47,907 nucleotides of DNA. Origin: an uncultured Eubacteriales bacterium. Its GTDB lineage: Bacteria; Bacillota; Clostridia; Christensenellales; Aristaeellaceae. Both the position numbers and the translations under genes were made by a program. Location: contig CACYGB010000008.1 in NCBI GenBank assembly GCA_902773895.1, forward strand, positions 1 to 47,907. The letters are read 5' to 3'. Below the pieces are notes generated by a model. The model was given only the letters and a program-made list of their open reading frames with translations, searched no databases and had not been told where the DNA came from. Of the stretch, positions 1-47,907 are shown piece after piece. The first letter of the stretch is position 1. Each line of letters starts with the position of its first letter.

Positions 1-274
1 GCGCGCCAAGGCCCTGAACGAAGGCAAGCCCGAAAAGATCGTGGACCGCATGGTGGAAGGCCGCATCGAAAAGTACTACAAGGAAAACTGCCTGATGGAA
101 CAGGCTTTCGTGAAGAATCCTGACATCACCATCGCCACCCGCGTGAACGAAGCCACCCTGGCTTCCGGCGAAAAGATTTCCATCCGCCGCTTCACCCGCT
201 ACGAGTGCGGCGAAGGCATCGAGAAGAAGAATTCCGACCTGGCGGCCGAAATCGCTGAAATGACCAAGAAGTAA
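1..274 (+). CDS. tsf: Elongation factor Ts, C-terminal end (partial)
   Basis: The reading frame is open from base 2 and ends at TAA 272-274, so only about the last 90 residues are in the window. The residues [20 protein letters not shown] followed by [12 protein letters not shown] are typical of the C-terminal dimerisation region of EF-Ts, the guanine nucleotide exchange factor for EF-Tu in translation. A terminator follows directly, and pyrH comes next, the usual rpsB-tsf-pyrH order. The start lies outside the window. Confidence 0.95.
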
Positions 275-285
275 GAACCCTGCAA

Positions 286-313
286 ACGGGCGGCCGCGTG
301 CCGCCCGTTTTTT
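286..313 (+). terminator. Intrinsic terminator after tsf
   Basis: A GC-rich 9-base stem (286-294 with 300-308) is followed by a run of T. It lies 12 bases after the tsf stop, so pyrH probably has its own promoter or depends on read-through. Confidence 0.85.
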
Positions 314-409
314 GTAAACGGGTCCATAACGGACGGAGAAAAAACGCCCGGAGAAAGAACAGGCCGGCCGGCGCATACCGGTCAGCCTGAAATTCGGAGG
401 AAGATACAG

Positions 410-1117
410 ATGAAATATCAGCGCGTATTGCTCAAGCTCAGCGGCGAAATGCTGGGGGAGAACGGCAGGCTGTTTGACCACGCGGTGATTGACCGGGTGG
501 CCCGGGTGCTGGTGGATATTACAAAACGCGGCATCGAACTGGGCGTGGTGATCGGCGCGGGCAACATCTGGCGCGGCCGCAGCGGCGGCGACATGGACCG
601 GGTGACCGCCGACCAGATGGGCATGCTGGGCACCGTGATCAACTGCCTGGCCATGCGGGACGCCGTACAGCGCATGGGCGGCAAGGCCGTGGTGATGAGC
701 GCCTTTGAAATGCCGCGCGTGTGCGAAACCTACAATACCCAAAATGCCGTGCGCCACATGAAAAAAGGCAAGGTGACGCTGTTCGCCGCGGGCAGCGGCA
801 ATCCCTTCTTCTCCACCGATACCGCCGTGGTGCTGCGGGCGGTGGAGGTGCAGGCCGATGCCATCCTGCTGGCCAAGAACATTGACGGCGTGTATACCGC
901 CGACCCCAAGGTGGACCCCTCCGCCACGCTGATCCGGGATATTTCCTACGAAAAGGCCCAGGAAATGCGCCTGAAGGTGATGGACGCGGCGGCGTTTGCC
1001 CTGTGCGCGGAAAACAAGGTGCCTGTGGTGCGGGTGTTCGGCCTGTTTGAGCCGGAAAGCATCCTGAAGGTGCTGGACGGCGACGACACGGGCACCGTGC
1101 TGCATCCGGAAGCGTAA
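410..1117 (+). CDS. pyrH: UMP kinase
   Basis: Uridylate kinase (235 aa) phosphorylates UMP to UDP with ATP in cytoplasmic pyrimidine synthesis. It belongs to the amino acid kinase fold and is unrelated to eukaryotic UMP/CMP kinases. Visible family motifs are the N-terminal KLSGE (residues 9-13), GAGNIWRG (49-56), DRVTADQMGMLGTVIN (63-78), GSGNPFFSTD (128-137) and DGVYTADP near 159-166. Length is normal. A GGAGG lies 10 bases before the ATG. The next gene starts inside its stop codon (TAATG). In most Bacillota frr follows pyrH; here it does not. Confidence 0.98.
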   Translation: MKYQRVLLKLSGEMLGENGRLFDHAVIDRVARVLVDITKRGIELGVVIGAGNIWRGRSGGDMDRVTADQMGMLGTVINCLAMRDAVQRMGGKAVVMSAFEMPRVCETYNTQNAVRHMKKGKVTLFAAGSGNPFFSTDTAVVLRAVEVQADAILLAKNIDGVYTADPKVDPSATLIRDISYEKAQEMRLKVMDAAAFALCAENKVPVVRVFGLFEPESILKVLDGDDTGTVLHPEA

Positions 1118-1494
1118 TGGACGGAGCGATCCTGTCCTTCTTTTCGGGGCATGAAGGGGCGCTGCCGCTGTTCGCCGCGTGGGAGGAACGGTTGGCAGGC
1201 GCGGTGGACGGCGTTCAGGTCCGGGTGCAAAAGACCCAGATCTCCTATTCCCGGAAGCGGCTGTTCGCCTGCGTGTCCTTCCTGCCGGTGCGGAAGGCGG
1301 CGGACCGGCCCCGGGATTATATTACCGTTACCTTCGGCCTGCCTTACCGCGTGCCGTCAGGCAGGATCGACAGCGCGTGCCAGCCGTATCCGGGCCGCTG
1401 GACCCACCACGTGCTGATCGGCTCCGCCGGTGAAATCGACGGGGAACTGATGGACTGGATCCGGGAAGCGGCGGCATTTGCCCAGCGAAAATAA
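1117..1494 (+). CDS. Small DUF5655-like protein
   Basis: This 125-residue soluble protein starts at an ATG overlapping the pyrH stop by one base, so translation is probably coupled. The core KTQISYSRKRLFACVSFLP, the ITVTFGLPYR strand and the end THHVLIG...EIDGELMDWIREA resemble the DUF5655 family, small proteins of unknown function. The family assignment is from memory of its motifs. No signal peptide or membrane segment is visible. A bidirectional terminator follows, beyond which the opposing phage cassette ends. Confidence 0.7.
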   Translation: MDGAILSFFSGHEGALPLFAAWEERLAGAVDGVQVRVQKTQISYSRKRLFACVSFLPVRKAADRPRDYITVTFGLPYRVPSGRIDSACQPYPGRWTHHVLIGSAGEIDGELMDWIREAAAFAQRK

Positions 1495-1500
1495 AAAAGA

Positions 1501-1532
1501 AACGCAGGAACGTAAGGCTCCTGCGTTTTTTG
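1501..1532. terminator. Terminator between the host operon and the phage cassette
   Basis: A perfect 9-base stem (1501-1509 with 1519-1527) has a T run on the plus side and an A-rich flank on the other, so it could end both the pyrH-side transcript and the minus-strand phage transcript. The holin stop is only a few bases away. Confidence 0.85.
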
Positions 1533-1718
1533 TTACAGGCTGTTTTTGCTGGTGGGATCGTTGACGATGCCGAAGGCGGCCAGCACAGGCAGCAGCACGT
1601 TCAACAGCCCTTCGATGGTGCGGTCCAAATCGGTGTGGAAAAATTCCTTGGCGCAGAAGGCGGCCAGGGCTCCCAGGGCCGTCCACAGCGCCCAGGATTT
1701 GAAGCGGTTTTGTTTCAT
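1533..1718 (-). CDS. Phi LC3-type holin
   Basis: A 61-residue membrane protein with two hydrophobic segments (about residues 9-24 and 37-50) and the ending GIVNDPTSKNSL, close to the GIVVDPTTKG ending of phi LC3 family holins. Holins form membrane lesions that release the endolysin at the end of infection. It is the last gene of the cassette, behind the coiled-coil protein and endolysin, with an AAAGGAGG site upstream of its ATG. Length is slightly short for the family. Confidence 0.85.
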   Translation of the reverse strand: MKQNRFKSWALWTALGALAAFCAKEFFHTDLDRTIEGLLNVLLPVLAAFGIVNDPTSKNSL

Positions 1719-1731
1719 GTCATTCCTCCTT

Positions 1732-2046
1732 TCAGTACAGCCGCGCCAGAAAATAGCCGGCGGCGGCCAGCAGCGCGGATTTGATCAGCTCCAGGGCCAC
1801 GGCGTCCCAGCGTTTTCCCGGCTTGCCCTTCAATTCGTCCACGTCCCCGCGGATGCGCTGCACGTCCTGCTGGATGTGCTCCTGTTTGTTGGCCAGGTCG
1901 CGGATGGAAAGGGCCAGCTGGTGCACCGTGTCGGTGAGCCGGGTCTGCTCTTCGATGCGGCGGAAGGCCGTTTTCAGGTCCCGGCGCATGGCGGCCTGCT
2001 GGGTTTTCAGGGAACTGACGGCCTTTTCCAGTTCATCCTGCCGCAT
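1732..2046 (-). CDS. Coiled-coil protein with a C-terminal membrane anchor (XhlA-like)
   Basis: I chose the ATG at 2046 (104 aa) because a GGAGG lies just before it; the frame is open further upstream but that part is a shadow of the endolysin gene. Residues 1-80 are charged heptad-like sequence (ELEKAVSSLKTQQAAMRRDL, KQEHIQQDVQRIRGDVDELK) predicted to form coiled coil. The end, ALELIKSALLAAAGYFLARL, is one membrane span. This layout matches XhlA/hemolysin-like phage lysis accessory proteins. The start overlaps the endolysin end by 14 bases. Confidence 0.7.
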   Translation of the reverse strand: MRQDELEKAVSSLKTQQAAMRRDLKTAFRRIEEQTRLTDTVHQLALSIRDLANKQEHIQQDVQRIRGDVDELKGKPGKRWDAVALELIKSALLAAAGYFLARLY

Positions 2047-2665
2047 GGGCTCGCTCCTCCAGGGCCGCTTCCAGCCTGTCCAGCGCCGTACGCAGATCAT
2101 GCAGCAGTCCGGCCACGGCATTTTCCTCGGGCGCATCCAGCCCTTCCGGGATTCCGTAGTGGGTGAAGCGGTTCCCTTCATTCAGCTTTTCCCGCACCAC
2201 GCCCCAGGCGTGGCCCTTGGCGTGCACCACCGTGCCGTCGCCCAGGTAAATGCCGGCGTGGCCCATTTTGCCGGCGCTGTCCCGGCGGTACACCAGGCAC
2301 AGCCGGTCCCGGGGCAGGGCGCTGATTTCACCCTGCCGGGCCCAGGCGGTTTTTTTCCATTGGCTGGTGGCGCCGGATACCAGGGAAATGCCCACGGCCG
2401 CCATGCAGAACCGGGTCAGCTGGGCGCAGTCGTAGGCGGGCTTTCCGCGTTTGGCGGATGCGTCATAATACCGGCAGCCCGCGCAGGAGACGGCCTTTTT
2501 CCCGGCGCGGGGGCAGGCGGCGCGGATCTTTTCGGCGCTGGCTGGATACTGGGCAGCCCGGGCAGACCGGTAGGCCGGGGTGCATGGCTTTCCCGTGCCG
2601 CCCATCAGGTAGGGGCAGCCCACCTGCGCCAGCGCCCAGGCCCTGGCTTCGTCTGCTTTGTTCAT
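2033..2665 (-). CDS. NlpC/P60 family endolysin
   Basis: A 210-residue predicted peptidoglycan hydrolase. The NlpC/P60 cysteine protease centre is visible: YDCAQLTRF with catalytic Cys80, MGHAGIYLGDG with His136, and a third polar residue at VVHAKG (His148). Such enzymes cut the peptide stems of peptidoglycan. A cysteine-rich insert (residues 50-64, CPRAG...CAGCRYY) lies before the catalytic Cys. There is no signal peptide, as expected for a holin-dependent endolysin. GGAGG precedes the ATG. Position beside a holin gene supports a lysis role. Confidence 0.88.
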   Translation of the reverse strand: MNKADEARAWALAQVGCPYLMGGTGKPCTPAYRSARAAQYPASAEKIRAACPRAGKKAVSCAGCRYYDASAKRGKPAYDCAQLTRFCMAAVGISLVSGATSQWKKTAWARQGEISALPRDRLCLVYRRDSAGKMGHAGIYLGDGTVVHAKGHAWGVVREKLNEGNRFTHYGIPEGLDAPEENAVAGLLHDLRTALDRLEAALEERAHAAG

Positions 2666-2668
2666 CCC

Positions 2669-2893
2669 TTATTCCTCCGCCTTCCCCTGCCGGTCATAGG
2701 TTTTTGTGCCGTACACGGAGCCTTCCGCGTCGCACAGCATCACGGTATGCACGGGGATGGTGCTGATGGCGGCGTATTGCAGCTTGCCAAAGTAAACGGA
2801 TTCCGCCTGGAAGTAATCCCAACTGTCCTCATGGTACACAAGGCAGGTGCAGGAGCCGTTGTCCTGCTTCTGGATTTCAAAAACAAAGTACAT
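2669..2893 (-). CDS. Small phage protein of unknown function
   Basis: A 74-residue protein with an AAAGGAG site before its ATG, placed between the fibre and the endolysin, 3 bases from the latter. It starts MYFVFEIQKQDNGSCTCLVY and ends in a charged tail. No domain is recognised. Small genes between fibre and lysis genes are common in siphophages; some are fibre-associated or lysis-timing proteins, but nothing in the sequence decides this. Confidence 0.65.
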   Translation of the reverse strand: MYFVFEIQKQDNGSCTCLVYHEDSWDYFQAESVYFGKLQYAAISTIPVHTVMLCDAEGSVYGTKTYDRQGKAEE

Positions 2894-2910
2894 GGATCAT
2901 TCTCCTTTCA

Positions 2911-3891
2911 TCAGGTGGGCATGGTGCCGGACGCGGTGATGCGGATCACACGGGCGTAGGCCGCCGTGCTGGATGCGCCGTTGTGGATCGTCAGTTGGTT
3001 CGTAGATGTGGATGTGGTGATATTGGACGCTGTGCCGATCTTTGAAACGGTGATATTCCCGGCGCCGGAACAATGGACGAGCAGCATACACATAAGCGAT
3101 GTATTCGCGCCTTCGATCAGGATGGCTACGCCGCAGAATCCGTCGAAGGTAAAGGTGGTGGGGCTGTTGGCCGACAGGGTCTTGGCGGTCGTTTTCAGCG
3201 TGCCGATAGAATCTTCCAGATCATCAATCCCCAGATCCCCCTTGGTGGCGCTCGTTACCCCGGCAAAGCGCAGCGCGTCATTGCCGTCACAGTACGCCAT
3301 CCATTTGTCGCTTGTGTTATCATACAAGCCCCTGTTTGTTCCGCCGGTACCGACCAGGACGGATACGCCTTGGCCGCTTGTTGTATTCGTTGCGGAAAAA
3401 CCAACCGCGCCGGATGCGCCTTCTGCGTTGAAGCCGATCCCATTCCGCGTGCTTTTGATTTCGTCGTCCGCCCTGACGCCGCCGTACACATGCAGCGCCC
3501 CCGGCGTATCCGCCACGCCGCCGAAGGCCCACGCGCCGCCGCCGCGCCTCACGTGCATTTCCCACACCGAGCGGGTCACGATGTCGTTGTAGGTGCGGCT
3601 TTCGCCCAGGGCGTCCGTCACGATGTAACGCACGTTGTAGTTGTCCCGCAGGGTGATGTTCCCCGCGCCGAACAGCAGCTGCCCGTTCTGCAGGTTCCCG
3701 GCGGAGGTATAGGAGGATTCGGATTCTTTTTTGTAGGATACGGCCACGGTTACGTTATTGTTGCCGCCGCAGCTGGCAAATGTAGCCCCAGCCTGTGCCA
3801 AAATGTACGTGCCTTCATCCTCCTCCGCGCCAGTGCTGTCTGTGCGCAGGGAAAGGATGTTTTGCAGGGTGGGTACGGCGTAAAAGAGCAC
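2911..3891 (-). CDS. Tail fibre, C-terminal part (out of frame with the N-terminal part)
   Basis: This frame continues the DUF859-type fibre sequence of the gene upstream: TLQNILSLRTDS, EEDEGTYILAQAGATF, VTVAVSYKKES and TYNDIVTRSVWEMHVRRGGG are the repeat-and-collar pattern of phage fibre proteins, followed by a receptor-binding-like region ending SGTMPT. The only start is a GTG at 3889-3891 with no ribosome binding site, and that GTG lies inside the homologous domain. It is therefore best read as the downstream half of one disrupted gene rather than an independent gene. Confidence 0.75.
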   Translation of the reverse strand: MLFYAVPTLQNILSLRTDSTGAEEDEGTYILAQAGATFASCGGNNNVTVAVSYKKESESSYTSAGNLQNGQLLFGAGNITLRDNYNVRYIVTDALGESRTYNDIVTRSVWEMHVRRGGGAWAFGGVADTPGALHVYGGVRADDEIKSTRNGIGFNAEGASGAVGFSATNTTSGQGVSVLVGTGGTNRGLYDNTSDKWMAYCDGNDALRFAGVTSATKGDLGIDDLEDSIGTLKTTAKTLSANSPTTFTFDGFCGVAILIEGANTSLMCMLLVHCSGAGNITVSKIGTASNITTSTSTNQLTIHNGASSTAAYARVIRITASGTMPT

Positions 3892-5560
3892 CAGGAGACT
3901 CGTCTTCGGTGGCGGTAACGGTAAAGGTGTATGTGCCCGCCTGCAGTTCGTTGCTATCCGCGCTGATGGGCAGGGAGGAAGCGGAAGCGGATGCGCCGTT
4001 GCCGGTGATTTTGTAGGTTGTTATGCTGGCCCCGTAAGCTGTTTGCACGCCAGAGGAAAGGGCCACGTGCGCCATGCTGTGCCCGGCAATATACAGGCCC
4101 CAGGCGGAGGGAACAGGGTGGGCGGAGGAAGAAGACACGGGGGCAACGGTGGCCCCGGTTACGGTGGGCTTCACATCCTCCGGCACGGTAATGGTGCCGG
4201 TTTTGCGCACCATGCCGATTTTGCTGCCGCCGGTGGTCTGCGTTTCCAGTTCATACGTAATAGCAAAGCTGGCGGCTGTGGTCATGCTGTTTAAGTTGGA
4301 AAGCGGCATGGCCAGGGAATAGGTTTCTTCTCCCGCGCCAATATTGGCGCTGCCGCTGGGGCCGTTGGTGATGGCCCACCGCAGCACGTGCGGGCGGCTT
4401 GTGTTATCCTCAATGGCGATGGGGATCGCCGTGCCAACCTCGGTGGTATTTGGCACGGTAAAGTCGCTTGTGTTGGTGCGGGTAACGGTAAAAGATACGA
4501 TGGCGGAAAAGCCGCTGTTGATATAGGTGCCAACGGTGACCACCTTGTAATAGCGGCTGCCGCTTTGCGGGGCGGTGTCGGTATAGCTGCCGGAGGTGGA
4601 GGAAGACGAAACGGTGTACACCTTGCTGTACGTGCCGCTTTTGCTGGTGGCCCTGTATACCTCATACCCGTCAATGGGGTTATTGGTGCCCGCCTTGGCC
4701 CCGCTCCAGCTGATGGTCACGGAAACATCCGGCTCCGGGGTGGCCTTTGAAACGGTAACGGTGGCGGGGGCAACGGCGGCCTTGCTGGTCATGGAAAGGG
4801 TGGCTACGGCGCTGGAAAGGCCGCTGTCATCGTATCCGCTTACCGTGCCCAGGGTTTTGACCTTGTAGTACCAGGTTACATTGGTGCTGGGGCTGGTAAT
4901 GCTGTAACTGGTGGTGGATTTCCCGGTGCTGGCCAGTTTGGAAAAACCGCTGGTTTTGCTGGTGGTGCTGCGCCATACCTCATACCCGGTAATGGCGTTG
5001 TTGTTCCCGGCCTTTGCGCCGCTCCAGGAAAGGGTGGTTTTCTGGCCGGGGTAGGTGTTGGCAACGCTCAGGGAAACGCTGGTAGGGGCCGTTACAGCCG
5101 AATACGGCAGGGTGTAATTCACCGTCAGGGTAATGCCCCGGAAATAGCCGTATTCCTGCGAATAGGCCGGCACATCCATGCCGAGGCTGCCGGTGTTGAG
5201 CTCTTTGGACGGCACGTAGTTCGGGTTCAGCTTGTAGGAAAAATCCACCAGCAGCGAGCCGTAGGTGCCGTTCAGCGCCGTCAGCCAGGCCTTCACGTTC
5301 TTGGAGCCGATGTCCTTTTCATCGTTGCTGGCCGCGCTGTGGGTGTACAGCGTCACGGTGCTGTCGTTGGCCGCCTTGTAGGTGCCGCCGAACATCTGGC
5401 TCTGCACCTTGCCGGTCAGGGTGGCGCTGTTGATGGTGCTGCCCTTGGGGATGTCCGCCAGGGAAAAGGATTTGGTCACCGTGCCGGTGCTGGAAATCCA
5501 GTTCTGCCCGATTTCGCTTTTCACCGAAAAGTCGGACAGTTTCTTGGTCAATGTCGGCAT
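3815..5560 (-). CDS. Tail fibre, N-terminal part with fibronectin type III repeats (frameshifted)
   Basis: Begins with the usual siphophage fibre/baseplate start (MPTLTKKLSDFSVKSEIGQN) behind GGAGGTGA. Residues about 175-275 and 275-370 are two related fibronectin type III-like modules, each carrying a WSGAKAG motif, an ITGYEV/IDGYEV motif and a YYKV motif. A DUF859-like segment follows from about 370. After TYTFTVTATED (about residue 550) the sequence turns into non-homologous EDESPGALLRRTHPAKHPF and stops, while the expected continuation is found in the +1 frame. The protein is probably truncated in this strain, or the indel is a sequence error. Confidence 0.8.
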   Translation of the reverse strand: MPTLTKKLSDFSVKSEIGQNWISSTGTVTKSFSLADIPKGSTINSATLTGKVQSQMFGGTYKAANDSTVTLYTHSAASNDEKDIGSKNVKAWLTALNGTYGSLLVDFSYKLNPNYVPSKELNTGSLGMDVPAYSQEYGYFRGITLTVNYTLPYSAVTAPTSVSLSVANTYPGQKTTLSWSGAKAGNNNAITGYEVWRSTTSKTSGFSKLASTGKSTTSYSITSPSTNVTWYYKVKTLGTVSGYDDSGLSSAVATLSMTSKAAVAPATVTVSKATPEPDVSVTISWSGAKAGTNNPIDGYEVYRATSKSGTYSKVYTVSSSSTSGSYTDTAPQSGSRYYKVVTVGTYINSGFSAIVSFTVTRTNTSDFTVPNTTEVGTAIPIAIEDNTSRPHVLRWAITNGPSGSANIGAGEETYSLAMPLSNLNSMTTAASFAITYELETQTTGGSKIGMVRKTGTITVPEDVKPTVTGATVAPVSSSSAHPVPSAWGLYIAGHSMAHVALSSGVQTAYGASITTYKITGNGASASASSLPISADSNELQAGTYTFTVTATEDESPGALLRRTHPAKHPFPAHRQHWRGGG

Positions 5561-5561
5561 A

Positions 5562-7649
5562 TTATGCGCTCACCTCCGGGCCGATGTATTTCAGGCCCAA
5601 TCCGCTATTTGTGGCGATCCAGGCCCATTCCTCGTCCTGGTCCAGGGTCTGGGCGATGCCCACGCGCTCGGTTTTCACGTTGGCCACGCTCAGCGTCCGG
5701 TTGTCCGCCTGGAAGCGGGCCGTGTCGCCTTCCTTGCCGATCTCCAGGCCGTCCTCCGTGATCCGCACCCAGGTGCTGATCTGCTGCTGGTTTTCCACGT
5801 ACAGGCGGATGGACTCGTTGCCGGTGATGTCCAGGGCGTTGATCTTGTCCAGCGTGGCCTGCCGGGCAAACAGGGTGTCCACGTCCAGGTTCTCCGCGAT
5901 CAGTTGGCGGATGATGGCGCTGTCCCCGAAAATGTCCTGGGCGTTCAGGGTCTGCGCCGTCACGCTGCCCTCGATGAGTTTCTCCCCGCCGTGGATGCTG
6001 GCGTCCGCCACGTCGCTGTTTTCTATTTCCTTTTTCTCGGTGTCGATGTTGCCGTCCTCGTCCACCGTCAGGGCGTAAAAGCTGCCGTCCTCACCCTTCA
6101 CCACCAGTTCGCCCACCGTCAGGCTCACCATGTTGGCCTCCGTCACGGCCAGGCGGGCAATGTACAGTTCCCCCGCTTCGCCCTCCGTGATGATGGCCCG
6201 GCCGGTGATCAGGTCCTTCACGTGGCCCCAGTCGATGTCCGCCGTGCTGATCTGCGCGTTGGCAATGTCCGCGATGGCGGCGTGCAGGTCCTCAATCTCC
6301 GCCCATTCGATGTCCGCCTGGGCCAGGCGGGCGTAAAGCGCATTCACCGTTTCGGCGGCCAGATGCCGGCTTTCCACGGCGCCGGCGGAAATTTTGTCGG
6401 CGGTCACCGCGCCGGTGCCGATCTGATCGGCGGTGACGGCGCCGGCGCTGATTTTTTCCGCCGTTACCGCGCCTGCGGCCAACTGATGGGCAGTGACGCT
6501 GCCGGCCATCAGGGCGCTGGCGGCGATGGAGCCGTCCCGGATCATGACACCGTTCAGGCTTCCTTCCAGCCGGGCGGCGTTCAGCGCGCCGGAGGAGGTG
6601 AACAGCTTGCCCGCGCCGGAGGATACCCGGGGCGGTTCGCAGTCGCTTTGCATGGAAAAGCCCCGGGAGAAAACCAGGCTTTGGCCGGTGACGGAGGACA
6701 GCCGGGAAATGCCGGAAGCGTCCGTTACGCGGACGCGATCCCCCAGCGTCAGGGACGGATTGCCGCGCCAGATAACGCGCAGCTGCTGGACGGTGTAGCC
6801 CTGCAGCTCGTTCAGCAGGGCGTTGGCCAGGGCCTTCGTGTGGCTGCCGCCGTAGGGGAACAGGGGATTGCCGGAAATGGAAAGCCCGTTTTGGCTGCCG
6901 GCCGCCGCGCCGTCCTGCGTGACCACCAGGGGAGAGGCGCCCCGGGGCGCGTTTTTCAGCCGGATGGTCAGGGCTTTCAGCGGGCCGAAGGCGGCGTCCC
7001 CGTATTCGTGCTTCAATGTCACGTCCGGCTGAAGGGGGAGGGGGTCAGCCGCCGCGTTCACCGGCTTGAACTGCAGCCTGCCGCTGCGGCTGATGACGGC
7101 CAGGCACCCGGCGGCGCAGGCCACATAGGCCAGGGCCTGGCGCAGGGAAATGTCGCCCCAGTCCGGCGCCGCGGGAATCCGGAAGGAGGCGTTGGGAAAA
7201 TCGGCGCTGAGGGAAAAACCTGCCTGGGCCGCGATGCCCTGGGCCAATTGCCCCAGGGTGCGGGGGTAGGAAAAGGAATCCTGAAACTCGCCTTCAAAGG
7301 CTGTTCCCAGGGCGTCGAAGCCCTGCAATATCAGCCGGGGGTCGTTTTCCCGCCGGATCACCCTGGTGACGGTGAAGACCGCCAGGGGCGCGGATTCATC
7401 CCCCAGGGCCAGGTTCACGCGCACCTGCGCGCCATAGGGGGATACGCCGTCAGGCAGCGCGTCGTTTGCCAGCGTCAGCTGGCAGGAGGCCGAAAACGCA
7501 CCGCCCAGCAGGGAACCGCCGCCCTCGCTTAAGGAAAAGCCCACGGCCTGGCTGCCGGAGAAGGGAACGACGGCGCCGGTCAGGCAGGTGACGGTGCCAT
7601 TCAGGTACGGCTGCCGCTGGGACGCGGCCAGCAAATCGGAAAATGCCAT
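5562..7649 (-). CDS. Phage tail tip / baseplate protein
   Basis: 695 residues. The N-terminal 350 residues (FTVTRVIRRENDPRLILQGF, RTLGQLAQGIAAQAG, GDRVRVTDASG) resemble the tail-tip/hub proteins that follow the tape measure in siphophages. Residues about 375-440 hold short repeats of the type SAGAVTADKI, ending near TVNALYARLAQADIEWAEI, the triple-helical or pentapeptide-like pattern of Bacillota phage tail proteins. The C-terminal third (NESIRLYVENQQQISTWVRI) is a common tail-associated module. It ends 2 bases before the fibre start. The exact family is not settled. Confidence 0.75.
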   Translation of the reverse strand: MAFSDLLAASQRQPYLNGTVTCLTGAVVPFSGSQAVGFSLSEGGGSLLGGAFSASCQLTLANDALPDGVSPYGAQVRVNLALGDESAPLAVFTVTRVIRRENDPRLILQGFDALGTAFEGEFQDSFSYPRTLGQLAQGIAAQAGFSLSADFPNASFRIPAAPDWGDISLRQALAYVACAAGCLAVISRSGRLQFKPVNAAADPLPLQPDVTLKHEYGDAAFGPLKALTIRLKNAPRGASPLVVTQDGAAAGSQNGLSISGNPLFPYGGSHTKALANALLNELQGYTVQQLRVIWRGNPSLTLGDRVRVTDASGISRLSSVTGQSLVFSRGFSMQSDCEPPRVSSGAGKLFTSSGALNAARLEGSLNGVMIRDGSIAASALMAGSVTAHQLAAGAVTAEKISAGAVTADQIGTGAVTADKISAGAVESRHLAAETVNALYARLAQADIEWAEIEDLHAAIADIANAQISTADIDWGHVKDLITGRAIITEGEAGELYIARLAVTEANMVSLTVGELVVKGEDGSFYALTVDEDGNIDTEKKEIENSDVADASIHGGEKLIEGSVTAQTLNAQDIFGDSAIIRQLIAENLDVDTLFARQATLDKINALDITGNESIRLYVENQQQISTWVRITEDGLEIGKEGDTARFQADNRTLSVANVKTERVGIAQTLDQDEEWAWIATNSGLGLKYIGPEVSA

Positions 7650-7653
7650 GGCG

Positions 7654-8004
7654 TTATTGCTCCTCCAGGGTGAGTTTCACGTCGGCCCAGACGGGGACGC
7701 CGTTCAGGTGTTGGTACACCCGGGCAAAGTGGGAAACGGCGCGGCAGCGCATGGAGCGGCTGCCCAGCAGCGGGTCCGGGTAAACGCAGGTGAGGAAGGC
7801 GGAAAATGTGATTTCCCTGGAAAGGGTGTTCAGATCCTCCGCACCCAGCCGGGTCCAGGTGATTTCCACCGTACGCTTTTCCCGCATGCCGTCGATCACG
7901 GCCTGGCCCAGGGTGTTGTACTGCATCGTGCCGGCCTGGGGCGTTACCTTGACGCTCAGGGCGGCAGGAGAGGGCAAAGCGGTTTCGTTGAGGGATAGTA
8001 TCAT
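7654..8004 (-). CDS. Phage tail-associated protein (DUF6711-like)
   Basis: 116 residues with an AAAGGAGG site before the ATG. It lies between the tape measure and tail tip genes, where a distal tail or tail-assembly protein is expected. The pattern LNETALPSPAALSVKVTP, REKRTVEITWTRL, then a body ending in YPDPLLG and VYQHLNGVPVWADVKLTLEE resembles small siphophage proteins grouped as DUF6711. The assignment is from memory and modest; its genomic position is the stronger argument. Confidence 0.6.
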   Translation of the reverse strand: MILSLNETALPSPAALSVKVTPQAGTMQYNTLGQAVIDGMREKRTVEITWTRLGAEDLNTLSREITFSAFLTCVYPDPLLGSRSMRCRAVSHFARVYQHLNGVPVWADVKLTLEEQ

Positions 8005-8016
8005 GCCTTTCCTCCT

Positions 8017-8604
8017 TTACAGCGCCAGTTCCACGCGGCCTGTGCCGCCGCTGACCCGGTTGATGCTCTCGATGGCGGCGACGCCCAGGCGGTAGCCGTC
8101 GATTTCCAGCGGGATAGTGATGGAAATATCCTGCTGTCCGGGGCTTTCCGCGGCAGGGGCGGCCTGGGGAACGGAAAACGCGGGCAGATCCGGCAAGCGG
8201 ACGAACGGCGTCCAATCCAGGGCGTCGGCGGCGGAACGGGCCAGGGACGCCGCTTCCTGCTCCACCTGGCCGGCGCCGGCGGAAATGCCGCGCAGCAGGC
8301 CCTGGTCAAAAAACGTGCCCACCTGGAAAGTGAGCCGGGAAGGGGAATGGATGTCCAGCGCCTGCCGGATGGCGTTTGCCGCGGCGTTGGCCACGGATTG
8401 CGCCGCGGCCATCACGGTGCTCCGGCGGGACAGGATGCCGTTGCGCAGCCCGTCCCCGGCGTTGGCGCCGGCGGAGGTGAAGGCTGCGGCGAGCGTGTCC
8501 GCCTGGGAAGAAGCGGAAGACAGCAGGGCGGTCACCGTGCTCACCGCGGCAGAAAAGGGCGCGGTGTCGGCGGTGAAGGCAACGGAGATTTCTTCAAGCG
8601 TCAT
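8017..8604 (-). CDS. Very short tape measure protein
   Basis: I chose the ATG at 8604 (195 aa), preceded by AAAGGA, over an in-frame ATG 24 bases upstream. The segment MAAAQSVANAAANAIRQALDIHSPSR (about residues 64-89) is the hallmark C-terminal region of tape measure proteins, and alternating Ala-rich coiled-coil stretches surround it. Siphophage tape measures normally have 600-2000 residues, and length sets tail length, so this one predicts a very short tail. No hydrolase domain is present. It overlaps the frameshifted chaperone end by 11 bases, the usual arrangement. Confidence 0.75.
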   Translation of the reverse strand: MTLEEISVAFTADTAPFSAAVSTVTALLSSASSQADTLAAAFTSAGANAGDGLRNGILSRRSTVMAAAQSVANAAANAIRQALDIHSPSRLTFQVGTFFDQGLLRGISAGAGQVEQEAASLARSAADALDWTPFVRLPDLPAFSVPQAAPAAESPGQQDISITIPLEIDGYRLGVAAIESINRVSGGTGRVELAL

Positions 8605-9192
8605 GGGGATCCTTTCCGCGCCAGGCAAGCAGGCGCTGTTTCATTTCTTCGCCGGTCTGCGGCGCGGCGGAACGGGGAAGGGAGGGAAGGCGGCCGGGGT
8701 CGTGCACGGCAAGCGCCGCGTACCGGGCCAAAAGCAGGCAGTTTTCCCGCTTCCTTTCTTCCTGAAAACGCCGCGCGGTCAGGATCAGATGGATCTGCCG
8801 GGGCGTCATTTCCTCAAACCGCGCCGCCTCCGTGATGCCGCAGGCCGCGGCGGTTTCGGCGATTTTTTTTACTTGGGTCCGGAGGGAGCAGGCGGCGGGG
8901 GCGTCTCCGGACGCGGAAAAAAACAGGCGTCCTCCAGGGCGGCGGCCAGCTGCTCCGAAAGCGATGCCAAGCTGCCGCCTTCGCGCAGATGGCGGTCCAT
9001 CATATTGCCGGCGTCCTCCAGCGTCATGCCGGGATTCTGCTGGCTCAGGGCGCACCACAGCAGGCCCCGCAGGCAGCTCATTTGGCCGCTTTGCATCTCA
9101 GACAGGCCTTTGCCCGTTTTCTCTTCCAGGCAGCACAGGGCGTTGACGGTGAAATGCAGCGGGTATTCCTTTCCGCACAGGGTCACGGTCAT
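8594..9192 (-). CDS. Tail assembly chaperone GT, made by -1 frameshift
   Basis: A -1 frame overlaps the end of the G-like gene and continues to TGA at 8594 with LRTQVKKIAETAAACGI, EEMTPRQIHLILTARRF and the Arg-rich end. No start with a ribosome binding site exists in this frame; its open part upstream is a shadow. Reading G from 9192 and slipping back one base at the T7 run (8923-8917 on this strand) yields a fused protein of about 200 residues, the layout of lambda gpGT and many other phages. GT binds the tape measure during tail assembly. Confidence 0.72.
8869..9192 (-). CDS. Tail assembly chaperone G
   Basis: 107 residues starting MTVTLCGKEYPLHFTVNALC, a typical tail chaperone N-terminus (short beta segment, then alpha-helical). 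It starts in an ATGA overlap with the tail tube gene and ends at TAA in a Pro-rich tail. Its position between tail tube and tape measure is the conserved place of gene G. The zero-frame product is expected to be the major form, with a minority frameshifting into GT. Confidence 0.75.
   Translation of the reverse strand: MTVTLCGKEYPLHFTVNALCCLEEKTGKGLSEMQSGQMSCLRGLLWCALSQQNPGMTLEDAGNMMDRHLREGGSLASLSEQLAAALEDACFFPRPETPPPPAPSGPK
8917..8923 (-). other. -1 ribosomal slippery heptamer TTTTTTT
   Basis: On the coding strand the zero frame reads TGT TTT TTT CCG, giving the heptamer T TTT TTT in the correct X XXY YYZ register. Slipping back one base keeps both Phe-tRNA pairings and enters the frame of the GT extension. 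It lies about 50 bases before the zero-frame stop. A GC-rich stretch follows directly and could form a stimulating structure. Confidence 0.7.
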
Positions 9193-9593
9193 GTGACGGT
9201 CACCCCGCCGCTCAGGCGCAGCACCGCCGAAAAGCCCACGGCGCCGTCCACCTGCGCTGCGCCCAGCGCATGGGATTTTACGAACGCGGAAAACTGCGCC
9301 GCAGACTGATCGGGAAACGTGACGGTGAAGGGGCACAAGGCGCCGGACAGATAAAGGCTGCGCAGGCACGCCTGGCCCTCGTTGCCGGCGTCGTGAAAGC
9401 CTTCGACAGTCACTTCCCCGGCGTCCTTGTAGCCCTGGATATAGGTTTTGCATCCGTCCCGGGCATCCAGGGTAGTCACGTCGACGGCGTCGCTGTCCGC
9501 CTTGATTTCGCTGATGGAGCGCAGGCAGCCGATGGTAACGGTCTGCCCGCTGACGGTACACGACAGGGTGGTACCCATGGCTTTTTGCGGCAT
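9189..9593 (-). CDS. Major tail (tube) protein
   Basis: 134 residues, start behind GGAGG. The sequence MGTTLSCTVSGQTVTIGCLRSISEIKADSDAVDVTTLDA and later GEVTVEGFHD, PFTVTFPDQSAAQFSAFV is the pattern of lambda gpV-like tail tube proteins, which stack as rings around the tape measure. It is at the short end of the family. It sits between the tail completion gene and the G/GT chaperones, the expected place. Confidence 0.82.
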   Translation of the reverse strand: MPQKAMGTTLSCTVSGQTVTIGCLRSISEIKADSDAVDVTTLDARDGCKTYIQGYKDAGEVTVEGFHDAGNEGQACLRSLYLSGALCPFTVTFPDQSAAQFSAFVKSHALGAAQVDGAVGFSAVLRLSGGVTVT

Positions 9594-9604
9594 GTTGATC
9601 CTCC

Positions 9605-9955
9605 TTACTGGTAAATCAGGTCGTTGTGCGCAAGGCAGCGGTAACGCAGCTCCTTGCGCCAGGCATAAGCGGTTTCATCATACAGATCCCGGGCGGACAG
9701 AAGGCGCAGGCCCAGGCGGGTCATCGCATCGTGCACCTGGCCAAACAGCGTTTCCAGCGCCGCCTGGTCCGCTGCGTACACGCTGATCTGGACGATGTGC
9801 TCGTACAGATAGGGCGCGCCGTCCGCCTGGGCGGAAACGGAAATCTGGTCGTCCGCCACGGCGATCCGGGGCAGGGCCCCTTCCGCGCGGGGCCAGGCCG
9901 GGGCCGCGCCCGGGGAATCCAGCGCGGCCAGCACGGCCGCTTTCAAATCCATCAT
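9605..9955 (-). CDS. Tail completion / minor tail protein
   Basis: 116 residues starting at tandem ATGs behind AGGAGG. It follows the gp10-like gene and precedes the tail tube gene, the place of tail terminator or DUF3168-like proteins. Visible are an N-terminal helix (MDLKAAVLAALDSP), a central YLYEHIVQISVYAADQAALETLFGQV and the C-terminal RKELRYRCLAHNDLIYQ, consistent with such a ring-forming tail protein. Assignment is mainly by position. Confidence 0.65.
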   Translation of the reverse strand: MMDLKAAVLAALDSPGAAPAWPRAEGALPRIAVADDQISVSAQADGAPYLYEHIVQISVYAADQAALETLFGQVHDAMTRLGLRLLSARDLYDETAYAWRKELRYRCLAHNDLIYQ

Positions 9956-10278
9956 GGCAATTCCTCCTGCAAAGCCCGGAGGGCCCGGGCCGGAAAATCC
10001 GTCCGCCGGGCGGCGGGCTGCAAATACGGCTGCGCCGGGCTGCGTCCGCCGCCCTGTTCGATAAGAATGGCATAGGGGGCGGATGCCGTGACCTTCATTC
10101 CGTTTTCCAGGCTGCTCACGGCCAGGGAAGCGCGCAGGCGGCCGGAACGCACCGGTACGGCGGCCCGGGCCTGGGACAGGGTATCCCGGGCGGCGGCATC
10201 ACAGGCGTGCCGCAGGGCCTGCCGGGCCTTGCCGTCCAGGGCGGAGAAGCGGCGCAGCGCCGCGGACGCCCCCTTCAT
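9952..10278 (-). CDS. HK97 gp10-like head-tail completion protein
   Basis: 108 residues from the ATG at 10278, which overlaps the stop of the gene before it (ATGA). The motif VPVRSGRLRASLAV, the strand TASAPYAILIEQGGG and the end AQPYLQPAARRT are the signature of the HK97 gp10 family, which joins head and tail. The frame stays open far upstream but that part overlaps the neighbouring genes and is a shadow. Confidence 0.85.
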   Translation of the reverse strand: MKGASAALRRFSALDGKARQALRHACDAAARDTLSQARAAVPVRSGRLRASLAVSSLENGMKVTASAPYAILIEQGGGRSPAQPYLQPAARRTDFPARALRALQEELP

Positions 10279-10535
10279 CGGCTGCGCCTGCGCACGTCGG
10301 CCTGGATGTGGCCCGGAAAAACCCGGGTGCGCACACAGACGTACGGCGCGTTTTCGACCGTCACGCTGTCGCCTGGGGCCATCACGGCGTCGCAGGGCAG
10401 CAGCAGGCGCAGCATATCCTGCACGTATTCCCCGTACAGGTGCTGGGTCAGCAGGCCGCTGACGGGACGCACCGCCGCACGCATTTCCTTTCCGCGGCAC
10501 TGGACGGCAGCCCGGCCGCGCTGTTGTAAACGCAT
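10275..10535 (-). CDS. Phage head-tail joining protein (putative)
   Basis: 86 residues from an ATG at 10535; another in-frame ATG two codons earlier lies too close to the AGGAG. The content (ECRGKEMRAA-like basic N-terminus, YGEYVQDMLRLLLP, APGDSVTVENAPYVCVRTRVFPGHIQAD) suggests a small beta-rich protein like head closure or stopper proteins found between connector and gp10 genes. Function is by position. The 150 bases upstream (10536-10685) carry no gene, only a degenerate hairpin repeat. Confidence 0.6.
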   Translation of the reverse strand: MRLQQRGRAAVQCRGKEMRAAVRPVSGLLTQHLYGEYVQDMLRLLLPCDAVMAPGDSVTVENAPYVCVRTRVFPGHIQADVRRRSR

Positions 10536-10627
10536 ATACATTCTCCTTTCCGGTTGCATGCATCATGGAAAAATCCATGGCGGAAAAATAGATGGAAAAA
10601 GCCAAAGCGCTTTTCGTGGAGAAGGGT

Positions 10628-10667
10628 GGGGGGAACCGCTCTTGGAGCTTCAAAGCACGGTTCTCCC
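10628..10667. repeat. Degenerate hairpin repeat, copy 1
   Basis: Arms at about 10629-10645 and 10651-10667 form an imperfect inverted repeat starting GGGGGAACCG. The sequence closely resembles the perfect 21-base inverted repeat at 30706-30750, so both are probably copies of one dispersed host repeat. It lies in a gene-free gap inside the phage cassette. Confidence 0.55.
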
Positions 10668-10685
10668 GCGGTTCCCTCCGTTTCC

Positions 10686-10988
10686 TCAGGTTCTGGCCAG
10701 GCGGAAGGAAAAGATTTCCCGCCGCAGGGCCTCGGGCAGATCGGCGGCGGCGCGGCGCACGTCGCCTTCCGTGTGTTCGCTTTCGCCTTCCATGCCCATC
10801 CGGTTGAAGAAAATGACGGCCATGCGCAGCATGGCGTTTTCCAGACCGGCGGGTACGGCGTCACGCCAGGTCAGGGCGCAGATCAGGGCCGCCGCGTCCT
10901 GCAGCAGCGAGCGCAGCAGCGCGTCCGGCGCGCTTTCCTGGTCCGGCAGGCGAAGCCGCAGCTGGGAGAGCATTTCCTGTTCCGTCAT
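10686..10988 (-). CDS. Head-tail connector protein (gp6/Gp15-like)
   Basis: 100 residues, all helical in appearance (MTEQEMLSQLRLRLPD, LLRSLLQDAAALICALTWR, VPAGLENAMLRMAVIFFNRMG). This is the pattern of phage connector/adaptor proteins that bind under the portal. It follows the coat gene by 3 bases, with only a weak ribosome binding site, so it may be coupled to coat translation. Related proteins are annotated as DNA packaging or head-tail connector. Confidence 0.75.
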   Translation of the reverse strand: MTEQEMLSQLRLRLPDQESAPDALLRSLLQDAAALICALTWRDAVPAGLENAMLRMAVIFFNRMGMEGESEHTEGDVRRAAADLPEALRREIFSFRLART

Positions 10989-10991
10989 GTT

Positions 10992-12104
10992 TTACCCCAG
11001 CACGCGGACGGCCAATTCGGGATACAGGGTCTTGAACCCGTACAGCACGTCCATGGACAGCATTTCCCGCTTGTGCTGCATGTCGTAGCCGCGCACCACC
11101 CGCAGGGAAACGCCGTTGTAGCTGGTCACGTAGCTTTCCACGCCGCCGGGGGCGGTCAGGGGCCGGGTGACGAAGGCGAAGGCCAGGGGATGGAAGGCCA
11201 GGTTGGCCGTGTGGCTGGGCAGCAGGGTGATTTCCGTGTTGGCGCTCAGGGCCGGCAGCGCGGGGGACACAGCCACGTTGGCGATGGCGTTGCCGGACGC
11301 CGTGGCGGTGTCGGCGGCGACGGTGTAGGTCTTTTCCCCGATCTGGATCAGGTCGCCCTTTACCAGTCTGCCCGTCAGGGTGGAGCCGGCGACGCTGATT
11401 TTCCTGTCGCCTTCGCTGACAGCGGCGGACAGCTTTGTGCCAACGGCGGCGGTGATGCCCGTTTCATGGTGTTTGACGGCCTGGCTCATAAAGTGATCCA
11501 TGCCCATGACGCGGCCGATGCTGCCTTCCCGCAGGGCCTGGTTGGAGCCGGATTTTTCGGCGTGCACGATGGCGTCGATGGCGGTAAAGGCGGCGTCGGC
11601 CTCGGGGTCCCACACGGCGCTGCGGCCGGAAACGGGGGCTTTGCTGCGGTTAAGCATTTTCCGGGCTTCGGCCAGCACGCCCAGGGACGCAGGGGTGACG
11701 CCGGCGGCGCCGGCCACGGCGTAAACGTCCTTGTACAGCGCCAGGCCGTCCTCGTTGATCTTGGCGGCCAGGGCCGCGGCGGCGGGGTCGATGAACACGC
11801 GGGTCAGGTCATCCAGGGAGGTGGCGCCCTGCAGCGCTTCGATGCCCACGTCCACGGTGGCGATCCTGTCCAGGGTCACATCCACGGTGGATTCGTTGAT
11901 GTCCTGGGCGGTGACGCCGCTTTCGGCGTCAAAATCCCTTGCTTCCAGCACGATGGGCTTGCGCACCTGGATGGTGTCGCCCTTCATGCCGGCGAAGTCG
12001 TCGGAAAAGTCCTTGTGGATCAGGTTGGGGAAAACCAGGTGATCCATCAGCCGGGGCAGCGCGGCCCGGGCAAAATCCTTGATGGTGATGAACGAATTGG
12101 CCAT
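10992..12104 (-). CDS. Major capsid protein, P22 coat-like
   Basis: 370 residues behind AAAGGAGG. The start MANSFITIKDFARAALPRLMDHLVFPNLIHKDF, the KGDTIQVRKP motif, the middle INESTVDVTLDRI and GIEALQG, and the end NGVSLRVVRGYDMQHKREMLSMDVLYGFKTL are typical of P22 gp5-like coat proteins, which have the HK97 fold with an inserted domain. Residues about 230-270 (ISVAGSTLTGRLVKGDLIQIGEKTYTV) look like that inserted domain. Assembly uses a separate scaffold (next gene) and no maturation protease, in keeping with P22. Confidence 0.9.
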   Translation of the reverse strand: MANSFITIKDFARAALPRLMDHLVFPNLIHKDFSDDFAGMKGDTIQVRKPIVLEARDFDAESGVTAQDINESTVDVTLDRIATVDVGIEALQGATSLDDLTRVFIDPAAAALAAKINEDGLALYKDVYAVAGAAGVTPASLGVLAEARKMLNRSKAPVSGRSAVWDPEADAAFTAIDAIVHAEKSGSNQALREGSIGRVMGMDHFMSQAVKHHETGITAAVGTKLSAAVSEGDRKISVAGSTLTGRLVKGDLIQIGEKTYTVAADTATASGNAIANVAVSPALPALSANTEITLLPSHTANLAFHPLAFAFVTRPLTAPGGVESYVTSYNGVSLRVVRGYDMQHKREMLSMDVLYGFKTLYPELAVRVLG

Positions 12105-12119
12105 GATGCGGTTCCTCCT

Positions 12120-12524
12120 TTACTGGTTGCGGCACACAGCCGCGTAGTATTCTTCATCGGACAGCTGATCCAGGGGAATCAGGGCGCCTGTTTTGGGCGC
12201 GTCGGCGGCAAGGCGCTGCTCCACGGCCTGCTGCACCGCGGCGCGGAAGGCTTTTTCCAGCGCTGCGATGGCGTCCGCGGCGCTGTCCTCCTCGTCAAAG
12301 GACAGGCAGGACGCCAGCTCCTCCGGCAGCTCTTTTTTCTTCAGCAGGGCGGCGGCCCGGGCGGCCGCTTCCCGGTGCTTCAGCTCCTCTTCCCGGGCGT
12401 CCAGCGCCTGCGTGCGCTGATCCTCCGCCTGGGTGCGCTGTTCCCATTGCGCCGTCAGGCGCCGGGAAAGGCTGTCAAAGAACTCCTCCAACTGGGCAAG
12501 GGTGACCTGTTCATTGTTTTCCAT
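12120..12524 (-). CDS. Capsid scaffold protein (putative)
   Basis: 134 residues, strongly charged and helical, with a coiled-coil core (QWEQRTQAEDQRTQALDARE and onward) and a conserved-looking end ALIPLDQLSDEEYYAA. Position between portal and P22-like coat and this composition fit an internal scaffold that is released during packaging. It starts behind AGGAGG and overlaps the portal end by 14 bases. The exact family is not identified. Confidence 0.75.
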   Translation of the reverse strand: MENNEQVTLAQLEEFFDSLSRRLTAQWEQRTQAEDQRTQALDAREEELKHREAAARAAALLKKKELPEELASCLSFDEEDSAADAIAALEKAFRAAVQQAVEQRLAADAPKTGALIPLDQLSDEEYYAAVCRNQ

Positions 12525-13803
12525 GGGTTACCTCCTGGGTTTTATTCTCCGCTCCGTCCAGGAACGGCAACTGGGACAGCAAAACCTCGTTGGGCACCAT
12601 GCCTTCCAGGGTCTTGACCATCTGGGCGCTTTCCAGGGCGGATTCGGGCAGGGAACGGGTAAAGGTGATGCGGACGGCGTTTTCGTCCAGGGCGCGGCCG
12701 CCTTTCACACACAGAAAATGGGCGTAGCAGCGCATGCGCTCCTTCAGGGCTTCGCGGAACCAGCGCTCCTTCAGCCGTGTCAATTGCTCCAGTCCCAGCA
12801 GCTTGTACTTCATGGCCACGCCGCTGGCGTTGCCGGCGAACTGATGGTCGGACAGATCCGGGATCATGGAGAATTTGTGGATGTCCTTTTCGATGGCGGC
12901 GCGCAGCTCCTCCGCGCCCATGCCGCTTTGCTTCACCAGGTACTGGGCGCCCGCTTCCCGGTCAGGCAGGTACAGCAGCTTGTCCTGCCGCAGCTGCTGC
13001 GCGGGCGTGCGCCCCTTTTCATCGGTTTCCAGCCGTGCGCCGTACACGATCAGCAGGGCGTCGGACAGCTGCTCCTGGTCGTTGACCCGGGCGCTTTCCA
13101 GCGCGTCGTAGGCTTCGATCAGGCTCAGGACGCAGGCGATGTCGCTGCTTTCCTCTTCGTTGTTCCAGTATTCGATCAGCGGCACCCGGCCGAAGTAGTG
13201 GGGCGCGCTTTGCGCCGGGCCTTGCCGGAACAGCGACGCGTAGTCGGCGGCGCGGAAGGTCAGCGTTTCCAGGGCGGTGTACACCTGGGCCTCGTAGCCC
13301 CGGGGCGTGCCGCCCTCGTCGGTCAGCGGATGAAAGTGTATGCCGAACAGCGGGTCGGCGCTGACGTCGTCGGCATAGACCACAAAGGCGGTGCGGGGAT
13401 CCAGCGCGGCGGAACGGGGACGGGCGTGGGCGTCTGTGTAGATGATTTCCGCGCCCTTGCCGTACAGGGAGGCCAGCCTGGCCAGCTCCGTATCCACGCC
13501 GGCCACATTGGCGCAGCGGTAGGCGTCCCTGAGGGCGTCCGCGGCGTCGCCGTGCCCCTGGTAGCTGACGGCGGCGCCGGCCAGGTACGAGGAGGCGATG
13601 GTGACGATGTACCGGGCGTAGGCGTGGCTCAGATGGTGATCCGGCAGGCCCTGCGCCCGGGCGGCGGCAGGCGGCGGCTTCAGGCCGTAGGCGTCCCGCA
13701 GGCGGCACAGCTTTTCCGTGCCGCGCAGGTGTTCGTTCAGGCAGCCCTGCAGCAGCCTGGGGGACAGGCCGGATTGCAGACAGGATCTGTCTCGGGTGAT
13801 CAA
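12511..13803 (-). CDS. Portal protein, SPP1 Gp6-like
   Basis: 430 residues from a TTG at 13803, 11 bases after AAAGGAG; no ATG or GTG fits better. The portal forms the ring at one capsid vertex through which DNA is pumped. Matching features are N-terminal helices with YARYIVTIASSYLAGAAVSY, the clip/stem region VPLIEYWNNEEESSDIACVL with SLIEAYDALESARVNDQE, and the C-terminal GVAMKYKLLGLEQL helix, the layout of SPP1 gp6 family portals. It sits directly after the large terminase gene. Confidence 0.88.
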   Translation of the reverse strand: MITRDRSCLQSGLSPRLLQGCLNEHLRGTEKLCRLRDAYGLKPPPAAARAQGLPDHHLSHAYARYIVTIASSYLAGAAVSYQGHGDAADALRDAYRCANVAGVDTELARLASLYGKGAEIIYTDAHARPRSAALDPRTAFVVYADDVSADPLFGIHFHPLTDEGGTPRGYEAQVYTALETLTFRAADYASLFRQGPAQSAPHYFGRVPLIEYWNNEEESSDIACVLSLIEAYDALESARVNDQEQLSDALLIVYGARLETDEKGRTPAQQLRQDKLLYLPDREAGAQYLVKQSGMGAEELRAAIEKDIHKFSMIPDLSDHQFAGNASGVAMKYKLLGLEQLTRLKERWFREALKERMRCYAHFLCVKGGRALDENAVRITFTRSLPESALESAQMVKTLEGMVPNEVLLSQLPFLDGAENKTQEVTHGKQ

Positions 13804-13831
13804 GATGGGTTCAACTCCTTTCTGCCCGGGC

Positions 13832-15070
13832 CTACAGGCCCAGGGACTGTTTGCTGGCGGTGAAGGCGAAGCGCGCGTCCATGTCGCCGGACAGGGCATA
13901 GCGCAGCGCGTCGATCAGGTGGTTGTCCCGGTCCCGGGGCCGGCGCAGAACGCGGCCGTCCGCGTCCTTTTGCCATTGGTAATTGGACAATTCCTCCCGC
14001 AGGTGGGGACAGACCGGGGACAGGATGATTTCCTGCTGCCGCAGCCACTGGATGCCGTGCAGCACGCTGTCCGGCCCTTTTTTGACGGCGTAGGCGGCAA
14101 CGCCCATGGCGCGCAGTTCGGCAATGGATTTGGGCTCGGCGCTGTCGCAGGCGATTTCGCCCTTGAAGGGGGCCAGCCGCCGGGCCAGGGCCAGGTTGGT
14201 GAGCCCTTTTTCGTAGAGCTCCTCCAGCACCCACACCTGCCGCCGCTTGCGGTCATACTGCGCCAGCACAAAGCCGCAAGGGTCGGCGGCGAACCCGAAA
14301 TCCAGCCCCATGCGCCTGTCGCCGGGCACGGTTTCCGGCAGCGCTTCCACCCGCCAGTTGGTGAAGATCACATCGCCGTCCACGCCCCAGTTGCCCAGGG
14401 TGTACACCTGGTAAAAGTAGGGATCCTTTTCATTCTCCAGGGCGGCGCGGTCCTCATCCGTTAAAAACCGGTTGTCCCGGTAGGTGGTTTTGAGAATGGA
14501 TACCGCGCCGTTTTCGGCATAGGGTTTGCCGTCCTGCCAGATGGAAAAGAATTCCCGGCAGATCCAGTGGCCCTGGCTGACGGGGTTGAAGGACAGCGTC
14601 AGGCGTTTGGGATGGGCGCTCGGCCCGCGCAGGCGCTTGTCCAGCTGCTTGAAGGCGGCGTAGGCGCACTCCGTGGCTTCCTCAATCCAGATGTCGGTCA
14701 GCACGCCCCGGCGCGGGGTCATGGATTTGATTTTCTCCACGTCGTCCAGCCCGGCGAAAATCATTTGCGCCCCGTTGTTGCGGGCGGTGATGGTCATATC
14801 CGTTTTGCTGACGGTGAAAAACCGCTGCAGCCCCAGGCGGGAAATGGCTTTGTTGACCTCGTTCCAGCAGCTGTGGCGCAGGGTGCGGGCCACGTTGCGC
14901 ACGATCAGGGTGTTGCGGCCCGTCAGGGTATCCACCACGCAGCGGGTGGCCAGAAACACGCTTTTTCCGCTGCCGGCGCCGCCGAAATAGATTTGATAGC
15001 GATGGAGATTCTGCAGGTGGGGCCGGTACACCCGGTTCAGGCAGGATCCCCGCAGGGTAATGCGCGGCAC
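13832..15070 (-). CDS. Terminase large subunit (PBSX/SPP1 type)
   Basis: 412 residues from a GTG at 15070 behind AAAGGAGG. The ATPase part has Walker A GGAGSGKS (30-37), Walker B LTDIWIEEAT (124-132, catalytic Glu). The RNase H-like nuclease has acidic residues in MGLDFGF (Asp257), ACDSAEP (Asp309) and RDNHLIDALRY (Asp387). All key residues appear intact, so DNA packaging and headful cutting could still work. It follows a small gene by 3 bases and is followed by the portal. Confidence 0.95.
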   Translation of the reverse strand: MPRITLRGSCLNRVYRPHLQNLHRYQIYFGGAGSGKSVFLATRCVVDTLTGRNTLIVRNVARTLRHSCWNEVNKAISRLGLQRFFTVSKTDMTITARNNGAQMIFAGLDDVEKIKSMTPRRGVLTDIWIEEATECAYAAFKQLDKRLRGPSAHPKRLTLSFNPVSQGHWICREFFSIWQDGKPYAENGAVSILKTTYRDNRFLTDEDRAALENEKDPYFYQVYTLGNWGVDGDVIFTNWRVEALPETVPGDRRMGLDFGFAADPCGFVLAQYDRKRRQVWVLEELYEKGLTNLALARRLAPFKGEIACDSAEPKSIAELRAMGVAAYAVKKGPDSVLHGIQWLRQQEIILSPVCPHLREELSNYQWQKDADGRVLRRPRDRDNHLIDALRYALSGDMDARFAFTASKQSLGL

Positions 15071-15073
15071 AAG

Positions 15074-15292
15074 CTACTCCTCCTTTACCACGATTTCAAA
15101 ATCGCTGCTGTCGCCGCCCGCAGCAGCCGGCAGAACGCGCTCGAAAATCAGGGCCGCCGCCTTGAGCACGTCGCCGTGGGAAGTGTCCGGGTCCATCAGC
15201 AGCGCGATCAGCCTTTCCACCGCCTTTTCCGCCGCGCAGCCCGCCGTTTCCCGCCATTGCTTCCCGGGGTTTGTTTTCCTGGTTGCGTTCAT
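15074..15292 (-). CDS. Small protein upstream of the large terminase
   Basis: 72 residues starting at an ATG with GGGAGGTG just upstream. The sequence runs MNATRKTNPGKQWRETAGCA, then AVERLIALLMDPDTSHGDVLKAAALIFERVLP and an acidic end. It occupies the small terminase place but is too short for the usual HTH-bearing small subunit and no HTH is seen. It may be a reduced packaging partner or an unrelated small protein. It is the first gene of the cassette; no clear promoter was found between it and the divergent truA. Confidence 0.65.
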   Translation of the reverse strand: MNATRKTNPGKQWRETAGCAAEKAVERLIALLMDPDTSHGDVLKAAALIFERVLPAAAGGDSSDFEIVVKEE

Positions 15293-15401
15293 CACCTCCC
15301 TTGGGACAGTCTCAGGATACACGAGAAGAGGCTGACGCGCGCTGACAGCGTTTTCCCTTTTTCTGATCCCGATTCCGGGAAAATGAACGCGGCGCTCAGG
15401 G

Positions 15402-15430
15402 TTGATCTTTTGGCGCAAAAAAGGTATGAT
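15402..15430 (+). promoter_or_regulatory. Sigma-A-type promoter of truA
   Basis: TTGATC at 15402-15407 and TATGAT at 15425-15430 with a 17-base spacer, ending 18 bases before the truA start. Confidence 0.75.
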
Positions 15431-15448
15431 AGGAGCGGAGGCGAAGGC

Positions 15449-16216
15449 ATGGAATCCAAACGCATTTTGCTCACCGTCAGTTACGACGGCACGGCGTACT
15501 GCGGATGGCAGTATCAGGACAACGGGATCAGCATCCAGCAGAAGGTGGAGGAGGCGCTGGAAAAGGCGCTGGGCGGCTTCACCCGGGTGACGGGCGCCAG
15601 CCGCACCGACGCCGGTGTGCACGCCCTGGGCCAGCGCGCGCATTTTGACACGGTCAGTACCATCCCGCCGGAAAAATATCCCTTTGTGCTCAACCGCTTC
15701 CTGCCGCCGGACATCCGGGTGACGGAAAGTATCCGGGTGCCGCCGGATTTCCACGCGCGCTTTGACGCCGCGGGAAAGTGGTACACCTACCGGATCCACA
15801 ACGCGCCGCACCCCAGCGCCCTGTACCGCTGCCTGACGGCCCACGTGCCGGTGCGGCTGGATGAAAACGCCATGGACAGCTGTGCCCGGCAGCTGCTGGG
15901 CACCCACGATTTCGCCGCCTTTGCCGCGGCCGGCGGCCAGGCCAAAACCACCGTGCGCACCATCGACCGCGTCAGCGTCGTCCGGGACGGCACGGAAATC
16001 ACCCTGAAGGTGCACGGCGACGGATTTTTGTACAACATGGTGCGCATCATTGCCGGCACGCTGATTTACGTGGGCCAGGGCAAGCTGGACCCCGGCTGCA
16101 TTGCCCGGGCCATCGACAGCAAAAACCGGCTGGATCTGGGCATCACCGCCCCGGCGTGCGGGCTGGAGCTGACCCGGGTGGAATATGCCTTTGAGAAGGA
16201 AGGGATGGAACGGTGA
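15449..16216 (+). CDS. truA: tRNA pseudouridine synthase A
   Basis: 255 residues from the ATG at 15449; the frame is open upstream through the phage region but the promoter and start here decide it. TruA makes pseudouridine at positions 38-40 of the tRNA anticodon arm. The family hallmark GASRTDAGVHALGQRAHF holds the catalytic Asp. Other conserved parts are TVSYDGTAYCGWQ (N-terminus), KWYTYRIHN, HDFAAFAA and DGFLYNMVRIIAGTLIYVGQG. Length is normal. The next gene starts in its stop codon (GTGA). Confidence 0.97.
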   Translation: MESKRILLTVSYDGTAYCGWQYQDNGISIQQKVEEALEKALGGFTRVTGASRTDAGVHALGQRAHFDTVSTIPPEKYPFVLNRFLPPDIRVTESIRVPPDFHARFDAAGKWYTYRIHNAPHPSALYRCLTAHVPVRLDENAMDSCARQLLGTHDFAAFAAAGGQAKTTVRTIDRVSVVRDGTEITLKVHGDGFLYNMVRIIAGTLIYVGQGKLDPGCIARAIDSKNRLDLGITAPACGLELTRVEYAFEKEGMER

Positions 16217-16752
16217 TCCAGGACGTGCTGGCCGCCCACTTTGCCCAGTATCCCTATATGGATCCCCAGGACGCGGTGAAGCTGCTGTACCAGGCGGAAT
16301 TCGGCCCCGGGCATCAGGTGGGCGACGAAAAAAAGAGCCTGGCCCTGCTGAAAGCGGAAATGGAAGGGCTGGCTGCGGCAAAGGGCGAAAGAATGTACGA
16401 ATCCATCGGCAACGGACTGTGCCGCTGGAACCTGCGTCCCTGCGCGGAAAAGGGCATTCCGGCGGAGGACATCAACCGATTGTTTGTGGAAACGGCCCGG
16501 AGCGTGAAGGGGGACAAGCGGCGGTTTTTGCAGTCCCTGCACCTGCTGGAGCAGATGGCGGAGGAGGACGAAACGCCCTTTGACCCTGTGGAGCTGGACG
16601 TGTACCTGATCCGCTACCGGGAGAAAAAATGCTCCGCCGTTCATCACAGCGAGGCTTACCGGGCGGCGTACCAGCCGGCCTACCGGGTGGTGAACCAGAA
16701 GAAACTGAAGGATTATCTGGCCCGGCGCCGGGAGGAAGCGGCGAATCGTTAA
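16213..16752 (+). CDS. Conserved protein of unknown function coupled to truA
   Basis: 179 residues from a GTG overlapping the truA stop by 3 bases. It is soluble and mostly helical, with recognisable stretches AVKLLYQAEFGPGHQV, CRWNLRPCAEKGIPAEDINRLF and HHSEAYRAAYQPAYRVV. No signal peptide, membrane segment or family motif that I can name is present. The HHSEAYRAAYQPAYR end is aromatic- and charge-rich and looks conserved. It may be expressed at low level from the truA promoter. Confidence 0.75.
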   Translation: MIQDVLAAHFAQYPYMDPQDAVKLLYQAEFGPGHQVGDEKKSLALLKAEMEGLAAAKGERMYESIGNGLCRWNLRPCAEKGIPAEDINRLFVETARSVKGDKRRFLQSLHLLEQMAEEDETPFDPVELDVYLIRYREKKCSAVHHSEAYRAAYQPAYRVVNQKKLKDYLARRREEAANR

Positions 16753-16788
16753 GAAAATCTTAAATTTTGCCTCTTTCTTCCATGTTGA

Positions 16789-16817
16789 TTGATTCATTCG
16801 CCTGATTCTGTTATAAT
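16789..16817 (+). promoter_or_regulatory. Promoter of the nucleoside transporter operon
   Basis: TTGATT (16789-16794) and TATAAT (16812-16817) with a 17-base spacer. It lies about 50 bases before the substrate-binding protein gene. Confidence 0.85.
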
Positions 16818-16870
16818 TTGATGGAGTAACCGGGGGTTATTCAAACCAAATAAAATAGGAGGCACCATTC

Positions 16871-17971
16871 ATGAAAAAGTTCCTCGCTCTTTTCCTGGCA
16901 CTGGCTTTGTGCATGGGCGCTGTCAGCGCGATTGCTGAAGCTGTGAATCCGGCGGACATCGAAGATACCATCACTTCTCCTGACGGCACTTACGCCGTGG
17001 CGTTTGTGACCGACGTGGGCCAGCTGAAGGACAAGTCCTTCAACGAAGGCACCTGGAACGGCGCCAAGCTGTACGCTGCTGAAAAAGGCCTGACCTATAA
17101 ATACTACCAGCCCGCCAATGGCGACAAGGCCACCGACGATGACCGCTTCGACGCCATGAAGGCTGCCGCGGAAGCGGGCGCCAAGGTGATCGTGGCTGCC
17201 GGCTTCATGCAGGGCACCGCGCTGGAAAAGGCCGCCAAGGCTTATCCCGATGTGAAGTTCGTCTTCATCGACGGTTGGTCCCTGGGCCTGGATAACGTGG
17301 TCGGCGTTGCGTTCAAGGAAGAACAGTGCGGTTACTTCGCCGGCTACGCCGCTGTGAAGGAAGGCTTCACCAAACTGGGCTTCGCCGGCGGCGGCGGCGG
17401 CACCAACCCTGCCTGCATGCGCTACGGCTACGGCTTCATCCAGGGCGCCAACAAGGCTGCCGCTGAACTGGGCCGTCAGGTTGACATCAAGTTCACCTGG
17501 GCATACGGCGCTTCCTTCTCCCCCTCCGCCGAACTGCAGACCCTGATCTCCGGCTGGTACGAGACCGGCACCGAGGTCGTGTTCTCCTGCGGCGGCTCCA
17601 TCTTCGACTCCATCACCGCTGCCGCCTCCGCCAATGACGGCGCTGTGATCGGCGTGGACGTGGACCAGTCCTTCCAGTCTGACACCGTTGTGACCTCCGC
17701 CCTGAAGGGCATCACCGAAGGCACCTACCAGATGGTGGCCACCGTGTTCGACGGCACCTGGCAGGGCGGCGCTGTGTCCCTGGGCGTGAATGAAAACGCT
17801 GTGGGCCTGCCCGTGGATACCTGGAGCCTGGAAAACTATCATGTTGACGAATACGAAGCCCTGAAGGCCGCTGTGGCCGCCGGCGAAGTGGCGATCGACG
17901 ACGCCGCTGCCGAAGGCGATCCCAACGCCAAGGGCCCCTGGAGCAACGTGACGGTTGACTACGTGGAATAA
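16871..17971 (+). CDS. BMP/PnrA-family nucleoside-binding protein of an ABC transporter
   Basis: 366 residues. A signal peptide (MKKFLALFLALALCMGAVSA) is followed by the BMP family core: AVAFVTDVGQLKDKSFNEGTWNG, KVIVAAGFMQGTALEKAAKAYPDVKFVFIDG, GYFAGYAA, and AVIGVDVDQSFQSDTVVTSALKG. Family members such as TmpC/PnrA and B. subtilis NupN bind purine nucleosides. The Cys in the signal peptide is preceded by Leu, not Gly or Ala, so a standard lipobox is absent, unusual for a monoderm ABC binding protein. A terminator separates it from the ATPase and permease genes, so it is probably made in excess. Confidence 0.92.
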   Translation: MKKFLALFLALALCMGAVSAIAEAVNPADIEDTITSPDGTYAVAFVTDVGQLKDKSFNEGTWNGAKLYAAEKGLTYKYYQPANGDKATDDDRFDAMKAAAEAGAKVIVAAGFMQGTALEKAAKAYPDVKFVFIDGWSLGLDNVVGVAFKEEQCGYFAGYAAVKEGFTKLGFAGGGGGTNPACMRYGYGFIQGANKAAAELGRQVDIKFTWAYGASFSPSAELQTLISGWYETGTEVVFSCGGSIFDSITAAASANDGAVIGVDVDQSFQSDTVVTSALKGITEGTYQMVATVFDGTWQGGAVSLGVNENAVGLPVDTWSLENYHVDEYEALKAAVAAGEVAIDDAAAEGDPNAKGPWSNVTVDYVE

Positions 17972-17983
17972 TCCGTTTGCAAG

Positions 17984-18018
17984 AAGCAGGGAGGGCGAAA
18001 GCCCTTCCTGCTTTTCTT
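17984..18018 (+). terminator. Partial terminator between binding-protein and ATPase genes
   Basis: A 13-base stem (17984-17996 with 18001-18013) with a GAAA loop and a T-rich tail. Within an operon this is a common way to make more binding protein than membrane components. Confidence 0.85.
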
Positions 18019-18089
18019 GCGTATGAACCGATTTTTTTCCGCCTCTGATTTCGGAGCGCGGCAAACGAATGGAAGGGGGGATATGGCAC

Positions 18090-19643
18090 ATGGATCACGA
18101 GCAGGATTACGTGATCGAAATGCTGCATATCACCAAGGAATTCCCGGGCATCAAGGCCAATGATGATATTACCCTGCAGCTGCGCCGCGGCGAAATCCAT
18201 GCGCTGCTGGGGGAAAACGGCGCCGGGAAGAGCACGCTGATGAGCGTGCTGTTTGGCCTGTATCAGCCGGAAGCGGGTGAAATCCGCAAGGATGGGAAGC
18301 CCGTGAAAATCACCAATCCCAACGACGCGACGGCGCTGCACATCGGCATGGTGCACCAGCATTTCAAGCTGATCGAGGTGTTCACCGTGCTGGACAACAT
18401 CATCCTGGGCGCGGAGGATACCCGCCTGGGCTTCGTCCAGCGCCGGGACGCCCGGAAAAAGGTGGAGGAACTGTCCAAGCGCTACGGCCTGGCGGTGGAT
18501 TTGGACGCCAAGGTGGAGGACATCACCGTCGGGATGCAGCAGCGCGTGGAAATCCTGAAAATGCTGTACCGGGAAAACGAGATCCTGATCTTTGACGAGC
18601 CTACCGCCGTGCTGACCCCCCAGGAAATCACCGAACTGATGCATATCATGAAGGGCCTGGCCAGCGAGGGAAAATCCATTCTGTTCATTTCCCACAAGCT
18701 CAACGAAATCATGGAGGTTTCCGACCGGGTCACCGTTCTGCGCAAGGGACGTTACATCGGCACGGTCAATACCGCCGAAACCACGCCGTCGGAACTGAGC
18801 CGCATGATGGTGGGCCACGACGTGCAGCTGGTGGTGGACAAGACGCCGGCAAAGCCCGGGAAAACCGTTTTGAAGGTGGAGAACCTGCATGTGCCCAGCC
18901 ACCTGTACAAGCATGACGCGGTGAAAGGTGTCAGCTTTGAGGTGCGGCAGGGCGAAATCGTCTGCATCGCAGGCATTGACGGCAACGGGCAGAGCGAATT
19001 GGTATTCGGCCTGTCCGGGCTGGAAAAATGCTCCGGGGGCAAGATTGAAATCAACGGCGTGGACATTACCCACGCGCCCATCCGCAAGCGCAGCGAAGCG
19101 GGCATCAGCCATATCCCCGAGGACCGGCACAAGCACGGCCTGGTGCTGGATTTCAGCCTGGAGCAGAATATGGTGCTGCAGGCCTTTGAGGAGCCCCGCT
19201 TCCAGCACCTGGGCTTCATCAAATTCGGCGACGTGCGCAAATATACGGAACGGCTGATTGAGGAATACGACATCCGTTCCGGCCAGGGCCCCATTACGAC
19301 GGCCCGCTCCATGTCCGGCGGCAACCAGCAAAAGGCCATCGTGGCCCGGGAAATCGACCGGGACCTGCCGCTGATGCTGGCGGTGCAGCCTACCCGCGGC
19401 CTGGACGTGGGCGCCATCGAAAACATCCACAGGCAAATCGTGGCCCAGCGCGACGCCGGCAAGGCGGTGCTGCTGGTTTCCCTGGAATTGGATGAGGTCA
19501 TGAACCTGTCGGACCGCATCCTGGTCATGTACGAAGGGGAAATCGTGGGTGAAATGGATCCCAAGAAAACCACGGTGGAGGAACTGGGCCTGTACATGGC
19601 TGGCGCCAAGCGGCAGGACCGGCAGAAGGAGGCGCGGGCATGA
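18090..19643 (+). CDS. Nucleoside ABC transporter, tandem ATP-binding protein (NupO-like)
   Basis: 517 residues from the ATG at 18090, 9 bases behind a G-rich ribosome binding site; an in-frame ATG upstream is less well placed. Two ABC domains are fused, as in sugar/nucleoside RbsA-like ATPases. Domain 1 has Walker [10 protein letters not shown] (41-49), signature-like VGMQQ (147-151), Walker B LIFDEPT (167-172) and His202. Domain 2 has the degenerate [10 protein letters not shown], a good signature MSGGNQQK and [11 protein letters not shown]. It energises the permeases that follow; the next gene overlaps by 4 bases. Confidence 0.94.
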
Positions 19644-20896
19644 AAAAAGAATCATTCTGGGATAAAACGGCTACCCGCTCCGTGCTCGCTTCCCTGGTGG
19701 CGATCCTGACGGGCATGGTGGCCGGCGGCCTGATCATCCTGATCGTGGGCCTGACCAACCCGACCTTGGGCATCAAGGGCGCCTGGGAAGGCATCCGCCT
19801 GGTGGCGGCCGGCCTGTTTTCCACCGGCCGCGGCAGCGCGGGCGAGCTGACCTTCGGCTTCAATCCCACTTCCTTTGGCAATATGCTGTTCCGCGCCATG
19901 CCGCTGGTGATGACCGGCCTTTCCGTGGCGCTGGGCAACAAGGCGGGCCTGTTCAATATCGGCGCGCCCGGCCAGTTCCTGGCCGGCACGGCGGCCAGCC
20001 TTTCCGTGGCGCTGAGCGTGCCCACCAGCGTGCTGCCCGCCTGGCTGATCTGGATCCTGGCCTTCCTGGCCGGTATGATCGCAGGGGCGTGCTGGGGCGC
20101 TATTCCCGGCCTGCTGAAGGCTTTCCTGAACATCAACGAGGTGCTGGCCTGCATCATGACCAACTGGATCGCCGCCAATCTGGTGACCTGGTTCTTTGAT
20201 GTGAGCAACCTGAAAAACGCCCTGGAGGGCACCAAGTCAGGCTACATTTACAAAACCTCCACCATCCTGAACGACGTGGTCATTGACGGCGTAAGTTCCA
20301 CGGTGGGCGCGGCTGTGCCGGAGGGCGCCCAGATGGTGGCCACCCGCGGCGGCGTTGCCACCGGCAAAATGGGGCTGGACGCGCTGTTTGGCGGCAGCCA
20401 GATCAACGGCGGCATCCTGGTGGCCATCCTGATCGCCGTGGTCATCTACATCCTGCTGTCCAAAACCACCCTGGGCTACCAGCTGAAGGCGTGCGGCGCC
20501 AACCGCTATGCCGCCCGGTACGCCGGCATCCGGGACAAGCGCAACATCGTGCTCACCATGGCCCTGGCCGGCGCCCTGTCTGCCGCCGGCGCTGCGCTGT
20601 ATTACCTGTCCGGCAACACCGAATTCTTCTGGAACACCTACCAGTCGCTGCCGTCGGAGGGCTTTAACGGCATCCCGGTGGCGCTGCTGGCCATCAACAA
20701 TCCCATCGGGGTCATCTTCTCCGCCGTCTTCATGTCCATGCTGCAAATCTGCGGGCAGAAGCTGACGGAGCTGACCGCGTACAACGAGTACATCACCAAC
20801 GTCATCATTGCCGTGATCGTCTATCTGTCGGCCTTCATGCTGGTCATCAAGATGTGGATCGGCAAACTGCGCAGCGGAAAGGCGGTGAAGAAATAA
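19640..20896 (+). CDS. Nucleoside ABC transporter permease (NupP-like)
   Basis: 418 residues starting in an ATGA overlap with the ATPase gene. It has about 9-10 membrane segments, a periplasmic-side loop near residues 185-240, and the RbsC/NupP family motifs [20 protein letters not shown] and [23 protein letters not shown], the latter the coupling-loop region that contacts the ATPase. The binding partner is the second permease, which starts in this stop codon. Longer than RbsC-type permeases, as NupP/YufP are. Confidence 0.93.
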
Positions 20897-21927
20897 TGCC
20901 GTTTCTGATTCGACAAACCCTGGTTTATGCCGTCCCGCTGATGCTGGTGGCGCTGGCCGGCGTGTTCGCGGAGCGCAGCGGCATCATCAACCTGGCCCTG
21001 GAAGGCATCATGATTTTCGGCGCGTTCATGGGCGTGCTGTTCGTGCGCTTCGTGCAGCAGTGGGGCTGGTTCCAGGCGGCTTACGACGCCAAGAACTACC
21101 TGGCGCTGCAGGGCTTCTGCACCCTGGCCATCCTGTTTGCGGCGGCCTGCGGCGCGGTGTTCAGCCTGCTTCTGGCCTTCGCCGCCATCAACCTGAAGGC
21201 GGACCAGACCATCGGCGGCACCGCGCTGAACCTGCTGGCCCCGGCCCTGGTGCTGTTCTTCATCCGCATCCTGGCCAACCAGAACACCCTGAACATGTAC
21301 ACGGGCGACGCCGCCAGCTGGTTCATGCTGAAAAAGGCCATGTTCGGCTACGGCCGCACCCAGCAGATGGGCTTCCTGGGCTCCACCTTCGTGGACAAGG
21401 TGTACGTGGCCACGTACATCTGCATCCTGGTGTTCGTGGTGATGTCTGTGGTCCTGTACAAAACCCGCTTCGGCCTGCGGCTGCGTTCCTGCGGTGAAAA
21501 CCCGCAGGCCTCGGCGTCCCTGGGCATCAACGTGATCAAAATGCGCTACGCGGGCACCGTGCTCAGCGGCGCGCTGGCCGGCATGGGCGGCTTCGTGTAT
21601 GTGCTGACCACGGCCAACTGCTCCGCCAACGGCGATGTGGCCGGCTTCGGCTTCCTGGCCCTGGCGGTGATGATCTTCGGCAACTGGAAGCCGCTGAACA
21701 TCTGCGGCGCCGCGCTGCTGTTCGGCCTGTTCAAATGCATCGCCGCTTCCTACTCCACTTTGGATATCAACGGCGACGGCGTTTACATGCTGAAGAACCT
21801 GAACATCAATACCAACATTTACCGCATGCTGCCCTATGTGATCACCCTGGTGGTGCTGGCGTTCACGTCCAAGAGTTCCCGCGCCCCCAAGGCGGAAGGC
21901 ATTCCCTATGATCCCGGCAAACGGTAA
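20896..21927 (+). CDS. Nucleoside ABC transporter permease (NupQ-like)
   Basis: 343 residues; I chose the ATG at 20896 that overlaps the preceding TAA by one base. It is the second, shorter permease of the BMP-type importer. Matching features are the N-terminal AGVFAERSGIINLALEGIMIFGAFM, about 8-9 membrane segments, and KTRFGLRLRSCGENPQASASLGI (coupling region). The set SBP-ATPase-permease-permease matches B. subtilis nupNOPQ. A terminator follows. Confidence 0.93.
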   Translation: MPFLIRQTLVYAVPLMLVALAGVFAERSGIINLALEGIMIFGAFMGVLFVRFVQQWGWFQAAYDAKNYLALQGFCTLAILFAAACGAVFSLLLAFAAINLKADQTIGGTALNLLAPALVLFFIRILANQNTLNMYTGDAASWFMLKKAMFGYGRTQQMGFLGSTFVDKVYVATYICILVFVVMSVVLYKTRFGLRLRSCGENPQASASLGINVIKMRYAGTVLSGALAGMGGFVYVLTTANCSANGDVAGFGFLALAVMIFGNWKPLNICGAALLFGLFKCIAASYSTLDINGDGVYMLKNLNINTNIYRMLPYVITLVVLAFTSKSSRAPKAEGIPYDPGKR

Positions 21928-21946
21928 AAATATGCAAATCCTCCTG

Positions 21947-21977
21947 GCGGCTCCCGGCGACGGGGCCGCTTTTTTTG
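21947..21977 (+). terminator. Terminator of the nucleoside transporter operon
   Basis: GC-rich hairpin (arms about 21947-21955 and 21962-21969, one bulge) followed by seven T. It separates the operon from the degenerate pair downstream. Confidence 0.75.
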
Positions 21978-21986
21978 TGCCGGCGC

Positions 21987-22015
21987 TGGACAGACGGCGG
22001 CGGATACCCTATAAT
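21987..22015 (+). promoter_or_regulatory. Separate promoter of the degenerate ATPase-permease pair
   Basis: TGGACA (21987-21992) and TATAAT (22010-22015), 17-base spacer. It lies between the operon terminator and the GTG of the next gene, so that gene pair is transcribed separately. Confidence 0.75.
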
Positions 22016-22061
22016 GGAAGAACCGCCGGATGGGCTCCGGCGGCTGAAATGGAGGAAATCC

Positions 22062-23582
22062 GTGAGCGAATACAGTTTGGAAATGGCCCAGGTGCGCAAG
22101 CGCGCCGACGGACAATGGATCCTGGAGGACGCTTCCCTGCAGGTGCGCAAGGGCGAAATCCACGGCCTGCTTGGCGACGGCGGCGCCGGAAAAACCATGC
22201 TGATGCAGATCCTGGCCGGGCTGTGCCGGCCGGATGGCTGCGTGACGGCGAAACGGAACGGGCAGATCACGTCGCCCGGCTCCGGCGCGTGGCGAAAAGG
22301 CATCGGCTGGATCCCGGCGGACCGGGGTCTGGTTGACGGCTACACCGGCTATGAGAATTTTTTGCTGGGCGGACGAATGGACAAAACGCTTCGGCAGCGC
22401 GCGGCGGAATTGCAGCGCCGGTACGGCCTGATGGATGTGCCGCTGGATGTGCCCGCCGGGCGGATGTCCGCGTATGAGCGGATGCAGGTGACGCTGCTCA
22501 AATGCCTGGTTTGGCAGTGCGACGTGCTGCTGCTGGACGATGTCTGGCGCATGATGACCTGCCAGCAGAAGGAGGCGTTTTCCGCTCTTTTGCAAACCCT
22601 GGCCCGGGAAGGGAAAACCATCCTGATTTCCGGCGGTGAACCCCGGGATATGATGGCCTGGACGGACCGGTGCACGGTGCTGCGGGACGGAAAAACAGTG
22701 AAAACGGTTTCCACCGCTTTGACGGACGCGGCAAGCCTGGAGGAACTGATGACCGGCACCGACGAAGCCTGGACGCCGGACAAGCTGGAAATTGCGCCGG
22801 GCAGCGTGGTGCTGGAGGTGCGGGATCTGCGGGTGCCGGGGCCGGATGGACGAAAGCCGCTGATCAATGGCGTATCTTTTGAGGTGCGCGCAGGCGAAAT
22901 CGTTTGCCTGACGGGCAACGACGGCGGCGGCCAGGAAATCTGCGCCGAAGCGCTGATGGGCCTGCGTCCCCTGGCCCGGGGCCGCATCCGCCTGGGGGGC
23001 AAAATCATCACCCGCGCGTCGACACGGGACAGGATGCGCAGCGGCATCAGCTATATGCCGGCGGAGGAAAACGGCCTGCTGCCGGACGCTCCGCTGTCGG
23101 ACAGCCTGGTGCTTCACCGCTATTGGGATCTGGCGATGCAGGACAGCGGCGTGATCCGCAAAAGGGCGGTGCGCAGCTACGCGGCAGACTTGATGGAGGA
23201 TTATGAAATTCCGGGGGATTCGGACTCGCCTGCGCGCTTTCTGCCGCGGCAGGACCGGCTGCGGGCCCTGGCTGCCCGTGCCGTGGAACGGGAAAGGGAA
23301 CTGCTGATCGCCGTGCGGCCCACGGAAGGGGCGGACCGGCAAACCGCCTGGGAAATCCATCAGGACATCCTGGGCCTGCGGGAAAGCCGCAAGGCGGTGC
23401 TGGTGATCACCCGGGACGTGGAGGAAGTGAAGGCGCTGGCGGACCGGATCTTCGTCATGAACGGCGGGGAAATCGTGGCGGAATTGGACCCGGCGCTGAC
23501 CACGGAGGAAGAAATCGGATTGCTGATGACGACGGGCCTGAGGCAGGAAAAATACGGACGCATGACGGAGGAAGACGAATGA
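22062..23582 (+). CDS. Degenerate tandem ABC ATPase, paralogue of the NupO-like protein
   Basis: 506 residues from a GTG 6 bases behind GGAGG. It aligns in layout with the neighbouring NupO-like ATPase but has lost key residues. Domain 1 keeps Walker A GDGGAGKT (38-45), but Walker B reads LLLDD where Glu is expected (Asp160), the signature is MSAYERMQ and the switch His is replaced (LISGGEP near 189-194). Domain 2 has GNDGGGQEI for Walker A and LPRQDRLRAL where LSGGQ is expected. So hydrolysis is doubtful. It may be a regulator, a decaying duplicate or a transporter with altered energetics. The permease gene overlaps its end by 4 bases. Confidence 0.85.
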   Translation: MSEYSLEMAQVRKRADGQWILEDASLQVRKGEIHGLLGDGGAGKTMLMQILAGLCRPDGCVTAKRNGQITSPGSGAWRKGIGWIPADRGLVDGYTGYENFLLGGRMDKTLRQRAAELQRRYGLMDVPLDVPAGRMSAYERMQVTLLKCLVWQCDVLLLDDVWRMMTCQQKEAFSALLQTLAREGKTILISGGEPRDMMAWTDRCTVLRDGKTVKTVSTALTDAASLEELMTGTDEAWTPDKLEIAPGSVVLEVRDLRVPGPDGRKPLINGVSFEVRAGEIVCLTGNDGGGQEICAEALMGLRPLARGRIRLGGKIITRASTRDRMRSGISYMPAEENGLLPDAPLSDSLVLHRYWDLAMQDSGVIRKRAVRSYAADLMEDYEIPGDSDSPARFLPRQDRLRALAARAVERERELLIAVRPTEGADRQTAWEIHQDILGLRESRKAVLVITRDVEEVKALADRIFVMNGGEIVAELDPALTTEEEIGLLMTTGLRQEKYGRMTEEDE

Positions 23583-24571
23583 AACGGAAAAAAGGGGCCT
23601 TGCCCATCGCCTGGACGGCGGCTGTGCTGCTGGGGTTGGCGGCCGGCGTCGCTGTTTTGTTTTTGACGCATGCAGGCCAGGCTGCGGAAGGCCTGGGCCA
23701 GCTTTTGGGCTATGCCGTGTCTTCCGTGGGGCGTCTGGGCGCAGCGCTGCGTTTTGCCGCGGTACTGATGCTGCTGGGGCTGGGCTGCTATGTGTCCGCG
23801 TCGGCCGGCGGCACGGCCCTGGGCGTGCCGGGCCAGTTTATTGCCGGCGCGGCGGCGGCGCTGCTGGGCGCGGCCCTGAACCAGTGGGGCCTGTGCCTGC
23901 TGCTGGGGGCTGCGGCCGGGTGCGCGTGGGGCATGCTGCCCAGGCTCTTCCGGGGTCATGCGGCCGGGGCCGCCGTGCTGCTGGACTGGGCGGCGTATTT
24001 TACGGCGGACGCCCTGCTGGCCGGTCTTCCATTTCAGCCGGGGGACAAGGCGGCCCGGCTGGCCGCGGTTCATCCCGGCGCCATGCCGCCGGCTTTGGGA
24101 GGAAGCTTTGTGAACGCGGCGGTGCCGGTGGCGCTTGCCTGTGCGGCTGCGGTCTGGTTCCTGATCCGCAGCACCACCCTGGGCTATGAAATCCGCGCCT
24201 GCGCCCTGAACCGACAGGCGGCCTGGAACGCCGGCGTGCGGGTGAACCAAAGGGAAACGCTGGCTGCCGGGCTGTGCGGCGGCCTGGCCGGGCTTGCCGG
24301 GGGCCTGTTCTTTTTGCTGGATGCATCGACGTACGCTTTGTCCGGCGCGCTGCCTTCCGTTGCATTTTACGCGGTGCCCTCCGCCCTGCTGGGTATGGCG
24401 CATCCGCTGGCTGCGGTGGGCTCTGCCCTTGTGGTGGCGTGGCTGCGGTCCGGCCAGACAGCGCTGAACAAACTCATCGGCCAGCAGGATGCCCGGCTTG
24501 TGGCAGGCGCCGCGCTGTACTTAGGCGCGCTGGCACTGCTGGCCTGGCGCGGCATGCGGCGGGGAAAATAA
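23579..24571 (+). CDS. ABC permease paralogue (NupP-like, shortened)
   Basis: 330 residues starting in an ATGA overlap. Hydrophobic segments and the coupling-loop motif STTLGYEIRACALNRQAAWNAGV match the NupP-like permease upstream, as does GTALGVPGQFIAGAAAALLG with its [15 protein letters not shown]. It is about 90 residues shorter, with the extracytoplasmic insert reduced. No NupQ-type partner or binding protein follows, so if active it would form a homodimer or borrow the partner from the intact operon. Confidence 0.85.
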   Translation: MKRKKGALPIAWTAAVLLGLAAGVAVLFLTHAGQAAEGLGQLLGYAVSSVGRLGAALRFAAVLMLLGLGCYVSASAGGTALGVPGQFIAGAAAALLGAALNQWGLCLLLGAAAGCAWGMLPRLFRGHAAGAAVLLDWAAYFTADALLAGLPFQPGDKAARLAAVHPGAMPPALGGSFVNAAVPVALACAAAVWFLIRSTTLGYEIRACALNRQAAWNAGVRVNQRETLAAGLCGGLAGLAGGLFFLLDASTYALSGALPSVAFYAVPSALLGMAHPLAAVGSALVVAWLRSGQTALNKLIGQQDARLVAGAALYLGALALLAWRGMRRGK

Positions 24572-24574
24572 CGG

Positions 24575-25468
24575 GTGAAGGAAATGAAAGCGGTATTTTT
24601 TCTCATGATGGCGGCGTGCCTGGCTGCCTGCGGCCAGGGGAAGGCGGAATCTGATCCGCTGCTTTACCGGGTGTCGGACGGGCAGGGCTGCACGGTTTAT
24701 CTGCTGGGCACCATTCATATGGGCCGCCCGGATTTTTATCCGCTGGGCACGGCTGCGGAAGCGGCGTATCAGGCGGCGGAGGTGCTGGCGGTGGAGGCGG
24801 ACCTGCTTTCCCAGTCTGCCGCGGATGCCGCCCGCTACTCCGCGGCGCTGATGTACAGCCCGGGGGACGAATGCCGGCGGCATCTGTCGCCGGAAACGTA
24901 TCAATTGGGGCTGCAGCGCCTGGGACGGAGCGAAGGCCTGCTGAACCGGATGCGGCCTGCGGCGTGGTATTCGCTGGCGGAAACCGCTGTTTTCGCGGAA
25001 TTGGGCTGTTCCCAGGAATGGGGCGTGGATTCGGTGCTGCTGCACAGGGCCCATGACGAAGGGAAACTGGTGGAGGAGCTGGAGGGCGGCGACGCGCAGA
25101 TCGGCATCCTGCTGTCGATCCCGGATGAAGTGATGGACGGGGAGATCCGCCGGCTGCTGTCCGATCCGGATCAGGCCAGGGCGGACATGGAAAACGCGCT
25201 GCGCGCCTGGCAGGCCGGGGACGCGGACGCCCTGTTGGCAGCCGCTTTGCCATCGTCGGACACCCCTGCCTACCGCCTGTATACGGAAGCGGTGTACGCC
25301 CGCCGCAACGCCCTGTTTGCGCAGCGGGTGACAGAATACCTGGCGAAGGGCCGCACCGCGCTGGTGGCGGTGGGAGCGGCGCATCTGCTGGGACAGGACG
25401 GGCTTGCCCAACGGCTGGCGGACGCCGGATACCGGGTGGAACGCCTGCCAAACGGACAGGAAACATGA
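24575..25468 (+). CDS. TraB/GumN-family lipoprotein
   Basis: 297 residues from a GTG at 24575; the ATG at 24584 is equally possible. The N-terminus has a lipoprotein signal (FFLMMAACLAACGQG, lipobox LAAC), so it is anchored outside the membrane. The TraB/GumN pattern is visible: VYLLGTIHMGRPDFYPLG, then AVEADLL, and near the C-terminus TALVAVGAAHLLGQDGL. The family is related to haem-binding/erythromycin-esterase-like and Tiki proteases, but its bacterial role is unknown. It follows the degenerate permease closely and a terminator follows it. Confidence 0.88.
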   Translation: MKEMKAVFFLMMAACLAACGQGKAESDPLLYRVSDGQGCTVYLLGTIHMGRPDFYPLGTAAEAAYQAAEVLAVEADLLSQSAADAARYSAALMYSPGDECRRHLSPETYQLGLQRLGRSEGLLNRMRPAAWYSLAETAVFAELGCSQEWGVDSVLLHRAHDEGKLVEELEGGDAQIGILLSIPDEVMDGEIRRLLSDPDQARADMENALRAWQAGDADALLAAALPSSDTPAYRLYTEAVYARRNALFAQRVTEYLAKGRTALVAVGAAHLLGQDGLAQRLADAGYRVERLPNGQET

Positions 25469-25492
25469 GCCGGACATTCTCCGGCTTTTTTT
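25468..25492 (+). terminator. Terminator after the TraB/GumN gene
   Basis: Seven-base stem (25468-25474 with 25480-25486) followed by a T run, starting within the stop codon. Confidence 0.85.
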
Positions 25493-25499
25493 GTATTGC

Positions 25500-25527
25500 G
25501 AACCAAAGGCATCTTTGCATCGTCTAA
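25500..25527 (+). promoter_or_regulatory. Likely ECF sigma autoregulatory promoter
   Basis: GAACC at 25500-25504 and CGTCTAA at 25521-25527 with a 16-base spacer. AAC-type -35 and CGTC-type -10 boxes are typical of ECF sigma targets. It lies 25 bases before the sigma gene, with no sigma-A-type alternative seen. Prediction by pattern only. Confidence 0.55.
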
Positions 25528-25552
25528 TGGGGGAAAGGAGGTTGAAGCGGGC

Positions 25553-26023
25553 ATGCAAAAGGAAACGTTTCTGGAATGCGCCATGGCCCATGAACGCACG
25601 CTGTACCGGGTGGCGAAAACCATCCTGCGTTCCGACGCCGACTGCGCGGACGCCGTGCAGGAAGCCCTGCTGAAAGGGCTCCGTCATGTGCACCTGCTTC
25701 GCAGCGAAGCCTTTGCCCAAACCTGGCTCACCCGGATCCTGATCAATACCTGCAAGGACATGCTGCGGAAAAGCAGCCGGCAGCAAACCGTGGCCCTGAC
25801 GGACATGATCCCCTCTCCGGACAAAGAGGAGCAAAGGGAACTGTACGAGGCGCTGCAGACGCTGGAGGAAAAATTGCGATTGCCGCTGGTTTTGCACTAT
25901 CTGGAGGGCTTTCCTGTGCGGGACATCAGCCGGATGCTGCGGGTGCCGGAGGGCACCGTCAAGCGCAGGCTGTGGCAGGCCAGGAAGGAAATGCGGGAAC
26001 TGCTTTCTCAGGAGGCGATCTGA
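25553..26023 (+). CDS. ECF-type RNA polymerase sigma factor
   Basis: 156 residues from the ATG at 25553 behind AAAGGAGG. Region 2 (residues about 10-75) shows YRVAKTILRSDADCADAVQEALLKGLRH and TWLTRILINTCKDMLRK; region 4 (about 100-150) shows LRLPLVLHYLEGFPVRDISRMLRVPEGTVKRRLWQARKEMR, a helix-turn-helix for the -35 box. Regions 1 and 3 are absent, as in ECF factors. The membrane protein gene next door, starting right after the stop, is probably its anti-sigma factor. Confidence 0.93.
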   Translation: MQKETFLECAMAHERTLYRVAKTILRSDADCADAVQEALLKGLRHVHLLRSEAFAQTWLTRILINTCKDMLRKSSRQQTVALTDMIPSPDKEEQRELYEALQTLEEKLRLPLVLHYLEGFPVRDISRMLRVPEGTVKRRLWQARKEMRELLSQEAI

Positions 26024-27172
26024 ATGAACGACGAAAATGTGAAAAAAATGCTGGAAAAGGCGTTCCCCGATACGCCATCCCTGTTTCACGACCGGATGGC
26101 GGACGTGAAGGAAGGAAAAACGGGGCATCAGCGCCGTCTTGGCAAAATCGCGCTGGTATGCGCCCTGGCGCTGATGGTATGCGGCGGCGCCGTGGCCGCC
26201 ATGACGCACTACGGCGTGTTCAACTTCAACCCCGGCTTTTCGGATGATTACTATTTCACCCTGCCGGGTGCGGAAAAAATGATCCATTACAACCTGGCGG
26301 AGGAAAAAACCGGCGGCCTCACCTGGAAGGTGAAGGAAGCGGCCTATGACGGCCGGGTGCTGCGCGTGTTGTATTCCGTCACCGCGCCGGGCATGGAAAT
26401 CACGGAAGACGGCATCGACGGCGCGCTGGCGGACATGCACAGGAAATACGGCGTGTCCCTGGAATGTGAGGGCACCGGGGAGATCTTTGTCAACGGTCAG
26501 GGGGTCAACCTGAGCACAACGGACTATAAACCCGGCCAAAATCCGGGGGAAATCGAAGGCTGGTTCGACTGCAAAATGGAGGGTTACGAAACCGATGGAT
26601 ACGTGAAGCCCCAAGGGGAAATCACCGTGTCCATGCCCTTCCGTTACGACAACGACGATTTGAAAGCGCAAAACCCCGCCGGGCTGGAATTCACTATGGA
26701 CGCAGGGGACGCCGCCGACAGCTACGTCCTGGCGCTGCCCGAGCCCTGCACGCTGGATACCGGCGCCGTGGCGGTGTTTACCGATCTGCATTTTTCGCCG
26801 GTGACGGTGTTCATGGACGTGGAAATCACCCTGCCCAAGGGACGTGAGGAAAGCCTGCCCCGGGATCAGCAGAGCCTGGCATTCCTGGATGCGCTGGAGG
26901 CGATACCGGAGTATCAGGTGTTCTGGGAGGCCCGGATGGAGAATGAAAAGGGGGAAGCCCTGGGGGCTGTCCGGGACGGGGAAGCCGCCCATCGGTTTGA
27001 CGGTCAGGGGCGTCTGGTGCTGGTGAATCACTATGAATTTGCCCCCAGCGATCAATACACCGCCGTCAATTACCTGTGCCTGGGCGATACGTGGAAGCTG
27101 CCGATTCCCATGGTCTATCAGGGAAAAACGCCTGCGGAAACGCCGGCCGCATCGTCCGTCGCAAACGAATGA
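26024..27172 (+). CDS. Membrane anti-sigma factor (DUF4179-like)
   Basis: 382 residues; ATG follows the sigma gene stop without a gap. A short cytoplasmic N-terminus (about 1-40) precedes one membrane span (IALVCALALMVCGGAVAAM, about 43-61), and the large remainder is extracytoplasmic, with the pattern KEAAYDGRVLRVLYSVTAPG of DUF4179-type proteins. No HxxxCxxC zinc motif is present, so it is not a ZAS anti-sigma. It probably holds the sigma factor at the membrane until an envelope signal arrives. The partner relation is inferred from gene order. Confidence 0.8.
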   Translation: MNDENVKKMLEKAFPDTPSLFHDRMADVKEGKTGHQRRLGKIALVCALALMVCGGAVAAMTHYGVFNFNPGFSDDYYFTLPGAEKMIHYNLAEEKTGGLTWKVKEAAYDGRVLRVLYSVTAPGMEITEDGIDGALADMHRKYGVSLECEGTGEIFVNGQGVNLSTTDYKPGQNPGEIEGWFDCKMEGYETDGYVKPQGEITVSMPFRYDNDDLKAQNPAGLEFTMDAGDAADSYVLALPEPCTLDTGAVAVFTDLHFSPVTVFMDVEITLPKGREESLPRDQQSLAFLDALEAIPEYQVFWEARMENEKGEALGAVRDGEAAHRFDGQGRLVLVNHYEFAPSDQYTAVNYLCLGDTWKLPIPMVYQGKTPAETPAASSVANE

Positions 27173-27182
27173 TCTGGTTTAG

Positions 27183-27213
27183 GCCCTGCCGGGCAGCCGG
27201 CGGGGCTTTTTCC
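27183..27213 (+). terminator. Terminator after the sigma/anti-sigma operon
   Basis: Ten-base stem (27183-27192 with 27197-27206, one G-T pair), GCAG loop, T-rich tail. Confidence 0.85.
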
Positions 27214-27254
27214 TTTGCGCGGACGGCAGCTGTCCGCGGCTGACGTTTTTTCTG

Positions 27255-27283
27255 TTTACTTTCCCTGCCACCTGTGCTATCAT
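27255..27283 (+). promoter_or_regulatory. Promoter of the ThrE-like operon
   Basis: TTTACT (27255-27260) and TATCAT (27278-27283), 17-base spacer, about 36 bases before the start at 27319. Confidence 0.65.
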
Positions 27284-27318
27284 GCAATGGTACTTTGATG
27301 CGAATGACGGAGGGCGGC

Positions 27319-28083
27319 ATGGACGCGTTGACGATCACGCTGGATGCGGTGTGTCTGGCTTCCAGGATCATCCTGGAAAACGGCGGGGAAACCTACCGGG
27401 CGGAGGAAACGGTGGAGCGGATGTGCCATGGGCTGAAGGTGCCCCAGGTGGACGTGCTGGCCCTGCCCACCGGCTTGATGCTGACGCTGGAAACCGACGA
27501 AGGCAATACCATTACCCGCATTGTCCGCGTTCGGAACCGTACCATCAACCTGGACAGGATCGACCGCTGCAACGACATTTCCCGCCACGTGGCGGAAGGG
27601 AAAATGAACGCGGAGGACGCCCTGAAGGAACTGAAGTCCATTCAGCAAATGAAGCCCATCGGCCAGTGGGGCATGGTGCCGGCCAGTGCGCTGAGCGCCG
27701 CCTTCTTTACGGTGATGCTGGGCGGCACATGGCTGGATTTCGCGGTGTCCTTCGTGTGCGGCGCGGTGGTGCAGCTGGTGATGCCGCCGCTGTCCCGCCA
27801 CCGGGTGCCCACGCTGATTTCCAGCATGCTGGCCGGCGCCCAGGTGACGCTGCTGGCGTTGCTGGGCACCCTGGTGTTTGCCAATGTGCACGTGGAGCCC
27901 ATTATTGCCGGGGCCATTATGCCCCTGCTGCCCGGTCTGGCCACCACCAACGCTGTGCGGGATACGCTGCGGGGGGATCTGGTGTCCGGTGGCGCCCGGA
28001 TCATTGAAGCCATTTTGTGCGCCGTCATGCTGGCGGCCGGCATCGGCCTGATGCTGTCCATGTGGGGAGGTGTGGGCCTGTGA
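27319..28083 (+). CDS. Threonine/serine exporter, ThrE N-terminal-type subunit (DUF1212)
   Basis: 254 residues from the ATG at 27319, 5 bases behind GGAGG; an earlier in-frame start overlaps the promoter and is rejected. The N-terminal half is a soluble domain (CLASRIILENGGETYRAEETVERMC, ALPTGLMLTL) and the C-terminal half has about five membrane segments, including GAIMPLLPGLATTNAVRDTLRGDL. In many Bacillota the exporter is split into this and a second small membrane protein, as here. It probably exports threonine, serine or related solutes. The second subunit starts in its stop codon. Confidence 0.9.
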   Translation: MDALTITLDAVCLASRIILENGGETYRAEETVERMCHGLKVPQVDVLALPTGLMLTLETDEGNTITRIVRVRNRTINLDRIDRCNDISRHVAEGKMNAEDALKELKSIQQMKPIGQWGMVPASALSAAFFTVMLGGTWLDFAVSFVCGAVVQLVMPPLSRHRVPTLISSMLAGAQVTLLALLGTLVFANVHVEPIIAGAIMPLLPGLATTNAVRDTLRGDLVSGGARIIEAILCAVMLAAGIGLMLSMWGGVGL

Positions 28084-28508
28084 GTATCGGAGTGCAGCTG
28101 CTGGCGTGTTTCTGCGCCGCGCTGGCGTTTTCGGTGCTGATGAATCAGCCCCGGTCCACCGTGCCCGTTTCCGCCCTGATCGCGGTGGCGGGCTACGGGC
28201 TGTTTATCCTGCTGGGGCAAGGGGTCACGGCGTATTTTCTGGCCACGATCCTCATCGGCCTCAGCTGCGAAATCTGCGCCCGGCTGATGAAGCGGACGGC
28301 CACGCTGTTTTTTACCGGGGCCATTGTGCCGCTGGTGCCCGGCGTGGGGCTGTACAACACCATGCGCTATGTGGTGGAGGGCCAGTACGCCAAGGCGGTG
28401 AGCACCGGGGTCATTACCATCCTGGCCATTTGCGGCATTGCCCTGGCCGTCACCATCACGTCGGTGCTGTTTTCCTCCTTTACGTCCCGGAAAAAGAAGC
28501 CATGCTGA
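28080..28508 (+). CDS. Threonine/serine exporter, second subunit (ThrE_2, DUF3815)
   Basis: 142 residues from a GTG in a GTGA overlap with the first subunit. It is a membrane protein of about four to five segments with the family motif FFTGAIVPLVPGVGLYNTMRYVVEGQY, equivalent to GAIMPLLPGLATTNAVRD in the first subunit. The two subunits together correspond to one full-length ThrE. The end overlaps the start of the spo0A remnant by 7 bases. Confidence 0.9.
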   Translation: MSIGVQLLACFCAALAFSVLMNQPRSTVPVSALIAVAGYGLFILLGQGVTAYFLATILIGLSCEICARLMKRTATLFFTGAIVPLVPGVGLYNTMRYVVEGQYAKAVSTGVITILAICGIALAVTITSVLFSSFTSRKKKPC

Positions 28509-28936
28509 GCAGTGTGTATATCGCGTCCCCCGAAGCGGACCGCGTTGAAAGGATGCTCGGATGCCCGCTTCATGGTGGTGGGCAGCGGCGACGGGGAAGG
28601 GGCCTTCCTGGAAATCGCGGCCCTGTGCCCCGACGTGGCGCTGGTGGACCAGGTGCTGACAGGGTTGGACGGCGCCTGCGCGCCGGGGCTTGTGCAGGGG
28701 AAAAAGCTGTACCCGCTTTTGGCGCAGCGCTTCGGCACTGCGCCGGGGGCGTGGAAAAGGCGGTCCGCAGCGCCATCGAGCGCACCTGGCTCAGCGGCAG
28801 TTTGCCGGAAATCCAGCGCCTGTTCGGCCTGTCGGTGGACGCGGAAAAGGGGAAACCCACCGACCTGGAATGCATCGCCATGCTGGCGGAGCATGTGCGG
28901 CGGATGCTGCGCAAAGCCATGGAAACAAAAGAATGA
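28502..28936 (+). pseudogene. Degenerate spo0A remnant (internal deletion and two frameshifts)
   Basis: Three frames together spell a shortened Spo0A. Residues MLSSVYIASPEADRVERMLG at 28502 are followed, after a +1 shift near 28560, by a receiver segment FMVVGSGDGEGAFLEI with CPDVALVDQVLTGLDG (possible phospho-Asp). Next, fused to it, comes LYPLLAQRFGTAP, and after a -1 shift at a run of five G (near 28750) the C-terminal domain AVRSAIERTWLSGSLPEIQR and GKPTDLECIAMLAEHVRR, close to the Spo0A DNA-binding domain. About 110 residues of normal Spo0A (receiver end, linker, start of the effector) are missing. Overall it is not a working sporulation regulator. A sequence error could explain the shifts but not the missing block. 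Confidence 0.7.
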
Positions 28937-28940
28937 TCCG

Positions 28941-28971
28941 GCGTGCCATGAAGCGGCACGCTTTTTTCTTT
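28941..28971 (+). terminator. Terminator after the spo0A remnant
   Basis: Seven-base stem (28941-28947 with 28955-28961) followed by a T-rich tail. Confidence 0.85.
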
Positions 28972-29012
28972 TTTCCATATCATGAGAAGGAAGAAAGGAG
29001 CGTGCATAGGAA

Positions 29013-29554
29013 ATGAGTGAAAATGGCAGCCATGCCTCGTGTCCGTATTCCTGCACCGTGAAGCAGGGGGACAGCTATTACCGGATTGCCCAGCGCACCG
29101 GCGTTCGGCTGCGGGATCTGCTGGAGGCCAACACCAATATTCCGCCTGCCGGGCTGACGGTGGGAGATGTGTCCCTTATTGCCGCGACGCCCAGACCCCG
29201 GCCCAGGAGAACGGCGCAGCGTCCGGCAGCGCCTGTCCGCCCAACCGGCGCACGGTGGTGCTGAACAACCAGACGGCCGCCGACCTGATGATGCAGTACG
29301 GCCTGAGCTACCATACCCTGCAGACGGCCAACCCCGGCACGGACCTGGAGGACATCAAGGGCGGCGACGTGCTGCGCGGTCCGGCGGAAAACACGCCCTG
29401 CACGTTGCCGGTGACGGTGACGCTGGGGGACAGCGACACGCTGCAGACGGTGTCCGACGCCTATCACGTGCCGGTGGGCTCCCTGCTGCGCGTCAACCCC
29501 TGTCTGGCGCCTGGTGATTTCAAGGCCGGCGCCACCATCCGGCTGCCGGAATAA
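29013..29554 (+). pseudogene. LysM-repeat protein gene with one frameshift
   Basis: The ATG at 29013 lies behind AAAGGAG. The first frame gives a LysM module (YSCTVKQGDSYYRIAQRTGVRLRDLLEAN...AGLTVGDV), which binds peptidoglycan-type glycans. After about 29180 the sequence makes sense only in the -1 frame: NNQTAADLMMQYGLSYHTLQTANPG and TVTLGDSDTLQTVSDAYHVPVGSLLRVNPCL, two further LysM-like modules, ending at TAA 29554. Joined, the protein would have about 180 residues and no signal peptide, like cortex/coat LysM proteins. One missing base would explain it; either decay or a sequence error. Confidence 0.7.
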
Positions 29555-29557
29555 CAA

Positions 29558-29590
29558 AAAATGCCGCGCATACAGCGCGGCGCTTTTTTT
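29558..29590. terminator. Bidirectional terminator between the LysM and GNAT genes
   Basis: Seven-base GC stem (29563-29569 with 29575-29581) flanked by an A run on one side and a T run on the other, serving both converging genes. Confidence 0.85.
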
Positions 29591-29595
29591 GTTTG

Positions 29596-30057
29596 TCAGC
29601 AGTAATACTCCATGTACCGGCGGTAGACGGTGAAGCCTTCGGCCTCGTAAAAGGACAGGGCGTCGTTGAAGGCCCATACGTCCAGCTCAATGCGGGGAAA
29701 GCCTTTTTCCCGGGCCTGCTGCTTGACAAAGTCCAGCAGGCGGCGTCCCACGCCCTGACGGCGGCAGCCGGCGTCGACCGCGATTTCCGCCACGTGGGCA
29801 AAGCGACGGGCAAAATTGTAGGGGCTCTCGGGCCGGTCGATTTCGTCCACCAGCACCATCCCCGTGATCTTCCCGTCCTTTTCCTCCACGGCGGCATAGC
29901 CGCCCTTGCGAATCAGATACATGTCCACATGATCCCGGATGGCGGCGTCAAAGCCGGGCTTGAAAATGTCCGGCCGGCCCTGCACATGCAGTTCGTTCAC
30001 CTGCAGGCGAAGGGCGTTGACGGCGTCCTTATCCCGGATCGTCGCAAAGCGTACCAT
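29596..30057 (-). CDS. GNAT family N-acetyltransferase
   Basis: 153 residues. Motif A of the GNAT fold is seen as VAEIAVDAGCRRQGVGRRLLDFV (acetyl-CoA binding Q-x-x-G-x-G type), followed by the C-terminal LDVWAFNDALSFYEAEGFTVYRRYMEY. It transfers an acetyl group to an unknown amine. The start overlaps the end of the YigZ-like gene by 29 bases, so the two are co-translated. Start chosen by frame and overlap. Confidence 0.88.
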   Translation of the reverse strand: MVRFATIRDKDAVNALRLQVNELHVQGRPDIFKPGFDAAIRDHVDMYLIRKGGYAAVEEKDGKITGMVLVDEIDRPESPYNFARRFAHVAEIAVDAGCRRQGVGRRLLDFVKQQAREKGFPRIELDVWAFNDALSFYEAEGFTVYRRYMEYYC

Positions 30058-30697
30058 ATTCTTCCTCCTCTGGCCAGGGGTAATGCATCTCTTCCAGCTC
30101 CAGCCATTCCGCCCGGGCGTCGGTCAGCGCGGTCAGCTGCCCGGTGACGAAGTCAAAATCCCTTTTCCGGATCAGCACCCGGGCCTCCACGGAAGCGGAA
30201 AAATCGGTGCTTTCCACGATCACGGGCAGGCTTTTCATCAGGTGGTTCACCCGGTCCCACAAGGGATAGGGCACGTCCAGCAGGATGCTTTGGCTTTCCT
30301 CCATGCGCACCACCCGGGCGGCGTTCAGGGCGACGGCACAGCCCTTTGTGTACGCCCGCACCAGCCCGCCGGGGCCCAGCAGCACGCCGCCGAAATACCG
30401 GGTCACCACCACGCAGCAGTTGACGATCTGACGGTTTTTGATCACTTCCATCATGGGCAGCCCCGCGGTGCCGCCGGGCTCCCCGTCGTCGGAATAGCGC
30501 ATGATGCCGGCGTTGCGGCCGATCACATAGGCGTAGCAGTTGTGGGTGGCGTCCTTGTGCCTGTCCCGGATCTTGCGCAGAAAGGCCAGCGCCTCCTCCT
30601 CCGTTTCGCAGGGACAGGCGTACCCGATGAAGCGGCTTTTGTTCACGATGAATTCATCGCTGGCCGCCTGCTTCAGGGTCTTGTAATCTCCGGGCAT
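30029..30697 (-). CDS. YigZ/IMPACT family protein (UPF0029)
   Basis: 222 residues from the ATG at 30697; the frame is open upstream but there it runs into the hairpin repeat. The family core is clear: SRFIGYACPCETEEEALAFL, then HNCYAYVIG, RYSDDGEPGGTAGLPM, and VVVTRYFGGVLLGPGGLVRAY. The C-terminal domain is ferredoxin-like. Members may modulate translation or act as PLP-free proline peptide hydrolases (disputed); E. coli YigZ and B. subtilis YvyE are examples. It lies downstream of tyrS. Confidence 0.92.
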   Translation of the reverse strand: MPGDYKTLKQAASDEFIVNKSRFIGYACPCETEEEALAFLRKIRDRHKDATHNCYAYVIGRNAGIMRYSDDGEPGGTAGLPMMEVIKNRQIVNCCVVVTRYFGGVLLGPGGLVRAYTKGCAVALNAARVVRMEESQSILLDVPYPLWDRVNHLMKSLPVIVESTDFSASVEARVLIRKRDFDFVTGQLTALTDARAEWLELEEMHYPWPEEEEYGTLCDDPG

Positions 30698-30705
30698 AAC
30701 AGAAT

Positions 30706-30750
30706 GCGGGGGGAACCGTTCTTTGGAGGCCAAAGAACGGTTCCCCCCGC
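30706..30750. repeat. Perfect 21-base inverted repeat (dispersed hairpin, copy 2)
   Basis: Arms 30706-30726 and 30730-30750 are exact complements around a 3-base loop, with core GGGGGGAACCGTTCTTTGG. No T run follows on either strand, so it is not a standard terminator. Its arm sequence is shared with the imperfect copy at 10628-10667. The 30751-30877 stretch up to tyrS shows nothing else. Confidence 0.85.
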
Positions 30751-30877
30751 GCCCCCTTCCAAGAAATCCGCTCAGGGGCGGGAACTTTGACCTGTTTCAG
30801 CTTCGCATGATGATTCTTTCGTTCTGCAAGACCGGGAATTATCCCCGTTAAGCGGTTTTTTCCGGGAAAATCGGCCG

Positions 30878-32101
30878 TTACTTCAGCACCACCCGGCAGT
30901 AGTTCTTCTTGCCCTTGCGCAGCAGGATGCCGTCGGCGGGGATCATGTCGGCGGTCAGGACCGTGTCGATGTCGGTGACTTTGCTGTCGTTCATCACCAC
31001 GGCGCCCTGCTGGATCTGTTTGCGGGCGTCGCCCTTGCTGGTGCACAGGCCGCACAGGTTCAGCACGGTGGTGAGCCGGTTGTCCTCCGCCATCTGGGCG
31101 GTGGTCCATTCAAAGGTGGGCACGTCCGCCGCGGCGCCGCCGGCAAACAGGGCGGCAGCCGCCAGCTGGGCCTTTTGGGCTTCTTCCTCGCCATGCACCA
31201 GCTTGGTGCATTCAAAGGCCAGCACCTTCTTGGCTTCGTTGATGGCGCTGCCTTCCAGGCGGGACAGGCGCTTCACCTCGTCCATGGGCAGGAAGGTGAG
31301 CAGGCTCAGGCACTTTTCCACGTCGGCGTCGGCGATGTTCCGCCAGTACTGGTAGAAGTCGTAGGGGGAGCACAGATCGGCGTCCAGCCACAGGGCGCCC
31401 TTTTCCGTTTTGCCCATCTTTTTGCCTTCGTGGTTCATCAGCAGCTTGAAGGTGCAGGCGAAGGCGGCTTCGTGTTCCTTGCGGCGGATCAGGTCAGCGC
31501 CGGCCAGCATATTGCTCCACTGGTCGTCGCCGCCCATCTGCAGCCGGCAGTTGTAATGCTTGAACAATTGCAGGAAGTCGTAGCTCTGCATCAGCATATA
31601 GTTGAATTCCAGGAAGGTCAATCCCCGCTCCAGCCGCTGCTTGTAACATTCGGCGGTGAGCATGCGGTTCACGCTGAACATGGCGCCCACGTCCCGCAGG
31701 AAATCCATGTAGCCAAGGGACCGCAGCCAGTCGGCGTTATTGACGATGTGGGCCTTGCCCTCGCCGAATTCGATGAAGCGCTCCATCTGCTTTTTGATGC
31801 AGGACACGTTGTGGTCGATGGTTTCCACGGTCATCATTTTGCGCATGTCGGTTTTGCCGCTGGGGTCGCCGATCATGGCCGTGCCGCCGCCCACCAAAGC
31901 GATGGGAATGTGGCCGGCGCGCTGCATGTGGGCCATGGCGATGATGGGGATGAAGTGGCCGAAATGCAGGGAAGTGGCGGTGGGATCAAAGCCCACGTAG
32001 AAGGTGGTGGGCTCTTTTTCCAATTGCTTGTACAGTTCGTCCTCAAAGGTGATCTGGGCCAGGAAGCCCCGCTCCCGCAGGGTGTCAAGTACGTTCTGCA
32101 T
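30878..32101 (-). CDS. tyrS: Tyrosyl-tRNA synthetase
   Basis: 407 residues, class I aminoacyl-tRNA synthetase charging tRNA-Tyr. The HIGH-type motif is HFGHF (46-50), the tyrosine pocket shows [12 protein letters not shown] and [10 protein letters not shown], and the KMSKS-type loop reads [13 protein letters not shown], as in many TyrS. A C-terminal S4 RNA-binding domain covers about residues 345-407 ([22 protein letters not shown]). It is downstream of the aminotransferase gene, with 20 bases between, and shares the T-box leader of that gene. Confidence 0.97.
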
Positions 32102-32121
32102 GGTGTGTTCCTCCAGTATGT

Positions 32122-33312
32122 TTATTGTTTGTTGGCTGTGAAAATCTGATTGAGCTTTTCCATGCCCCGCTGGATCTGTTCAAGGGTGGACATGGAGAAA
32201 TTGAGGCGGAACGTGTTTTCGTGGCCGCCGGCTGCGTAGAAATACGTGCCTGGCACGTAGGCGACGCCGCTGTCCACGCAGGTTTGCAGCAGCTTCACGG
32301 CGTCCATGCCCTTCTCCAGTTCCGCAAAGATGAACAGACCGCCCTGGGGCCGGGTATATCGGGCCACTCCGCCGCATTTGGCCAGCAGCCCCAGCATGGT
32401 GTTCATCTGGTTGGCATAGCTTTGGCAGATTTCCCGCACGTGCGGCATCAGCAGGTCCCGGCGCAGGTACGTGTCGACAATGGCCTGGTTCAGGTTGGCG
32501 GTGTGCACGTCGCTGGACTGCTTGCCGATGGTGCATTTGCGCAGCAGCGTTTTGTTGGCGCACAGGAAGCCGACCCGGAGGCCGGGGGAAATGACCTTGG
32601 AGAAGCTGCCCATAAAGGCCACCCAGCCTTCATGGTCGAAGGATTTGATGGAAGGCAGCTCGCTTCCCTCATAGCGCAGGTCGCGGTAGGGATCGTCCTC
32701 CGCCACTACCACGCCGTACCGGCTGGCCAGGGCGGCGATTTTTTTGCGCCGCTCCAGGGACAGCGTGCGGCCGGTGGGATTCTGGAACGTGGGGATCACA
32801 TAGAGCATTTTGGGATGCTCCTTTTTGAATACTTCTTCCAGTTCGTCCACCCGGATGCCGTCCTCGTCGCTGTCCACCGGCACCAGCTGGGCCTGATAGA
32901 GCTTGATGCACTGCATGTTGCCCAGGAACGTGGGGTTTTCGATGACCACCTTGTCCCCGGGGTTGATCAGCGCCTTGCACAGCAGGTCCATGGCCTGGGT
33001 GGAGCCGGTGACGGGCAGGATCTCGTCCGGCGCGCAGTCAAAGGAAAACCGGTCCTTCAAATACGGCACCAGGCTTTCCCGCAGGGGCGCGTAGCCCTCC
33101 GTGGCGCCGTACTGCAGCAGCGTTTTGCCCTTGTCCAGCAGCAGCTCCCGGGCGATTTCGGCGCAGGCCTTGTCCGGCAGCGCGCTGGCCGCCGGGTTGC
33201 CGCCGGCGAAGGAAATCATGCCGGGCACAGCCAGCAGCTTGAATATTTCGCGGATGGCGCTGCCCGATATGCCGTCAAACCGGTCGGCAAACTGAAGATG
33301 CTGAATATCCAT
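32122..33312 (-). CDS. PLP-dependent aminotransferase, class I/II (LysN/AraT-like)
   Basis: 396 residues. The PLP lysine is in [16 protein letters not shown] (about residue 233), and other conserved elements are [41 protein letters not shown] and [13 protein letters not shown]. This subgroup includes 2-aminoadipate and aromatic/branched aminotransferases; substrate cannot be read from sequence. The shared T-box with tyrS suggests that tyrosine or another aromatic keto acid is its substrate (inference). Ribosome binding site and start match frame. Confidence 0.9.
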
Positions 33313-33355
33313 GGGGATGCTCCTTTCCGGAATGTTTCACTCACGAAAGTGCCAA

Positions 33356-33597
33356 TAAAAAACGCCCTCTCCCGCAGGGGGAAGGCGCATGATCGCTGTA
33401 CCACTTCCGTTCGGCATCCGAGGATGCCCTCTTGCGCGCTGTATCCGGCGCACCGGCGGCCGCCTACGCAGATTCATCATCCTTCAGGGCCGGGCTCCGG
33501 GAGGTACTTCATCCGCGGCGCCGCCGCTTCCTTGCACCGTCCGGAAGCTCTCTGAGGCCTGCGCGCCGGGGCCTACTTTCATCCCTTCAAAGCCTTA
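33356..33597 (-). promoter_or_regulatory. T-box leader, probably tyrosine-specific
   Basis: Leader of about 240 bases ahead of the aminotransferase-tyrS genes. Visible are the AGAGAGC motif of stem I (complement of 33547-33553), a GGTG motif, an antiterminator T-box TGGTACAGCG (complement of 33394-33403) and a terminator hairpin with T run (33356-33391). A TAC (complement of 33504-33506) sits in the expected specifier region, which would be Tyr, though the base after it (C) is unusual. Uncharged tRNA-Tyr would raise transcription. Confidence 0.88.
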
Positions 33598-33602
33598 AAC
33601 GC

Positions 33603-33631
33603 ATTATAGGGGAAGAAAGGAAAAATGTCAA
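33603..33631 (-). promoter_or_regulatory. Promoter of the aminotransferase-tyrS operon
   Basis: On the minus strand TTGACA (33631-33626) and TATAAT (33608-33603), 17-base spacer: a full consensus promoter just upstream of the T-box. Confidence 0.92.
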
Positions 33632-33659
33632 GCCCGCGGGGAAATTCCTGCCGCCGCTG

Positions 33660-33688
33660 TTGATGCGAAACGGAAAATATGGTACAAT
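33660..33688 (+). promoter_or_regulatory. Promoter of glpK
   Basis: TTGATG (33660-33665) and TACAAT (33683-33688), 17-base spacer, about 44 bases before the glpK start. It diverges from the aminotransferase promoter. Confidence 0.8.
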
Positions 33689-33731
33689 ATCCGCAGATTG
33701 AGCCATTATTCCCGCCAAGGAGGAAACCGTG

Positions 33732-35231
<1,500 letters not shown>

Positions 35232-35432
35232 ATATTCTTCCCGGGAGCGCGTCACGCCGGCTGTTCGCAGCGTTTCGCGCCTGGGGGAGATGGCGTTTGC
35301 CGACGCCAATTATGCCGCGTTCACGGCCCGGGTGTTCCGGGGCAGATGCGCGGAAGCGTTTTGCAAAGAGCGTGGGATGAAACCGCGGATTTGTCTTCTG
35401 CTGACTGAATTGCTTTTTTTGCCGCGCATCCC

Positions 35433-35461
35433 TTGACGGAAGATGGGGAATCGTGTATACT
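35433..35461 (+). promoter_or_regulatory. Promoter of metK
   Basis: TTGACG (35433-35438) and TATACT (35456-35461), 17-base spacer; it starts the SAM riboswitch leader. Confidence 0.88.
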
Positions 35462-35477
35462 GTGTGCCGAATTGAAT

Positions 35478-35588
35478 ACCTTATCCAGAGCGGCTGAGGG
35501 ACTGGCCCGATGAAGCCCGGCAACCGGCGTGTCACAGCGCAAGGTGCCAATTCCAGCAGCGTGATTTCCACGCTGGCAGATAAGGCGC
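35478..35588 (+). promoter_or_regulatory. SAM-I riboswitch (S box)
   Basis: P1 stem CCTTATC...GATAAGG encloses the S-box core: CAGAGCGGCTGAGGGACTGG, then CCCGATGAAGCCCGGCAACC and AAGGTGCCAATTCC. SAM binding would favour the terminator that follows and switch off metK, i.e. feedback by its product. Confidence 0.97.
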
Positions 35589-35608
35589 AATGAAAAGGAT
35601 TTTCCTGC

Positions 35609-35640
35609 CCGCTTGTCTGTCGTCAGACAAGCGGTTTTTT
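35609..35640 (+). terminator. Riboswitch terminator before metK
   Basis: Eleven-base stem (35609-35619 with 35624-35634) followed by six T; the expression platform of the SAM riboswitch. Confidence 0.92.
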
Positions 35641-35689
35641 GCGGCCCGGATGGTGTTCAATCCAAGAAATGCAAAGGAGAGAAAGAACC

Positions 35690-36865
35690 ATGCGAACCCT
35701 GTTTACCTCTGAATCCGTTACGGAAGGACATCCCGACAAAATCTGCGACCAGATTTCCGACGCCGTGCTGGACGAACTGCTCCGCCAGGACCCCGATTCC
35801 CGGGTGGCCTGCGAAACCTGCGCCACCACCGGGCTCATCCTGGTGATGGGCGAAATCACCACCAAGGGCTATGTGCCCATCGCCGACATCGTGCGCAAAG
35901 TGGTGAATGAAATCGGCTACGACCGGGCCAAGAAGGGCTTTGACGGCGAATCCTGCGCGGTGCTCACCGCCGTGCATGACCAGTCCCCGGACATCGCCCA
36001 GGGCGTCGACGCCGCCCTGGAAACCCGTCAGGAGGCGGAAAACGAAACCGGCGCCGGGGATCAGGGCATGATGTTCGGCTTCGCCTGCGACGAAACCCCC
36101 GAAATGATGCCCATGCCCATCGCCCTGGCCCACCGGCTCACCCGGCGCATGGCGTACGTCCGTAAGAGCGGTATCTGCCCCTGGATGCGGCCGGACGGCA
36201 AAAGCCAGGTCACCGTGGTGTATGAGGACGGCCGGCCCGTGGCGGTGGACACCGTGGTGATCTCCACCCAGCACGACGACACCGTGACCCATGACGAAAT
36301 CGAACAGGCCATGATCGAGCAGGTGATCCGGCACGAAATCCCGGCGGAATTGCTGACGAAGGACACGAAATACTTCATCAATCCCACCGGCCGTTTCGTG
36401 GTGGGCGGCCCCGCAGGGGACAGCGGCCTGACCGGACGCAAGATCATCGTGGATACCTACGGCGGCTACGCGCCCCACGGCGGCGGCGCTTTCTCCGGCA
36501 AAGACCCCACCAAGGTGGACCGCAGCGCCGCATACGCCGCCCGGCACGCCGCCAAAAACGTGGTGGCCGCCGGCCTGGCCCGGCAGTGCGAAATTGCCCT
36601 GGCCTACGCCATCGGCGTGGCCAAGCCGGTCTCCTTCCAGGTGAATACCCGGGGCACCGGCGTGATTCCCGATGACCAGATCGCCAAACTGGTGGAAAAG
36701 GTGTTCGATATGCGGCCCGACGCCATCATCCGCCGGCTGGATCTGCGCCGGCCGATTTACCGGCAGACGGCGGCCTACGGCCATTTCGGCCGCACGGACG
36801 TGGATTTGCCCTGGGAGCATGTGGACCAGGTGGACGCGCTGAAACAAGCCTGGAAAGAACTGTAA
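35690..36865 (+). CDS. metK: S-adenosylmethionine synthetase
   Basis: 391 residues from the ATG at 35690, behind AAAGGAG. MetK makes SAM from methionine and ATP. Family motifs are [20 protein letters not shown] near residue 8-27 (the catalytic His), [10 protein letters not shown] and [17 protein letters not shown]-type [19 protein letters not shown]. Length is normal. It is under a SAM riboswitch, and a SAM-dependent methyltransferase gene follows with its own promoter. Confidence 0.98.
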
Positions 36866-36882
36866 ATATTACATTTCTGTGT

Positions 36883-36919
36883 CCCGTGAGGCGGCTTTTG
36901 CCCTTCACGGGGCTTTTTT
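36883..36919 (+). terminator. Terminator after metK
   Basis: An imperfect hairpin pairs CCCGTGAG (36883-36890) with TTCACGGG, followed by seven T. Confidence 0.8.
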
Positions 36920-37025
36920 TATGGCAAAAAAATGCCGGGAACCCTTGATTTTCCTTGCAGTTTTCTATTTTTTATAAAAAAGTTAAAAAAATATTACAAA
37001 AATGCGTGCATTTTATGAAAATATG

Positions 37026-37034
37026 TGTTATAAT
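37026..37034 (+). promoter_or_regulatory. Extended -10 promoter of the methyltransferase gene
   Basis: TGTTATAAT gives a TGn extended -10 with consensus TATAAT at 37029-37034. The -35 at 17 bases (GTGCAT) is weak. The AT-rich 36930-37020 stretch could act as an UP element. Confidence 0.65.
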
Positions 37035-37087
37035 GATCTGGCCATGTGGGATCAAACGGAAATCTCCACTGGGGAGGGGTACACGGA

Positions 37088-37630
37088 ATGCTGACGAAAA
37101 CCGAAGCATTGGGCTATGAACTGACAGGAAAAGGGCAGCGCATGACGGCGGGCATGAGGGCCTGCGCGTCCTGGGCGGCTGTGGAAGAGCACGACAAGGT
37201 GCTGGATATGGCCTGCGGTAACGGCGCTTTATTGAATGAACTGAACGGCAAAATGCGCCTGACCCTGTGCGGCATGTGCGAATCGGCGGATCAGGCCCGG
37301 GTGGTTTCCGAGCAGCTGGGAGACGCCGATGTGATCGCCGGCCGGATGGAGGATATTCCCTGGCGGGACGATACCTTCCAGGTGGTGCTGCTGCCGTCTG
37401 CCATCCGCGGGGATGTGCAGCGGGTGCTGGACGAGGCGCTGCGCGTGCTGCGGGACGGGGGACAGTTTGTGATGGCGGCCCCGCTGTTTTCCTTCCGGGG
37501 GGACAATGAACTGTCCCGCCGGGAGCTGCTTCGCCTGATGCAGGAGGAAGGATTCCGGGACGTTTCTTTCCGCGCCTGCGGTTTATCCGGCGCCATTGTG
37601 GGCTGGAAAAAGAGCGCCATCGACCGGTAA
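37088..37630 (+). CDS. SAM-dependent methyltransferase (class I)
   Basis: 180 residues from the ATG at 37088. Motif I is VLDMACGNGALL (38-49), followed by VIAGRMEDIPWRDDTFQVVLLPS and ALRVLRDGGQFVMAAP, the usual class I Rossmann order. It resembles UbiE/small-molecule methyltransferases, but the substrate cannot be told. Position next to metK is suggestive, yet it has its own promoter and a terminator in between. Converges with the radical SAM gene. Confidence 0.85.
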   Translation: MLTKTEALGYELTGKGQRMTAGMRACASWAAVEEHDKVLDMACGNGALLNELNGKMRLTLCGMCESADQARVVSEQLGDADVIAGRMEDIPWRDDTFQVVLLPSAIRGDVQRVLDEALRVLRDGGQFVMAAPLFSFRGDNELSRRELLRLMQEEGFRDVSFRACGLSGAIVGWKKSAIDR

Positions 37631-37644
37631 AACGGCTTCAACAG

Positions 37645-37681
37645 AAAAAGGCCGGAATGAAGTTTCATTCCGGCCTTTTTT
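37645..37681. terminator. Bidirectional terminator
   Basis: A perfect stem of about 15 bases with A run on the left and T run on the right (arms about 37646-37661 and 37664-37679), between converging genes. Confidence 0.92.
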
Positions 37682-37733
37682 CATGCCCGGGCACGCGGGA
37701 AAAAGCTGGCTTTGTTATGAAATTGCCGGCTCT

Positions 37734-38858
37734 TTACAGCACGATGTCGCCCAGACCGAAGCCGGCAGGCATGGGCTCCTCCTCCAGGAAGCGGAAATCA
37801 TCGTCCTGCAGCACCGGCAGGAAGAATTCGTAAGGCAGCCGGGAAAATTCGCAGCCGTAGGAACTGGCGCCGAACCAGCCGCCTTCCTTGGCCTTCAGGT
37901 TCAGATCCCGGGCGAATTTGGTGCGGTTGGAGCAATCGTGCACCAGGATGGGCCAGTGTTCCTCCGCCGCCTCCTGCATCATCCTCAGGCTGATCAGCCG
38001 GCTGAAAATGGGGGAAATGTAGCCCTGCCGGCACATATACAGGTTTTCCCCGGCGTAATTGGCGATGTTGTTTTCGTTCAGGTGCAGCTCGGCGCAGTTG
38101 ATGAACCGGATGCCGCTGGACAGGATGGCGTCCTTTTTCTGATGGAACTCCGTCCACCATTCCGGCGTCATGGGCGTTTCGATACCAACGGCGGGGAAGT
38201 ATTCGGCGGCGATGCGGATGTTTTCGATGACCTTGTCAGCGCAGTGGGAGGCCCCCAGATTGAAGCGCAGCTCGTTCAGCCCCGCGTCGGCCAGGGCCTT
38301 CAGGTTTTCCCGGGTGGCGTTCAGGCCGTTGGTGTACAGGTGCTGGTGGATGCCGGCGTCATGGAACGCGCGCACCGCGCCGTAGTATTTTTCGATTTCC
38401 ATGAACGGCTCCAGGTACACGTAGGAAATGCCGGTGGGTTTTTTCTGGATGGACAGCAGCAGCGGCAGGTCCTCCTCGTAAAACTTTGTGCCGCCGATTT
38501 CCCACATGCCTTCGCCCACGGGAGGCTGCTTATCCAGCACGCCGTAGTCGTAGCAGAAACGGCAGGCGGCGTTGCACCTGTTGGTTTTGCGCACGGCGCT
38601 GAGCCCCGTGCCCAGCAGGCAGCTTTTGCATCCCTGGGGAAACAAAGCGTCGTCGCCCACGTAATACGTGCGGCCGGCTAGGGTTTTCAGCCCAGGGATC
38701 GTGGCCAGCAGCGCTTCGTGACGGGCCTGTACCGCCCGTTCGATCTGGCTGAAAACAGACAGGGCGATTTCCTGCTGTCCGGGCATCAAATCCTCTTCCT
38801 CCGGAAGCTCCGCGAAAAACTGAAACCAGGACAGGGCGTCCTTTTTGGAAATTTTCAT
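37734..38858 (-). CDS. Radical SAM protein of unknown function
   Basis: 374 residues. The iron-sulfur/SAM motif CNAACRFC (Cys95, Cys99, Cys102) is intact, with a glycine-rich region and GISYVYLEPFMEIEKYY after it. An extra CKSC (77-80) lies before the motif, and the C-terminal part carries several cysteines (CAELHLNENN, YMCRQGYIS, HDCSNRTKF). It lacks the classic SPASM or HemN endings. The substrate is unknown. No transporter or peptide gene is adjacent. Confidence 0.85.
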   Translation of the reverse strand: MKISKKDALSWFQFFAELPEEEDLMPGQQEIALSVFSQIERAVQARHEALLATIPGLKTLAGRTYYVGDDALFPQGCKSCLLGTGLSAVRKTNRCNAACRFCYDYGVLDKQPPVGEGMWEIGGTKFYEEDLPLLLSIQKKPTGISYVYLEPFMEIEKYYGAVRAFHDAGIHQHLYTNGLNATRENLKALADAGLNELRFNLGASHCADKVIENIRIAAEYFPAVGIETPMTPEWWTEFHQKKDAILSSGIRFINCAELHLNENNIANYAGENLYMCRQGYISPIFSRLISLRMMQEAAEEHWPILVHDCSNRTKFARDLNLKAKEGGWFGASSYGCEFSRLPYEFFLPVLQDDDFRFLEEEPMPAGFGLGDIVL

Positions 38859-38919
38859 CCGTGCAATCCTCCTTGATACCCGGATATTGTAGCAAATAAA
38901 GCCTGAAGAAGCAAGCGCG

Positions 38920-39645
38920 CTACAGAAAACGCATAACGTCGGTGATCCGGCGGATCCGGCGGCAGTTGGACGGCAGGGGGCCGCTGGGCGCGGGGGATTG
39001 CTCTGTGCGGATGTACAGGCTGTCCATGCCTGCGGCGGCGGCGCCCCGGCAGTCGCACCGGTCGTCGTTGCCGATCATCAGGCACGCATCCGCATCCAGG
39101 CGGAAACGCCGGGAAAGCAGGGCGAAAAAGGCCGGAGACGGCTTTTTGACCCCTTCCTGGCTGGATAAAAGCAGGCCGTCGAAGGCGGCGTCGATTCCCA
39201 GCATTTTTAGCTCCGGCATCGTGAATACGGCCTGGGCGTTGGTCAGCAGGTACACCTGCCTGCCGTGCGTCCGCAGGGCGCGCAGCACGTCCGCCGCGCC
39301 GGGAAACAGACGCAGCTTTTTCAGGGAAAGCGCCCGGAACAGGCGGCAGATTTGCGTTATTTCCTCGTCGGAGGGATTGTGCCTTTTCAGCATCATCCGC
39401 CAAACGTCGGCAACGTCCGGCTCCGATGGCCCTTGAACACCCCTTCTTTGGTTCAGCGCTTCCCGGCGCTGCTGGGCTACCCGGCAGAAAAAAACGTATT
39501 CCCGGCGCAGGCGGGCGGCGTCCGCGATCCAACCCTGAAAAGAAAGGAAGCGCGCCATGTTTTCCCACAGCGCAGGATCGTTTTCGTCGGTGCGGATGTC
39601 CGCCAGCGTGCCGTACAGATCAAAAATGAAGTGCCGATAGGCCAT
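38920..39645 (-). CDS. HAD-family hydrolase
   Basis: 241 residues from the ATG at 39645 behind GGGAGG. HAD motifs are FDLYGTLADIRTD (nucleophile Asp with Thr-Leu, near residue 10), LLTNAQ (motif II), KKPSPAFFALL (motif III Lys) and MIGNDDRCDCRGAAAAGM (motif IV). It probably removes phosphate from a small substrate. It follows the pyrophosphatase gene by 61 bases, with a terminator in between. Its C-terminus is Arg-rich. Confidence 0.9.
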   Translation of the reverse strand: MAYRHFIFDLYGTLADIRTDENDPALWENMARFLSFQGWIADAARLRREYVFFCRVAQQRREALNQRRGVQGPSEPDVADVWRMMLKRHNPSDEEITQICRLFRALSLKKLRLFPGAADVLRALRTHGRQVYLLTNAQAVFTMPELKMLGIDAAFDGLLLSSQEGVKKPSPAFFALLSRRFRLDADACLMIGNDDRCDCRGAAAAGMDSLYIRTEQSPAPSGPLPSNCRRIRRITDVMRFL

Positions 39646-39664
39646 CTCTTTCCTCCCGATGGAA

Positions 39665-39699
39665 TAAAAACGGGCTTCCGCCCGGTGAAGGGGGAAGCC
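39665..39699 (-). terminator. Terminator between the pyrophosphatase and HAD genes
   Basis: On the minus strand GGCTTCC pairs with GGAAGCC (39699-39693 with 39679-39673), then a T run. It would reduce read-through into the HAD gene. Confidence 0.75.
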
Positions 39700-39706
39700 T
39701 TTGACG

Positions 39707-41323
39707 TCAGCCCCACAGCAGGGCCAGCGCGGGTACCATTTGCTTTTTCCGGCTGACCACGCCCTGGAGGAACACGTTGCTTTCCCCGATTTCGCCCAGG
39801 CCGAACGCCTGGCGGAGAATTTCCCGGTCACCCAGGAACACCAGCTCGGTGCCTTCCCGCAGCACGTCGGTGATCATCAGCAGCACCATATCGTAGTGCT
39901 TGTCTTCCTGCATTTTTTTCATTTCAGCCAGGAATTCATCCTTCCGGCGCAGCATGGCGGCGGAATCCATGGTGGTGATCTGGCTGATGCCCAGCCGGTG
40001 GTCGGCCAGGTGGAATTCCTTGAAGTCGGTGGTCAGCAGCGTGGCGGCGGGCTTTTCGGCGGAACTGGCGGAAAAAACGTCCCTGCCCAGCTGCTCCAGG
40101 TTCAGCCCGGCGATGCGGGCCAGCCGCTCGGCGATGCGCCGGTCCCGGGACGTGGTGGTAGGGGATTTGAACATCACCGTGTCGCTGACGATGGCGGCGG
40201 CCATCAGCCCGGCCAGCTTTTCGCCCGGCATCAGGCCGTGCTCCTGGAACATGGTGGCCACGATGGTGGTGGTGGAGCCCACCGGCTCGTTGCGCATGAA
40301 AACGGGGTAGCCGGTCTGCACGTCGCCCAGGCGGTGATGGTCGATGATGCCCACCAGGGTGGCCTGGTCCAGCCCCGGCACGGACTGGCCTTTTTCATTG
40401 TGGTCCACCAGCACCACCTGCTTGCGCTTGGGCCGCAGCAGGTGATACCGGCTCAGGGTGCCGATCACCTTGTTGTCCCGGTCCAGCACCGGGTAACTGC
40501 GGTAGCGGCTTTGCAGCACGGTGTCCCGAACGTCGTCCAGGTAATCGTCCAAATGGAAGCACACCAGGCCGTCTGCCTTGGCGATGCGGCTGACGGGGGT
40601 AGCCTGGTACAGCATTCGGGCGGCGCGCCAGGCGTCGTAGGGCGTGGCGATGATGCAGGTGGAGGAGGACAGGCCCCGGTATTTTTCCGCCAGGTTGCTT
40701 TGGCACAGGATGATGCAGCCGGCCTTTTCCGCCAGGGCCTTTTCCACCACGTCGGGCTGCTGGCCGCACAGCACCACCGCGCCCTGGTGAATGCCGGTCA
40801 GCGCTTCGCTGGCGGTGGGCAGCGCGATCACCACTTCGCCGGACAGGAAATCGAACACGTCGTCGTGGCAGTTGATGATGTGGCCCTCCAGGGCGGACAG
40901 CACATTGAACACCGGCGCGTGATCGATCAGCGGGGTCTGAATGGAGCGCATGTCGCTTTCGGCGATGCCCCCGGCGGTGACCATGCCGTACAGCGTGCCG
41001 TCCTCGTTGGTCACGGGCAGGGCGCTGATGTTGGGATTTTCCTGCAGAATCTCCCAGGCGTGGCTGACGGGGATGCTTGGGCCGATCAGCGGCGGACGGT
41101 CAAAATCAATATCGCTGATCTGGGTGCGCACGGTGGACAGCAGCATGGGCGGCTGGAAGCCGAAGCGCTTCAGCAGGAAGCTGCTTTCATCGTTCATCTG
41201 GCCCAGGCGGGCGGCGACATAGCCGTTTTCGCCCAGCATATTGCACAAGGCGGCATACGCCATGGCGGACACGATGGAGTCGGTGTCCGGATTGCGGTGG
41301 CCGCACACATAGGTGGTATTCAT
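39707..41323 (-). CDS. Manganese-dependent inorganic pyrophosphatase with CBS and DRTGG domains
   Basis: 538 residues from the ATG at 41323 behind AGGAGG. Family II (DHH) motifs: CGHRNPDTDS (7-16), VDHNE (306-310) and IIDHH (326-330). Between the DHH motifs come two CBS domains (about 65-125 and 250-300) and, between them, a DRTGG domain (about 130-245), the layout of nucleotide-regulated pyrophosphatases. It hydrolyses pyrophosphate, with adenine nucleotides acting on the CBS pair. The frame is open further upstream but antisense there to the DUF362 gene. Confidence 0.93.
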   Translation of the reverse strand: MNTTYVCGHRNPDTDSIVSAMAYAALCNMLGENGYVAARLGQMNDESSFLLKRFGFQPPMLLSTVRTQISDIDFDRPPLIGPSIPVSHAWEILQENPNISALPVTNEDGTLYGMVTAGGIAESDMRSIQTPLIDHAPVFNVLSALEGHIINCHDDVFDFLSGEVVIALPTASEALTGIHQGAVVLCGQQPDVVEKALAEKAGCIILCQSNLAEKYRGLSSSTCIIATPYDAWRAARMLYQATPVSRIAKADGLVCFHLDDYLDDVRDTVLQSRYRSYPVLDRDNKVIGTLSRYHLLRPKRKQVVLVDHNEKGQSVPGLDQATLVGIIDHHRLGDVQTGYPVFMRNEPVGSTTTIVATMFQEHGLMPGEKLAGLMAAAIVSDTVMFKSPTTTSRDRRIAERLARIAGLNLEQLGRDVFSASSAEKPAATLLTTDFKEFHLADHRLGISQITTMDSAAMLRRKDEFLAEMKKMQEDKHYDMVLLMITDVLREGTELVFLGDREILRQAFGLGEIGESNVFLQGVVSRKKQMVPALALLWG

Positions 41324-41359
41324 GGTCGGGATCCCTCCTGCGGATGAGATGGCGGATTC

Positions 41360-41388
41360 AGTATAGCACAGTTTTTTCCGGGAAACAA
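41360..41388 (-). promoter_or_regulatory. Promoter of the pyrophosphatase gene
   Basis: On the minus strand TTGTTT (41388-41383) and TATACT (41365-41360) with a 17-base spacer, 36 bases before the start. Confidence 0.75.
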
Positions 41389-41412
41389 TGGATTTTTCCC
41401 GGTTCAAATCGC

Positions 41413-41441
41413 TTGCGCGGAAAAAAGAAGTTTGATATAAT
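41413..41441 (+). promoter_or_regulatory. Promoter of the DUF362 gene
   Basis: TTGCGC (41413-41418) and TATAAT (41436-41441), 17-base spacer, about 32 bases before the start. It diverges from the pyrophosphatase promoter. Confidence 0.8.
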
Positions 41442-41473
41442 AAACAAAGATGATTTGAAAGGAAGGAAAAAAC

Positions 41474-42541
41474 ATGAGTGAAATCAAAAAAACGCCCGGC
41501 ACCGGCGGCGACCGGTATCTTCCTTTTGACGAACGCACCGGCGATAAATCCGTGGTGTATTTCACGCGGGATCTGTCCGCCGAAGGGCTGAAAAAGCTCT
41601 ACGAACGGGTGAACGAAAATATCGACGGCAAGGTGGCTGTTAAGCTGCATACCGGCGAACAGCACGGCCCTAACATCATTCCCCGGGAATGGGTGAAAAA
41701 CCTGGTGGAAAAGGATCTGCCCGGCGCCACTATTATCGAAACCAACACGTATTATGAGGGCGACCGCTATACCACCGAGCAGCACCGGGAAACGCTGAAG
41801 GTGAACGGCTGGACCTTCTGCCCCGTGGACATTACCGACGCGGAAGGCACCGCCATGCTGCCGGTGAAGGGCGGCAAATGGTTCACCGAAATGAGCGTGG
41901 GCAAGTCCATGCTGCAGTATGATTCCCTGGTGGTGCTGACCCATTTTAAGGGCCACACCATGGGCGGCTTCGGCGGCAGCAACAAGAACATCGGCATCGG
42001 CTGCGCGGACGGCCGCATCGGCAAGGGCATGATCCACACCAAGGCAGGCGCCGCCATGCCGGATGAAATGTGGAGCATCGCCGAAGAAGAACTGATGGAG
42101 CGGATCGCCGAATCCACCAAGGCCACCGTGGACCACTTCGGGCAGAAGGTGACCTTTGTGAACGTGATGCGCAACATGAGCGTGGACTGCGACTGCGCCG
42201 GCTGCGCGGCGGAAAAGGTGGTTACGCCCAACGTCGGCATCCTGGCTTCCCGGGATATTCTGGCGCTGGACCAGGCCTGCATCGACCTGGTGTTTGCCCT
42301 CAGCGAGGAAGACGGCGCCGTGCTGCGGGAGCGCATCCTCAGCCGGCACGGCCTTCGCCAATTGTCCTACATGAAGGAATTGGGCATGGGCAATGACCGC
42401 TATACCCTGGTGGACACGGACCACGGCGATCAGGCGATCCAGCCCGCGGATGCCGTGCAGGGTGTGGTTCCCTTTGTGGAGCTGCCGGAAACGGCCCTGC
42501 GCCGGGCCCAGGCGCTGGCCGCCATGGAAGAGGAAAACTAA
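41474..42541 (+). CDS. DUF362 domain protein
   Basis: 355 residues behind GAAAGGAAGG. DUF362 members carry the pattern KVAVKLHTGEQHGPNIIPREWV, then VVLTHFKGHTMGGFGGSNKNIGIGC and VDCDCAGCAAE (residues near 237-247), the last a short cysteine cluster. Related proteins are linked to iron-sulfur or ferredoxin functions, but no biochemical role is established here. It stands alone under its own promoter. No ferredoxin-type CxxCxxC domain is attached. Confidence 0.9.
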   Translation: MSEIKKTPGTGGDRYLPFDERTGDKSVVYFTRDLSAEGLKKLYERVNENIDGKVAVKLHTGEQHGPNIIPREWVKNLVEKDLPGATIIETNTYYEGDRYTTEQHRETLKVNGWTFCPVDITDAEGTAMLPVKGGKWFTEMSVGKSMLQYDSLVVLTHFKGHTMGGFGGSNKNIGIGCADGRIGKGMIHTKAGAAMPDEMWSIAEEELMERIAESTKATVDHFGQKVTFVNVMRNMSVDCDCAGCAAEKVVTPNVGILASRDILALDQACIDLVFALSEEDGAVLRERILSRHGLRQLSYMKELGMGNDRYTLVDTDHGDQAIQPADAVQGVVPFVELPETALRRAQALAAMEEEN

Positions 42542-42560
42542 AACATAGAAAAAAACATAG

Positions 42561-42596
42561 AAAACCGGTCGGAGAAAATCTCCGGCCGGTTTTTGC
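42561..42596. terminator. Bidirectional terminator between DUF362 and the TIM-barrel gene
   Basis: Hairpin with arms around 42563-42574 and 42580-42591, one mismatch, loop AAAAT, T run on the plus side and A-rich flank on the other. Confidence 0.85.
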
Positions 42597-42600
42597 GTGT

Positions 42601-43482
42601 TCAGCGCGCGTCTTTGGCGGCCTGATAATATGCCGCCAGCCGTTTTCCTACCTCCAGGGACAGTTCCACCGTCAGGTGCTTCATGTCCTGGGGCAGGCAG
42701 CGGCCGAATTCCTGGATCTCAAAGGTCAAATCGCCGGAATAACCGCTTTCGGCCAGGCCGCGCATGGCGTCCTGCCAGTCGATGGCGCCGAAGAAGGGCA
42801 GCAGGTGCTCATCGGCATTGCCGTGGTTGTCCTGCACATGGATGGCTTTCAGCCGGGAAGCGATGGCGTTCAGGTTCTGCCGGTGGCGCCCGCCGGTCAG
42901 GTTGGCGTGGCCGAAATCATAGCAAACGCCCACGTGCGCCGGATCCCCGAACGCGTCGCACAGATCGGTCAGCTCCGCGATGTCGGCGCAGTAAACGCCG
43001 GGGCGGTAGGCATAATCGTTTTCCAGCGCGATGCCGATGCCGGCCTCCCGGGCCGTGCGCACATGGCCGGCGTAATAAGTCAGGTTAGCCTGCCGGGAGA
43101 CGGCGGCGCTTTCCCCGTACACGGTGAAGGGATGGGTCACGGCCCAGCGGGCGCCCAGCATGGCGGTGCCCAGGATGCTGCGGCGGATCAGTTCCTCCAT
43201 CAGGTCAGATTGCGCCGTGCCCCGCTGGGCGTGCACGTCGTAGTAGGGCAGGTGGGACTGGTTGAAGCGGATCCCGCAGGCATCGGCCAGACGGCCGATG
43301 GAGCGCACGTACGCTTCCCATCCGTCGCCCCGGAGGGGAGATTCGGGGTTCATGGCCATGCAGAAATTGATGTCCAGCACCTTGTAGCCCGCTTCCGCGC
43401 AGGTGCTGATGCTGAATTCCACAGGCAGCCGCTGCCGGCCGCGCTGGAAAGCCACGATGTTGGTGGAAGTGGAAATCTCCAT
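42601..43482 (-). CDS. Xylose isomerase-like TIM barrel protein (sugar phosphate isomerase/epimerase family)
   Basis: 293 residues. AP endonuclease 2/xylose isomerase-like features are the start STSTNIVAFQRG, WAVTHPF, GIALENDYAYRPG (metal-binding Glu), CYDFGHANLTGG (Asp/His) and IHVQDNHGNADEHLLPFFGAIDW, then TFEIQEFG (Glu). These are the usual metal ligands of the family. The substrate is unknown. It follows the binding protein gene by 12 bases, so it may act on the imported compound, and is the last gene under the FMN riboswitch. Confidence 0.85.
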   Translation of the reverse strand: MEISTSTNIVAFQRGRQRLPVEFSISTCAEAGYKVLDINFCMAMNPESPLRGDGWEAYVRSIGRLADACGIRFNQSHLPYYDVHAQRGTAQSDLMEELIRRSILGTAMLGARWAVTHPFTVYGESAAVSRQANLTYYAGHVRTAREAGIGIALENDYAYRPGVYCADIAELTDLCDAFGDPAHVGVCYDFGHANLTGGRHRQNLNAIASRLKAIHVQDNHGNADEHLLPFFGAIDWQDAMRGLAESGYSGDLTFEIQEFGRCLPQDMKHLTVELSLEVGKRLAAYYQAAKDAR

Positions 43483-43494
43483 CTTTTTTTCTCC

Positions 43495-44787
43495 TCAGGG
43501 ATTGGCCCGCAGGTATTGGGCCAGCATGCCGCCCAGGTCGTCCTGCATCAGCTGCACCGTTTCCTCCACCGACAGGTCCTCTTCCAGCATATCGGAAATG
43601 TCGTTGATGATGCCGTAGTAGAAGTCCGCCGACGGCCCCACGGTGACGCTGCGCATGGTGTCCGGCGTTTCCGCCAGCTGGGTCAGGCCCACCTGGTACT
43701 GGGGATGCTCCCGCACCAGCTGCGCCCACACGTCGCTTTCCTCCGCCAGGGCGTTGGAGGGCAGGTAGCCCGTGCCCCGGGCAAAATCCGCCTGCACCGG
43801 GGCGCTGGTCAAAAACTGTTCCAGCTCCCACGCGGCGGCCTTGCGCGCGTCGCCGTGGTCAAACATGACCAGGCAGCTGCCCGACACCGTGGCGCCGGCG
43901 GCGGATTGCGCGTTGACCCTGGGATAGGCGGCGACGCCCAGTTCAAAAGCCCCGCCGATGCGCTCCGTCAGGGACGCGATGGAGGAGGAGGAGCTGGTCA
44001 TCACCAGCTGCCGGCCGGCCACGAATTCATCGGTGGAGCCGGACGCGTTCACCAGCGCGCCGGAGGCGTACAGATCCTTCCAGGCCTGCAGGAAGGCGGC
44101 CAGGGCGCCGTTGTCGATGCAGGCAAGCCGGGCGGCGGTGCCTTCCGTGCCGTTGTGCTGGTCCACCAGGTCGCTGCCCAGCTGGCCCAGCCAGTTGGCC
44201 AGGGTCGGCGTGTTGGGAATGGCCGCGTACACGGTAACGCCGTCCCGGGCCAGGGAGGACAGGGCCGCGATGTCCTGCAGCGTCTGCGGCGCGGAGAAGC
44301 CGGCGCTGTCCAGGGCGGTTTTGTTGTAATAGGTCACGGTGGTGGAGGTGGCGAAGGGCAGGCCCAGCTGCACCCCGGCCAGCTGCCAGTTGGCCATGGC
44401 AGGCGCCAGCAGGGTCAGGGATGTGCCGGGAAAATCCGCCAGGGCTTCCGGCACGGTGTAGGCCGTTTCGGCGGCGGCGTAGGAAACCTTGCCCGTGGCG
44501 TCCAGCTGCATGACGTCGGGCAGCACGTCGTACTGTTTTCCGGTCAGCACGCTGTTCATTTTGGACACCGCGTCGGCGTAGGCACCCTGGTACACCGCCT
44601 CCACCACGATGCCCTTGTCCTTGCCGACGGTTTCGTTGAACTGCCGGACGTAGCCTTCCATCAGCACGCCGGCTTCCTCGGACATGGAATGCCACAGGGT
44701 GATGCGCACCGGGCCTTCCTGGGCCAGGGAAACGCTGAAAACACAGAGTAAAACGGACGATAACAGGAGAGCGAGCAGTTTTTTCAT
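43495..44787 (-). CDS. UgpB-like ABC substrate-binding protein
   Basis: 430 residues. A signal peptide (MKKLLALLLSSVLLCVFSVSLA) precedes the CUT1 binding-protein fold: ITLWHSMSEEAGVLMEGYVRQFNE, PDVMQLDATG, LPFATSTTVTYYNKTALDSAG and the ending LQDDLGGML-type helices. Members bind sugars, glycerol 3-phosphate or its diesters. No lipobox is present (Cys is not placed at +1), as in the BMP protein above. It is encoded after the permeases, an unusual order, under an FMN riboswitch, so its ligand could be a flavin or flavin-derived compound (inference). Confidence 0.9.
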   Translation of the reverse strand: MKKLLALLLSSVLLCVFSVSLAQEGPVRITLWHSMSEEAGVLMEGYVRQFNETVGKDKGIVVEAVYQGAYADAVSKMNSVLTGKQYDVLPDVMQLDATGKVSYAAAETAYTVPEALADFPGTSLTLLAPAMANWQLAGVQLGLPFATSTTVTYYNKTALDSAGFSAPQTLQDIAALSSLARDGVTVYAAIPNTPTLANWLGQLGSDLVDQHNGTEGTAARLACIDNGALAAFLQAWKDLYASGALVNASGSTDEFVAGRQLVMTSSSSSIASLTERIGGAFELGVAAYPRVNAQSAAGATVSGSCLVMFDHGDARKAAAWELEQFLTSAPVQADFARGTGYLPSNALAEESDVWAQLVREHPQYQVGLTQLAETPDTMRSVTVGPSADFYYGIINDISDMLEEDLSVEETVQLMQDDLGGMLAQYLRANP

Positions 44788-44841
44788 AAGAACAGATCCT
44801 CCTTGATTCAGTCAGCGGCTCCGGCCGCGGGAAAACGGAAA

Positions 44842-45663
44842 TCAGCCCACCAGCGCGCCGCCGCTTAAGGAGCGGGTGATCTGCCTGCGCAGCGCCAGGA
44901 ACAGCACGGCCGCCGGTACCATGGCCACGGCGGAGGCGGCCAGCACCATCTCGTAATTGGTGCCTTCGATGGTGGTCAGCATGGTGATGCCCACCTGCAC
45001 GGTGCGCATGGCGTTGGTGTTGGTGACCAGCAGCGGCCACAGGTACGCGTTCCACTGGGCGATGAAGCTTTGCAGGAACAGGGTGGCCAGCGCGGGCATG
45101 CACAGCGGCGTCAGGATGGAAACGATGAAGCGCATATCGCCGCAGCCGTCCATCAGTGCGGCTTCCCGCAGGGGCCGGGGCGACATCATGAACTGCTGCC
45201 GCAGCATGAACATCTGCGATGCGCCCACAAACGACACGATGCCCATGCCCAGGTAGGTGTCCAGCAGGCCCAGGCGGGAAACGGTCTGGTAATTGGTGAT
45301 GATCACCGTATCGGCGGGCAGCATCATGGTGCCCAGCAGCAGGAAGAACAGGGTTTTTTTCCCCCGGAAATCAAAGAACACGAAGGCATAGGCCGCAAAA
45401 ACGGCAAGGACCAGGCGAATGACGGTGCTGGAGGCCGCCACGATGAAGGAATTGAGGAAGTAGCGGAGCATGGGCACCTGGGTGAAAACGGCGCGGAAAT
45501 TGTCGGTGTGCAGGAAGGACGCAGGCAGCACGGTGGGCGGATAGGCGATGAACTCCGCCGGCGTTTTGAACGCGCCCATCAGCCCGTAAAAAACGGGAAA
45601 AAGCACCAGGCATCCCAACAGGATGCACAGCAGGGTCAGGCCGGTGTCGCGGATGCGTTTCAT
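44842..45663 (-). CDS. CUT1-type ABC permease (UgpE-like)
   Basis: 273 residues from the ATG at 45663, overlapping the preceding gene by 4 bases. Six membrane segments and the coupling-loop EAA motif REAALMDGCGDMRFIVSILTPL (near 190-210) match carbohydrate uptake family 1 permeases. The N-terminus resembles UgpE/MalG (GLTLLCILLGCLVLFPVFYGLMGAF). It forms the pore with the UgpA-like partner. No ATPase gene is in the operon. Confidence 0.92.
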   Translation of the reverse strand: MKRIRDTGLTLLCILLGCLVLFPVFYGLMGAFKTPAEFIAYPPTVLPASFLHTDNFRAVFTQVPMLRYFLNSFIVAASSTVIRLVLAVFAAYAFVFFDFRGKKTLFFLLLGTMMLPADTVIITNYQTVSRLGLLDTYLGMGIVSFVGASQMFMLRQQFMMSPRPLREAALMDGCGDMRFIVSILTPLCMPALATLFLQSFIAQWNAYLWPLLVTNTNAMRTVQVGITMLTTIEGTNYEMVLAASAVAMVPAAVLFLALRRQITRSLSGGALVG

Positions 45664-46526
45664 TGGTAATGCACCCGCTTTCTTTCCATCAGGAACAGGA
45701 TCAGCGTGCAGGTCAGCGTCAGCAGGAAGGTGACGATGCTGACGCACGCCGCCAGGCTGTAATTGGCCGAGGAGTATCCGGCGGTGTACATCAGGTAGAT
45801 CATGGTCAGGGTGGAACGGGACGGGCCGCCCTGGGTCAGAATCAGGATGGGGCCGCTGGTCATCATGGCCTGGATCATGTTGGTGCACAGCACGTACAGC
45901 ACGGTGGGGGAGATCAGGGGCAGCTGAATGGCAAACAGGGTGCGGAATTTGCCCGCGCCGTCCAGCTCCGCGCTGCCCAGGATGTCCGGCGGGATGGAGC
46001 GGAAGGCGGACAGGAACAAAAGGAAATTGAACCCGATCCCCATCCACACCGTCAGCATCAGGATGCCGGCCATGGCGGTGTGCCGGTCCTCGTACCAGCC
46101 GATGTTCAGCCCCAGCACGTAATTGAGGTAGCCGACGGAGGGGTTCAGCAGCACCTTGAACACCAGCGTGATGGACGCCATCGACACGGCCATGGGCAGC
46201 GTCAGCATGGTTTCGTACACCGTGTGCCCCCGGCGGACGGGCGCGCACAGAAACGCCAGGAAAACGGTGATCACCAAAGTGACGGGCACGTTGATCAGGG
46301 CCAGACGCAGGGTGTTCCCCAGGGCGATGGAAAATTCCCGCCGGGAAAAGAGATAGCGGTAATTTTCCCAGCCGGCAAACCCGGTGATTTCACCCCGGAA
46401 ATTGACGTTGGACACGCTTTGCGCCGCCGTTTTCAAAAACGGATAATAAACGAATCCAACGGCGAAAACCACCATAGGCAGCAGGAACAGGTACGGCTTC
46501 GCCGCTTTTTTGACGCGTTCGGACAA
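45660..46526 (-). CDS. CUT1-type ABC permease (UgpA-like)
   Basis: 288 residues from a TTG at 46526, which lies after AGGAGG and a T run. Six membrane segments and the EAA loop ILGSAELDGAGKFRTLFAIQLPLISPT (near 180-205) are typical of UgpA/MalF partners. The N-terminus is short (MSERVKKAAKPYLFLLPMVVF). It is the first gene behind the FMN riboswitch, whose terminator hairpin includes its ribosome binding site. Confidence 0.92.
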   Translation of the reverse strand: MSERVKKAAKPYLFLLPMVVFAVGFVYYPFLKTAAQSVSNVNFRGEITGFAGWENYRYLFSRREFSIALGNTLRLALINVPVTLVITVFLAFLCAPVRRGHTVYETMLTLPMAVSMASITLVFKVLLNPSVGYLNYVLGLNIGWYEDRHTAMAGILMLTVWMGIGFNFLLFLSAFRSIPPDILGSAELDGAGKFRTLFAIQLPLISPTVLYVLCTNMIQAMMTSGPILILTQGGPSRSTLTMIYLMYTAGYSSANYSLAACVSIVTFLLTLTCTLILFLMERKRVHYQ

Positions 46527-46558
46527 GAAAAAACCTCCTGAAAAGAGCCTTCAGGAGG
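46527..46558 (-). terminator. FMN riboswitch terminator that also covers the ribosome binding site
   Basis: On the minus strand the arms 46558-46550 (CCTCCTGAA) and 46542-46534 (TTCAGGAGG) pair, followed by a run of T. The 3' arm holds the AGGAGG for the TTG start at 46526, so the same hairpin can stop transcription and block translation. Confidence 0.85.
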
Positions 46559-46577
46559 AAACAAGCAAAGAGCGGTT

Positions 46578-46687
46578 TTCTTCTTCCATCCAGACTGTAC
46601 TGTCGGCTCCGGAATCGGACCGGATCGGCCTTTCGGCTCGCGGGCTATACCGCCGGTAGGGAATTGCACCCTGCCCTGAAGAACTCT
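46578..46687 (-). promoter_or_regulatory. FMN riboswitch (RFN element)
   Basis: Read on the minus strand, the conserved RFN core is present: CAGGGCAGGGTGCAATTCCC, then ACCGGCGGTA, GCCCGCGAGC, CCGATTCCGGAGCCGACAGT and CAGTCTGGATGG, with an outer stem CTTC/GAAG. FMN binding would favour the terminator downstream, lowering expression of the UgpA/UgpE/UgpB/TIM-barrel operon when flavin is plentiful. Confidence 0.95.
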
Positions 46688-46707
46688 TGTCTATTCGATT
46701 CGTCCCC

Positions 46708-46736
46708 ATTATAGTGCGCTGCGCGGCGCGTGTCAA
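46708..46736 (-). promoter_or_regulatory. Consensus promoter of the FMN-controlled operon
   Basis: On the minus strand TTGACA (46736-46731) and TATAAT (46713-46708), 17-base GC-rich spacer: an exact consensus promoter about 20 bases before the aptamer. Confidence 0.93.
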
Positions 46737-46840
46737 TACGCCGGGGCGGGATTTTTTTCGCTGGCTCAATTTTGCCTGCCGTTTTCATTTTTCGTTCAAA
46801 AACACCTAAGGAAAGTCACAATATTGTCAGGTTTGATTGA

Positions 46841-46869
46841 TTGACCGGCCCGGAAAGCTGTGGTATAAT
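46841..46869 (+). promoter_or_regulatory. Promoter of pckA
   Basis: TTGACC (46841-46846) and TATAAT (46864-46869), 17-base spacer; leader of about 78 bases. It diverges from the FMN-controlled operon. Confidence 0.88.
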
Positions 46870-46953
46870 GTAATTGGTTGAAGTTGGGCTTTTCCCGCTT
46901 CAACGGAAGAAATCATTGATCCCACTACATTTTCAGAAAAGGGGTTTGGAAAC

Positions 46954-47907
46954 ATGGCAAAGATCGATTTGACCAAGTACGGCATTACCGGCACCAAGGA
47001 GATCGTATACAATCCTTCCTACGAACAGCTGTTCCGGGATGAGACGGATCCTTCTCTGGAGGGATTCGACAAGGGCCAGGTCAGCGAGCTGGGCGCCGTC
47101 AACGTGATGACGGGCGTGTACACCGGCCGCTCCCCCAAAGATAAATACATCGTCATGGATGAAAACAGCAAGGACACCGTGTGGTGGACCAGCGACGAAT
47201 ACAAGAACGACAACCATCCCATGACCCAGGAAACCTGGAAGATCGTGAAGGAACTGGCCCAGAAGGAACTGAGCGGCAAAAAGCTGTACGTGGTGGACGC
47301 GTTCTGCGGCGCCAACAAGGATTCCCGCATGGCCGTGCGTTTCATGATGGAAGTGGCCTGGCAGGCCCATTTCGTGCGCAACATGTTCATCAAGCCCACC
47401 GCCGAGGAAGAAGCTGCCTTTGAGCCCGATTTCATCGTGTACACCGCGTCCAAGGCCAAGTGCGAACAGTACAAGGAACTGGGCCTGAACAGCGAAACCG
47501 TGGTGGCCTTCAACGTTACCAGCCGGGAGCAGGTGATCCTGAACACCTGGTACGGCGGCGAAATGAAGAAGGGCATGTTCTCCATGATGAACTATTACCT
47601 GCCCCTGAAGGGCATGGCGTCCATGCACTGCTCCGCCAACACCGATATGGAAGGCAAGAACACTGCCATCTTCTTCGGCCTGTCCGGCACCGGCAAAACC
47701 ACCCTGTCCACCGACCCCAAACGCCTGCTGATCGGCGACGACGAGCACGGCTGGGACGACAACGGCGTGTTCAACTTTGAAGGCGGCTGCTACGCCAAGG
47801 TGATCAACCTGGATAAGGACAGCGAGCCCGACATCTACAACGCCATCCGCCGGGACGCCCTGCTGGAGAACGTGACGCTGGACGAAAACGGCAAGATCGA
47901 CTTTGCC
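46954..47907 (+). CDS. pckA: ATP-type phosphoenolpyruvate carboxykinase, N-terminal part (partial)
   Basis: Open from the ATG at 46954 to the window end (318 codons, normal full length about 530). The sequence starts [20 protein letters not shown], has [15 protein letters not shown] (oxaloacetate-binding Arg), [13 protein letters not shown], and the kinase-1a loop [14 protein letters not shown], followed by [24 protein letters not shown], all hallmarks of ATP-dependent PEPCK. It interconverts oxaloacetate and PEP. An AAGGGG lies before the start. Confidence 0.97.

Follow-up and report, generated by a model that had tools for sequence, protein, structure and literature searches.

RibU (ypaA/fmnP) has its riboswitch, genome family, and presumed task in common with the CUT1 operon analyzed here. 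It is the S component of an ECF transporter, whereas in the present system a soluble binding protein serves two CUT1 permeases, and the two replace one another. RibU of Listeria has been reported to import FMN and FAD (available portion of PMC9973259). RibXY of the Chloroflexi is an ABC flavin importer controlled by an FMN riboswitch and missing an ATPase gene of its own (available portions of PMC3766115 and PMC4418817), the same combination as in the present operon, although RibXY is described as kin of the thiamin transporter ThiXYZ and the present system is UgpABE-like. RfuABCD of spirochetes likewise imports riboflavin by an ABC mechanism and uses a soluble binding protein. By family assignment alone, RfuA (Bmp type) and RibY are placed outside the family of the binding protein described here, which matches PF13416 alone in Pfam. 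UgpBAEC and the dinucleotide (UpG)-binding protein of Thermus share with it the CUT1 fold and a Tyr-Ser-Ser-Tyr phosphate quartet, but the present system differs in carrying an FMN riboswitch and in lacking both the glycerol-binding Glu, Arg, and Trp pair and an adjoining ATPase gene. The enzyme encoded in the operon resembles CbiR and endonuclease IV in its TIM barrel and in conserved putative metal ligands; it falls under the CbiR NCBIfam equivalog cut-off (38.8 versus 105 bits), and its substrate is not established. No CUT1 flavin importer was present among the literature matches listed, as far as their titles and abstract openings disclose.

The operon lies on the minus strand at positions 42601 to 46736 of the window (the whole 47,907-nucleotide stretch of DNA analyzed), and the span given in the initial annotation was correct. 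The features of the locus are as follows.

46954 onward, plus strand: neighboring PEP-carboxykinase-like gene, named by inspection of its own sequence
46708 to 46736, minus strand: sigma-70-type promoter (TTGACA-17-TATAAT) upstream of the aptamer, 12/12 consensus positions
46574 to 46687, minus strand: FMN riboswitch aptamer (RF00050, the RFN element; full-length match to model positions 1-138 at 114.8 bits in cmscan)
46528 to 46558, minus strand: putative expression platform from a sequence scan, an 11-pair hairpin (46558 to 46534) followed by T6
45660 to 46526, minus strand: permease 1, UgpA-like, TTG start (PF00528, 5.6e−14; best NCBIfam match UgpA, 148.7 bits, under cut-off)
44842 to 45663, minus strand: permease 2, UgpE-like (PF00528, 8.6e−10; NCBIfam UgpE, 155.4 bits, under cut-off)
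43495 to 44787, minus strand: UgpB-like solute-binding protein with a signal-peptide-like start (PF13416, 8.4e−32; best NCBIfam match UgpB)
42601 to 43482, minus strand: AP_endonuc_2 TIM-barrel enzyme (PF01261, 1.5e−22)
42561 to 42594, minus strand: probable operon-end terminator inferred from the sequence, a one-mismatch hairpin followed by a T-rich stretch
41474 to 42541, plus strand: neighboring DUF362 gene on the other flank of the operon

The aptamer scored far above the RF00050 gathering score (114.8 versus 66.2 bits; E value, 3.9e−26) and was the sole RFN found in the assembly (84% complete, 137 contigs; completeness values are rounded throughout). This score and the recurrence of the element before 30 of 40 related operons rule out a chance match. 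The initial annotation had read a consensus promoter, an FMN aptamer, and a terminator ahead of the operon and had named a covariance-model search as a check; the promoter and a hairpin with T-run are indeed present, and the search gave this strong match. Among 30 RFN loci, 28 had a promoter matching at least 10 of 12 consensus positions; L173 matched at 8, and L073 lies at a contig end. The sequence AGGAGG closes the 3′ arm of the platform hairpin, 7 nucleotides upstream of the permease 1 TTG start, so that the hairpin may act as a transcription terminator and a Shine-Dalgarno-masking helix in one. The scanned region held three promoter-like sites compared with 1.1 (standard deviation, 1.0) in shuffled sequences and five terminator-like sites compared with 4.5 (standard deviation, 2.5); by count, therefore, the hairpin is not above chance. 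The folded leader had a shuffle z-score of −0.29, and its free energy is thus uninformative by itself. Position and recurrence nevertheless speak for a real platform, as judged from sequence: an aptamer followed by a hairpin and T-run was seen in 29 of 30 loci, L064 excepted, albeit without a shuffle control. The operon-end hairpin was absent from the mismatch-free terminator scan.

The operon has the hallmarks of a CUT1 ABC importer in Pfam, namely a PF13416/PF01547-type binding protein and two PF00528 permeases. NCBIfam equivalog scores for UgpA, UgpE, and UgpB (148.7, 155.4, and 80.3 bits) were far under the cut-offs of 335, 297, and 411 bits, and the genes are therefore called UgpABE-like; together with the missing glycerol ligands, these scores rule out UgpABE proper. 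Inspection of both flanking genes identified no ATPase gene beside the operon. The initial description of two UgpA/UgpE-like permeases and a UgpB-like binding protein without an adjoining ATPase thus agrees with Pfam, NCBIfam, and the neighboring genes, and its suggestion of an MsmK/UgpC-type ATPase encoded elsewhere found candidates in all 42 genomes tested. As these included five RibU-only genomes, the ATPases are not specific to CUT1 genomes. Use of a shared MsmK/UgpC-type ATPase is the best reading, the pairing itself being inferred.

Recurrence of the operon behind RFN elements had also been put forward as a check. Among 300 genomes of the family to which the window belongs (uncultured Clostridia/Christensenellaceae), scored for up to five candidates per genome, 40 encoded a close relative of the binding protein, and in 30 of these 40 the CUT1 operon was preceded by an RFN, which shared its contig in 28 cases and was separated from it by a contig break in 2. 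Two more distant operons also carried an RFN. In one of them, L173, it sits between permease 2 and the binding protein; just 137 bases were available upstream of permease 1, and an additional RFN there cannot be ruled out. On the tree, the RFN-link label requires three changes. In sequence set A3, L145 and L181 have starts lacking the signal region. Mis-binned contigs as the source of the link were rejected, since the same arrangement occurs in goat, sheep, roe deer, red deer, and horse assemblies. RibU was nearby at 30 of the 44 RFN loci compared, the CUT1 permease at 12, and neither at 2. These loci were not a random sample (the 30 best scoring plus 14 picked individually, with any match within ∼1.5 kb counted), and 12 of them themselves supplied the RibU profile. 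The RFN of G023 (L021/L235) has neither RibU nor a CUT1 permease nearby and is unexplained. L026, one of three RFN matches in G288, lies at a contig end without downstream sequence.

Lumazine synthase (PF00885) was detected in only 1 of the 300 family genomes and in 14/14 controls, and nearly all of these genomes must therefore import flavin. In the genome of the window (84% complete), neither lumazine synthase nor RibU (profile A1 at an E value of 1e−5) was found; absence of ribDEHA or ribU was among the points the initial annotation had proposed to check. With an FMN riboswitch ahead of it and no detected lumazine synthase in its genome, the operon meets the genomic criterion for a flavin importer, transport itself being inferred. 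Profile A1 recovers the RibU structure 3p5n at 2.5e−40. Matches better than 1e−15 were considered strong, and 15 weaker ones (2.9e−7 to 5.9e−6) were assumed to be other S components. A strong RibU was present in 246 of 300 genomes; the CUT1 binding protein accompanied RibU in 5 and occurred without it in 35, and 19 genomes had neither. When labels were shuffled within genera (nine genera compiled by hand, seven informative, g20 omitted), the overlap between CUT1 and RibU was 2 compared with 17.2 expected, and none of 200,000 shuffles was as low; g20 would contribute 3 overlaps compared with 2.7 expected. Two genomes with both systems, G141 and G257, have two RFNs each. All 12 RibU-free genomes with completeness of 90% or more and contamination of 5% or less carry the CUT1 operon. 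By computation, then, the CUT1 system stands in for the ECF transporter RibU in this family; the importer survey comprised these two systems only, and RibM, RfuABCD, RibXY, RibN, RibZ, and ImpX were not covered.

The predicted structure of the binding protein (pLDDT, 93.8) had UgpB and the dinucleotide-binding protein as its best Foldseek matches, the latter also being its top sequence relative in the PDB. The ligands of UgpB were taken from the available portion of PMC12718374, and positions were mapped via E. coli UgpB by motif, not via the Phaeobacter sequence. The phosphate-binding quartet (Y70, S148, S266, and Y341) was invariant in 51/51 binding proteins, whereas the glycerol ligands Glu, Arg, and two Trp were found in 0/51, with A97, T382, I/V/L190, and T/S193 in their places. 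The putative pocket is equally conserved in relatives without an RFN, so its residues alone do not mark it as flavin specific. The quartet is common to glycerophosphodiester- and dinucleotide-binding proteins, and a non-flavin phosphate ligand is consequently not excluded.

Riboflavin kinase (PF01687) had no match in 28 of the 35 CUT1-only genomes and was kept in 7, while FAD synthetase was present in 33/35, including the genome of the window. The FAD synthetase of G010 stops short of a kinase domain. By subtraction, the kinase is absent from 57 of 246 RibU genomes. CUT1-only and RibU genomes differed within genera g1 (0/15 versus 9/13 with the kinase), g12 (0/5 versus 2/5), and g38 (0/2 versus 2/5); no contrast was seen in g7 (2/2 versus 5/5 RibU-only) or g48 (3/3 versus 3/5).

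The cargo is very probably a flavin of some kind, although this is inferred without binding or transport data. A phosphorylated flavin is somewhat favored over riboflavin, again without binding data, given the conserved phosphate-binding residues and the frequent absence of riboflavin kinase. Of the initial proposal of riboflavin, a flavin nucleotide, or a glycosylated or degraded flavin, flavin uptake is thus supported by RFN recurrence and the RibU swap, with riboflavin the less likely form. A CUT1/UgpB-lineage ABC importer of phosphorylated flavin, controlled by an FMN riboswitch and replacing RibU, is considered the likely explanation. At low cytoplasmic FMN, the aptamer would be empty and the terminator/Shine-Dalgarno hairpin would not form, FMN-dependent control and its direction both being inferred; the permeases and the binding protein would then be produced, together with the TIM-barrel enzyme in operons such as this one that encode it. 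The secreted binding protein would capture FMN most likely, and FAD possibly, via its UgpB-type phosphate site. The two permeases would import the flavin with an MsmK/UgpC-type ATPase encoded elsewhere and shared with sugar importers. Imported FMN would be adenylated by FAD synthetase, and abundant FMN would switch the operon off. If true, this would represent a new flavin importer class built on a sugar-type ABC transporter, one that has taken the place of RibU in several gut and rumen genera unable to make vitamin B2. FMN as cargo would account for the survival of genomes with FAD synthetase but without riboflavin kinase. Which gut bacteria take which form of B2 would become directly testable, and genome-based B2 predictions relying on RibU alone would overlook the CUT1 lineages.

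The same importer could instead take up free riboflavin, recognized by its ribityl chain as CUT1 proteins recognize polyols, with an unrecognized riboflavin kinase explaining the apparent kinase loss in some genomes. This is possible but clearly less probable: hexitol binders are known among CUT1 proteins (available portion of PMC12718374), and imported riboflavin would be usable in the 7/35 CUT1-only genomes keeping the kinase, but the invariant phosphate quartet, the 28/35 genomes without a PF01687 match, and the kinase-less synthetase of G010 argue against it.

FAD is an unlikely but not negligible cargo. Here the TIM-barrel enzyme would be a phosphodiesterase/pyrophosphatase giving FMN and AMP. 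Its putative endonuclease IV/CbiR-like metal site (H77, H117, E154, D189, H192, H215, D224, H226, and E255) is invariant in 25/25 sequences, and CbiR of the same AP_endonuc_2 superfamily is a cobamide phosphodiesterase (available portion of PMC7733943). Compared with E. coli Nfo and its metal-ligand numbering, 7/9 ligands align to residues invariant in 25/25 and the other two are unmatched there; H77 was aligned separately, and E255 is proposed from its position. In G116, a type I phosphodiesterase/nucleotide pyrophosphatase occupies the place of the TIM gene, and a dinucleotide binder being the top PDB sequence relative of the binding protein also counts in favor of FAD. Against this, FAD synthetase is retained, and in the Foldseek ranking MJ1311 is followed directly by sugar epimerases. 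The enzyme could still be a sugar epimerase; a plain sugar isomerase appears doubtful in view of the endonuclease IV-like extra ligands. Of 30 RFN-linked operons, 16 have the gene and 14 lack it downstream of the binding-protein gene (fetched stretches only), which rejects the enzyme as a fixed partner and leaves its role in cargo processing undecided. Processing of the cargo, as first suggested, is possible but unproved.

The RFN was missing from 9 of the 40 operons, three of which adjoin catabolic genes. Six are in the genus of the window (G115, G164, G212, G225, G237, and G252), in whose genomes no RFN above the cut-off was found genome-wide. In the other three, from genus g20, an RFN-linked RibU is located apart from the operon, which has aldolase and dehydrogenase genes as neighbors. 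It is conceivable, but rather improbable, that every member of the binding-protein clade, from Clostridia through Spirochaetales, is flavin-nucleotide specific. RFN members would then feed cofactor synthesis in RibU-free auxotrophs, and RFN-less members, working with a metal-dependent TIM-barrel phosphoesterase, a DeoC/LacD aldolase, and alcohol dehydrogenases, would form anaerobic flavin-catabolic operons, a gene-class match to the aldolase and alcohol dehydrogenase found in the fin neighborhood of Clostridium scindens, which is induced by riboflavin. Also improbable is a non-flavin phosphate cargo (glycerophosphodiester, alditol phosphate, or dinucleotide) with a riboswitch captured for an indirect reason: the closest solved relatives do bind UpG, glycerophosphocholine, and glycerol phosphates, and the surroundings of RFN-less relatives include genes for GDPD, nucleotide pyrophosphatase, aldolase, and dehydrogenase, but RibU-free auxotrophs would be left without an importer among those searched, although every good-quality one carries the operon, and the tree shows the RFN link in three separate places, one of them with the RFN at another position within the operon.

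Within the leader of the CUT1 operon of the window (42601-46526, minus strand), the following sites were identified:

46736..46708, minus strand, promoter matching the consensus at 12/12 positions (site scan)
46574-46687, minus strand, full FMN riboswitch aptamer (RFN; RF00050, 114.8 bits)
15 nt 3′ of the aptamer, minus strand, hairpin of 11 pairs followed by six T (site scan)

The hairpin ends in AGGAGG, and the TTG start of permease 1 lies 7 nt further 3′; given this position, the hairpin may have a double role in stopping transcription and masking the ribosome site. Promoter-like sites in the region numbered 3 versus 1.1 in shuffles, and the count of terminator-like sites was not above chance (5 versus 4.5). 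Four genes follow the leader. The first two encode PF00528 permeases most similar to UgpA and UgpE, respectively; the third (43495-44787) encodes a binding protein of PF13416 closest to UgpB, and the fourth (42601-43482) a TIM-barrel protein of PF01261. Permease and binding-protein scores were far under the Ugp equivalog cut-offs. No ATPase gene adjoins the operon in the window; the flanking genes, PEP-carboxykinase-like upstream and DUF362 downstream, both lie on the opposite strand. The initial annotation, in which a promoter, FMN aptamer and terminator had been read ahead of CUT1-type genes lacking an ATPase, was confirmed. Elsewhere in the window, a SAM riboswitch (35478-35586, plus strand; RF00162, 91.7 bits) lies 5′ of a gene (35639-36865) that reads by sequence as S-adenosylmethionine synthetase, an ordinary arrangement.

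The draft genome that contains the window (G000) is 2.43 Mb in 137 contigs and 84% complete. Among 300 genomes of the family, 267 carried RFN and 94 had binding-protein matches at 1e−20. Close binding-protein relatives (54 to 78% identity) were found in 40/300 genomes, delimited by a gap below which the next matches shared at most 34% identity, a partial second copy in G248 excepted. Close relatives with named records were labeled as uncultured Clostridia and Christensenellaceae, and ruminant gut was a frequent sample source. The recurrence in relatives expected from the initial annotation was observed, as an RFN-headed operon was present in 30/40 genomes: in 28, including the window, a single contig carried RFN directly 5′ of the operon, and in two (G196 and G179) RFN and permease 1 were at the end of one contig and the remainder of the operon at the start of another. 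In G155 the contig begins within the operon. The remaining nine operons lacked RFN: three belong to genus g20 and six to the genus of the window, and no RFN above the cut-off was identified anywhere in the genomes of those six. From 30 RFN leaders (28 from the family plus two further loci, L173 and L181), promoters with at least 10/12 matches were identified in 28 and a hairpin with T-run in 29. In four related genomes (L066, L068, L071, and L073), NiCo riboswitches were located ∼2.6 kb past the gene for the binding protein.

Lumazine synthase (PF00885), detected in 14/14 controls, was found in only 1/300 family genomes; nearly the whole family should therefore be without riboflavin synthesis and dependent on flavin import. 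RibU, the S component of the ECF flavin importer, was searched for using a profile (A1) built from twelve S components located 3′ of RFNs in the family, which recovers solved RibU structures (3p5n, 2.5e−40). Strong matches (better than 1e−15) were obtained in 246/300 genomes, and 261 matched at 1e−5, 15 of them weakly. Overall, 241 genomes carried RibU alone, 35 the CUT1 operon alone, 5 both and 19 neither, so that 35/40 operon-bearing genomes lacked strong RibU; whether such genomes lack ribDEHA or ribU was a check proposed in the initial annotation. Three of the five dual genomes belong to g20, where the operon lacks RFN; the other two (G141 and G257) have two RFNs each, one near each system. 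Going by the listed values, all 12 genomes with ≥90% completeness and ≤5% contamination that had no strong RibU carried the CUT1 operon, and none had neither system. Shuffling of labels within nine genera (seven informative, g20 excluded) gave 17.2 expected overlaps versus 2 observed, with 0/200,000 shuffles as low. In the window's genus, CUT1 was present in 15/29 genomes, RibU in 13/29 and both in none. Among 44 RFN loci (the 30 best scoring and 14 chosen by handle), RibU was nearby in 30, a CUT1 permease in 12 and neither in 2. One genome, G023, has an RFN with neither nearby (L021/L235). The sole genome with lumazine synthase, G049 (contig C111), lacks both RibU and the CUT1 operon; its RFN is ∼3.2 kb ahead of the lumazine synthase gene on the same contig and strand.

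The available part of a survey of bacterial flavin importers names RibU, RibM, ImpX, RibN, RfuABCD, RibXY, RfnT, RibZ, and RibV (PMC4418817). No FMN-riboswitch-controlled sugar-type or CUT1 importer was identified among the matches listed from open-access PubMed Central literature. The inferred flavin transport would make this an ABC flavin importer belonging to a class of transporters for which, as far as could be found, flavin cargo is not known.

The binding protein was modeled (pLDDT 93.8); its PDB relatives are UgpB proteins and a Thermus protein whose structure was determined in complex with the dinucleotide UpG. In the accessible portion of PMC12718374, the UgpB phosphate is coordinated by two Tyr and two Ser residues, strictly conserved in proteins binding glycerophosphocholine or UpG, though not in those binding glucose. 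The putative equivalents, mapped by motif through E. coli UgpB (Y70, S148, S266, and Y341), were each present in 51/51 sequences, and all 51 have other residues in place of the Glu, Arg, and two Trp by which UgpB binds the glycerol part. One of the two adjacent Gly residues of UgpB was kept, although which of the pair contacts the ligand is unresolved. Because the quartet is retained and the glycerol residues are replaced, the predicted ligand should carry a phosphate yet be other than glycerol phosphate.

Riboflavin kinase (PF01687) was absent from 28/35 CUT1-only genomes, G000 included, versus 57/246 RibU genomes (Fisher P = 9e−11, not corrected for kinship). FAD synthetase (PF06574) was retained in 280/300 genomes and 33/35 CUT1-only genomes, again including G000, with G272 and G137 the exceptions; in G010 it stops short of a kinase domain. 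Kinase presence in CUT1-only versus RibU genomes was 0/15 versus 9/13 in g1, 0/5 versus 2/5 in g12 and 0/2 versus 2/5 in g38, but the contrast did not hold in g7 (2/2 versus 5/5) or g48 (3/3 versus 3/5). An organism that keeps FAD synthetase without riboflavin kinase can adenylate FMN but not phosphorylate riboflavin, and thus needs FMN. Import of a phosphorylated flavin by a vitamin B2 auxotroph would not be odd, since Listeria RibU is reported, in the part of PMC9973259 available, to take up FMN and FAD. Five RibU genomes from the window's genus (G069, G231, G268, G276, and G280) encode a stand-alone riboflavin kinase immediately adjacent to RibU. One lies 1.4 kb from RibU in G030, and G094 and G134 have RibU without a detectable flavokinase.

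The TIM-barrel gene was located 3′ of the binding-protein gene in 16/30 RFN-linked operons, the window included, and is split into two frames in G104. The protein model (pLDDT 90.6) was closest to MJ1311, followed by sugar epimerases. Nine His/Asp/Glu residues, potential equivalents of the endonuclease IV metal site, were invariant in 25/25 sequences; seven have a direct counterpart in the alignment to E. coli Nfo, H77 aligned via HMMER with another endonuclease IV, and E255 corresponds by position only. The best NCBIfam match, under the cut-off, was CbiR, described in the available text of PMC7733943 as a cobamide phosphodiesterase of the same superfamily. The enzyme could be a phosphoesterase with FAD or FMN as substrate, and an epimerase is not excluded. 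The gene's place is taken by a type I phosphodiesterase/nucleotide pyrophosphatase in G116, and an alpha-L-fucosidase (G186) or acetate-kinase-family protein (G137) can also follow the binding protein.

In the binding-protein tree (51 sequences), RFN-linked family members formed one clade of 31 rows (support 97/96), one of them undetermined for RFN. L181 and L173, also RFN-linked, were placed among distant relatives, and the RFN label required three changes, three rows not being counted. In L173, RFN occupies a different operon position, with the gene for permease 2 on one side and that for the binding protein on the other. Should the riboswitch have joined this transporter family on more than one occasion, flavin as the cargo would be the plain reason; the alternative is losses from one common ancestor. 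A T-box leader (L173, 3589-3877; 94.8 bits) lies directly 3′ of that RFN-preceded binding-protein gene.

The putative pocket is retained in the relatives without RFN; across all 51 sequences, mean top-residue frequency was 0.90 at author-chosen pocket positions versus 0.65 elsewhere. The g20 operon adjoins iron alcohol dehydrogenase, DeoC/LacD aldolase, and zinc alcohol dehydrogenase genes (Pfam, L164), and similar aldolase/dehydrogenase genes, or a GDPD gene (L178), were near Spirochaetales operons. These RFN-less operons could serve either uptake of another phosphate compound or flavin degradation. They resemble, by gene class only and without sequence comparison, a riboflavin-induced neighborhood in C. 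scindens containing RibF, a class I aldolase, and an alcohol dehydrogenase, as given in the accessible part of a 2026 preprint (PMC12934955). The flavin source of 11 distant genomes is open too, since lumazine synthase is present in none of them and strong RibU in one. Homologous transporter operons at L159, L164, L165, L170, L171, L172, L174, and L175, most of them followed by genes for an aldolase and/or an alcohol dehydrogenase, may represent an uncharacterized catabolic operon; some have their own MalK-type ATPase.

MsmK/UgpC-type ATPases were found in 42/42 genomes searched, including five RibU-only genomes. G000 has nine, the best sharing 61% identity with the ATPase of a Sphaerochaeta locus (L174), whose gene lies, by Pfam, directly ahead of homologous permeases. 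One of the two best G000 ATPases is in an apparent maltodextrin operon, read from sequence as a regulator, two permeases, and a glucanotransferase; around the second, where gene picking was poor, no transporter gene was recognized. Since an ATPase gene precedes permease 1 in homologous Spirochaetales/Clostridiaceae operons (L170, L172, L174, L175, L178, and L180, by sequence), the operon of the window would fit loss of a dedicated ATPase and use of a shared one. FMN control of an ABC importer that has no ATPase gene is already described for RibXY in the available part of PMC3766115.
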